64,000 nt of DNA from Owenia fusiformis (taxonomy: Eukaryota; Annelida; Polychaeta; Sabellida; Oweniidae): the NCBI GenBank assembly GCA_903813345.2, contig CAIIXF020000003.1, positions 6,969,815-7,033,814 on the forward strand, in the 5' to 3' direction. Numbering within the stretch: the first letter of the stretch is position 1; every line of letters starts with the position of its first letter. Of this stretch, positions 1-64,000 are shown in pieces. A program made the translations under genes and the position numbers. The notes beneath the pieces are model-generated. The model ran no database searches. It had not been told where the DNA came from and saw only the letters and a list, made by a program, of their open reading frames with translations.

Positions 1-3000
1 ATTAAACACATGGGGTGGTTGGCTGAACAGGTATGTACCATAGTTTTACAAGGGGGAGGCACTCCCAGAGAGATTAAACACATGGGGTGGTTGGCTGAAC
101 AGGTATGTACCATAGTTTTACAAGGGGGAGGCATTCCCAGAGAGATTAAACACATGGGGTGGTTGGCTGAACAGGTATGTACCATAGTTTTACAAGGGGG
201 AGGCACTCCCAGAGAGATTAAACACATGGGGTGGTTGGCTGAACAGGTATGTACCTTATTTTTACAAGGGGGAGACACTCCTAGAGAGATTAAACACATG
301 GGGTGGTTGGCTGAACAGGTATGTACCATAGTTTTACAAGGGGGAGGCATTCCCAGAGAGATTAAACACATGGGGTGGTTGGCTGAACAGGTATGTACCT
401 TAGTTTTACAAGGGGGAGGCACTTTCAGAGAGATTAAACACATGGGGTGGTTGGCTGAACAGGTATGTACCATAGTTTTACAAGGGGGAGGTACTCCCAG
501 AGAGATTAAACACATGGGATGGTTGGCTGAACAGGTATGTACCTTATTTTTACAAGGGGGAGACACTCCTAGAGAGATTAAACACATGGGTTGGTTGGCT
601 GAACAGGTATGTACCTTAGTTTTACAAGGGGGAGGCACTTTCAGAGAGATTAAACACATGGGGTGGTTGGCTGAACAGGTATGTACCTTAGTTTTACAAG
701 GGGGAGGCACTCCCAGAGAGATTAAACACATGGGGTGGTTGGCTGAACAGGTATGTACCTTAGTTTTACAAGGGGGAGGCACTCCCAGAGAGATTAAACA
801 CATGGGGTGGTTGGCTGAACAGGTATGTACCTTAGTTTTACAAGGGGGAGGCACTTTCAGAGAGATTAAACACATGGGGTGGTTGGCTGAACAGGTATGT
901 ACCATAGTTTTACAAGGGGGAGGCATTCCCAGAGAGATTAAACACATGGGGTGGTTGGCTGAACAGGTATGTACCTTAGTTTTACAAGGGGGAGGCACTT
1001 TCAGAGAGATTAAACACATGGGGTGGTTGGCTGAACAGGTATGTACCATAGTTTTACAAGGGGGAGGCATTCCCAGAGAGATTAAACACATGGGGTGGTT
1101 GGCTGAACAGGTATGTACCTTAGTTTTACAAGGGGGAGGCACTCCCAGAGAGATTAAACACATGGGTTGGTTGGCTGAACAGGTATGTACCTTAGTTTTA
1201 CAAGGGGTAGGCACTCCCAGAGAGATTAAACACATGGGGTGGTTGGCTGAACAGGTATGTACCTTAGTTTTACAAGGGAGAGGCACCCCCAGAGAGATTA
1301 AACACATGGGGTGGTTGGCTGAACAGGTATGTACCGTAGTTTTACAAGGGGGAGGCACTCCCAGAGAGATTAAACACATGGGGTGGTTGGCTGAACAGGT
1401 ATGTACCTTAGTTTTACAAGGGGGAGGCATTCCCAGAGAGATTAAACACATGGGGTGGTTGGCTGAACAGGTATGTACCTTAGTTTTACAAGGGGGAGGC
1501 ACTTTCAGAGAGATTAAACACATGGGTTGGTTGGCTGAACAGGTATGTACCTTAGTTTTACAAGGGGGAGGCACTCCCAGAGAGATTAAACACATGGGGT
1601 GGTTGGCTGAACAGGTATGTACCTTAGTTTTACAAGGGGGAGGCACTCCCAGAGAGATTAAACACATGGGGTGGTTGGCTGAACAGGTATGTACCATAGT
1701 TTTACAAGGGGGAGGCATTCCCAGAGAGATTAAACACATGGGGTGGTTGGCTGAACAGGTATGTACCTTAGTTTTACAAGGGGGAGGCACTTTCAGAGAG
1801 ATTAAACACATGGGGTGGTTGGCTGAACAGGTATGTACCATAGTTTTACAAGGGGGAGGCATTCCCAGAGAGATTAAACACATGGGGTGGTTGGCTGAAC
1901 AGGTATGTACCTTAGTTTTACAAGGGGGAGGCACTCCCAGAGAGATTAAACACATGGGGTGGTTGGCTGAACAGGTATGTACCTTAGTTTTACAAGGGGG
2001 AGGCATTCCCAGAGAGATTAAACACATGGGGTGGTTGGCTGAACAGGTATGTACCTTAGTTTTACAAGGGGGAGGCACTTTCAGAGAGATTAAACACATG
2101 GGGTGGTTGGCTGAACAGGTATGTACCATAGTTTTACAAGGGGGAGGCATTCCCAGAGAGATTAAACACATGGGGTGGTTGGCTGAACAGGTATGTACCT
2201 TAGTTTTACAAGGGGGAGGCACTTTCAGAGAGATTAAACACATGGGGTGGTTGGCTGAACAGGTATGTACCATAGTTTTACAAGGGGGAGGCATTCCCAG
2301 AGAGATTAAACACATGGGGTGGTTGGCTGAACAGGTATGTACCTTAGTTTTACAAGGGGGAGGCACTCCCAGAGAGATTAAACACATGGGTTGGTTGGCT
2401 GAACAGGTATGTACCTTAGTTTTACAAGGGGGAGGCACTCCCAGAGAGATTAAACACATGGGTTGGTTGGCTGAACAGGTATGTACCATAGTTTTACAAG
2501 GGGGAGGCACTCCCAGAGAGATTAAACACATGGGGTGGTTGGCTGAACAGGTATGTACCTTAGTTTTACAAGGGGGAGGCACTCCCAGAGAGATTAAACA
2601 CATGGGGTGGTTGGCTGAACAGGTATGTACCTTAGTTTTACAAGGGAGAGGCACCCCCAGAGAGATTAAACACATGGGGTGGTTGGCTGAACAGGTATGT
2701 ACCTTAGTTTTACAAGGGGGAGGCACTCCCAGAGAGATTAAACACATGGGGTGGTTGGCTGAACAGGTATGTACCTTAGTTTTACAAGGGGGAGGCACTC
2801 CTAGAGAGATTAAACACATGGGTTGGTTGGCTGAACAGGTATGTACCTTAGTTTTACAAGGGGGAGGCACTTTCAGAGAGATTAAACACATGGGGTGGTT
2901 GGCTGAACAGGTATGTACCATAGTTTTACAAGGGGGAGGCACTCCCAGAGAGATTAAACACATGGGGTGGTTGGCTGAACAGGTATGTACCGTAGTTTTA

Positions 3001-3609
3001 CAAGGGGGAGGCACTCCCAGAGAGATTAAACACATGGGGTGGTTGGCTGAACAGGTATGTACCATAGTTTTACAAGGGGGAGGCACTCCCAGAGAGATTA
3101 AACACATGGGGTGGTTGGCTGAACAGGTATGTACCATAGTTTTACAAGGGGGAGGCATTCCCAGAGAGATTAAACACATGGGGTGGTTGGCTGAACAGGT
3201 ATGTACCATAGTTTTACAAGGGGGAGGCACTCCCAGAGAGATTAAACACATGGGGTGGTTGGCTGAACAGGTATGTACCATAGTTTTACAAGGGGGAGGC
3301 ACTCCCAGAGAGATTAAACACATGGGGTGGTTGGCTGAACAGGTATGTACCATAGTTTTACAAGGGGGAGGCATTCCCAGAGAGATTAAACACATGGGGT
3401 GGTTGGCTGAACAGGTATGTACCATAGTTTTACAAGGGGGAGGCACTCCCAGAGAGATTAAACACATGGGGTGGTTGGCTGAACAGGTATGTACCTTAGT
3501 TTTACAAGGGGGAGGCACTCCCAGAGAGATTAAACACATGGGGTGGTTGGCTGAACAGGTATGTACCATAGTTTTACAAGGGGGAGGCACTCCTCAATTG
3601 AGGGGAAGA
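1..3609 (+). repeat. 72-bp satellite array, 50 copies
   Basis: Head-to-tail repeats with an exact 72-bp period. ATG-GGG-TGG starts recur from 10 to 3538, which is 49 periods with no insertion or deletion, and the array probably continues left of the window. Copies differ only by substitutions. Because 72 is divisible by three and the unit has no stop in one frame, a 1206-codon frame (10-3630) runs through it with the 24-residue repeat beginning MGWLAEQVCT. One minus-strand frame is also open through the whole array. Most differences between copies change an amino acid (ATA/TTA/GTA; CCC/TTC; ACT/ATT), so I see no sign of selection on a protein and treat it as satellite DNA. Each unit holds CAGGTATGT, a near-ideal splice donor, and GGGAG-GCA-CTCCC, a small hairpin. 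Confidence 0.93.
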
Positions 3610-3630
3610 GAGTTCATCTTTTGTTTGTAA

Positions 3631-5117
3631 AATTTTGATCCCGGAATAATGGATTTTTAAGTTGAACACCTCTTACAGCTTTTAAGTAGGTTTCGCTGTA
3701 CGATCAAGTAGATACCTCTATTTGTAAAATAGTTTTTAAATTTAAGTGACTTCATATCCCCTTGAAGTAAAACACCTCCAAAATAGAACAGTTTTAAAGT
3801 TATGTGACCCATTAACTTCATTTTATAACCCCTAAGTAGAGCACTTTTTGTAATTTCACAGACTTTCCACTTTGTTTTACAATATTGTAGAACACAGTGA
3901 CATACAGCCACAAAATATTAATACATATTCTGGTGACATATGACCTTTTCTGATTGCCTGTATTAGTAATTGACAAATAGATTATGAAACAAGAATTTAT
4001 TCATATTTCTTGCAATGATCTTCAAGCAACTGAGCACTGCACCCAGTTAGATTTTGATCCTTTAGAACCTCTATGGGATTTTAAAGAATTGTAGTGTGGC
4101 TCTAAGACCCTGGACCCCTTCTCTCTGCTTTAACAACAGTTGTTAGGTAGATAAGGGGGGGGAAATTTATACCATTTTTTACAGTTTTACAGTTTTTTGC
4201 TCCCTTTTAAGAAATTTATTGGGAGAAATCTGGTCGATGAATGCCTTTGCTCATAACTCTTTTGAGTTTAGCAAATCTACTCATATAGATTATACAGTAA
4301 TACCTGTCTTGTCCAAAAGTCATTTGGATTAGCAGTTTTCACATTTCGACGTTTCTCAGTATATGAGTCAAAATTGTGTGTGTTCATATTGAGGGGTGTT
4401 CACATTAAGAGGTGTTCAGATTGAGAGGTGTTCATATTGAGAGGTGTTAATATTAAGAGGTGTTTGTATAAAGAGGTGTTACTGTATTCATGTTCTGGAA
4501 TCAAATCTGTGGCACCCTTGGGTGTTCTTTCCGAAATATATTTCAATGAAGTGCAATATTTTATTGATTTCGAAAAAATAAAGACCAGACATAAATGAAG
4601 GAATTCCCAGTATAGTGCCTGGCTAGACATTATCCGCCATTACATAAATGATGCAAATTGAAGTACAAAAATAAATCATTATTTTATTGCAAGATTAGTA
4701 TCAGATCATCTACATCATGATTTCAGAATAGCAACCAATTATCAATAATTGTGGGAAAGGGAGGTTTTTTCAAAGAGGTAAATGATGATTTTGTTTGTAA
4801 AAATTGTCGATTTTCAAGTCAAATTTAACTGATTAAATTGAGAATTCAAAAATGTCAATATTTGGACACTATCATTGCTTGTCCACCCAGTACCCAACAT
4901 CTTTTTATCATCTAAAATGTATATGAATCTTATCTAATCTAATCCATATCTTAAAATATCCAAATTTAAAAAAAAGGTTCAAGCAATTAAGTTATAACTT
5001 GCATCTCCATCTTACATTTTGTACATTATCAGGTTGCTTATAGCAAAATTTTCAGGCCATTTGACAAAAAAGGTCAGAATGAATAAACACAAAATGATTT
5101 GCAAATTTTCTTTCCAG
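3631..5117. other. non-coding stretch, probably intron or 5' flank of syntrophin
   Basis: No convincing exon is seen. The syntrophin exon at 5118 begins inside a protein domain, so earlier exons must lie upstream, either beyond the satellite or missed here. The stretch is AT-rich and holds one short tandem array (4384-4482). Confidence 0.5.
4384..4482 (+). repeat. short degenerate tandem array, about 19 bp unit
   Basis: Five to six imperfect copies of a unit around GAGGTGTTCATATT. The GAGGTGTTC core also appears near 49690 and 50510, so it may belong to a dispersed family. Confidence 0.7.
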
Positions 5118-8100
5118 ATACATAATGAACAAGGAAATCCAACTTGGAAACCAGTATTTGCAGCAATTACAGAGAAAGACCTTTTGTTGTTTAATGCAGC
5201 GCCATGGCAACGAGAAGATTGGTCAAAACCATTTCAAAGTCATCCACTTTTGTCAACAAGGTCAGTATTCGAAAATCTGTCAAACGTATAATCCCAAGAT
5301 ATGGTCGATTACATTACTTCTGAATTTTAACAATCCTTGGGGTATCGAGATTAAACTTGATGGCTGTGTTTGATTGAAGTCTAGGCAATTTTCAGTGGAC
5401 AATTCAATTAAGCTAGGGGCTATTGGGTAATTTGAAAGTGACAGGTACTGCATAGATAAACATTGACCAAATTGCCTCAAATTTGCCGTATTTGCTTTGG
5501 GGTCATGTCGTGGTTACATACGTGTACATTTGAAGATGGTCATTTTTTATTGATTTTTTGTGTGAAAAGATAAGAATCTCAGAAATGATGGATCCATCAA
5601 CATTTTAGTAGATTTTTTCCAAAGTCAATATTATTCCAATGTCAAGGCCATATGCATGGTCAGTTGAGATTACGTATGTTACCATTTTTTGGAAAATTAT
5701 TTAGTCGTCAAATTTCAGTTAAAAACATATAGTACTATTTCCACTTTGTTCATTTTGTTAAAGAAAAATTACAATTTTGTAAGATTCATTTTATTTAGCT
5801 TCATTTGTTGTTTTAAGCATATATTCTGAAAGCTAAGCTACTACATTTGTATTTTCATGCGAATGTTGCTTAGGAAATGAAGCATTAGACTCTCAATTAG
5901 AATCTGTTTATGACTGACAATTCGCTAATTGCTTAAGCATGCTTCAGCGATGTAATATCTCAGAATTCATACTCTCACCTTGCTTACCAAAATAACACTA
6001 CAATATTTATAATATACATTTCTAATATCTGATGTTTCGTATTGTTTCCACTTACTCATAATTTTAAAGTTAAAACCCTTGATAGGTTTTTTATCTTCAT
6101 TTCCTAGATTTGTTTTTATTAAAAATATTTTGATGAAAGTTTATGAATGTCAGTATTTTTGTGTACATTCTGTGTGCATGCATGTTAAGAAATGTTTTCA
6201 GTTTGGTGTATGGTGTTAATACAGCATTGTTATTATTGTGAATGTTTATTATCATGAGTGCTTTCTGAGTATTCTCATGATAATTATCATGAAAATTATC
6301 ATGAGTATATTATTATCATGAATGCATGTGTCAGTTATCATGAAATTATGTCATGTGTGTATGTGATGCGTTTATATCTTATGTATATAGAGTAGCGCAC
6401 GTTGGTAGACCACTAACCCCATCTGGTGAGGATGAGACAGGAATTTTGGCGGCAAAAACTGTTGGGGATGATGGAAAGGAAAAAGACATCTTTAGGTAAA
6501 TGGTGGACGTCCCTGCGAGGGCATGTTACATTCAACATTGACTTACACCTGTAACCCTTGAGTCACTTGTAACCCTTGAGTTATATGTGTAATCCTTGAG
6601 TTACACTTGTAACCCTTGAGTTATACTTGTAACCCTTGAGTTACACTTGTAACCCTTGAGTTATATGTGTAATCCTTGAGTTACACTTGTAACCCTTGAG
6701 TTATACTTGTAACCCTTGAGTTACACTTGTAACCCTAGAGTTATATGTGTAATCCTTGAGTTACACTTGTAACCCTTGAGTTATATGTGTAATCCTTGAG
6801 TTACACTTGTAACCCTTGAGTTATATGTGTAATCCTTGAGTTATACTTGTAACCCTTGAGTTATATGTGTAATCCTTGAGTTATACTTGTAACCCTTGAG
6901 TTATATGTGTAACCCTTGAGTTACACTTGTAACCCTTGAGTTATATGTGTAATCCTTGAGTTATACTTGTAACCCTTGAGTTATACTTGTTACTCTCAAG
7001 TCAGACTTGAGTTACACTTTTAACCCGTGGGTTACATTTGTAACCCTTGAGTTAAACTAGTAATCCTTGTGACACATTCCATATGTGAAATTTCATCCTT
7101 TGAGAAAATTTAAGCAGATTGAGCAAATTCAATCCTACGTTTTAAGAACATAATTTCATGAATGCACCTATAGCTTTCACTCTTTTCATAGATGATTGCT
7201 TTATCATGCATTGCTAACTCTTTGCTTTACTATGGCACTCGAGGATTGAATCTTTATTTTATACAAATTGTTACCTTGTCACACATAAGTATTGCATTTT
7301 GACACAGAAGTATTGTATTTTGACACAGAAGTATTGCATTTTGACACAGAAGTATTGTTGTATTTTCACAGTGTTCATCCAACTACAGAAATATATAAGA
7401 CAAAAATTAAGTGTTGCAACCAGCGTCCATTTTTGACAGACACATGGACATTAATCATGGGGAGAAAATGGCAGATTTATTGTGTATTGTTGTTATGGTT
7501 ACTTTTTATGTCACCATGCAGTTATATTGTATGTTATATTCCCCTGGTCATTGTTGTGTACTAGTTTATGTACCCCACTATTGGAAATTGGTTTATGATT
7601 TCTTGCTTGCCTGCAGTGTAACATCACATTGACTTAGGGTGTTTAGTATTTATATGATTTATAGGTGTTTATAACATTAGTGTTTAATTTAAAAACCATG
7701 GTGAGACATTCATATTAATAATAATGAAAACCTCATGAAATCACTGTTGTATAGTTTTATTTGCTCAATTTTTTCAGATTAGTTCACTCAGGAAAGCATA
7801 TAACACCAATGGGCAACAGTGATATCCTGACATTTGGTACAAGGACTGGTTCACGCCAGGGTGTTGAAGCTCATGTATTTCGTGTAGGGACCCAGAAGGA
7901 TCTATCATCGTGGTCTCGGGCATTTATCAATGGTGCCCATAGTGCAGCTGTACTTGCCAAAGAAATAACATGTGGTGAGTCACAGTTCATATTCCATGAA
8001 TGACCACAAATTAATTTTCATCTTGTTATGATTCTTTGAATAATCTCAAATAATTTAATATGGCTTGTAAAAGCTTTAAGTGAGCATAATTAATATTGGA

Positions 8101-10596
8101 ACAGTTTTATAAATAGGAAGGAACGTATTGAGGATTAATGTTTACCGTGTCAGAGATTCCTCTTTTCAAGCATTTTGAACAATTATTGAGCTACCTTTAT
8201 CTATAAGTTAAGAATTTTGATGGTGGCCTTTTGCTACAGGCATTGTATAATGAATAGGGGTCACACGGTTAACCGTGGCTTGCGGTTACCGCGGTTCATA
8301 CCTCCACGACGGTTAGCTCGCACACAATCTTGAAAACCGCGGTTCTTGAAGAACCGTGACATTTTCAGTTTCACTTCAGAAAAATAAAAATGTAAACTCG
8401 GAATTAAACTCCATTTCAAGCTTTCGTGTAATACCAATTAACTAAACATCGTCTGGAATCGTTAATCATCATGCAATAATGCGAACCATACCTGATATTT
8501 ACGACGATCTTCTGATATAGACGGCAGATAACAAAAACAAAAGGAAAATGTTGATAAATTTCACCGGCATATTGACCCGGAAGTGACCTACGCTAAACAT
8601 TTCGCGCAATCCTATTGGTTGATATAACAGTATACTGTAAAAAGCCGAACGCCGAATGCATTGAATTTGCGAACGAGTCACGTTCTGTGTATTACGTTCG
8701 CCTTTGATCCATGTTGAGTCCTGACAAAGTGTTGAACTTAAGTTATATTTCTAAAGAAAACATTTATTCAGTTTAGTGAAGTACTGTGCTAATTTTGCCA
8801 ACAGTTGACAAGTTATTTTATGTGTTGAAAAAACTTGAACATCAAACAAGAAGATCAACACAGTGAAGACACAGATATTTTGGGAGGGAGGGAGGGAAAA
8901 AAGACTGAACAAACAAACAAACATTGTGTGAAACTGGATACTTACAATACTGAATACAATAAAACACTGTGACACACTTAGTATGTTTTCTGATTTTCGG
9001 ATCAATTTCATATATTTTTGCTCATTTCACGAGGCCCGTGAGAACCGCAATCAGAACCGAACCGAACTGTGAAATACAATAACCGAACCGAACCGTGTGA
9101 CCCCTAATAATGAATAGCATATTATTTCTGTAACCACAATATGTATTGGCCAATCAAAATCCATGGAAGTATTTATATATTATGCCAACAAATAAATTTC
9201 ATATTTTTCATTTTTATAGCCGCAACTTGGCAAAACCAAGACTGCCGATTAACACTCCATTTTGAGAATGGGTTTAGTCTTATCAATCCCAAAAATGGTG
9301 GCCAGGACAAAAGAAGCTCGAATATTATTTGGGCACATCCTTACGAGAAGTTGCGAATGTCAGCAGACGATGGAAATCGTTTGCTATGGCTCGATTTTGG
9401 GGATGAAGGGGAGCAGGTATGATTAATGGAACAGCTATGAACATTTTCTGTAACATTTGGTTCGGTGCATTCCTTGCCTTCTCTGCCGCTCCTAAATGCA
9501 TTAATTTCTCAGGGTCCCTCAAGAATCTTGGGAAATGATGTTTGATTGAAATTGAGAATTGTTAAATCTTTATGAAACTAAATAACAATTTATGTAAGGC
9601 AACATTAATGGACTAATTCAATATCTGGGAAATCAAACATCTGCAAGAGAGAAGGCATGCATAGCACTGAACGAATTGCTTCAAATGGAGTCATTGATAA
9701 CATATATAGTGGCCATGTTTTTTATGTAAAATACATGTAGAATGGAAAGTGGAATTTGTGAGGAATAAAGTAGTTTGAAATACAGCAATATGCTTTTGTA
9801 ACGAATGCAGAATGGCAATATTCCAAAAAATGCAATTCAAAGTAAATATTTTATTGAAGTACACTGTACATGTATATACCCAAAGACATAAAACTATAAA
9901 GAACAATTTTCCCTTTCAGTGTGTAAATTATAAATGCTGAATCATGAACATGTCTAAGAAATCACATTTATCTTTGCCTCGCCTTTTAGAGATTGCCTCA
10001 CCTATTTAAATTTGCCTCACCTATTTGAATTTGCCTCACCTATTTAAATTTGCCTCTCTTATTTTACAACGCTGGCTGCAACCTTGTTTCACCATGGTTT
10101 ATTTGGAAGTAGGAAGTTCAATATGCTTAGAAAGGCATGATATATACTGTTCAGTTCAGTATCCTGTGATATATGCTCTTGTTTACTGTGAAATATAGAC
10201 CTCCCAAGAATGGTTCGTCTAGCTTGATAGCCTCGGGCATATATCTCGGGATAGTGACATAAATCTCCAAAAGCTTCCTTAAGTCATCCCAAACTTAACT
10301 GCTCTAATTTATTCCATTGCTTTTCATCTTTATTCATTTATACATACAGTGAAACTTGTCTTATCCAAACACTATTGCGGTGCAGCGTTTATTTGTTTCA
10401 CTTGGAGGGAAAATGGAACTTGTGGATGATTTTTCAATGCCTGCATTTAGGATTTTAGAGGATGTAATAAATCAATTAACAAATAAATAATGTTTATTTC
10501 CAGGAACTAGACCTCCATGGTTGCCCTAAGCCAATAGTCTTCGTACTGCACACATTTTTATCTGCAAAGGTCCACAGACTCGGACTCCTAGCGTAG
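5118..10596 (+). CDS. syntrophin (alpha/beta type), C-terminal part
   Basis: Four exons, 5118-5260, 7778-7974, 9220-9416 and 10504-10596 (TAG), join in frame to the last 209 residues of a syntrophin. Syntrophins are cytoplasmic adaptors that bind dystrophin and dystrobrevin and anchor channels and signalling proteins at the membrane. The first exon begins in the split PH2 domain ([18 protein letters not shown], then QSHPLLSTR). The second gives LVHSG and [12 protein letters not shown], the third [16 protein letters not shown] and [12 protein letters not shown], and the last the syntrophin-unique end [20 protein letters not shown]. All junctions have GT-AG borders and matching phases. The N-terminal PH1 and PDZ parts are not in the window. 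The product resembles vertebrate alpha-1 and beta syntrophins more than gamma ones. A possible extra exon at 6391-6495 is listed separately. AATAAA occurs at 10893. Confidence 0.95.
6275..6292. other. 18-bp perfect palindrome
   Basis: TCATGATAATTATCATGA is its own reverse complement and lies in a stretch (6230-6350) with repeated TTATCATGA motifs. No function is evident. Confidence 0.8.
6391..6495 (+). CDS. probable cassette exon of the syntrophin gene
   Basis: This 105-nt segment lies between an AG and a GTAAAT donor, is open in the required phase, and is flanked by the same codon split (AG/A) as the junction it interrupts. Including it would insert 35 residues after [20 protein letters not shown], then a Gly/Asp/Lys-rich end finishing in DIFR. 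Its beginning resembles the start of the next exon ([13 protein letters not shown] against [13 protein letters not shown]), suggesting partial exon duplication. Known syntrophins run directly from ATR to LVHSG, so this would be an optional insert in the PH2 variable loop. The polypyrimidine tract is only moderate. Confidence 0.6.
6543..7070 (+). repeat. 20-bp tandem array in a syntrophin intron
   Basis: About 25 copies of a 20-bp unit with the core GTAACCCTTGAGTTA. Two variants, ACACTTGTAACCC and ATATGTGTAATCC, often alternate, giving a 40-bp higher-order period. It starts about 50 bp after the putative cassette exon. The CTTGTAACCC motif only superficially resembles telomere repeats. Confidence 0.9.
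7285..7357 (+). repeat. 21-bp tandem repeat, three copies
   Basis: GTATTGCATTTTGACACAGAA is repeated about three times in the intron before the second syntrophin exon. It is open in one frame only because the period is divisible by three. Confidence 0.85.
8255..9106. mobile_element. non-autonomous hAT-type DNA transposon, 852 bp
   Basis: The element begins TAGGGGTCACACGGTT and ends AACCGTGTGACCCCTA, forming terminal inverted repeats. It is flanked on both sides by the same 8-bp duplication ATAATGAA (8247-8254 and 9107-9114). An 8-bp target duplication with TAGGGG-type ends is the signature of hAT elements. Subterminal AACCG motifs recur inside both ends, as expected of transposase-binding repeats. 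There is no transposase reading frame, so it would have moved in trans. It lies in the intron between syntrophin exons ending 7974 and starting 9220. Confidence 0.92.
9974..10064 (+). repeat. 20-bp tandem repeat (TTGCCTCACCTATTTAAA)
   Basis: Four to five copies of a 20-bp unit in the last syntrophin intron. A single related copy (GCCTCACCTATTTGAATT) occurs at 35347 in an MCM4 intron, so the unit is dispersed. Confidence 0.85.
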
Positions 10597-10830
10597 TCAA
10601 ATTCTGGTATAGTCAGATCATGGCATAGTCAGATCATAGCAGCCAAATTCTAGCATAGCTGATTCCACAGACTGTCTCCTAACATAGTCAAATTCAGTCA
10701 TAGTCAGATCCTGGCATAGTCAGATCCTGGCATAGTCAGATGATGGCGGTCAGATCCTAGCATAGCTGAATTTTGGCATAGTCAGGTTCCTACAATATCA
10801 GATTTATGGCAAAGTCAGATGCTGTGAAAA
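10590..10830 (+). repeat. degenerate 16-17 bp array beginning at the syntrophin stop codon
   Basis: Imperfect copies of CATAGTCAGATCCTGG run through the probable 3' UTR. The stop codon context GCGTAGTCAAATTCTGG itself fits the unit, so the array starts at the end of the coding sequence. Confidence 0.8.
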
Positions 10831-10892
10831 AGGACTTTAAGCAATATTGTATGGATCATGAATATTTCATTGAATCAGATTACACCAGGAGG

Positions 10893-10898
10893 AATAAA
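10893..10898 (+). terminator. putative poly(A) signal of syntrophin
   Basis: AATAAA about 300 bp after the syntrophin stop codon. It is the first canonical signal downstream on this strand that I noticed. No transcript evidence. Confidence 0.45.
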
Positions 10899-10915
10899 GT
10901 AGGTCAAAAGATTTC

Positions 10916-13900
10916 AAAAAATTGTGTTAAATAGACGCAAAAATGTCCAGAGCAAGTGCAAATTATACAATATACAACAAGAATATTGTACAAGATATCC
11001 AAGATACCAATAGTCAGATAAATGTCATACAGAAGTGTCATATCCAATGGCTGTCCATATAAGGCAGTGTTTTGCCATAATGAAGCACTGACTCCAAGTA
11101 CATGTAGATACATCTAACACTACCTTAAAATACTCATACCATATGTTTGTTTTATATTATGTTGTACCACATATGGTCTTGCATCATATAGAGTTGGACC
11201 ATTATATACAGTGTAATACCATGTAAGGAGTTGTACCATACACAGTACCATATACATACTTACCATATATGGACTTAAAATGGTGTTGTTTCATATTAGA
11301 GTTAAGAACATATATGGTTATACAAGAACATAAAAGTTCAGAAAAATTTCCTAATTGTTTTCTCGTTTTGTACCACAAATAAGAATTGAATGCCTATGGC
11401 AGAATAAGATGCAATTGATGTTTTGCATCAAAAATTGCCTCAATATTGCCTCAATTTTTTTCTACTGAGTATAAATAAATGTGCAATTTATCATCGAAGA
11501 GATCATTTACTTTATCATGAGAGTTCAGATTTGGGCTTACATTCAAACCAGTGATATTACCAATGTTAGATTGTGCTGTATAGTCTTATATACCAAAGAC
11601 ACATATAGCATTGATAGTCTTGTATCATGCCTGCATCCCCCCCCCTTACTTCTATTTATAAATCAATGTTTCAGATAGTGAAACCGAAGGGGGTTAATAC
11701 GTGGGAGTAACCAAAGAAGTTTTAATTCAAAACTTGAATCGGGTCATGCTCTCCATCCCCATCCTTCCATCATTCCCCCTTCCTCAATCATTCCTCCCCC
11801 AGGAGTGATAAGGGATGAAGGGGGATTTGAAACACTCAGTGCTTTACAGTTGTACTTCTAGTCTTGATTTGAGTATCTCATCTGCCATTTTCCAATTTTC
11901 TATTAATGCACACATGATTTAGGGGTGCGTATCGCAAAATATTGATGCAAGACTAGCCCAATGCAAACAGTAAATATATAATCTCCAAATGGAGAGGCCA
12001 GGTATATGGAAGGAACAAGTTGATGATGTCTGACTCCTGCATCTGGGGAATGATCAATTTTAGCATTATTTAATAACGTATTGTATATAAAAATTATTTT
12101 AATCTGGTAAAGATAGAATATGCATAGATTGTATAGACCTATTGTACATTGTGATGACCTATTGTATTGTACTTAAGTTAGTAGAGACCTATTGTATTTA
12201 AGTGAATAGTACAGGAGAATCACAAGCCATTATTTCCAATCAGAACAATACCAGTATCTCATTGAAAAATATTCAGATATTTGAACAGAATAAAGCTGGT
12301 ATTTCATGTCATATTTAAATTTTAATAGTACATCTTGTGTTATGTATTTATCAATTATTATTGTTTATGTATATATGTTTAGTAAGTAGAATGTACTTCA
12401 GGGTCCAATAAGTTAATGGAAAATACGATACTTACCCACAATTTTTTAGTATTATATTGTGTTTATGATGGGAGAGGGGGATTTTTAAAATTCTTGCATA
12501 TTTACATTATTACATTATACTGGGACCATAACTGAATTGTTCAAAATGTGGACATTAAGCTGTGACCAAAATGTTGCTTAAAACGGTTATTAAACAAAAT
12601 ATTATTGAAACTTTTGTGTAGTGATACTGAAACAGAACTTCACCACTCACATTTATATTTTTATTTTTTTGAAGTCAAAAACACTTACATCAATGAAATA
12701 ACTAATTTAAGTTTCTTTTTTTTGAAGATTTTATTTGTCACTCTTGTATTGCCTAATTTTGTAGTTTTAGAGTGTTTTCCGCAAACTTATTGGTCACCCT
12801 CGTATGTGCAAACAAAGGTCCTTATGTATTCCTTTTTATTTGTGACCACATATTCATATTGCATATAAACTCTCAGGTAGTGAATAATGTAAAAATATTC
12901 AAGTATTATCTAATGCATGTTGACGTTAAAGTGATTCTTTTGAGAAAAATTTGCACAATTTTGGCAGTTTTTCGACTCGAGACAAAAGATACATCAAAAT
13001 AAAATTGAGGAGATATTTCTCTTCTGTCAGTGCTTTGACTGCAATATTTTGACCAATTTGGAAAGCATTTATCAAGATATTTCGACACATGTCCACATTA
13101 TTTTGACATGTACTGTATTAGGAATATTTTAAATTTGTATTGATACAACTTTCTCTGAGTACGAGAAAGCATAAATTTACTAAGAATTAAAATATGAAAA
13201 GAAATAAAAATATCTTTGAAAACTGTGCAGTTTTTCTCAAGTGGATACTCTATTTATTATGGGAGTCATGGGAAAAATGTAACATGTGAATGTGTGTTGA
13301 ATTCATGAATGGCATGTTTCTAACCATTGTGGCAGCTCTAAAAAAATGTCACATAATTACCCAAATACATGACATTTTAATATATACTCCCAGGAAATAT
13401 CTAATTGTTAGAGATTTTCCAGTTAGGTGATTTAGAAAACAGAAAAATGTAAAATAAAAATGTAAATATAAATTATAGAATAACCTGACAATTCAGAGTT
13501 TTAGAAGTGTATAACAAACTTGAAGGATATACTTAAAAATGAAAAACGACATTTTACTCATGAGTTGAGTTCAACCAATCAAAATTGAGGGATAACACAA
13601 AGTACACATTCTCCGAGTATATTTTATTGAGCAAGGTAAAATACTAGAAGAAATGAAATTATTTGGAGAATAGTACAATTGTGTTTTATCATTTTATAAA
13701 AGAGTGGCTTAGATTTAGATTTCATACCTAAATGTACATCATCTATATGTTAATTATCTATGAAATACAGAAATAGGAAATTATACTATTAAATTAGATG
13801 TTTTCTTTCGTGTTCATATTTGGGTTTTTTCAAACACAGTTTTTTTTATCTCATCAATTTTTTATTTGAGTGGGGTTCATTAGTCTCAAAACGCTAAAGA

Positions 13901-15288
13901 ATTCATAAGTACATTGTTCTCCATGACATCATCATTTCATTTTGAAATTTCTGGTTTCCATGGTTTCAACAGAGGCTTTGGGAAGAAATGTCTGAGTTCA
14001 AAATGTCCCAATTTCTAAATAAAGGACCCATGGTCCTGTGCTCAGCTCACACAGTTTGGAACCTTCAGAGGAATGTATATCCTGACTTTCAAACAAAAAT
14101 ATTGATTTGGATTTGTAGTCTCGAACTTTGAGAAACTTAGATAGCACAATTGTGTGACCTAGTTTGATGACTTTTGACCTTGAAGATTTTACTTATTCAG
14201 AGCTCAGTAAGGTCTTCTGATTAAGCTGACCAAAATTTACATCCAAAAATCAATTTGAAAAATAAACTTTTGACCTTTCGAAGGTCATGTAAAGGTCAAA
14301 TCCTAAAACTAATGTCAGATTTGAACTCCTGGCAACTTGTAGATGATTTTCAAAAAAAGTTTGGTCAAATTGAAGCAAGTTGAAAAATAACTTATTTTTA
14401 CTGTTTTTTGACGTCAAATATCTCAAAAACGGTAAAAATTTGATGCTGACATATATTGAGCAATATGTAGGGAATGCTTCAATCTAGTACTGATGTAATT
14501 CATTGCAAGAAATGATCAAGTGTAAGGCAAACTGAGAAACTTGTCAATCACAAAACCTTCCTTTGACTTTATACATGAGAAAGTTTCCTGAACATGACTA
14601 CTTTTTGTCAAATTTTATAGAGTAAACACCAAAAACTAATTCCAAGAGCTTTTAAATCTTCAGAGGACATAAGTTGCATATACAGCAACTACTACAAGTT
14701 ATTTGAAAGTTCTACTTCAACAAAGTGTCTAGAATTTACAGAACATTTGACTTCTCTACGTCAAAATCAGCAATTTCTCGGAAACCGCGCAAACTTGGGA
14801 AATGGCAATCATAGGTCAAAAAGGCATTATGGATATGCATAAATGAATGTGGATATGACTCAATCCGAATAGCAGTTTTAATTTATATGGCTATTGTTGA
14901 TGGATGGACGGACGGACCAACGGCCGTACGGACGCCTGGTCGATCCCATAGGCCATTGTTAAATCCAAAAATAAGAGTATTAGAGTTTGGTATGAATTTA
15001 TTTTCTTATTTTCAAAGAACAGATGTTCTCAAAAAAGCTGAAAATAAAGTTATTTATGAATACTGATTATTCAAAAATCTCTCAATGTGAAGACTTTCTT
15101 TGTTCTAGTATTGTCATCTCCCATTGATTCAGTATTAAGAAATCATCTTTGATAGCACAATATCTCATACAACCGAGCTCCATCATTTTAATTTTCAAGA
15201 GTTCATTGCTTTTCCACACCAATCAAGCTGCTTTGAAGAATATTCTTTTACCTCAAGAAATTCCTGATTGTGCCTTGTCTTGAAAGCA
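10916..15288. other. gene-poor intergenic stretch
   Basis: Between the 3' ends of syntrophin (+) and MCAT (-). No exon with conserved coding content is visible. 11120-11330 is rich in ACCATATATGG-like half palindromes. Roughly 13860-14955 looks like an old dispersed repeat ending in GGACGGACGGAC (about 14905-14935), a signature shared with other repeats in this window. Confidence 0.5.
14282..14298 (+). promoter_or_regulatory. DR5-type nuclear-receptor motif, unproven
   Basis: AGGTCA-TGTAA-AGGTCA is a perfect direct repeat with 5-bp spacing, the form bound by RAR/RXR heterodimers. It lies inside the probable dispersed repeat and far from a promoter, so it may be accidental. Confidence 0.3.
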
Positions 15289-18200
15289 TTAAACACTAAT
15301 TGCATGATATCTCGTATGTGCTTTACCATTCACAACTTTTAATACAGTCCCTAGTTGTTTTCCCGGACCAACCTCATAAGTATCAGGAAACTCTTGTTTT
15401 ACATCTCTAGCATACATATAATGTAATGTCTGCTCCCAGAGTACAGGTTTAACAATCTGATCCACTAAGCTTTTCTTAATCACTGCTGGTTTAGGGTATC
15501 GTTTCCCAGTAACGTTTGAGTACACATTAACGAGAGGTTCTTCGAAATGGACCTTTTGAATTGCTTTTTGAAGTGGTTCTTTTGCTGGCCGCATGAGATT
15601 TGTGTGAAAGGCACCACTGACTGGAAGAGGTTTGAGACGACGAAGACTGAAATCTTTACGAACAGAGTCCTTTTTTAACCAATCGAGAGCCTGAAAATCC
15701 AAACTGTTACTATAGAAAACATTAAAAGGAGACATCATTTAAGGAAAGTGTCTCGTTTCAAGACCTGTAAATCAGAATTATTATGTTACACACCAAATCT
15801 TTATGCACATGTATTTTTTAGGAAATTAAGAGCCTGAATATCAAATCTTTCGTATTTTGGATTTTTAAGACTCAATTATGTATTATGATAAAATTCGTAA
15901 CTACATGTACAGTACATACATTTTTATGAAACAATTCAATTGTTCTCTCAATATGATACCTGCAAGTCTGCTATATATTAAAAAATAAATAAGGAGTACA
16001 TATTTTATAAAAATGAAAAGTCATCATATAAAAACCTACTTGTTGATGACCTCCTATCACTTTACAATTGGAGTAAAGGTAGTTAGCAATAGAACACACG
16101 GGGTCTTGTACATCATGAAACTCCTTTATATACTCCCTTGCAGTCTTCATGGCAAACTTTAGCTTGGAGTCGGCACCTGTTTTATAAAAAGAATTTTTTT
16201 TTTTATTATTATTATTTTTTTTTTATATGGTGATCTATTTATTTCATGAATCTTATTTTACATCAGATGGCTTTCCAATCGCCAAAAAGGCATTATAGGC
16301 CAAGATAAAAAGAAATCAACAATGATCTCAGTCACCTGATCTAACATGTATTTAGAGGTTATGTCGCTATCGTTGCATATATGCCCCAGGTTTTCAGCGA
16401 TATATGGCCCGACCTTGGGAAGGACATTGATCACTGAGAACAGAAAGTAAGCGAGTGCAGGCTTTTCAAAAATTGTATTCGCCCGCTGTCTTGTGAACAG
16501 AAATCTAAATCATAAAATAAAATTTTACAATATCTAAAATGTGAACTTGATTGAAGTAGTTTTTTTGCAGCTGAAGATTTGTAGTCTTGCATTAAGTCTT
16601 TGAAACTCCACTTTTATTATTATTTGTTGCAAGTTCTTCAGATGTTCACAAGGGCTTGATTCAAGACTACCTTGCATATTGTAAAGTGTATAATTACCTA
16701 CGAAGACAGACATCAAACCACTAGGTGTCTCTAGTGATGCTTCCTGCATTGCACTTGCTCGTACTTTGATGATCTCTAGAGCTAGAAACAGAGAAAAATA
16801 TTCATTGTATCTTAAGTGGCTGCAAAGTTCTAATTTTTACAGGTTAGCTAGAAAATGGTCAAAATATGGCACTGTTTGATGATATTAATCAAGTAAATGT
16901 AAATGATTCTTCTTGTGAATCCAAGCGTGTTTAGAAGATATCAAGTGCACATAACTATACAATGAATTTTATAAAAGATGGGTCACTGAAAGGTAAGCCT
17001 ATTTCTCTTGGTAAATTCCTGATGGATTCTTAATAACTGCGTACAATATTATTTACGGTTTTGATATTCTCCTCAGTTTTACCTGATTTAGGATGACCAG
17101 TACATAACTTTCGAGAAATACCTACAGTTTCTTTGAGTTTTTAATCAATCAATTAATGTTGATACACAGTCTAATTTTACTTGGGAATAGTTGTTTTATT
17201 TTCACTGCACTATATCCGTGTTCCTTCCATAGTCTTTCTATTATTTTGTTCTATGACATTGCCATGATAGCTGGGGCATATTAACATTTTCAATTCATAC
17301 ATTTTTAAAATCAGAATATCTTTGCAAGAAATTTTACATATTTCCAGGTTTTATGCAAATTATGTCGATTTATCATTACGCCCTATATGTTAAAGTGAGA
17401 TGCTGGTGACATCTTTTATTCAAGTAAAAGTGTACAATTAATATTACATAGCTAGATTGCAACTTCATGTTTTCATTTGGTATGCAAAGTATGATTTTGA
17501 ATCAAAATTGATTTAATAAAAAGGTATATTTAAAAAAAAACAGTTGGAATCCTGATCTGCTTATGATGTCACACTCTGGTGAGTTCATCTTATCCATAAG
17601 GCTGTATGCCAGATATATTACTGATAAGTACTACAAAATCACTAGTTTATAGATTCAGTCTAGTACCAATTCATTAAAGTGTGACAGCGCTAGTATAAAC
17701 ATAACTAATTGGCATGAAGCATGCTAACTTCAAGTGATAAATAATTTGTAATTTTGCACAGATGGGTGTTTAGACTCAAATGCAAATGAAGTGAAACACG
17801 ACAGGCTCAAAGTGTATAATTAGTTTTACAATATGAATTGATTTTCCAAAACGAACCAGGCCTACTTCTAACTGAACAAAAATGCAGTCATGGAAAAATG
17901 TAAGTTATATAAATTATCGATGATTACAATTTATCAGTATTTTTTATCATCACTGTAATAAATAAAAAAAACAGCCAACCATTATAATGGCAATAATATA
18001 ACATGCATATTAAGTTTGTGAAAGACTGGTGTATTGCTTTCAGAAATTGCTATTAGCCTGTGTGGTGTCTACTGCGTTTTATGTCATAATGTACCATCTT
18101 ATGAAACCGGGATCTGTCATTATGTATTCGAAACCAAGAGGAACAAATATTTACAATATGACTAAATCAAATGCTATTATCAGAAATGATGGGGAGCAAA

Positions 18201-21200
18201 GCATATTGGACGCAGAAGATCGCCATATTCGTAATACCCTGAATATGCACGCTTCAGGTGATAACCCTTTTATTCAATATTATCCTGTATCAACAGACCA
18301 AATAATCCCAAAGAAACCGGAAATTATAACGATCCTAGCATGGACTGCTGCAAATGGCGGCTCAAGACAATTCTCTTCTAGCTATAGAAATTGTCCACAG
18401 CCCAATTGTGAGTTAGTACGAAACAAGAGTCTCATAAGAACAACTGATGCAGTCATTTTTAGTCATTTCAACAGAAGAAACGAGATCCCACCATATCACC
18501 CTGCGTCACAAAAATGGCTGTTTGTAACGCACGAAGCACCTGGTAAACATAGGATAGGAGCTATGAACTTAACAAAATGGAATTATCACGTAAATCTCAC
18601 GATAGCAGCAAATCCCGATGCAGACTTATATGTGCCATATGGGTACTACTACAAAGAGGAAAGTGATTTCACGCTACCAATGTATCCAAATAGGACCAAG
18701 CCAGCAGCCTGGCTGGTGAGCCATTGTCATACAGACAGTCAGAGAGAGCTCTATGTACTTGAAATTATGAAACATATTCATATTGATGTCTACGGCAAAT
18801 GTGGAGCTTCTTGCCCAAATGACTGCTGGAATTATATAGGTAAGCTAGAACAATCTTTTCTTGTACTTGTCTCACTTTCCCCAGCCAGTCTTATATGAGG
18901 AGTTAGATAGGAAAACAAAAGCCAAAATGTCTCAGGCTCAATGCAACATGATGAGAAATGCATGTCTATAGCCAGGGAGGATTCAGGGGGTGTCAGTGAA
19001 CCCTCCTCCCTTGGCCAAAGGTTATTTCAAAATCATGCAGTTTTTCACAATGCTGAGCACTTTTCATCAAGTGATTTTTGGCCAAAATGGTCAAATGTGA
19101 ACCCCCCGCTGGAAGTTTTTAAAAAGTGAGCCCCCTTGGCAAAAGCTGGCTACAGGTCTAGAATGTCTTTCTCTTCTCCCTTCAATAAGTTATTCAATGA
19201 ATTCAAAGTACAACAAACACACCAATTATTTTACTTAGAGACCAACTTTTAAAAACAGATTATAAGAGCAGAACAAGTATTAAAAAATTAATGACAGCAC
19301 ATTTTTGATTATTATAATCAGTAACCATTATGAATTAAAACATTCTGACAATTGTTTATGTGCTGTAGTACCTCACTGTGCTGTACTGCTCTTTACTGCA
19401 CTGTACTGTACTGTACTGCAGCATGCCATATCCTACTGCACTGCACTGCACTGTTTTGTAATATACTAAACTGTAGCACTTTACTTTCCAGAAAACAACT
19501 ACATTTTTTACATATCATTTGAGAACAGTGACTGTGAAGGATATATCACAGAGAAGCTGTGGGCAAATGCATTTAAACACAATCTCATACCAATTGTTAG
19601 AGGGCGAAGGTCAGGATATGAGAAATATTTACCCCCAGGATCGTATATTCATACAAATGATTTTGAAACTGTTGAGAGCCTGACGCAACATTTACACCAA
19701 GTTTATCAAAATGCTACTTTGTACGAGTCATATTTTCTGTGGAGAAGAAAATACAAATTTGGAGAAATAACTGGAGGAAAGAAAATGAATTGTATGGTCT
19801 GCAAGTTACTGCATGAAAGCTGGTACTGGAAGCCTCAAAGCTGGGATCTCGCAACCTGGTGGGCATCAGAACAGTCATGTTATTTTCCTAATACTACACA
19901 TAATGACTACCTTTCTTTCAACAGCTCAATGATCTAGGATTAAAAAAATAAATATTGAAAAAAATGTTGAATGAATTACGTAATAATACCATAATTATCC
20001 CACCGAATGAAGTTCGAGAGGGATATAGGAAAGCCGTCCGTCCGTCCGTCCGTCTGTTTGTCCGGGCGATAACTCAAATACCGTTTCATGGATTTGATTC
20101 AAATTTTATAGGCTTATGCCTTATGGGTGTAGGACCTCTGCTCGAGAAGGAATTTTCAATATGGCCACTGAATTCAAAATGGCGGCCATTTTTCGTAAAA
20201 AATGTAATCTTTAATAACTCAAATACTAGTTTGCGGATTTGGTTCAAATTTTATATGCTGATGCCAAGGGACACAGTAGATATGTTCGAGTAAAAATTTT
20301 CAAGATGGCGGCTAGATTTCAAAATGGCGGCCATTTTTCGTAAAAAAACTTAAATACCAGTGAACGGATTTGGTTCAAATTGTATATGATGATGCCAAGG
20401 GACACAGTAGATCTGTTCGAGTTACAATTTTCAAGATGGCCACTGAATTTCAAAATGGCGGCCATTTTTCGTAAAAAAAACGTAATCTCTGGTAACTCAA
20501 ATACCAGTGAACGGATTTGGTTCAAATTTTATATGATGATGCCCAGGGACAAAGCAGCTTCGCTCAAGATGAGATTTTCAAGATGGCCACTGATTGTCAA
20601 AATGGCGGCCTTTTTTCGTAAAAAAAACGTAATCTTTGATAACTCAAATACCAGTGAATGGATTTGGCTCAAATTTTATATGATGATGCCTAGGGACAAA
20701 GGAGATCTGTTCGAGAAGGAATTTTCAAGATGGCGGCTGAATTTCAAAATGGACGCCATTTTTCGTAAAAAATGTAATCGTTGATAACTCAAATACCAGT
20801 GAACAGATTTGGCTCATTTTTATATGATGATTCCTAGGGACACAGTCGATCTGTTCGAGAAAATTTTTTCAAGATGGCGGCTGAATTTCAAAATGGTAGC
20901 CATTTTTCATAAGAAAAAACGTAATCTTTGATAAGTCAAATACCAGTGAACAGATTTGGTTCAAATTTTATATGCTGATGCCTAGAAACACAATAGCTCT
21001 GTTCGAGAAAATATTTTTTAAGATAGCCGCTGATCTTCAGAATGGCTGCCATTTTTCATTTTCGTAATCTTTGGTAACTCAACTGCCGTTCGGTGGGATT
21101 TGCTACTCCGTGGAGTTGCTGTTTTTCTAGTTAGGAATTTACTTAAAGGGAACATCTAAGATTTATTCAATTTACTTTACAGGGTGGGCCAAAAATGAAC

Positions 21201-24200
21201 TTATTTCTATTTTGCTATATTTTTTGTATAATGCATTGAATCCAAAATATATGGATTATAAATGTTCTTGCCAAATAAAAATAAATATGGACTATTTGGA
21301 CTAAATTCCAGGAAATTGGGTATTATTACTTCTTTGTTAGGCCCTATCCAGCCTCCCTAAAATACATATAAATGGAAAAGCACATCTAAGATTATGAAAT
21401 GCCCACAGAAGGTTTGGTTTGAAAGTTGGAAGAATTTCCTGAATATATTTCCATCTTGTGACTCTATAAAATGTTTATCCATGTGTGAAAAGGTATGTTT
21501 TTACCTGAATATAAGCTATAATGTAGATAAACAAATTACACAGGCATATGCAGTTAATGAGGAAATATTGGTACCACTTGGTACATTTGGGTGTCATTTG
21601 GGTTTTTATTGTTGAATTTTAAAATCTACAACTTGAACTATACTAGACTCAAATTAGTGCTATAGATGGGGTATGTGCATTAATACAAGGAAAACACAAG
21701 ATTCATATAAGTTTACACTTGATACCTGTAGAATAGCTGCCTTGTAAGCAATATATTAATTTTTTTATAATGGAATAATTTGTTAAATCATGTTATTTGT
21801 ATATTGGGGACTTGTAACAATGGTAACTGGTCAAGTCGTACCCAAGACAAGTCGTACCCAAGACAAGTCGTACCCAAGACAACTAGTACCCAAGACAACT
21901 TGTACCCAAGTATATGTTTTGTTTTGAATCAAGTGTTGGGCTGGGAATGGGTATAGATATACATATTATAATGGTGACATACAGTTCAGAATAGTTTAGC
22001 CAATAAATATATTGGTCACAGATTCAGATGTTGGAGGGAAGAGATTTATGTTTATTCCACATATTCATAATCATTGTTCACAATATTAGTGGTATTTTTG
22101 TATGTTAATGAGTGTTTGGAACAAGTATCAGATCTAATTCATCTTGAAATATGGTATTATCAAAAATATAAAGATTTTCAAAACTTGCGCCTATTTCTTA
22201 TTAAACAGATAATCTATTTAGGATTTCATATTATCAGATTAAAGAATGATAATTCTAAGAAGTCACCTTCATAAAATTAAGCAATAAAAAATATTCTAAA
22301 TAATATGAATATCAAATATTATTTTGATACTTATTCATACATGATATAATACACTTTGCATGCATGTGTTCAAATATAATCCAAAAAAGTTGAGAACAAG
22401 CCCTTCAAAGCACTTCAAAGGTAATCCAAGTTAAAACAAAATGCTTTGCTTAATCCATTGAGAAAAAATGTTTTCTAAATTCAGAAAAAAATATTGAGGC
22501 ACATTATAACATTAAACATTTTGACACAGACTCAATTTGTTTTCTTATATGCACCCATAATACAGAAAATAAATGTGGGTACGAGTTGTCTTGGGTACCA
22601 GTTGACTTGGGTACGAGTTGTCTTGGGTACAAGTTGTCTTGGGTACGAGTTGTCTTGGGTATGAATTGACTAGGAAGCATAACGATACCTTATCTTTATA
22701 TTATCTTTATCTTTATCTTTATTGGCTAATTTTTACATGCATGTATTATTATAGTTTCTTAAATGAGTTATACCACTACTTCGATAAATTTTCAATTTCT
22801 ATGTACATGTATTCCTTACCCTGCGCGCAGAGTCTAGTTAAACTACACTCTGCCGATGACGTCAGAAGGAATGACCATATAAAGAACTTCGGTCAAATTT
22901 GGCCGACGAACACTGATTGGCGCGGTGAGTTCACAGGTTTATTCTAGTTTGAAAGAGTGAAGACGAAGCTCTCTTTTACGAAGTGAAGTCAAACGAATGC
23001 AAAGGGTATGTATTCCTATTCTTATTGACTAAAATTGCCGCAAATGTTTTTTATAAAACTTTGGCAAACTTTGATTGTATTGTATATAAAGGAATAAATG
23101 TATGTATAAAAAATCTTTGTTCGTCCTATTATAGCCTTTAAAATTGATATATTTGATGAATTCTTGGACTGATTGATATAGCCTAGTCTCATAAGCAGAT
23201 ACCAGCAGGCTGTAATTTTTATAGCTAATTTCCCCAAAATTATGATATGATATATATATCGAAAGTGACTAAAGTAAAATATTCTAAAACCACAGGCTAT
23301 TTGTTACAGAAGTCAAACTCCAACCGCTGAATGCTAACGCTATCCACAAAAAGATGGAGACTATAACAATATGTCAGCTTCTGGTGGTGACATTAAAAAA
23401 CTATAATTTAGCAATTAATAGTACAAAGATCATAGGCGTAGCCAGGGGGTGTGATTGAAACCCCCCCCCCATAACCAATAAAAATACAAACAGTAGATAG
23501 AAGAAGAGCTTTAAAATGTCTTTTATTAGAAGCATCTAGCTCAGTTTTGAAGGAAGTTGCATCAATTTCTGTAAAATTCAAAAAAAAAGTTTGGGGGGTT
23601 GTTTATGCCATGATTGCAACCCCCCCCCCCCCCGACTGAAACTGAAATTTTTTGGCGATTGCACCCCCTGAAAGATATCTATGATCTTTGTAAATTCTGA
23701 GGGACACTCACCATCTTCAAAAGAAAGAACTCCAGCAAACACTAGTGCAGCATACTCTCCAACACTGAACCCTGCTGTTCCAACAGAGTTCTCAATGGCC
23801 TAAAAATACAATTAAATGCATTTGATTTTAGCAAACACTAGTGCAGCATACTCTCCAACACTGAACCCTGCTGTTCCAACACAGTTCTCAATGGCCTAAA
23901 AATACAATTAAATGCATTTGATTTTAGCAAACACTAGTGCAGCATACTCTCCAACACTGAACCCTGCTGTTCCAATACAGTTCTCAATGGCCTAAAAATA
24001 TAATTAAATGCATTTGATTTTAGCAAACACTAGTGCAGCATACTCTCCCACACTGAACCCTGCTGTTCCAACACAGTTCTCAATGGCCTAAAAATACAAT
24101 TAAATGCATTTGATTTTAGCAAACACTAGTGCAGCATACTCTCCAACACTGAACCCTGCTGTTCCAATACAGTTCTCAATGGCCTAAAAATACAATTTAA

Positions 24201-25030
24201 TGCATTTGATTTTAGCAAACACTAGTGCAGCATACTCTCCAACACTGAACACTGCTGTTCCAACACAGTTCTCAATGGCCTAAAAATAAATTTGATGCAT
24301 TTGATTTTGCAAGTGAAGTATAGCTGTATTCTGTTTTAGTTTCTTCACCCATCAAAATAATTGCTCAGGAAAGTAATGCCTACACACAGTCATTATTTTG
24401 ACAAGGTGCCAATAGAGGTTCAACATAGGCACATATAAATTTCAATTTTTCAACCTCCTATAATTCTCGCATTCTTTGAAGATCACGTATATAAAGAAGA
24501 AGTACCTCTGGATGGTCATCTTTTAGTTTCTCAACAGCTGCTAGTGACGTCACAAACAGTGCAGGTTGGCAATGTATTGTTTTATCAAGTTCTTGTTTAG
24601 GTCCATTTAGGCAGACCTTCAGAAGGTCATATCCAAGGATTTCATTAGCTACGTCAAACATTTCCATAACATTAGGGTAGTGAATTAAATGTTGTCCCAT
24701 TCCAACAAACTGACTGCCTTGACCTGGGAATAATATTATTGAAGTTTCCCTTGGGTTAGTTTTACGTGCTGATATATCCTGGTGCTCGACACTTTCCTTC
24801 CATTTATCATAAGTTTTGAACTGTTGAGCATCTTTGACATCTGATGGATACTCGTGATCATTTTCTGATGAATCTGGTTTTGACTTTGCTTCTTCGAGTA
24901 AATCTTGAATTTTCTTAGAGTCTGACTGAGATACTGAGATAGTTCCATCCTTGCTAAATGACCGATACAGTCCTTGGAGACAAACAAAACTTCTCCGGCT
25001 GAAAAACTTACTGCACGCAAGTGAGGTCAT
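15289..25030 (-). CDS. MCAT: malonyl-CoA:ACP transacylase, mitochondrial
   Basis: Five minus-strand exons, 24506-25030, 23712-23799, 16698-16781, 16040-16176 and 15289-15690, give 411 residues (human about 390). The enzyme moves malonate from CoA to mitochondrial acyl carrier protein for type II fatty-acid synthesis. Residues 1-30 are Arg/Ser/Phe-rich like a mitochondrial presequence, which supports the start. FPGQGSQ lies at 101-107 and the nucleophile motif GFSVGEY at 185-191 (Ser187, in exon 2). RASAMQEAS follows in exon 3, and the catalytic His is His307 in PVSGAFH. All junctions have GT-AG borders and consistent phases. The roughly 6.9-kb third-to-second exon interval contains an opposite-strand fucosyltransferase gene. 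Copies of part of exon 2 lie tandemly in the intron before it. Confidence 0.97.
17882..19937 (+). CDS. alpha-1,3-fucosyltransferase (GT10), nested in MCAT intron
   Basis: Three exons, 17882-17899, 18044-18839 and 19492-19937 (TAG), give 419 residues. GT10 enzymes transfer fucose from GDP-fucose to GlcNAc on glycans in the Golgi. The first coding exon is only 18 nt (MQSWKN) and ends in phase 0 at GTAAGT. It was chosen because the main exon starts at a splice acceptor directly before KLLLACVVSTAFYVIMYHL, giving the short cytoplasmic tail plus signal anchor of a type II protein. The catalytic region has WLFVTHEAPG, VDVYGKCG-like (HIDVYGKCG) and the family signature FENSDCEGYITEKLW at 281-295. 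Several N-glycosylation sites are present. AATAAA occurs at 19947, ten bases after the stop. Acceptor specificity cannot be read from sequence. Confidence 0.94.
18961..19162. mobile_element. small element of a GTAGCCAGG-ended repeat family
   Basis: The left end GTCTATAGCCAGG and the right end CTGGCTACAGGTCTAGA form an imperfect inverted repeat around a 200-bp G/C-tracted core. Related ends occur at 23430 (GGCGTAGCCAGGGGG) and 42735 (CCTGGCTACGCC). It sits in the second fucosyltransferase intron. Confidence 0.5.
19364..19458 (+). repeat. degenerate CTGTACTGCA simple repeat
   Basis: Short CTGTACTG/CACTG motifs are repeated just upstream of the last fucosyltransferase exon. Confidence 0.75.
19997..21099. 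mobile_element. repeat array of about 147-bp units bounded by 11-bp inverted ends
   Basis: ATCCCACCGAA at 19997-20007 is inverted at 21089-21099. Between them lie a CCGTCCGTCCGTC stretch and seven degenerate units containing AATGGCGGCCATTTTTCG. The units start at 20179, 20324, 20455, 20602, 20749, 20893 and 21042, so spacing is 131-149 bp. Long readings on either strand are by-products of the repetition. It begins 60 bp after the fucosyltransferase stop. A related GAGGGATATAG...CCGTCTGTC segment occurs near 59886. Confidence 0.7.
21832..21911 (+). repeat. 16-bp tandem array, five copies
   Basis: Unit CAAGTCGTACCCAAGA. The reverse complement of nearly the same unit forms a second array at 22576-22671. 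Confidence 0.9.
22576..22671 (-). repeat. 16-bp tandem array, six copies, inverted relative to 21832
   Basis: Unit TGGGTACGAGTTGTCT. Its reverse complement AGACAACTCGTACCCA differs by one base from a register of the unit at 21832. Confidence 0.9.
22817..23008. mobile_element. TACCCTGCGCGCAG...AATGCAAAGGGTA element, long copy
   Basis: It starts TTACCCTGCGCGCAGAGTCTA and ends AAACGAATGCAAAGGGTA, so TACCCT is inverted at the ends. The same termini occur at 45182-45255 and 47149-47233 with shorter interiors, and the segment GACGAAGCTCTCTTTTA is shared with the last. It contains a TGACGTCA site. No reading frame. Confidence 0.7.
23424..23692. mobile_element. small inverted-repeat element
   Basis: The ends ACAAAGATCATAG and CTATGATCTTTGT are exact inverted repeats of 13 bp. 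The interior has poly-C tracts (23460, 23620) and GGCGTAGCCAGGGGGTG, which links it to the elements at 18961 and 42735. It ends about 20 bp before MCAT exon 2. Confidence 0.7.
23735..24300 (-). repeat. 96-bp tandem array made from part of MCAT exon 2
   Basis: Six starts of GCAAACACTAGTGCAGC at 23735, 23831, 23927, 24023, 24119 and 24215, exactly 96 bp apart. The leftmost is inside genuine exon 2 (23712-23799). Read on the minus strand, each other copy has the intron end TTTTTAG and the first 66 nt of exon 2 including the GFSVGEY codons. It then runs into AAAATCAAATGCATTTAA without a donor, so a transcript spliced into one would end at a TAA. The extra copies encode Cys where the real exon has Ser (IENCV against IENSV). 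Cys is also the human residue. Confidence 0.93.
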
Positions 25031-25332
25031 TCTAAAATAAATGTCCTATATCTCTTTGTTAATGCAATGAAAATGTCAGTATTAAAATAACAGGAAACAA
25101 CCGATAATGAGATCTAGGCTAGGTCTCTGATCAGAATGAGTCCATGTGAACGTTTTAAAAACTGAAATAAATGAAGTTCAAAATGAGCGATCTCTCACAC
25201 GTCAAATGCCATAATTATATTAAGAGAGTGTAAAGGACATATTTTAAGTTCTTTTAATTGACTGAAAAGACCTCGTTTTTACAATATTTGCAGAAAATAC
25301 AACTTTTATAAATTCACGAAAATTTAAAGGGC

Positions 25333-25368
25333 GCTGCCATCTTGAATGGAAAACAGTCTACTTCCGGG
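25333..25368 (-). promoter_or_regulatory. probable MCAT promoter motifs (YY1 and ETS/GABP)
   Basis: GCTGCCATCTTG (25333-25344) matches YY1 and ACTTCCGGG (25360-25368) matches ETS/GABP. They lie about 300-340 bp upstream of the MCAT start. GABP and YY1 commonly serve promoters of nuclear genes for mitochondrial proteins. No TATA box is evident. Confidence 0.5.
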
Positions 25369-25530
25369 TCAAATTCTTTCAGAGAATAAAGCCTATTTCA
25401 TACTTATCTCACAATAATCACATTTGAGATTCTAGTAAACTGTTGGGGAAACGAGGTCACTTTTATCCAAATAGCTCAACATTTATTTCAACTTTTAAAT
25501 AATTGGGGAAATTAAGAAACAATGTCGTAA

Positions 25531-25587
25531 TTTCCCGCATTTTTAGGTCACGTGATTTAAAGGGTCAACTTCAGATTTGGCGCGAAA
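25531..25587. promoter_or_regulatory. pair of E2F-like sites upstream of MCAT
   Basis: TTTCCCGC (25531-25538) and the perfect palindrome-like TTTGGCGCGAAA (25576-25587). A GTAAGT donor follows at 25627, so a non-coding first exon on the plus strand could begin here, possibly a distal MCM4 start. This is inference. Confidence 0.45.
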
Positions 25588-26454
25588 AGACATTGTTGGA
25601 GAAAGAAGTAAACACTGGGCTTAAATGTAAGTAATTTACCTGGTTATAACAGTCTGATTGCTGTCTTCATATGCCATTTATATGTGTGAATGTACATTTC
25701 TGCATGACGAGTATTCGGTTTAATCAGATCTCTCTGCATATTTAAATAAATCGTGATCAAAAAATTTGAATTTTCCAAGTTTTCCACGCTTTGAGTTTGA
25801 GTCTCTTTGAAGTAGCATTGGACAACCATTTTTTTAAATTAACCCAACCCCATTAAACTATATATTTTCTGAAAGCTTGGAGTTTCAATAAAAAGAAAAT
25901 CTATAACCTAAATTTTTTGAAAATGCATACTGGCCGTGGCACCCATTTAAAGTAGGTCACCCTCAGGGGGTCCAAAAATCGTTTTTGCTAAAAACTGACC
26001 CCAACTTTGAAATTTAATTAAAAATTAACAATAAGGTTTATCTTATCATACCTTATATTTTCTTGTAACTCTAACTTTTATTTAACCAAACAAAAAAAAA
26101 TGAAGGTCTAATATAAGTTCATATTTTCGTAAATTAGAGTCACAGAGTATCACCCATGGGCGTTTTTTGTATTTTTTTTAAAATAAACATTCGCAATGTA
26201 CAATTTCCTATGTCTCTTTCATTTGGATCAATGGAGAACATTAGTACAAATATTTTTTTATTACTTGAGTAATATTCTTTCCATGTATACAAATAGTGTA
26301 TCTATAAGCTGACACTACATGTATATCACTAAATTGTTTACCATAATATATAATATACATATGTCCATATGTACATGTATTATAGTTTTCAAAAGTCTTG
26401 AGAGAGACCAAAATAAAACTTTCCAAGTGGTTAAAACAAGCATGCTGCATTTAG

Positions 26455-26950
26455 AAATCAATGGTATGAGACATCAAGTGATTAGTGGTATGGGACATCA
26501 ACTAACCAATAGTATGGGGCATCAAGTGATCAATGGTATGGGACATCAAGTGATCAACAGTATGGAACATCAAGTGATCAACAGTACTGGATATCAAGTA
26601 ATCAACAGTCTTGGACAATCAATAGTAATTAATAAGTATTAGAAAATAAAATAATTAACAGTGTGGGAAATCAAGTGATCAATGGTATGGGGTAGTAAGT
26701 GTTAAATAGTATGGGACATCAAATGATCAATAGTATGGGACATCAAGTGATCAACAGTATAGGACGTCAAGTGATCAATAGTATATCAAAGGAATCAACA
26801 GTGTGGGACATCAAGTGATCAATAGTGTGGGACATCAAGTGGTCAATAGTATGGTATACATGTATCAAATGATCAATAGTATGGGACATCAAGTGATCAT
26901 TAGTATGGGTCATCAATGATAAACTTTTACAGTATGGGGCATCAAGGGAG
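26455..26950 (+). repeat. 24-bp tandem array between MCAT and MCM4
   Basis: About 18 degenerate copies of a unit around GGGACATCAAGTGATCAATA. Long readings on both strands follow from the 24-bp period and are not evidence of protein. Confidence 0.9.
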
Positions 26951-27282
26951 GTGAGACTGCAAGTAGTCAAAGTGATTATCCGATGATAATAGATTGGGGC
27001 ACCTGTAATTACTGAATTATGCATTGGTAATTGTCAAATAATCATACCAACCTATCCACATCGATCCACGTGCTTGATCGCGAGAACAACAACAAACTAA
27101 TCACGTGACAATAACAATCTTTTAATCTGTGTCTAATAAGTCCAAATTCAACGGACATCGTATGAAGAAGTTTTCAATAGCATATTTGATTTCATAAATA
27201 TACATTTATTTGAAGTAACAACCATAATTGAACACAGATTAACCAAAATTAACGATTTTATTTTTGCGCAAGACACGCGACC

Positions 27283-27310
27283 CCGGAAGATAAATATGGC
27301 CGCCATCTTG
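27283..27310 (-). promoter_or_regulatory. ETS plus YY1 motif pair
   Basis: CCGGAAGA (27283) and GGCCGCCATCTTG (27298-27310) lie about 550 bp before the MCM4 ATG. The arrangement mirrors that found in front of MCAT. Confidence 0.4.
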
Positions 27311-27666
27311 CATGAGAATCGGAAGATTACACCAGCCACTTTAAAAGTTGAATTTCTACATTTGCGCATATATATATCAGTGTAAGTTTTAATTTTTTAC
27401 GATCTCAAGACTTTAAACTTTACAAATAACTGCTTAATCAAAGCGACCAAAAATTATTGAGGGTATAATTAAATGATTTAAACTTTACCTCGTGAAGTTC
27501 GTCCTCGCCAAAAACGATTTTCTTCTATTTTTCAGAATGCGCGAAGACTTCATTCAATTATTAAACAGATTTTATAAAGAAATAACAGCAATTCGACTTT
27601 TAACATAGTTGAAATGAGCGACCAAAATTGCATATAAAAGCGGGGTCAATTTTTTAGTGAATAAAA

Positions 27667-27732
27667 TTTCCCGCGAAAACGCGCCATCTATTCGTTGTCC
27701 ATTGCTATTTGAAGGTTTTGTTTTGAATCACA
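27667..27732 (+). promoter_or_regulatory. MCM4 core promoter with E2F site and possible 5' UTR exon
   Basis: TTTCCCGCGAAAA at 27667-27679 is an excellent E2F site, followed by ACGCGCC. MCM genes are classical E2F targets. Since a splice acceptor (TTTGCAG) ends at 27823, a non-coding first exon is expected. The donor CACAGTAAGA with GT at 27733 would give a 91-bp intron. The start site itself cannot be placed. Confidence 0.55.
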
Positions 27733-27845
27733 GTAAGAAAGTAACAATAAACATTGACAGAGTATTATTAGACATTTTAATTACTTTCACAGAATGACAT
27801 CTATTCTCATGATTTGTTTGCAGATCTTCATCGACAGATCAAATC

Positions 27846-35675
<7,830 letters not shown>

Positions 35676-36387
35676 AGACAATGAAGAATCAGGTTTGAGA
35701 ATTTCCGAGAAGTGAGAATTTATGATGAACATTTGGAATTTTGGAATTAAATATACAAGGAAAATGTTAAATTAGTGACGCCATCATAATGGAGTATTAC
35801 GTACATCATACATGTATGTATAATGTATAAAGAAATCTTGATTATGTACAAATAGATGGAAATATTGTAATCACGTATCTTGCTGCTTTCAAATCATTTT
35901 TGAGAATTCTTGGGATTTGAGCATTTAGTATGAACATGTGAAATATGTCTGGATTGAAAAATAGTAGTGAAATAAAGGAGACAGACAATGTGAAAACAAC
36001 AGAAACATCCTTATATTGGAATATTTTATATACAAGTTGTATCACTTGTAATGTGTATAATGTATAAAGAAATCTAGAATATGTGGGAGGAAATACTGTA
36101 ATGGACTAGCACTAACGTTTATACGATCCTGATATTATCAACAGGTGGTAGAATGTGTAAGAAGTATGAAAGTTCAAATTAAAGAATATTTTTTCCTGTT
36201 TACATTTCCTTTGTGATATAGTATTGCCAACACTTATTATCTCAAGCATGTAAAAAGATTAAGATCTTTGAATTATTAAAATAGCAAAAATAGGAAATAT
36301 ATTTTTTATTTTAAATGTCACTGTTATAAAAACAGTTAATCATTGGTAAGGAGTGTATTCATTTTTGTGATAATTAATGAATGATAC

Positions 36388-36408
36388 AATAAATATTTTG
36401 TAAATAAA
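36388..36408 (+). terminator. putative MCM4 poly(A) signals
   Basis: AATAAA at 36388 and again at 36403, about 0.7 kb after the stop and followed by an A-run. Earlier AATAAA-like motifs, such as GAAATAAAGG near 35969, could be used instead. Confidence 0.4.
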
Positions 36409-36942
36409 TGTAAAAAAAACTTTAAATGAGAATGGTTTTTTAGTTCATGATTGCAGATTCTATTGTTAGCATACTTTTTTAACTACTCTACAGATTCGTA
36501 CTATTCACCAAATTAAAATATATTCAAAAACTAATTCCCAAAATTATTCACAGAAGCTACTGATGAGGTCTGGTTCGTGGTGAGTACGCGTAAAGGTGTG
36601 AGCTTCCCAACAGGACAAATGCCATGAAACACACTACAATATAGCTCAATAAGTTTATTGGTGAATATTTCGTCCCTAAAATACGGTAGTTCGAAAAATG
36701 GGTTTATATGTGCCCCAAAAGGGGACTTCCAACATCCAATAGGGTGGTGTATAATAGAGTAAGAAGATAACTCAATATTCTTGATGGTAAATGCAGGATT
36801 TATATTTGAAGATCGTTTTAAGACAGAATGTTTGTTCTGAAACAATGAATTATACAAATCGGAATTATGTTCCAAAGGTTGTACGTTTCACATATATATT
36901 TAGTATCGGCGCTTGTTGCCAGAAATATTTAAACCGTTAACA

Positions 36943-37185
36943 TAGATAGCAATTAACATATCCGTTTAACACAACAATGGTCATATCCGCTAAAATAGCA
37001 ATGGTCATATCCGATATCTGTTACAATAGCAATGGTCATATCCGTTAAACATAGCAATGGTCGTATCAGTTAAAACAGCAATGGTCGTATCCGTTAAACA
37101 TAGCAATAGTCGTATCCGTTAAACATAGCAATGGTCGTATCCGTTAAACATAGCAATGGTCGTGTCCGTTAAACATAGAAATGTA
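36943..37185 (+). repeat. about 24-bp tandem array
   Basis: Nine or so copies of ATAGCAATGGTCGTATCCGT with slightly varying length, located 130 bp downstream of the stop of the minus-strand gene at 37319. Confidence 0.9.
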
Positions 37186-37318
37186 ATTAAACACAGAATA
37201 TCTTAATGAATTTCAATCGATAATTTGGAGAGGTTTGATAAAAAAAGAATCATTCAAGATTTTTCTTGGTCAATGTATCTAAAAATTCAAAAAGTGATGA
37301 AAATGCACCTTTAACTGT

Positions 37319-38650
37319 TTAGCCAAACATAAACAACTTAAAATAAGGAAATAAATATTGGAAAATTAATCGGTTTCCGCTTGATTTGTAATGTATATCG
37401 GCATCGTGTTTTATAACAGCAAAGCCACATGAAAATGATTTATCTACCACGTCATAAACCTTTTCCGCATTGCAACTATTTTGCTCACATATAATCGAAG
37501 TTTTATGAAAAAGGGAAATGTCTGTGTTGTCTGGAGTCAGTTGAGCAATTTTGAAATTGAACATTTCTTCACGTGACTTAGTCAAGTCTATTTTTTCAGA
37601 TCCAACGTCCTTGCTTGCAAGAACGATGTTGCGTCCGTTCAGCCTAAGAAATATGAATCCACCGCATACCTTCATACGATGTTTATCTGAACCGGTTATC
37701 GGGTTATATGTAATGACTAAAAAGTCTCGCCAGAAATACTTCTTTTTTAACATATCGAACAATCCATTACTAAAGTCTTCATTACTTTTTCCAGAATGTT
37801 CGCTTGCATATTCTTTTATTTCCACTTTGGACTGTTCCATGTATTTATTCTTCACCTCCTTATCAATATTATCAAAGTTCGATCGTATTTCTTGGATTCT
37901 GGTTTCCCAAACTTTCTTTTTTGCTTGATGGATTTCTTTGAAATTGTTCAATTGGTAATAGGCAAGTTCGATCCTCACTGCTCTCAATACTAGCCGCATA
38001 ACTCCCAGTAAAAAGTCAAGCGTATCCCTGCGGTCATTTTCTGTGTAACGCATAACGGCATGTCCCAGATCTTCCTGAAAGACGCCTTGTTCATTCAAGA
38101 TCGCTAGGTATAACGTTGTCGGCGTGAGATGAAAACCGTTTTCGTATGCCATCTTAAATACGTATGTCCTATTTGATGCTGGTGCCGACGTAATGTTATA
38201 AAGAAATACATATTCCTCATCCATTGACAGAATCTTTTGCTCGATTTCCGCAAAATTTATCGACACCTTAAGCCAGTCAATCTTTCTTTCAATTTCATCA
38301 AAACGTACATCTACTTTGTCGAATCGCTCGTTTATTTCTTTCATCATATTCTTCATAAATGCCAATTCATCCGAGTCTTCTGCTGGAAGGAAGTTTAGCA
38401 TCAGACTGAGAAACGGTTCGAGTGCACCCAAAAATGGGCCCAATGATGTAGCTACTTTGATTAAAGTTTCGTGAAATTTCTTTTCGTTTATTAACCCAAG
38501 AATTTCTTTTCCGCTTTGCAAACCCTTTTCAACCTGCGTTTTGTCATCTTCGGATATGCTTTCGATTGTCGGCACTAATGTCAAAAGTATCGCTGTTAGC
38601 AACCATATAGATAAAGGCACGCCTACAAAATGAGAGCAAAAATTTGACAC
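37319..38650 (-). CDS. intronless secreted protein, cephalotoxin/rapunzel-like
   Basis: A single 443-codon minus-strand frame. Residues 12-30 are strongly hydrophobic after a short polar start, like a signal peptide, so the product is probably secreted. A second hydrophobic stretch covers about 71-89 (GPFLGALEPFLSLMLNFLP). It is followed by a heptad-rich coiled coil at about 100-130 (EINERFDKVDVRFDEIERKI) and a mostly helical remainder. NIT and NRT give N-glycosylation sites near 152-163. The helix, short gap and FDxVDxRFDxIxRKIDW-type coiled coil recall cephalopod salivary cephalotoxin-like and fish rapunzel-like proteins. That is family resemblance from memory and does not show toxicity. 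A possible acceptor (TTTGTAG) near 38623 on this strand means the true first codons might be in an upstream exon. Confidence 0.55.
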   Translation of the reverse strand: MSNFCSHFVGVPLSIWLLTAILLTLVPTIESISEDDKTQVEKGLQSGKEILGLINEKKFHETLIKVATSLGPFLGALEPFLSLMLNFLPAEDSDELAFMKNMMKEINERFDKVDVRFDEIERKIDWLKVSINFAEIEQKILSMDEEYVFLYNITSAPASNRTYVFKMAYENGFHLTPTTLYLAILNEQGVFQEDLGHAVMRYTENDRRDTLDFLLGVMRLVLRAVRIELAYYQLNNFKEIHQAKKKVWETRIQEIRSNFDNIDKEVKNKYMEQSKVEIKEYASEHSGKSNEDFSNGLFDMLKKKYFWRDFLVITYNPITGSDKHRMKVCGGFIFLRLNGRNIVLASKDVGSEKIDLTKSREEMFNFKIAQLTPDNTDISLFHKTSIICEQNSCNAEKVYDVVDKSFSCGFAVIKHDADIHYKSSGNRLIFQYLFPYFKLFMFG

Positions 38651-38892
38651 TCGCTATATAATTATATATAAGTTGTTAAAAATGTACAGACTGAAACAAA
38701 AGCCCCATAACACTATGTAGGAACTTGCATTTGATGAGTGATCGGCTTTGGACAATACATTTTTTGTAATGTGCTCAAAACATCATTCAAATTCCACACT
38801 TTTTTGTAATTGCATTTTTTATGTTACCACAAGACATTTAAGAGATTTCGCAACTCACTTATAGCCTGTTTATTATTCTTTATTATATTTTA

Positions 38893-39095
38893 TGAAGCGT
38901 TTGATTACGTCATCATTTTCTGAGCAGCTCTATACGTGTGATATTCTTACGTATAGACGACGATGTATAAGTATATCAAACTTATGTACGCATAGGGCTG
39001 CGCAATAAATGATGACGCAATGTCTTTACGTAAGAATATCACACTTATGGACGTATAGAGCTGCCCAATAAATGATGACGTAATCAAACGCTTCA
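38893..39095. mobile_element. PIF/Harbinger-like MITE, 203 bp
   Basis: The termini TGAAGCGTTTGATTACGTCA and its inverse at 39076-39095 are perfect at the ends, and pairing continues about 60 bp inward. Both sides carry TTA (38890-38892 and 39096-39098), a 3-bp duplication typical of PIF/Harbinger insertions. It has no coding capacity and lies 240 bp upstream of the gene at 37319-38650. Confidence 0.8.
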
Positions 39096-39594
39096 TTAGA
39101 TATACATTATACTATTACTACAAATGAAACAAATGGCAAGTGGTAACGTTTTGCATGTTAATAGACCCAGTATGTTTCAAATGATATATAATAGAACCGA
39201 CTTAACGATATTTGATATCATGCAGTGTTTTTGATAATTATTTGATACAGCATCGATAATATGTAATCAGTTAAATAACATGTAATGAATGTTAAGTGTC
39301 TACTAATATAGACATCTTATCAATGTTATTAAAAATAAAATATGTTATTGTTAACATCCGGTAAAGTGTTTCACATTCAAGCAAATGTATACAAAAACAT
39401 ACATTCAAACAAGACGTTACTACACGGGGTATACACAGTTTATAGAAGGCGTGAATACAGTCATGTTCGAATCATTTTTATAAAAATGTATAATAGTGAG
39501 TTACATTGGCCAGATATTTTGTAAAGTACATACATACAATGAAGTTCAAATTTTGTAACATTAGAATGCCTCACGATGCTCAAAATACGCACAC

Positions 39595-39892
39595 AAATCA
39601 AAGATTGTGAGTCTCATGCTGCACCGATTTTCTTCAAACTTGCTCCATTAGAGCAAAACAAAAATGCTTTTCTGTCGCTGCATTGCTTTATTGTACAGAG
39701 TATCTCATTTTAGCGGCGTTTGAGTCCCCAGCTCTGAGAAGCGCTTCTCAAAGCTGGGGACCCAAACGCCGCTTAAAGGAGGGACTCTGTATAACAGTGT
39801 GATGTACCAACAGAAAGACATTTTTGTTTTTGCTTTTAATGGAACAAGTTTAAAGAAAAATGGTGCAGTATGAGACTCACAATCGTTGATTT
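39595..39892. mobile_element. near-perfect foldback, arms of about 150 bp with no loop
   Basis: The halves 39595-39742 and 39743-39892 are inverted copies meeting at GAGAAGC-GCTTCTC. Pairing is best near the centre (AGCGGCGTTTGAGTCCCCAG against CTGGGGACCCAAACGCCGCT) and continues to AAATCAA/TTGATTT. A related copy lies at 56025-56250, and similarity between them extends past the right arm to about 39945. No reading frame fits a transposase. Confidence 0.85.
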
Positions 39893-40075
39893 TCAAATAC
39901 CTAGTAGGTCTAAAATTCAAATTAACGGTCGTAGTTGGGACCCCGTGGAAGAAAATGGATATCGATTCCACACTCAGTCGCATGGCCAGAAAAAAAGAAA
40001 TATAAATATAAAACAGAAACAAGGTCATTATTATGGTCAAGTTTGTACTTTGATCGAAGAAAACCGAATCTAGTT

Positions 40076-41110
40076 GAAACGTTTCTTTTGAAGATCTATT
40101 GAAATAATTCAACATTTTCTTAAGACGCCCACCTTATAAATGAATAAACGCAAGGAGCCCACGCGTCTCCAACTATCAACCCCATGGTTACGATAAGCCT
40201 AGCGTGTTCAGTGCTTTTGGAATTCGAAAATTTCACGAACTGACTTCTCTTATCTCACTAACTTCTCTCAGTTTTTTAATTCCTTGGCCGTTTAAGTTTT
40301 TGAATAAATTGAACTTCTCTGACTTGCCGAGAAAATAATTCAACTCACCCCTAAATCTTTGTAAAACAAGATCCATGCTCAACTGTGAAGATTTCTCTGA
40401 TTCTATGAGTATTTGCAATTGTGGATCGTTTAGAATCCGAACGTGGCATCCAGACACCACCATAAATATGCACAATACTATGCACTTTGGCGCTGATCGG
40501 CTAATTCTATTTATTTATGTATTTCGACATCATGCGCGTATCGTTCGTATATGTTTTATAAAATGTATGATGTAGTTTATTTAATTTCCGTTGTTCTATT
40601 AAAAATTGCTTAACAATATTTGTTCTTTTTTGTTCAACGGCACATAAACATAGGAATTATTAAAATATGAAACGAGTTATTGGGTTGCCTATATATAATC
40701 TTTTACCGCGCGAGTGTTTAATCATATATACGTATTTTAGACAAAAAGCAAATGACTTCTAGGGTCCATACAAATTTCAACACTGAAAATATCAGAGACA
40801 TAAAATAAATAGATGAATCAATTTCACGAAGGTAACATTTCCCAACTAGTTTAAACATAATCTCGTCTAAAGGACCGATTTTAAGTCCATATAAAATAGA
40901 AGGACCCAAAGCCAAAATACATTTTTACCGGACATTCCTAGAATACAATGTTTTTGAATTGATTGGTCTATGTATTGACTTCAACAGTCCATGGTTTATG
41001 TTGGTATAGAATCTGTGAATAGGCATGTAGCACGCCCATGATTGAAAATGGAGGTGTAGACTGCTAGGATTTTGGTCCAACTTTTGTATTTCGCCCAACA
41101 GCAATTCCGT
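40076..41110. other. no gene seen
   Basis: AT-rich DNA with GAACTTCTCTGAC-like repeats near 40230-40330. Short open stretches lack codon structure or splice context that I can support. Confidence 0.4.
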
Positions 41111-41114
41111 TTGC

Positions 41115-41271
41115 AGTTTGACTTTTATACGGTTTACCATGGTTTCGCATGGCTTGGATGACGTCATAACTTCATTTCTTAGAATCTAAAAGTTATCACT
41201 AAAGCAACGTCATTCCACAATCATAGGATCCGACAACATTCGAAATCCGAATAAAGACAAGAAAATGTCTG
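41115..41271 (+). promoter_or_regulatory. promoter/first-exon cassette 1
   Basis: GTTTGACTTTTATAC (41115), then TTTCGCATGGCTTGGATGACGTCA with the perfect CRE TGACGTCA at 41159-41166. ATG-TCT-G at 41265-41271 follows and ends at GTAAGT in phase 1. The same order and spacing recur at 43834, 53661 and 55663. CRE sites bind CREB/ATF factors. The leader peptide would be only MS before the split codon. Confidence 0.6.
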
Positions 41272-41469
41272 GTAAGTATTATCGTATTATAAAGCTTAAT
41301 ATATAGTTCGACAGATGTTAAGTCCGGAACTTTTCAACATTTTGTATAACTTATTCATCCATGAAAGGTTTCAGTTGCCTTTCAACTGTTGCCGTTGCAT
41401 TTTTAGACCAAATAGACTCATGAAGTCTCGAAACATTATTTTGACATTTTCCCAGAAAGGTTGGTTGGT

Positions 41470-41625
41470 CACGATTTTTGCAAGAAAATTAAATATTTAG
41501 TATCATTTAACACATGTAATCACACCCTGGGCTTATTCATTTCACGATTTATTTGTATTTTACCCATATTCTCATTAAAAACTGAGGTGCAAATTCAATT
41601 TAATGAATTTTCTTGCAAAAATCGT
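41470..41625. mobile_element. small inverted-repeat element
   Basis: ACGATTTTTGCAAGAAAATT (41470-41489) is exactly inverted at 41606-41625. The 116-bp interior has no features. It lies 200 bp downstream of first exon 1. Confidence 0.65.
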
Positions 41626-42639
41626 ACGACGGTCCAAGCTTTTTGTCAATTTATTGGCGTGCTGCCGAGTGAGCAATGCATGATATCAGAGCTTTCCGAT
41701 GGTACCAAAATTTCGCTGGGGGTCAGTAAAATATTAAACTCCCTTATTTGAAGGCTTTGGAGGATTTTCCTACTCGTCTAATCATATACATTCGAAGCTA
41801 TAAGATAAACCACATATTGTACTGTAGATCACTTCTTCGCTTCTGTTTGAAGTCCACTAACGCCAGCAGGAGTAAAAGCTATTGGAAACGGGGCCATAGT
41901 ATTGTACTCTGTAGTCTGTACCATTTCTTCTAACTTTTTAATGGCACGATATATAGAGATGATAGTATTTTCATATGTTTTCAATGCAACCCTTTAATTA
42001 TCGTGTTAATGAGACCTTGATGTATTTTTTTTTCAAAATTATCAATGTTTCAATTTTTTTGTCCACGATGGGGGAACAGTTTCAAATGGGAACTACGAGG
42101 TGTGATTCAAAAGCAATGGACAAAATTTTACAGGCATGCTTACTCTTACCAAACATTTTTTCTAATAGTGTGTGTCGGTTGCTCGTACACTGAACATTGA
42201 TATTTATTGATGAATAAACAACTATGCAAGCAAACTATACTATCTGAAGATGATAGCAAAATAAGTTCAACCATAATCCACATCATTCCTGATCATCCAC
42301 TTATATTTCATTTAATATTTTAATTATCTACAATGCCACTTATTTTCCTGACTGCATTTAAGATGGCCTCTACAAGATGAATATTGTTATCAGGGTGGTC
42401 AGTCCTTGGTCTTCTAGATCGCTGAAGATCCAGTACCCTTTTATCACCGCTACTAACATCTCCCAATGGCTTGGCTTGTCTCCATATGTGTCTTGTATTT
42501 GTTTTGTTGTAATCCCTATGAGGTTGACACTCGTGATTATTTGGAAAAGTGGAACATGACCATTGCTTTCTACCGGCATGGCCAGCTTTCAGTCAGAAGG
42601 GATGCGATCGCCCATAAAATCAGGTTTTCAGTCAGGGAG

Positions 42640-42755
42640 TGCCGATCGTTGCATAAGCGAGCCAAAAAAAGATATGTTTTGACAAAAAATGATGCAACTT
42701 CCTTCAAAATTGTGGGGGGGGGGTGTGCCCACCCCTCCTGGCTACGCCTATATGC
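42640..42755. mobile_element. fragment of the GTAGCCAGG repeat family
   Basis: A poly-G tract followed by CCACCCCTCCTGGCTACGCC, the inverse of the 23430 end. No partner end was located. Confidence 0.4.
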
Positions 42756-43052
42756 TTTCAGTCTATTAATTAGTAAATGTTAATGATTTTGTTAATGCAT
42801 GTTCATATAAATAAAACGTTATATTACATTGTTAATTATTTCTAAATTATCTAAAATTTGATTTCAAAAGATGTCTTAAATTAAATAATAGTGACAACTT
42901 GATGAATTATCCTTGAGCTTAACCGTTTTTTGGAATACTTTTACAACTTTCTATTCAAAGTATCATGCAAAATGCTAGATTTTCAGAAATGAATGACTTA
43001 AATTATTCATCATAAAAAATTAAATTAGACATTGCACAAATGGACAAATGAA

Positions 43053-43180
43053 TAGGGTTGAGTTTTACTGGGGTTGAGTTTTACAGGGTTGAGTTGACTT
43101 GGGGTTGAGTTTTACTGGGGTTGACTTGACTTGGGGTTGAGTTGGACTGGGTTGAGATGACTTGGGGTTGAGATGACCTC
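43053..43180 (+). repeat. tandem GGGGTTGAGTTNACT array, about 8 copies
   Basis: Units of 18-21 bp with the core GGGGTTGAGTTTTACT or GGGGTTGAGTTGACTT. Confidence 0.8.
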
Positions 43181-43833
43181 TCCTGACAACAGCTAGCCTG
43201 CCTTGTGCCTTCAATTGCTACCAATAAGAAGAAGGATGACAATTATTTGTTTAAATTGATTGCAAAAGGCACATTTCTTGGATGTATTAGTATGTGAATC
43301 TTAGAATCTGACTCTCTGGCTCACTATTCTAAAAAATCATTGCGATGGTACAGCACAATCAGCTGCTGAATTTAGAACTCACCAGCATATACATGGAAAC
43401 GTGAGTCTTCCTTGGCACTTACATTAGCATTTCATAGACCCAATAAGTAATGAATCAAACAGAAATGAAAAAATATTAAATTATCATTCAAAAGTCGATT
43501 CCGCCTAGATGCTTACCCAAGTTACCGTGGTTATGCAGAGCTGAAACAACATTAAATGCAGTTAAATAAGAACTTTACATCTAGTAGATAATTGAATGAT
43601 CTAATACTGTATCCGTGAAAAATTAAACAGATTGGGTAAGTGCTTACTACATTACTTTTGAATGTACAGTTTATATTTTCTTACAAATATTACGCAGTTG
43701 ACAACTACTTATAACGTAATAGTACAATGATCACCCTTCATCTCTTAACGAATGGTTAATATAAAGGGTACTAGATTAAGACGGGTGGAGGCATTTACCT
43801 GCGACTATGCTTTTAAATGTTTCTTTTCGTCAG

Positions 43834-44020
43834 AATATTTCCATATTGTGATTTGACTCTTATACTCACCACATTCATATGACTTTGTTATGACGTCAAA
43901 CTTTAACTTCTCTGAAAATGACGTGCTCATCACTATCGCAACTATATTAAATATTGTGTGATTGATCGCCCAAAGTAAAAATGGATAGAGACATGTCTAT
44001 TTTTGGACTTGGTATCACTG
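43834..44020 (+). promoter_or_regulatory. promoter/first-exon cassette 2
   Basis: AATATTTCC at 43834, ATTTGACTCTTATAC, CRE TGACGTCA at 43891-43898, then ATG at 43981. The first exon encodes MDRDMSIFGLGIT and ends at 44020 in phase 1 before GTGAGT. It is the longest of the five leaders. CRE-to-ATG distance is 90 bp. Confidence 0.6.
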
Positions 44021-44249
44021 GTGAGTTATGTTAGGGTTTATTTAAAGTTGCGTGTTTGTCATATATTTTGTAAAATATTTTAAAGCCTCGAGACGGGCCC
44101 GAAACAGCTAGAAATTGGAAAAAGGTGTGGGGCAAACGTTTTTTCATACATATTATTCATTCAGAGCAGGAAAAACAGTCAGTAGATATTTGCTTCCTTC
44201 GTGCTACATACAAATATTTAGGAATTATAATATATAATGGTCTATACAT

Positions 44250-44530
44250 CTAGGTCGATACAATATAAATGCATGGGCCCCATATCTTTCTCTTTATTTA
44301 TGTTTGCTTATATATATCGAAACCTATACTTAATTTGACCTGTAGATGAATAGGCCTATATATATCTAGGTCTATACCAAATAGGGCTATATATATCTAG
44401 GCCTATACCTATATAGGCCTATATATATCTAGGTCTATACCAAATAGGCCTATATGTATCTAGGCCTATACCTATATAGGCCTATACATATCTAGGTCTA
44501 TACCTATCTAGACCTATACACATGCCGGTA
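44250..44530 (+). repeat. degenerate TATATCTAGGCCTATAC array
   Basis: About nine units of 28-30 bp built from AGGCCTATA and TATCTAGGTCTATACC, often in near-dimers. The unit is close to palindromic (TAGGCCTA). Confidence 0.8.
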
Positions 44531-44570
44531 TCTAGGCATAAACATATATAGAAATATACATATATAAGGG

Positions 44571-44707
44571 TTATGTACTGGGAGGTTTTGGATATGGGGT
44601 ATATCCTGAGGGATTTATTTATATCTCCCCGAGGGACCAAAGGACCAATGGGAGATCTAAATATTTCCCGAGGGATATACCGTATATCCAAAACCGATCG
44701 TACATAA
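44571..44707. mobile_element. 137-bp inverted-repeat element
   Basis: The ends TTATGTAC and GTACATAA are inverted. GGTTTTGGATAT and ATATCCAAAACC, and GGGATTTATTTATATCTCC with GGGAGATCTAAATATTTCCC, also pair, so most of the element folds on itself. Confidence 0.65.
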
Positions 44708-44721
44708 TTGGTGTATCTCTA

Positions 44722-45036
44722 ATACTTGAGTGGGTTTGGAGTTCCACCTTTTCAAATGACAAGACAGGCCTATGCTGTAAAAGCACAATTTATATTTAAC
44801 ATTTTCGTGATAATATTCCTTCAGTTCAGTACAATGAAATTGTAACTTTTTAACAAATTTTAAACTTTTAAAATTTTAAATTTTTTTTAAACTTTTGAAA
44901 AATTCCCGGGAGCGGGATGGATAAATTATATCTGCCCGCATTTGGTCTAGAGAGGGACATATACAATATATCCTGCCCGTTCCTCAGATATGATATATAT
45001 TCCCGGGTGATATGTACCCCAAACCCACTCAAGTAT
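44722..45036. mobile_element. 315-bp inverted-repeat element
   Basis: ATACTTGAGTGGGTTTGG at 44722 is exactly inverted at 45019-45036. If the ends are read as CTTGAG...CTCAAG, both flanks are TA, which would fit a Tc1/mariner-type target. No coding sequence. Confidence 0.7.
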
Positions 45037-45181
45037 GAGATAAATAATCTACACATATGTTGGCATAAACATATCCAAGTTTCTATCCATGCATCCTACA
45101 ATGCTACATCCCGGCCTATATTTCCTATCCCACTAGTTTTCGAACAATCGCGCTTCAAAATAATGCCCTGCTTAGAATTAA

Positions 45182-45255
45182 TTACCCTGCGCGCAGAGTC
45201 TACCGAAGACGAAGCTTTTGAGAAATGAAGTCGAACGAATGCAAATTAAAGGGTA
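45182..45255. mobile_element. TACCCTGCGCGCAG element, short copy
   Basis: It has the same ends as 22817-23008 (TTACCCTGCGCGCAGAGTCTA and GAATGCAAATTAAAGGGTA), with only about 35 bp between. Confidence 0.65.
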
Positions 45256-46224
45256 AGAATTAATTGAACTCACAAAATGTTGAGTTCAAAATGCATGCAC
45301 AATGTGTAACTTTTAAAGTTATAAAGTCACGGAGTAATTAGAGTCCCGGAAATCATCAACTAAGCCCTATATGTTGTTTTCCCGTAAATTAAGGAAAATA
45401 TGTCAAATGAGGTCAAAAGCACGCAAAACCGAGGTCTATGTCAGGGGGTCACTTATGAAAAGTTCAGATTTGACATTTTTCATTTTCAATTTTCAGTACA
45501 TTTGTACATGCACTGCTATCTAAGTTTTTACAGCGAAAATCAGCAATATGTAGAGAGATGTTGAAAGAAGTTTCTTGAATATATCAGTTAAGAAAATTAT
45601 TGTAACTTAGTCATTCAAATAGCGAAATTGTGCATCTCCAAATTTAAATATGGTGAGCATCCCAATTTGCATCCCAATTTCCCAATGAGAAATATATGTT
45701 GAAATATTATATTATGTATGTGTGAAATAAGTTGGAATAAGAAAATAAAAAATAAATAAAAAACATATCAGTGATTGAGGATTAAATAGGATGGAACTTT
45801 GAAAAATAATTGATTTGACTATTTTGAAAATTATCAACAGAAAACCTTAAAAATTGAATTCATTCTAAAAGGAGAAATATACATAACTTGAATTATAAAA
45901 GTTAATTATACAATATAATATAAAAATCACCGTATACGTATGTTGAATGTCAGTCACATAGCAAAAATCACTATCTTTATTTATATATTCAAAAGCAACA
46001 AAAGTTTGCTTTAGATGAATTAAAGAGGTCAAAACTAGAAAGGGGGAATTAAGCGTATTTTATCAAAAATAGTCCTTACTAAAATCCTTAATAAATTCTT
46101 ATCGCAATTACAACAGATCCAATTTAAAACATAAATATGCATCGAGTTATGAAAATGGAAGTCAAAATTTATTATGGAGTGGAGTGTATACTGAGATTAA
46201 AATGATTTTTGTTTTTCTTTATAG

Positions 46225-46877
46225 ATAGTTCTGAAAGCGACGATGAGAGGCCGATGGAGGAGAGGTCCAGACCGGTTCATAGATTCCTTCGTGGAGGTGA
46301 GATACTGAAATCAAAACATGCTTTCAATACACAAATTAATTCAAACTCAGTAAATGCAATATTAGGCGCCAATAACAATGTATGTTTAATTTCCAGCTGA
46401 GTAAATTCAAGGAAGTTCACCATAATGTATCTAAAAAAATACCTGGTTGATTTGCGATTAACTTTTATTTGACTCAAAAATTCCTATCTCTCTGTTTTGC
46501 TTGGAAATGTGAATGTGGACATTATTTTCAAAAAATAGCAAAACTCACTCTTTCTGTCAGAATAATAATAGCATGGCATAAGACGAGAGACTGCTAAAAC
46601 TCGTAAAGCAATCCTTGGTAAAAAACATGTCAAAATTCCCCTTTATTTTATTTTTTAGTTTTATTTATTTACTATATAATTGTCCGACACTAATTTACAG
46701 GGTCGGCACTCTACTGCATATCAGTGCAAATATCAGAGTAGTCATTGAAAATACATTGCAATATGTTTATTTTTAACAACAAAAATCAACAATGAATCGC
46801 AATTTATGTCTTTACAGCGAAGACCATCGGGTTGCAACCAAGAACCCAAGCAGCCCTGCAAATATCCACCAGCAGAG
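46225..46877 (+). CDS. modular gene, exons A and B
   Basis: Exon A (46225-46296, 72 nt) encodes DSSESDDERPMEERSRP and then a VHRFLRG end. Its acidic Ser start suits casein kinase II. Exon B (46818-46877, 60 nt) encodes AKTIGLQPRTQAALQISTSR. Donors are GTGAGA and GTAAAG. Exon A and exon C are similar, including the intron end TTTTTCTTTATAGA. Confidence 0.7.
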
Positions 46878-49800
46878 GTAAAGTAAAATAGCATTTCTGT
46901 TTTCGTTGTTTTATCTTTTTGTTTGTTGCTAATAGAACTTATGGGTGCTAAGTATATTACAAAATCCCAATACTGTATCTAACTGGATATTTAAAAATAA
47001 GAGACGTTTGATTTTGAAAAAGTATGCCACAATTATTCAAATCAGGTCAATTAGGAAGAATTTTTATGTTTTCAATAATTTTTATTCAAAGATGTATTTC
47101 TGGTAAAGTGTGCAATGTGTCCAGGTTACTGAAACCTTGCTACTTTTATTACCCTGCGTGCAGAGTCTATAGTTATATTAGTTAAAGACGAAGCTCTCTT
47201 TTAAGAAGTGAAGTCAAACGAATGCAAAGGGTATTGTATTGTATTGTATTGTATTGTATTGTATTGTATTGTATCTTTTATTCCTCCACAAGGAAGAGCA
47301 AACATATAAAATTACATCATTTTAATATACCAAAATTATAACTTCAAAGGAAGATATTTACAAAAAACAGTGCTTGAGTTCATTGCCAATATCATGATTA
47401 TCGACATGTGATTTCTCATAGTGCAATTCTAGGTAAATACAAGGATCAGGATTTGATTACTTTAAAGTAACTGTCAAAATGCAAAAAAATGCAACTGAGG
47501 AGAACTTAATTCTCAAACTTAAACAGATTTTATAAGTTTATCAAATTCGAAGCCAGAGATGCCACAGTTAAGGAGGGGAGTGTATAGGGTGTCTCAAAAA
47601 ATGTACCCAAAAGTATTTCAACAGCATAGACACACCAATCAATATTTTCAGACATTTTTTGCATGGTCTTGTAGTCAAAACATGTACGTTTTTTCCCCTA
47701 TACACAGTTTTTAATTCAGCTTTGCCTTTTTGATACTTTAACCCTTTACCTTTTACGCCACATAATCAATGTAAACTCAAATTTCGATGACAGTCTGCAT
47801 CCTTTCTACTACATTGTTCATCACATTTGATTTCTGTTCGGATGCTGGTTTTAAGTTGTTAAAATAGTCTCTTAGCTAGGGTTTAGCATAAAAAAGCCCT
47901 AGAGAAAAAAAGTATAGGCCGTCAAATCTGGTGAATAGGGAGGCCCTCACAATGTCTAATAGCCCCCTTATACAGAGAGGTCAGACGTTCAAGAAACTGC
48001 ATTGGTTGGGATTCTAGTGAAGACTTTGATGTGTGTAGAGGGACTTAATCAATTTGAGACCAATGTGTTTTTATTTGGATATCATTTAGTCTCCAGACTA
48101 GCCTGCGTAACTCTGGAAGGTAACTCCTGAATCATTTGCCGATAATTGACCTGATTTTCTGTGTTTGTGCTGCCATCGTCATCCTCAAACATCTTTCTCT
48201 GTGGCTATTTGAAGGAGTGTTCTATGTAATGCTCATTCCAAGCAAAAAGACCTAAAACAACTTAATGGCAACATCCAAAGAGAAATCCAAAACATTCCAT
48301 TGGAATTATAATCAAATATGATGAACAATTAGCAGTAAGGATACAGGCTGTCATCAAAATATGAGGTTACATTGAATATGTGGTGTAAAAGGTTAAGGGT
48401 TAAAGCATCAAAAAGGCAAGACTGAAATAGAAATGGTGTATTGGGGAGAAATCTTTCATGTTTTGGCTACATGACCATGCAAAAAATGTCTGAAAATATT
48501 GATCGGTTTATCTGTGCTATTGATATACGTTTGGGTACATTTTTTGAGACACTCTGTATACTGGAATAAAACAATTTTGCAATATTGTTTTTCTTTATAG
48601 ACAGCTCATGTAGCGACGATGAGACTGAGAGGGCAGATGAGTCTCTCGCTGCATATATGCGCAGAGGTAAGATAATGAAAGCAAAAACGCCTTTATTAAC
48701 ACAATTGACTCTAATACTTGGGACCACAATAAAATGTTCCACTTGCGACGTATTCCACTTTCAGAGGTTCAATAACATGAATTCAATGGGCTGCAGGGGT
48801 TAAAAACATGTTCCACTTGTGAGGTGTTCCAGTTTCTACTGTAATTGTTATAGTATATCATTGCATGGATTTCTTACGTTTGTCTTCACAGCCCAGGAGC
48901 TAGAGCAGCTAGAGTTAGAGGCAACCGTGAACATTCGTGAAGAAGATCTACCGCAAAGAGGTAAGAAAAATATTGTTGCATTGTCGGAATGTTGTTTTGT
49001 ATTTTTGAATAATGAGTAAATTCTCTTTTCAAAATTATTTCCCATGTTTCCTCTAGAAACATCGACATTCGTTAGAACTGAAAAACGGAAGGGTCCTAAG
49101 TTATTATATTACCCCTAATTAACCTTATCAAAAGGATTATCTTGAAATAAAATCAGAACTGCTGGACCAATCGTCTACAATAAAGAAAAGGCATGCGGTG
49201 AAAAAACATGCTGTAAACTTATATTTTTCAAAACTTAGCTAGCATTCGCGAATTCAATTACCACCTGTCGGCCGACGGATTAACCCATTTCATCGCCAGC
49301 TCATTTAGATATGAATATTTAAATGAATTGGCCATAAAATAGCGAGTTAATCCATCAGCGGACAGCCGGTAATTGAATTCGAGATTGGGATCAAAAGTAA
49401 ATGCTTGTATATGCGTATTCAAAATTGGATTAAACAGGTTTGTTCTTTTCAGCAATAGACGGATATCATCCATCCAATCCGTTGAGAACAACGCACGCAC
49501 CACAACCGCCAGCTCGCTCACAATCACGCCCAAAAACTAGCTTCCCTAAGCAAAGACAAGTAGTACAAGGTAATAACATATCTAAGCCCAAAATAAGCCA
49601 ATTGGCCGAAATCTCATTTGCCCCATCTAGTCCCATTGAGCCCCATTGTGTCCCATTGGACCTTGTTAAGTTTACCCTGTTCAACTTGTGAGGTGTTCCA
49701 CTTACAGAGGTGTTCCACAAAAAAAGTTTCTACTGTGATTGTTTTAGTACAGCAATATATTAATTTCTTACCCTTGTCATAACAGCACAACAGCTAGAGA

Positions 49801-52800
49801 AGCTAGAGTTAGAGGCAACAGTGAACATTGGTGAAGAAGATCAACTGCAAAGAGGTAAGTAAAAATATCGTTGCATTGTCTGAATGTTGTTTTGAATAAT
49901 GAGTAAATTCTCTTTTCAAAATTCTTCCCCGTGGTTCCCAATAAAAACATGACATTCGTTAGAACTGAAAAACGGAAGTCCTCTTATTGCATATTTCCCT
50001 TATTAAAAAATCCGTTTAACGATTATCTTGAAATTAGATCAGATTGCTGGATCGATTAAAAAAGGCATGCCATGGAATGATGAACTATGCTAAGATCCAA
50101 GATCAACCGCCGGATGAGTTAACACACTGTTCATGCCCAACTCATTTACATATGAATAGTACCTGCTATAAAATAGTGAGTTAATCATTCAGCCGGCAGT
50201 TGAATTTGTATCAAGAAGTACATGTATATTCAGAATTGGATTAACCAGGTTAGTTCTTTTTAGCAACAGACGGATATCATCAATCTAATCTGCTGAGAAC
50301 AACGCGCGCACCACAACCGCCAGCTCGTTCACAATCACGCCCAAAAACTAGCTTCCCTAAGCAAAGACAAGTAGTACAAGGTAATAACATAACTAAGCCC
50401 AAAATAAGCCAGTTGGCCGAAATCTCACTTGCCCCATCTAGTCCCATTGAGCCCCATTGTGTCCCATTGGACCTTGTTAACTTTGCCCTGTTCAACTTGT
50501 GAGGTGTTCCATTTACAGAGGTGTTCCACAAAAAAAAGTTTCTACTGTGATTGTTTTAGTACAGCTCTATATTAATATCTTACCCTTGTCTTAACAGCAC
50601 AACGGCTAGAGCAGCTAGAGTTAGAGGCAACCGTGAACATTGGTGAAGAAGATCAACTGCAAAGAGGTAAGTAAAAATATCGTTGCATTGTCTGAATGTT
50701 GTTTTGAATAATGAGTAAATTCTCTTTTCAAAATTCTTTCCTATGGTTCCCCTCAAAACATTGACATTCTTTAGAAAAGAAAAAACGGAAGTCCTCTTAT
50801 TGCATATTTCCCTTATTAAAAATCTATTTAACGATTATCTTGAAATAAAATCAGATTGCTGGATCGATTAAAAAAAGGCATGCCATGGAATGTGGAAGGC
50901 AAGACTTGGCATTTTTCGAAACTTTGCTAAGATCCAAGAATTCAACCGGATGAGTTAACACACTGTTTCATGCCCAACTCATTTACATATGAATAGCACC
51001 TGCTATAAAATAGTGAGTTAATCCAACAGCCGGCAGTTGAATTTGTATCAAGAAGTACATGTGTATTCAAAATTGTATTAACCAGGTTTGTTCTTTTCAG
51101 CAATAGATGGAAATTACGCATCCAATCCGTTGAGAACAACGCACGCACCACAACCGCCAGCTCGCTCACAATCAAGGCCAAAATCTAGCTTCCCTAGGCA
51201 AAGACAAGAACAAATAGGAGGTAACATACACCTAAGCTCAAAATACACCAGTGAGACAAAATCCCACGTGCCCCATCAAGTTCCAATTGAGTCCCAAAGT
51301 AGTCAATCGAGTCGCACAATGCCCCATGGGAGCTCGTTTGCCCTATGGAGTCCATCGAGTCGCACAATGCCCCATGGGAGCTCGTTTGCCCTATGGAGTC
51401 CCATCAATTCCTAACATGCTCTATTGAGTCCCACGGAAATGATGTAATTATGATTTGATTTTGCCACCGCCATTTTGATTCCAATTCACCTGACACGTTA
51501 CTGTACATGATCAAAAGTCCTATGATGTCCTATGGAAAAAATGAATACGTTCATTCTTAATGGGGCTTCGTGGGACATTTCTCTTTTCATGCCCCATCTG
51601 GGGGGGGGGCTTCATGGGGCAAAGTCCAGCAGGATCCCATGGGGCAAAGCCCTATGAAGTCCCACAAAGTCCTACGAGGTCCCACTCAATGTTAAGTCTA
51701 TGGTGGCCCAACCGTGCCCCCTAGTTGTGTGTTTGACTAGTATATGAACTAATTAAGATTTGATTTATTATCATATGGTGCAAATATTGCCTGTTGAGTC
51801 AACAGGCAAGTGTTGACTACCAAACTTTCTTGAAATGGTATAATATATAAAAAAAATCAAAACAATGCAAAACGTGGATGAAGAGTAATTTCAGATAGCT
51901 TAGTACTTACCCCATTTCAAACGATTTTTGATGATAGCATCAGTCTGAACTCATTAATTCATAATCTTGACAAAAGCAAGATGCAGCGTCAAAATAAGTG
52001 AAATTGCGAAATTACATTTTAGTAAGAGTTAATTTTTGGCAACCTTAGCTCCCCCATTGGACTACATGTTACAGCTCCTTCTTAAGTTACATATAATCTG
52101 AAATGAATGTGGGTTATGTAACTCGACTTTATTTCCCAATTTTTGACAAATTTATTGAATTTTTGAAAAAATCGTCATTCCCATGTAAACTAATGGAAAC
52201 GATGAGTTTGAGGCAAATCAGATTTCAGGATTTTTATTCAGATGGTAAAAAATTCCCAATAAGTATTTTTATACAGAAAATTTAATTGTCTAGCTTTGTG
52301 TACTAGGTCAAGTGTTTATAGTTTACTTTGTGGACATCGAACTTACTGGGCTTTTAAATCATTTTTTTGAGAATCATTTTCGCCTCCTGTGTTATTTCGA
52401 TGGGATAGGTTTTTGAAAAATGATTTTGACTTTGTAGACGTAATTTTTTGGGAATCTGAAGAAACATAAAAATGATAAAACATTGAGAAAAATTGAAGGT
52501 AGTGGAAATGATGTCAATATTTCTAGCCCTAAAAGTAGGTTTTCTATACAGATTATTCATATGAAAATTCAAACATAATGAGGCTTTAACATGTACTTTA
52601 ATTTTTTTTTTTGGGGGGGGGTCGTTAGAGTTGCCTAACTTATGTACATGTAGGGAAGTGCGTAGCTATATAGCCATATAGGCATGCTAAAAAATTGAAA
52701 GTTCCTGAAATATGATCTCTAAAGTTGATGACTTTTTGGTATACCCCTATCATTATGTTCTAGGCACATTGAAATCAAGTATGGTATGATAGATAAAAAG

Positions 52801-55800
52801 CGATCTGTGAGATATTCGAGCGTACTTTTCACCGGACTTTTTTAAGTTCTCAAGAGTCCAGACACATCTGAAGACCTAGCACGATAGCCCAAATGTGTCC
52901 TCCTGGAGAAAAATCCTGTCTCTGGGGTCCCGTGTCTTCTTTCATATGTGACCTTTAGGATGACATATATGATTCTGTCATGGGATAAAGATGGCTGTAT
53001 CTTGAAAATATTTCATTTCAAATCATTTTTCCATTTATTTTTTTCAGAATAGAAATATGTTAAAGCAATTGCAATTACAATACAGTTGTATAAACATTTA
53101 CATTTTACAATACTGTTTTTTAAGAATTATACACATTTGGCATTTAAGGGGAAAATATCAATTTCAATTGTTAATTTAACTTTTAACTAACTCATTTAAC
53201 TAACTGCGACCTATGACCATTTTTTCTCACAAAAATACTCATTTTGTTAAGCTTGTTTGAAAATGGGGAACAAAACATTGTAAGTGCCCGAGACCATCAC
53301 ACCAATCAGGGTTATAATTAAGCTATGCATAAAAGTTGCTTGTACTGGGTTCCTACTCTTTAACATTAATTCAGCGCGGTGGAGCGGCCGGTATGTCGAC
53401 TTTAAGAAATTGTAAATGAACATGGAACGGGCTCACCCTACCTTTATTTCCACAATTAAAGCTGCGAATATCCAGAGCTGGAGAAAATGCATTGGGTTGG
53501 TAAGTACAATTTTACTTCGAAATTGTGCGGGACTATCGTATCGTGCTTGGGAGTTTAATGGAAAACTGACACTAGCGTTAACAAAAGAATTCCAAAAACA
53601 TATTGCATATGATTTTCCCCCTAATTGTTCTCTCTTTGATAAAGGTTTCATTTCGCCAAAATATTTCCATAGTGCGATTTGACTTTTACACTAACCTTGG
53701 TTTCGCATGGCTTGAACATGACGTCATAATTCAATATCTTTGAAATAGATCTCCATCACAACCAAACCAAATAAATATTTTCCACGGGATATTTTCACAA
53801 ATCTGCGAATATCCAGTACTGACGAAAATGCCTTGGGTTATTGGTAAGTACTAGTTTATTAGTTTACGGGGTATACTAGTTTTGCGGGGTTATCGTACCA
53901 TACATGTGACATCACTAGAAAATTATGAGGTCAGCGGAAAAACAAGCTCGAACTTTGACTATTTTACAGTCAATATGGTATAACGAAAATGGGACTTCTG
54001 CGCATGTTAAAATTTTTCGTCAAAACTCAACTTTTGTTCAAGTTGATACGATTGTCTTTCGAACTAGAGACTTACCTCATTCGAAAGATCATAAAAGACT
54101 TTATCTATACTGAAAATCTTAGATCCGAACATAGTAGAATACGCCGTCAGTCCGCATTTGATTTTTTGAAGTGAGTTTCGTAGATCGTCAGATTTCTCCG
54201 ACTGATACCGGGTTATCTCAAATTGGTTCGTTAATAAATACGAATTTCTTTACCGTTGTAAGGCGCATGCGCAAAATTGATTTATAAACGTTATTGGTTG
54301 ATGGTTTTTCTCCTGAGCATGCGTGAAGTCTGATAAACACTTATGACGAAGACCGGAGCAAACATTACTAGCTCTCCAACGAAATTCCAAGATTCAGATC
54401 ATTTCGCCGTGTTTGCGAAGTGTGTATACGTGAATGACAAGCTGTTTTGAGTAGATCGGGTACCTGTTTTCGACACAACATTGATTTAGCTTGACATTGA
54501 TGTGCACATTAACACTTTTGAGCATGTTAATACAAGTTTTTACACGCTTAGCACGAGACGGGTTTTCGAAAAATCTGTTATCTGATTCACTCGATTATCG
54601 TATGGATATGTATTTCTGCTGACATTTCAACACCACATCACATAGAATTACGATGCAGAATGATAATAAAACACAAAACAACTACTAAATGCCACTTGTT
54701 ATTTCACAGGAAGTAAAAATGCACACTGCCTAGATTCTTTGTAAGGGTCGTCAGACATCGGATTGGCCGCCATATTTGAAATGAAAATATCGCTAAATAG
54801 AGGTCTGCGCATGTCTCAACATTTCGACTGTTTAAGCCTGAACTCGATATTATCAGATCAATCCAGCCTTTGAAATAGGTTAGTCGTGTGAATTGCGGGT
54901 TGATTTAATTGTTTTTATGAGGCAATGTGATGCTAAACCGAGTGTTTAGGGTGTAGCCATATCAATTTTATATAAGCTTACCACTGTTTTTAAAAATGAG
55001 AAGTTGAATGATTCCCAAGCCATTTTCAGAGTTTTCAAATATAAGCCTATACTTCTTGAATCTCTCTCTTGAATCTCTATTTATCCCATGCTCTCTCTCT
55101 CCTCTCTGCTCTCTCTTATTTATCATCGTTTTTACCATGACTTACCTTTTCCAATTTTATCAATTGTTTATGTTCCATCCTAAACAGAAAAGAGGGGTAG
55201 TTAATAAATTTTTAAGTCACAAGCACGCTTTTTGTTGACGGTGTTCGGCGGTTGGTGTTCGATGGTCGGCATCTGTAACAGATTGCAGGTGGTGACATTC
55301 TGCATGTTAATGCCTTTTGTCATGTCATATTTGTCATATCGCCTTCCTCTAGATCAGTTATGGAACTTTACAAGGCCTAAAAATCCCATAATATATTTTT
55401 TCATTTCATGCAAACATGGCTTCCAAAATCATTTTTTACATCACGCCGATTTTTCCTCCCCAATAATTTCTTTCTCCTGAATGGAATTAAAGGTTTTCTT
55501 TCTAGAAACGAAAGTTTTCTTTATAGATCAGTTATGAATTAAATAGTCGACCGAGTGGACATTCGGAACGAGAGTTATCTCTGGTAGACCCCAGTCACCC
55601 ATGGTACTTTTAACTTTTAACCACTGCCTCGTCCCCTTGAAGACAGACGTTTAATTTCGGCTAATATTTCCACGTTGCAATTTGATTTTTATACTCTCTT
55701 GAGCATGACGTCACAGTTCAATATCATTAAATAGATTTCCATCACAACCAAACAAAATAAATATTTTCACAAAGCTGGAAATAATCAAAGCTCAAGAAAA

Positions 55801-58800
55801 TGCCTTGGACTGTAGGTAAGTACACGTTTACTTCGGAATAGTGCGTGATTATGGTAGCATACTTATGAGTTTATAAAATGCCGGGTCATGTGAGTTAAAA
55901 TAAGCGCTAAATTCATCATTATCACACTGTCGCTTGGAGTGATCTGGTGGAACGTCGGTTTGGCGGTCACGAATGTTGCGGGAAGTCATGTGACGCAAAT
56001 AAATAGCTAATCTTTCTTTTGGAACATTATTCTGTTATACAGACTCCCTACTTTCAGCGGCATTTGGGTTCCCAGCTGTGAGAAGGGCTTCTCATAGCTG
56101 GGGGCCAAAACGCTGCTAAAACGAGGGACTCTTTACAATAAAGCAATGCACCGACAGAAAAAAAACGGTGCAGTATGAGACTCGTAATCCTTGATTTTTT
56201 AAACATCTGGTAGGTCAAAAATTCAAATTAACGGTCGAAGTTGGTACCGCGTGCGTCTGAGAAATACCAATGTGAATGTTATGGCCATGGAAGGAATAAT
56301 AAAAACTAGTTCAACTAGAACTTGCCACCATAGAATATCCCGATTGTAAGAAAATCGGTCCCAGTCAAGAAACATCCATGGACAACTTTAAACTTCATGT
56401 TTTGCTAACGTTTTGCCTAAAAAAGACGATGCATAAAATGGTCAATAATAAAAAATAATTGTTAGCTTAATCCATGGGCTTCAATTATTAATTCTGGTTG
56501 AAAGTCCATGCTTATTCCAATTTTTTTTTCCAAATTATCTACTGATGTTGTTTGTCTCAGAAATATGAATGAATATGTACTATACTTTTACAGCTGATAT
56601 CATTTTAGGGCTAATAAATATGTCCAGTAGAAAATGGAAATACAAACTACCATATTTCGTTAATGGAGAATACATATTGAACCAGAACACATTTATTCCA
56701 AAAGTATCTTTCTTTTCCTTTACTGACAGATTTCCTCTTTTGGGAAGACTGTTAAACTTTCCCCTCTCTGCACTCATTCCCCTCTCCTTTCGTTCCTTTG
56801 TCAAAAGACGATGCATAAAAATGGCCATTTATAAAAAAAATTATTCCAAACTATTTTTTGCAGAAATATCTCTCAATGTTTTCCTCTCAGAAATGTGACA
56901 AAATTTGTTACTAAACAGCCGAGAACATTTGTAAGGCTAATAACTATATTGTATTGTATGTCTTATATTGTAACGTATTGTATTCTATACCACTTATATA
57001 AGAGAATTACAATTAATTGTACACAATAAATAGGAGTAAGAAATAGAAAAAATGCATCGCTTAATTGAAAGCCCATGGATACATGGAATGGATAATTACA
57101 CAGCTTTCAATGCAAGATCGTCATTTATATATTTTACAATCAAATTGATCACCCTTGGTATACGCAGCTAACGAAAATTGACCGGTACGGGTCAAAAGCT
57201 GGACCGGTACGGGTTAACGGTTTTATTTGAATTTAAAACAGCCATAACTTGCTCAATATTGACTTCCTCGTGTCTAATTTGAAATATATGATGCCTTCCG
57301 ATGCTTTTAAGTACCCCAATTTTTTGCAGATTTTTAAACGGACCAAAACTCTAAATGCGCATTTATGCTCTTTTCTCTCGAGAACGACTGTCTCATTTTC
57401 ACGATAACTTTTATTAAGTACTTCTAACATATAAAATCTATTTTTCCCTATCTAGGTATGATTTAAATGACATGCTATTTACATCTTGTGAGTTTCAATG
57501 ACGCGCGTTTGATTTTATAAAAAATGCCAAACTTTGTGACAAAGAATTTCATCAGCTATTGCCCCGAACCGGTCCGTCTTCTCGCTGCAAGCAGATTGCC
57601 CCGAACCGGTCCGTCTTCTCGCTGCAAGCAGGAGGAAATTCTTTGTCACAAAGTTTGGCATTTTTTATAAAATCAAACGCGCGTCATTGAAACTCACAAG
57701 ATGTAAATAGCATGTCATTTGCATCATACCTTGATGGGGAAAAATAGATCTTATATGTTAGAAGTACTAAATAAAAGTTATCGTGGAAATGAGACAGTCG
57801 TTCTCGAGAGAAAAGAGCATAAATGCGCATTTAGAGAGTTTTGGTCCGTTTAAAAATCTGTAAAAATATATACAAGCCAGTGTATTTAAAAAAGACGCTG
57901 CATTCTTTAAATGCATTTGCAGATTTTGTAATGATTCTGTCACTAATGCTTGCTAAAGGTTCATCTAAGTATTTACGCAAGGTTCGTTTAGTTACTTAAT
58001 CAGCGGAGCCTATTTAAACATCGCATAAATCAACATATCGATGGGAATATGGGGAATATATCTAAAGTGAACTTTCTTAGTAGTGTTTATAAAATAGTGT
58101 TTTCCGCGTTGTGACCTAAAAAGCAAACCTTTTGGATCTCTGGATCAGTAGTCATTAAGGTGTGATGAATCTAAAAGAAGAATTTTTAATTTATAACCTC
58201 AACGGAATTTAATGCAGACTGTAGATGATAAACTAACATGATAAAATGTACAAAATTAATTCTGAATTAACCTATTATTGATTTCTATCAACATGTTTAC
58301 TAAAAAAAACTTTCTTCTCTACAGAGAGCGACAGTGAAAACGAGGCTGTGCTCGAGCCATCTCCACCCAAACGGAAATCCGTTAGAAGGGGTAAGACATG
58401 CATGATCGATAAATTTAAAAAAGAACTATTCTTTTTAATTTCTACCGTTTGAAATAAAGCAATGATAAGTATTGTAGTTGACAAACTAACAAAATGAAAT
58501 GCATGACTGATACTAGATAGAGTAATTAATAATACAATTCTTTCAATTTAATAATGAGCGTGAAACAATAGAGACGTGTAAAAGACATCAAGATATTTCA
58601 AAGAGCATGAATTTAAGTATTGACTTTAGAAACCTGGAACCTTCTAGGACCCCCGTTTATGTTTGTAATTTCAAAATCGTATCAATATAAAAATTGAAAT
58701 CCTTTATTACCTCTACGTTAAGAACTCTGTATTTTTTCAGGTGTGGAGAGAGCCTCTGCTCGAAGGCGTGCAGCAGTAGCACTAGCTAATGTTCATTTGG

Positions 58801-61800
58801 GTAAGACCAACAAATAGACTTCACTTGACTCATTATGTTTGAAGTCTAATTTTCATATGATTGCACTTCGTAGTCATGCTTAGCTTGTTCCCATGGCTTG
58901 TTTAAAGAGGTAATTTGTTCGAATTAGAGAACTCTTTGTTCGAATAAGAGAACAGTTTCAATATAAATGTACTTGTTATTCTGCATTTTATCTCAGTTAA
59001 CTTGGTATTCTGGATTTACAGCTAGTGATAGTAGTGACGATGAAGTGCAACCGCATCCACCAACCGCTCAAAAGAAAAGAGATGCACGGCGAGGTAAATC
59101 AACATAAGCATATTCTTTGTAGATACATTCAAATTCTTGAGTTTATCTTTAAATGCACATAAGTCATCGCCAAAGGAAATATAATTCGTTCTCAGTGTTG
59201 CATATATTTTTGACCATATAGAATAAGAATAAACCAATACATATGTATATGATTCCACAAATGTCATGGTGGTGATCATTCTATTTAGACCACAAACACA
59301 TTCTTCAATATATTCCCATTCAAAAGGGTGTACAGTGGCTTTACTTGTACTTACATCTTTGAGTATCAACTAAATGTACACTCCCCTTCCTAAGTTTGGC
59401 AACTGGGAGCTCTCATTTGATAGCCAAGTGATCTAAAGGGAAATTTCCGGTTGTCAAACTAATGGAGAGGAGTGTACTTTCACAGAAGTTACATGAAAAA
59501 CCAAATGATACTTTGCAGGAAGCGCATCCAGAGTAAGCAGAAAGGGTGCTGATTCACAAGGTAAGAAATGCATGTAATTAAATGTTTTTTTAGATTTTAT
59601 GACTGTTTTAACATCTAGTTCACTCACAATCTTATGCACTACATGTAAGTGAGTCTAAGGTGTCCTATTTTAAGAGATATTGCAACCTACAATGACATCA
59701 TCATCTATAACCAATAATATATGATAGCTTCTCTCTTATTCTATTGGAAAGGTCTGTTGCTTTTTGTTCCAGAGGCCCCAGACAGGAGAAATGTTGTGCC
59801 TATACCACCTCCAATGAAGAAGAAGCCTGTTCAAACAGCTGGTAAGAAATCAAATGAAGCATTTACTATCCCAAAGAATTCAAGAGGGATATAGTGAAGT
59901 TGTCAATCCATTTATTTATCTGTCCGTCTGTCTTCATACTCGTTTCCCAGTTTGATTTTCAATCATGATATGAAAACATCATACCTTGGAAATCCAAGAT
60001 GTCTGTCTTGGCGATAACTTAAATTTCAATTGTCAATTGAAAATGGCAACTATTTTTCTAATATCCAATTTATGTTGTTTTTCAGAAGAGAGGGAGAAAG
60101 TCAAACAAGACTACCAGTTTGCCAAAGCAGAAAGAGGTAGCTTAAAAACCTTATGTATATATCTGATAATAAATTGATATGTCTGACCAAATATGAAAGA
60201 AATATATAATTCATTAAAATTATTAAAAACATGTAAGATGTTACCAGTTTAAGCACCAGCTGGCTTATTCGAAGAAGTGTTTTTGAAATAATTTCATAAA
60301 TAGATTATACACGTTTGTTTATTTTTTTATTTTGCTGTTTTACTTGCTTAAATTTGTTTTTTACTTACAGCATTTCAACTAAGAAAACTCAGGAATGCCG
60401 TCTTCAGTAAAGGTAAGAATAATACATACACTACAATAATTATATATCGTATACTATATTACAAAAAATGTTTTATAATTAGATTGGCTAAAAGGAATTT
60501 ACTTTCAATGCAAAATATGAATGTCAGAAACAATGATTATTGAAATAAATAGCAAATTCTTTTCAAAATATGTATGCTCTTAATTTAAAATTACTTATTA
60601 TGATTGCTAAACTTATATCACAGAGTTACACTGTGATTCAATGCTTATATTGATGTAATCGATTCACATCACCAGATTGATCATGGTGGTTTCAACCTTT
60701 TGTGCCTCTGCAGTATGATGTCCACTACTGCTCCAAGTAAAACTTCAAATATGTTTGTAAAATATCTGGGTTTGTTTTGCTTCTTTCTTCATTTGTTTGT
60801 TAGCTTTATGTTTGTTTGTTTGTTTGTTTGTTTTGCTGTTGGTTTGTTAGCAGGTAATGGTATAAAATATAGTGTACTCAACTTCAGTTATGTTCACAGT
60901 TAGATAGGGCTAGCCCAGCTTTGATGAGTTGGACTCTCCATTAAGTCAAGTGTTCACAAACATCAGTCTTAGAAAAATCGGTGATATTTAAAGCTATGGT
61001 TGGATTAATGTGCCTTGTATGCATTCCACAATAACATACACAAATATGGTCATTAGCACTCAAATGTATACAAGAACTTTTCTATAGTTTGTGTTAATTG
61101 ACCTTTGAATTAATAATACCTTTTTATGCTTTAAGAGAGGGAAAAAAGAAAGGCCAGTAGTGAAAGATCAGGTGAGTTTGCGTTATAAATTGTATTTATT
61201 AATTAAGGTAGTAATACACTGGCAAAATATGGTTCCATTTATTAACACAGGAGCAGTCATTTGACAAGTCTTCAACTTATGACCTTGAAAGTTTATGACA
61301 TCACACTTAGGGAAAATAAGTATTTTAGCTGACATAAATGTATCACCTTGATGTATTCAATTACCAGTATGTACTACTTGGTTATGTCATTTTAACTGTA
61401 TCCATTGTTGCACTTGTTTTTATAATTAAAGGGGCAACATGGCCTGTAGAGAGAAAATAGCAAAATTATCAATGCAACATTTGGCTTAACATCTTCTTTG
61501 ACATACCTAAGTATTTTCTTAAAATGTATGGATAAACTATCAATTTCAGCATTTAAGCTTCAAAAAGGGGAAATCCACTATTATATTTTTAAGATACACC
61601 ATGTTTTAAGAGGAATATCAGCTGAAATAATGTTCATCCAGCATGTCCAGGGGGTTTCTTTGTAGATAAGGAAAATATATGTTAGTCCTGATGAAATATC
61701 CAAACTTGAATATATTTTGACACTGGTCCATGATCGTTGAGTGGCTCCTTTGCACTAATTGTTGCACCTTTAAGAGGATGAAAAACTCACAAAGATGAAA

Positions 61801-63473
61801 AATGTCTCTGATGGGCAATGTGTATATGTACATTGCCATGCTTAGCATGAGTAAATAAAACTGTTTAAAATGCATTACATAATCTACATCTAGGACTAAA
61901 TATAATGTGATATGTTATTTACAGAGAATGACCGAAGGCCACTAACTCGTGCAAAACAAGACAAGCCTTTGTTGAGAGTGGCAGAAGAGGGTAAGAATGC
62001 TGTTTTTGAAAAACAAAGTACTAGTAGTAAGAGAGTTTCCAAATGATACTGTAAAACACATAGATTTAAAATTCTATTGTGTGAGCTATTGAAAAATTGT
62101 GAAAACATGAGAAGAGTATGCAAAAAACAAATGTAAAAATCTGTGAATATTGCTCAAAAGAATTCAATGTTTTACAGTAACCTTTTTGAATTACTAAAGT
62201 AAATGGATATACTCAATTGAAATTTTCTTAACTCTGCCCAAACCATTCTAAGTTCAACTGAATTTTAAAGAATCTTAAATGATTATCCCAAAAACTGTAA
62301 ATACAGAGTGTGGGTAAATTAAATTGATGTACTGTATAACAATGGTGAGATATTCAACTCAAGTGAGGACATACAGATGTACTATTGTATGTCCTCACTA
62401 AAGTTAAACATCACACCAATGTTATGCATTTTGGAACATCCTGTTTAACATGGGTGAGGTAACACATTTTATTTTTATTTTTTCAGAGAAGGCAATAACA
62501 AAGCCACCTGAATGCATGTTTCCGAAGATAAATGCAAGGACTGTGAAAATAGGTATAAATATAAAGAATTTGGCATTTGTATATACGAGAAAGATCATCT
62601 AAACCTTCTTGAATATGAGAAAGATCGTCATTCTTGAATATGGGAAAGATCATCATTCTTGAATGTGGGAAAGATCATCATTCTTGAATATGGGAAAGAT
62701 CATCATTCTTGAATGTGGGAAGCATCACCATTCTTGAATATGGGAAAGATCATCATTCTTGAATGTGGGAAAGATCATCATTCTTGAATATGGGAAAGAT
62801 CATCATTCTTGAATATGGGAAACATCATCATTCTTGAATATGGGAAAGATCATCATTCTTGAATATGGGAAAGATCATCATTCTTGAATGTGGGAAAGAT
62901 CATCATTCTTGAATATGGGAAAGATCGTCATTCTTGAATATGGGAAAGATCATCATTCTTGAATATGGGAAAGATCATCATTCTTGAATATGGGAAAGAT
63001 CATCATTCTTGAATATGGGAAAGATCATCATTCTTGAATATGGGAAAGATCATCATTCTTGAATATGGGAAACATCATCATTCTTGAATATGGGAAACAT
63101 CATCATTCTTGAATATGGGAAACATCACCATTCTCCATTGTATTGATTATTTGAAATAAATTTGCATAATGTATAAAAAGAACCTTCCTTGATGAGCTTT
63201 GATAATTCTTCTCCATGTTTTGACTCAATAAGAATGATCAAAGCCTCATTAACAATTAACAATCCCAGTTGAAGAGAAGTAGTTACATAATTGATATTTT
63301 ATCAGTACACCTGCTGATCTTGCTTGATGTGAATTTTTTATGTTATTTTTTAGCAATAGACGGGTATTATCCATCTAACCCGTTGAGAACATCACATGCA
63401 CCACAACCGCCAGCTCGCCCTCAAATACGGCCAAAGTCTAGCTTCCCTAGGCAAAGACAAGGACAGGCAAAAG
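46225..63473 (+). CDS. modular gene of short phase 1-1 exons, family unknown
   Basis: Twenty internal exons lie here: 46225-46296, 46818-46877, 48601-48666, 48892-48960, 49453-49569, 49786-49854, 50264-50380, 50598-50666, 51101-51220, 58325-58390, 58741-58800, 59022-59093, 59519-59560, 59773-59841, 60086-60136, 60371-60412, 61136-61171, 61925-61990, 62487-62552 and 63354-63473. Each is a multiple of three (36-120 nt), begins after AG, and ends in a lone G before GTAAG-type donors. Junction codons are therefore always GNN (Asp, Ala, Glu or Gly). Any exon can be skipped in frame. The peptides are charged and low-complexity, without signal peptide or known domain. Five candidate first exons (41271, 44020, 53499, 53843, 55815) also end in phase 1. 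It may be one gene with internal promoters or two tandem genes. The end lies outside the window. Confidence 0.7.
47149..47233. mobile_element. TACCCTGCGTGCAG element, 85-bp copy
   Basis: Third copy of the family at 22817. It shares GACGAAGCTCTCTTTTA and the AATGCAAAGGGTA end. A (TATTG)n microsatellite grows directly from its right end. Confidence 0.7.
47232..47275 (+). repeat. (TATTG)n microsatellite
   Basis: About eight GTATT units start at the terminal GGGTA of the preceding element. Confidence 0.95.
47584..48560 (-). mobile_element. degenerate Tc1/mariner-superfamily transposon
   Basis: The ends AGGGTGTCTCAAAAAATGTA and TACATTTTTTGAGACACTCT are inverted, and similarity continues about 115 bp inward at each side (to 47700 and from 48440). 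TA lies next to both ends. On the minus strand near 47900-47960 the interior reads PPYSPDLTAYTFFL, a stop, then GFL. This is the decayed SPDL...FFLWG motif of DDE transposases, so the copy is dead. It lies in the intron ending 40 bp before exon C. Confidence 0.75.
48601..48666 (+). CDS. modular gene, exon C
   Basis: 66 nt, phase 1-1, encoding DSSCSDDETERADESLAAYM and RR. The acidic Ser-rich start matches exon A, and exon L more weakly. Confidence 0.7.
48892..49569 (+). CDS. modular gene, two-exon unit copy 1 (exons D, E)
   Basis: Exon D (69 nt) encodes AQELEQLELEATVNI followed by REEDLPQR, short and probably helical. Exon E (117 nt) encodes AIDGYHPSNPLRTTHAPQPP and then a basic ARSQSRPKTSFPKQRQ segment. 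A foldback (49249-49381) lies in the intron between them. Confidence 0.75.
49249..49381. repeat. intronic foldback, copy 1
   Basis: CGAATTCAATTACC at 49249 is inverted at the end, and most of the 133 bp pairs (GGATTAACCCATTT against the GCGAGTTAATCC side). Shorter relatives lie at the same place in the next two unit copies. Confidence 0.75.
49786..50380 (+). CDS. modular gene, two-exon unit copy 2 (exons F, G)
   Basis: Exons of 69 and 117 nt, nearly identical to D and E. F has AQQLEKLELEATVNIGEED and G has ATDGYHQSNLLRTTRAPQPP. Introns are also similar, so this is a recent tandem duplication of about 811 bp. Confidence 0.75.
50102..50206. repeat. intronic foldback, copy 2
   Basis: ATCAACCGCCGGATGAGTTAAC pairs with GTTAATCATTCAGCCGGCAGTTGA. 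The 105-bp element resembles 49249-49381. Confidence 0.65.
50598..51220 (+). CDS. modular gene, two-exon unit copy 3 (exons H, I)
   Basis: H (69 nt) matches F except for two codons. I (120 nt) encodes AIDGNYASNPLRTTHAPQPP and ends in QRQEQIG, one codon longer than E and G. Exon T at 63354 is closest to this version in length and ending. Confidence 0.75.
50938..51043. repeat. intronic foldback, copy 3
   Basis: AATTCAACCGGATGAGTTAAC and GAGTTAATCCAACAGCCGGC...TTGAATT pair at the ends. Same position relative to the 3' exon of the unit as copies 1 and 2. Confidence 0.65.
51308..51404 (+). repeat. 48-bp direct duplication
   Basis: Two copies starting CGAGTCGCACAATGCCCC at 51308 and 51356, within a region rich in GCCCCAT and GTCCCA motifs that continues to about 51710. 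Confidence 0.9.
51411..53410. other. long intron or spacer between exon block 1 and the next first exons
   Basis: About 2 kb with no recognisable exon of the phase 1-1 type. It holds a poly-T/poly-G tract at 52598-52620 and AT-rich DNA. Confidence 0.45.
53420..53499 (+). promoter_or_regulatory. first-exon cassette 3, partial
   Basis: TATTTCCACAATTAAAGCTGCGAATATCCAGAGC resembles the 100 bp before first exon 4. ATG-CAT-TGG-GTT-G (53487-53499, MHWV) ends at GTAAGT in phase 1. There is no CRE upstream, so this may be a truncated or inactive copy. Confidence 0.45.
53661..53843 (+). promoter_or_regulatory. promoter/first-exon cassette 4
   Basis: ATATTTCC (53661), ATTTGACTTTTACAC, CRE TGACGTCA at 53719-53726, then ATG at 53828. 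The exon encodes MPWVI and ends at 53843 in phase 1 before GTAAGT. It is about 75% or more alike, by eye, to cassette 5 over the segment from the CRE to the ATG. Confidence 0.6.
54180..55600. other. no exon seen
   Basis: Spacer between cassettes 4 and 5. It contains a CT-rich tract at 55060-55120. No phase 1-1 exon or familiar element was found. Confidence 0.4.
55663..55815 (+). promoter_or_regulatory. promoter/first-exon cassette 5
   Basis: AATATTTCC (55663), ATTTGATTTTTATAC, CRE TGACGTCA at 55706-55713, then CATCACAACCAAAC as in cassette 4. ATG at 55800 gives MPWTV and ends at 55815 in phase 1 before GTAAGT. Confidence 0.6.
56025..56250. mobile_element. second copy of the 39595 foldback family
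   Basis: The centre GTGAGAAGG-GCTTCTCAT has arms AGCGGCATTTGGGTTCCCAG and CTGGGGGCCAAAACGCTGCT. The right flank shares GGTGCAGTATGAGACTC and AATTCAAATTAACGGTCG with 39880-39930. The left arm is shortened. Confidence 0.7.
57327..57860. repeat. long inverted repeat with duplicated 37-bp loop
   Basis: Arms 57327-57550 and 57635-57860 (about 225 bp each) are close inverted copies, for example CAGATTTTTAAACGGACC against GGTCCGTTTAAAAATCTG. The spacer holds two exact 37-bp direct repeats beginning ATTGCCCCGAACCGGTCCG (57558-57594 and 57595-57631). It lies between first exon 5 and exon J, so a transcript would fold into a long hairpin. Confidence 0.9.
58325..59093 (+). CDS. modular gene, exons J, K and L
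   Basis: J (58325-58390, 66 nt): ESDSENEAVLEPSPPKRKSV. K (58741-58800, 60 nt): GVERASARRRAAVALANVHL. L (59022-59093, 72 nt): ASDSSDDEVQPHPPTAQKKR. The 66-60-72 order mirrors C-B-A lengths, and J and L share the acidic Ser start with A and C. Confidence 0.7.
59519..60412 (+). CDS. modular gene, exons M to P
   Basis: M (59519-59560, 42 nt): GSASRVSRKGADSQ. N (59773-59841, 69 nt): EAPDRRNVVPIPPPMKKKPV. O (60086-60136, 51 nt): EEREKVKQDYQFAKAER. P (60371-60412, 42 nt): AFQLRKLRNAVFSK. All are phase 1-1 with GTAAGA or GTAGCT donors. N has a proline/lysine pattern loosely like PEVK exons. O and P are predicted helical. Confidence 0.68.
61136..62552 (+). CDS. modular gene, exons Q, R and S
   Basis: Q (61136-61171, 36 nt, the smallest): EREKRKASSERS. 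R (61925-61990, 66 nt): ENDRRPLTRAKQDKPLLRVA. S (62487-62552, 66 nt): EKAITKPPECMFPKINARTV. Phase 1-1 throughout. The Q acceptor (GCTTTAAG) is weak. Confidence 0.62.
62573..63136 (+). repeat. 25-bp tandem array in the last intron
   Basis: About 22 copies of ATCATCATTCTTGAATATGGGAAAG with few changes (ATATGGG/ATGTGGG, AAAGATC/AAACATC). Exon T follows 217 bp downstream. Confidence 0.95.
63354..63473 (+). CDS. modular gene, exon T
   Basis: 120 nt, phase 1-1, encoding AIDGYYPSNPLRTSHAPQPP and then ARPQIRPKSSFPRQRQ. It is clearly homologous to exons E, G and I 12-14 kb upstream and has the same GTAAC-type donor. No partner of the 69-nt D/F/H exon was found before it. Confidence 0.75.
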
Positions 63474-63479
63474 GTAACA

Positions 63480-64000
63480 CACGACTTTGACCATCAACCT
63501 TTAGGAAAGCCAATGAACTAATGAAAGATCAAATTCCATATGGCGCAAATATTGCCTGTTGTCTTGACAGACAAATTTTCTTGAAATGTTGTTCACCTCT
63601 TACATCTGCCCCTAATGTTGATAGTTTTTTCAAGTTACTTCATGGGAATAAATACAAATTGTACATGTATGTAAATGCTTAGTTATACAACAAGTGTTCA
63701 TACCATAAAAAATAAATTTCAAATTCATATTTACTAACAAATCGTGTTAAGGATCAGTCTTTGCTGTTTATTTGCCTTTGTTTCAATTTTGAACTTCTTA
63801 TCTCCCTAAGTGCTCTAAGAAGGTTACAAATGTTAGCAAACTGCTTCAAGTTTTGATGTTTCCAGAAAATAAAATTTATACCAAAGCATTTATTTAGTCA
63901 CAAATCATTATTATGAATTAGAATCATTTTTGGGTTGATATAGGAACAAAATGTACTTAGTATCCTTTTAAAATTCTCTTTGTATTGTTTGTATTATTTT
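63480..64000. other. start of next intron
   Basis: No further exon is seen before the window ends. The text just after exon T resembles 51770-51800 (CATATGGTGCAAATATTGCCTGTTG), showing that the duplication that made exon T included downstream intron. Confidence 0.5.

Follow-up and report, generated by a model that had tools for sequence, protein, structure and literature searches.

A candidate orphan gene in Owenia fusiformis with frame-neutral small exons and duplicated first-exon cassettes

A stretch of the genome of the annelid Owenia fusiformis carries a run of very small exons that share one phase, which raises the question of whether the exons belong to one gene and, if so, whether they are joined in varying subsets or in one fixed chain. 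The original prediction, made for positions 46225-63473 of the window (the whole 64,000-nt stretch of DNA that was analysed), described 20 tiny exons, all multiples of three and all phase 1-1; all 20 were recovered there (36-120 nt, + strand). This region is the middle of the gene only, and the first-exon cassettes and 3′ end lie outside that description. The sequence shows 22 internal exons, every one of them phase 1-1, together with a stop exon, four homologous first-exon cassettes and a partial fifth. Beyond the window end, in coordinates labelled L002, lie the last two internal exons and the terminal exon, which closes the gene with an in-frame stop:

Exon 1, 46225..46296, + strand: acidic head, DSSESDDERPMEERSRPVHRFLRG
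Exon 2, 46818..46877, + strand: AKTIGLQPRTQAALQISTSR
Exon 3, 48601..48666, + strand: acidic head; DNA homologous to exon 1
Exon 4, 48892..48960, + strand: ELE family copy 1
Exon 5, 49453..49569, + strand: AID family copy 1 (PQPPAR)
Exon 6, 49786..49854, + strand: ELE family copy 2
Exon 7, 50264..50380, + strand: AID family copy 2
Exon 8, 50598..50666, + strand: ELE family copy 3
Exon 9, 51101..51220, + strand: AID family copy 3
Exon 10, 58325..58390, + strand: acidic head plus PSPPKRK, ESDSENEAVLEPSPPKRKSVRR
Exon 11, 58741..58800, + strand: GVERASARRRAAVALANVHL
Exon 12, 59022..59093, + strand: acidic head, ASDSSDDEVQPHPPTAQKKRDARR; weak acceptor
Exon 13, 59519..59560, + strand: GSASRVSRKGADSQ; weakest acceptor
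Exon 14, 59773..59841, + strand: EAPDRRNVVPIPPPMKKKPVQTA
Exon 15, 60086..60136, + strand: EEREKVKQDYQFAKAER
Exon 16, 60371..60412, + strand: AFQLRKLRNAVFSK
Exon 17, 61136..61171, + strand: 36 nt, EREKRKASSERS; weak acceptor
Exon 18, 61925..61990, + strand: ENDRRPLTRAKQDKPLLRVAEE; weak acceptor
Exon 19, 62487..62552, + strand: EKAITKPPECMFPKINARTVKI; weakest donor
Exon 20, 63354..63473, + strand: AID family copy 4, lying 12 kb beyond copy 3; weak acceptor
Two exons past the window, L002:29-145 and L002:614-733: both phase 1-1
Terminal exon, L002:1148-1242: ends ...SSSDNSEE, stop

The intron right after exon 19 holds a 25-nt minisatellite.

As predicted, each of the 20 exons is preceded by AG and ends with a single G before GT. 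All 22 internal exons are multiples of three and open in phase 1-1 (openness in phase 1 being a condition of the model); read in the other phases, 8/22 are open in phase 0 and 3/22 in phase 2. The claim that any order-preserving subset stays in frame also held, with no frame failure in 20,000 random combinations and no stop codon created at any of the 341 order-preserving junctions. The rule that every junction codon is GNN is true within the 20 exons, but fails at 2/341 junctions (read as K and I) once L002:29-145 is included, because this exon ends in A rather than G.

We measured the pattern against chance by scoring acceptor-donor pairs 24-150 nt apart across 46000-65300 whilst ignoring phase and frame, with splice-site weights that follow the metazoan consensus and were not trained on Owenia. 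From strict to loose cut-offs, multiples of three made up 7/7, 11/14, 13/16 and 34/52 pairs; 7, 11, 11 and 19 of these were open in 1-1, and the pairs coinciding with model exons numbered 7, 10, 10 and 15. As a baseline, random stretches of 75 nt taken downstream are open in any given frame in 22% of cases. A 40-kb downstream control gave 1, 5, 5 and 97 pairs, with 1, 5, 5 and 42 multiples of three and 0, 2, 2 and 6 also open in 1-1; 9.5 kb upstream gave 0, 0, 0 and 5 pairs, none open in 1-1. On the forward and reverse strands, open 1-1 pairs of up to 200 nt numbered 11/0, 11/4, 15/8 and 18/11; this strand comparison is convincing at strict cuts, whilst the loosest cut alone is not. A chance origin is thus rejected on the strict phase-blind cuts, with the caution that looser cuts do yield reverse-strand open 1-1 pairs. 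Nor is phase 1 universal in this region, since the last four introns of the neighbouring MCM gene have phases 2, 0, 2 and 0 (assigned by eye; its last three exons form one reading frame).

The encoded peptides had been described as lacking a known domain, and the 598-aa model indeed matched no Pfam family at E 1; the one NCBIfam match (E 0.14, far under its cut-off) was rejected. The composition is P 11.3, E 8.9, V 5.1, K 6.2 and Gly 2.5%. By charge and hydropathy the model falls on the disordered side, with a top 17-residue hydropathy of 0.45, in support of a predicted product that is domain-free and of disorder type. An acidic S[DE][DN]E motif, picked after viewing the peptides, lies at residue 4-5 in four exons and was matched in 0/20,000 shuffles. 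PxxPx[KR], chosen post hoc as one of four patterns tried, occurs 5 times against 1.0 expected (one AID and one ELE copy counted; P 0.003). With 9 CK2-type sites where composition predicts 9.6 there is no enrichment, clusters of basic residues do not reach significance (P 0.19) and the class I PxxP pattern [RK]xxPxxP is absent from the model.

Relatives were sought at several levels. A search of the Owenia genome with the protein gave 20 matches, all at this locus and with no paralogues among them; a protein library, searched among entries of ~190-1060 aa, held no match to the gene product; and no known RNA family reached its gathering score in 36000-64000. Given the genome matches at this locus only and the lack of a library match in that size range, the gene looks like an orphan and is perhaps unannotated. 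Our literature search found no paper on it, and pairing micro-exon genes with annelids returned tapeworm work only. A published Owenia annotation is described as drawing on developmental RNA and on nine adult samples, ovary and testes among them; PRJEB38497 is named there as the project of the RNA-seq (PMC9977687). With no 190-1060 aa match despite this RNA support, long isoforms may be missing from the annotation, rare, removed by filtering or nonexistent.

Duplication has enlarged part of the array and the set of first exons described below. Nine of the 22 internal exons fall into DNA-related families (AID ×4, ELE ×3 and two acidic exons); for the other 13, no DNA match to another exon outscores the best of 600 shuffles. 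AID copy 4 differs from copies 1-3 at 21, 26 and 22 positions in 114-117 nt (dN 0.13-0.21, dS 0.43-0.57), and their 100-nt flanks align at 54-57 of 86-92 positions, the level of random 100-nt pairs (median 0.60, 95% 0.69); by this comparison the exon looks conserved and the intron does not. Among the younger copies little purifying selection is evident (AID 1 versus 3, dN 0.14, dS 0.12; ELE 1 versus 3, dN 0.10, dS 0.07). Between AID copies 1 and 2 there are 7 differences in 114 nt; the orphan gene thus seems to be still growing, and the building of a symmetric-exon array could be observed in it. Because duplication tolerates symmetric exons only, uniform phase could also arise without selection on splicing. 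The gene described in the original prediction therefore stands as modular, frame-neutral and of disorder type, but its claim of selection for combinatorial splicing does not follow.

The 5′ side of the locus offers a different kind of evidence:

Cassette F1, 41159..41271, + strand: TGACGTCA at 41159-41166; first exon 41265-41271 (ATGTCT then G, phase 1 end)
Cassette F2, 43891..44020, + strand: TGACGTCA at 43891-43898; first exon 43981-44020 (MDRDMSIFGLGIT, phase 1 end)
Partial cassette F3a, 53487..53499, + strand: first exon ATGCATTGGGTT then G; no TGACGTCA upstream
Cassette F3, 53719..53843, + strand: TGACGTCA at 53719-53726; first exon 53828-53843 (MPWVI, phase 1 end)
Cassette F4, 55706..55815, + strand: TGACGTCA at 55706-55713; first exon 55800-55815 (MPWTV, phase 1 end)

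Each first exon encodes no more than the start codon and the 1-12 residues after it, and the end phase is 1 in all of them. Across F1-F4, 6/6 pairs outscored all of 500 shuffles, and 5/6 exceeded, in both directions, every one of 1500 stretches drawn from outside the cassettes; the remaining pair, F1-F4, was reached by 0 of these stretches in one direction and 2 in the other. TGACGTCA lies 90-109 nt upstream in 4/4 full cassettes, although its presence helped to select them; 144 kb of sequence holds nine copies of the octamer where 1.5 are expected, and five of the nine are outside the cassettes. A transposable element as the cassette source is disfavoured: a genome search with F3 as query, in which only the best candidates were scored (F1 was matched and F2 missed), found four places, every one within this locus. 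A CRE-type promoter role, with use of CREB, is putative and motif-based. F3a, F3 and F4 lie mid-gene, in the 7.1-kb intron between exons 9 and 10, so that at least two transcript classes would exist if the cassettes work. The duplicated cassettes and the 3′ end add a second layer of possible isoforms, and they speak for isoform diversity more strongly than the phase pattern does. In joins of F1-F4 to exon 1 or 10, no signal peptide was seen by hydropathy (highest 9-residue value 1.69 with F2, below 0 with F1, F3 and F4).

How should these observations be read together? Symmetric exons with several duplicated starts could, in principle, yield very many splice variants of one flexible protein. 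The same exons might instead be spliced constitutively, in a fixed order, into one long disordered protein, the phase being a fossil of duplication from a few 1-1 founders, as in the titin PEVK and elastin genes. We regard this as a real possibility, albeit short of even: the AID, ELE and acidic families are demonstrable duplicates, symmetric exons are the sole kind that duplication tolerates, and most splice sites are strong (16/22 acceptors score 2.0 or more; the six weak ones range from -1.7 to 1.6). However, duplication founding is unsupported for the 13 exons without a DNA relative, mid-gene first exons, if functional, conflict with a single chain, and the library holds no matching long protein (~190-1060 aa).

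Another reading divides the locus into two genes that overlap or were once separate, block A (46-51 kb, with F1/F2) and block B (58-65 kb, with F3/F4). They would have arisen when one segment, comprising a promoter, two acidic exons with a 60-nt exon between them and an AID exon, was duplicated. The order acidic - 60-nt - acidic after the cassettes recurs in both blocks (72-60-66 and 66-60-72 nt), both have AID exons, and the long intron with F3a, F3 and F4 separates them. Yet between the blocks the acidic exons resemble each other as peptides only and not as DNA, phase 1 is maintained across the gap, and none of the 13 candidates listed between 51.2 and 58.3 kb (at least 12 codons, acceptor score >1) makes a convincing terminal exon for block A, the best scoring 4.8 with a 20-residue peptide unlike the rest, against 5.6 for the real terminal exon. 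We consider two genes unlikely. Least probable by far is that there is no working gene, only chance splice-like intervals or a decayed locus: the missing library match among proteins of 190-1060 aa, dN near dS between the youngest copies and the reverse-strand pairs at loose cuts would fit, but 22/22 exons are open in one frame with an in-frame end, and the strict phase-blind pairs and homologous first-exon cassettes argue against it.

The best explanation, to which we give an even chance as a whole, is one orphan protein-coding gene of ~24 kb, running from 41.3 kb of the window to 1.2 kb past its end, started from a cassette and spliced in subsets of modules into a multivalent disordered adaptor. 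Transcription would start at one cassette, driven by CREB/ATF-type factors at TGACGTCA; transcripts from F1/F2 could use all exons and those from F3a/F3/F4 only exon 10 onward. Splicing would then join a subset of modules, each contributing one short disordered motif: an acidic Ser-Asp/Glu head, a Pro-Arg ligand (in the AID exons and others with PxxPx[K/R]), an acidic ELE strip or a basic tail. This would give a soluble multivalent adaptor, with promoter choice and exon inclusion setting how many motifs it carries. A stronger form, which we hold only tentatively and think rather doubtful, is an isoform generator with two layers: a minimum of four homologous promoters, each bearing a CRE, feeding a single pool of 22 frame-neutral exons, each a stand-alone motif, in an intracellular protein, as an independent annelid invention of the micro-exon-gene principle. 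If true, a single lineage-specific gene would give a large protein set differing in acidic, Pro-Arg and basic modules. Should isoforms exist, the locus would also show how such a gene can escape RNA-supported annotation; even if constitutive, it would offer a clean case for separating splicing selection from duplication alone as the source of uniform phase.

The parallels to the titin PEVK region and schistosome micro-exon genes (MEGs) hold for architecture only, as had been said when they were proposed. Titin PEVK is flanked by Ig/FN3 domains, whereas the 598-aa Owenia model is without titin domains (0 Pfam families). The PEVK region is described as a long run of short Pro/charged exons that grows by exon and segment duplication, with an exon finder that requires a PEVK ratio of 0.54 per exon (PMC6469411). 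The Owenia gene shares the short-exon run, the Pro/charged peptides and growth by duplication; its P+E+V+K is ~31% overall, a figure for the whole model where the titin ratio is per exon. Tropoelastin has phase 1-1 exons throughout and a disordered repetitive product; the Owenia gene is likewise phase 1-1 throughout with a predicted disordered product, but differs in its low Gly and Val and in having no signal peptide seen.

In the shortened Dscam genes (sDscam) of Chelicerata and the clustered protocadherins (Pcdh), the 5′ cassettes encode extracellular domains, whereas the Owenia cassettes encode little beyond the start, and diversity could sit mainly in the internal exons. Both known systems are described with tandem 5′ cassettes, the protocadherins with alternative promoters (PMC4835542). 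The tandem homologous 5′ cassettes of Owenia resemble these, the promoters being putative. MEG exons are smaller than 42-120 nt, the micro-exon threshold being 36 nt or less; in Owenia 1/22 internal exons is 36 nt and the other 21 are 42-120 nt. MEG coding regions are reported to consist mostly of small symmetric exons, making in-frame skipping possible, their products carry a signal peptide, and MEGs appear restricted to platyhelminths (PMC4350168). By analogy, the Owenia gene would work like a schistosome MEG, with 22/22 symmetric internal exons, but is not one: it has several first exons, no signal peptide was seen and its host is an annelid. If isoforms exist, the micro-exon-gene principle would have arisen independently outside flatworms, here together with alternative promoters in tandem.

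The original prediction of 20 exons of 36-120 nt between 46225 and 63473 on the forward strand, all multiples of three and in phase 1-1, held for 20/20, as did their borders (AG before, GT after and G as the last base in 20/20). The observation is thus confirmed, and is extended by three exons in L002, the first DNA stretch past the 3' end of the window:

L002:29-145, additional phase 1-1 exon, ending in A
L002:614-733, additional phase 1-1 exon
L002:1148-1242, terminal exon, ending ...SSLVYESSSDNSEE and then a stop

With a first exon, the full chain encodes 595-606 aa, the length varying with the first exon used (598 aa with the F4 first exon below). To remove the selection made in the original prediction, we scored every acceptor-donor pair 24-150 nt apart regardless of phase, using general metazoan consensus splice weights, untrained on the Owenia genome. 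With falling stringency, 7/7, 11/14, 13/16 and 34/52 pairs had lengths divisible by three, and among them 7, 11, 11 and 19 were open in 1-1; model exons made up 7, 10, 10 and 15 of all pairs. At identical cuts, a downstream control of 40 kb gave 1, 5, 5 and 97 pairs (multiples of three: 1, 5, 5 and 42; open in 1-1 among them: 0, 2, 2 and 6), and an upstream control of 9.5 kb gave 0, 0, 0 and 5, none open in 1-1. From strict to loose, open 1-1 pairs on the forward/reverse strands numbered 11/0, 11/4, 15/8 and 18/11. The donor of exon 19 is the weakest in the model; soon after that exon lies a minisatellite (62606-63134; 25-nt unit, ~21 copies).

We searched 144 kb for first exons, requiring an ATG, then a G plus donor no more than a few codons later, and GACGTCA within the 200 nt preceding the ATG. 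Five places were found, listed here with one partial copy:

41265, first-exon cassette F1
43981, first-exon cassette F2
53828, first-exon cassette F3
55800, first-exon cassette F4
26905, rejected as a first exon (in-frame stop inside)
53487-53499, partial copy F3a

All four cassette exons end in phase 1 (4/4). The 210-nt stretches upstream of F1-F4 are homologous, with 6/6 pairs scoring above all 500 shuffles. Five pairs also exceeded all 1500 non-cassette stretches in both directions, and the sixth (F1 with F4) was matched by 0/1500 from one side and 2/1500 from the other. F3a scored above all random stretches with F3 only; its likeness to F4 is less clear (reached by 0 and 25 of 1500), and with F1 and F2 it was not above all 1500. 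A genome search with F3 as probe recovered four places (F1, F3, F3a and F4) and missed F2. TGACGTCA occurs nine times in the 144 kb against 1.5 expected, and is perhaps a common promoter element in the Owenia genome; the octamer is absent from F3a. Five occurrences lie outside the cassettes:

14409, in the window
22857, in the window
24545, in the window
102389 and 130044, on numbering that continues into L005 and L008, further stretches past the 3' end

F3a, F3 and F4 are located in the 7.1-kb intron that separates exon 9 from exon 10, and because they lie 3' of exon 9, transcripts starting there would be limited to exons 10 onward. The same intron contains, at 57370-57860, a direct repeat (gccccgaaccggtccgtcttctcgctgcaagcag, twice) enclosed by a long inverted repeat; by eye, the structure resembles a foldback element.

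Part of the array has grown by duplication. One exon type (AID; exons 5, 7, 9 and 20) is present four times and another (ELE; exons 4, 6 and 8) three times, with three ELE-AID pairs in tandem. Exon plus intron stretches of 254 and 300 nt are 93% alike between consecutive tandem copies (2 with 3, or 1 with 2). AID copy 4 lies 12 kb from the others, with exon identity of ~77-82%, dN of 0.13-0.21 and dS of 0.43-0.57; its 100-nt flanks align only as well as random pairs do. We saw no clear constraint in the younger exon copies. Exons 1 and 3 are alike in DNA (score 52, against a maximum of 31 among 600 shuffles), and for 13/22 exons no other exon scored above that maximum. Four exons open with an acidic head that fits S[DE][DN]E at residue 4-5; 0/20,000 within-exon shuffles reached this, the motif having been picked after the peptides were inspected.

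That any order-preserving subset stays in frame was borne out: 0/20,000 random subsets lost frame and 0/341 order-preserving junctions created a stop codon. The original interpretation is partly supported: these counts show a capacity for combinatorial splicing, not its use. Uniform phase could also come from exon duplication, with no selection acting on splicing. A better argument for isoform diversity is the duplication of the first exons, since they would be useless in a single constitutive chain.

As predicted, the model protein matches no Pfam family. Disorder-promoting residues make up 67%, mean hydropathy is 0.374 (boundary 0.427), the highest 17-residue hydropathy is 0.45 and, outside the first exons, there are two Cys and zero Trp. 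PxxPx[K/R], one among four patterns tried post-inspection, occurs nine times in all exons against 1.4 expected, or five times against 1.0 (P 0.003) when the AID and ELE families each contribute a single copy. Our best guess is that the product would act as a multivalent SH3-type ligand, its acidic heads possibly phosphorylated.

Protein searches with 345- and 606-aa versions, reaching ~190-604 and 333-1060 aa, gave no match at E 0.01 among 3997 candidates and none at E 1 among the best 7993 by shared words; at least four Owenia proteins are present in the library searched, including one from contig C3. A published O. fusiformis annotation describes 26,966 genes on a 505.8-Mb assembly, perhaps another than that used here; it drew on developmental stages as well as nine adult samples, and 5,779 repeat-overlapping models were taken out (PMC9977687). 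Given the empty searches over ~190-1060 aa, the gene was either dropped, never assembled, missing from the library or present only as forms <190 aa; the last, if true, would favour heavy exon skipping.

The window occupies C3:6969815-7033814 of the 498-Mb assembly. The gene upstream of the array encodes an MCM lid domain, and we take it to be MCM4; downstream are tandem repeat arrays; by eye, several long ones, one with the unit gcagttaggcgggtgtcagatatagtccacctgtagctgc, occupy L002:3960-9900, 3' of the stop exon. An apparently intronless ORF of 443 aa (37322-38650, reverse strand) belongs to the cephalotoxin-like family and matches an O. fusiformis library protein (100% identity, 98% query coverage). 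Its database relatives (three further from Owenia, two from Mytilus, one other) are assigned PF27742; a Pfam scan of the ORF itself gave no match. Facing copies at L003:2249-3050 (reverse) and L003:5336-6150 (forward), in another stretch past the 3' end, resemble by eye candidate AIG1/GIMAP-type GTPase genes.

The Owenia gene is not a member of the schistosome micro-exon gene (MEG) family, since no signal peptide was seen in its product, its exons are larger and its host is an annelid rather than a flatworm. It is nevertheless predicted to work as a micro-exon gene does, with a tandem-promoter 5' end added.
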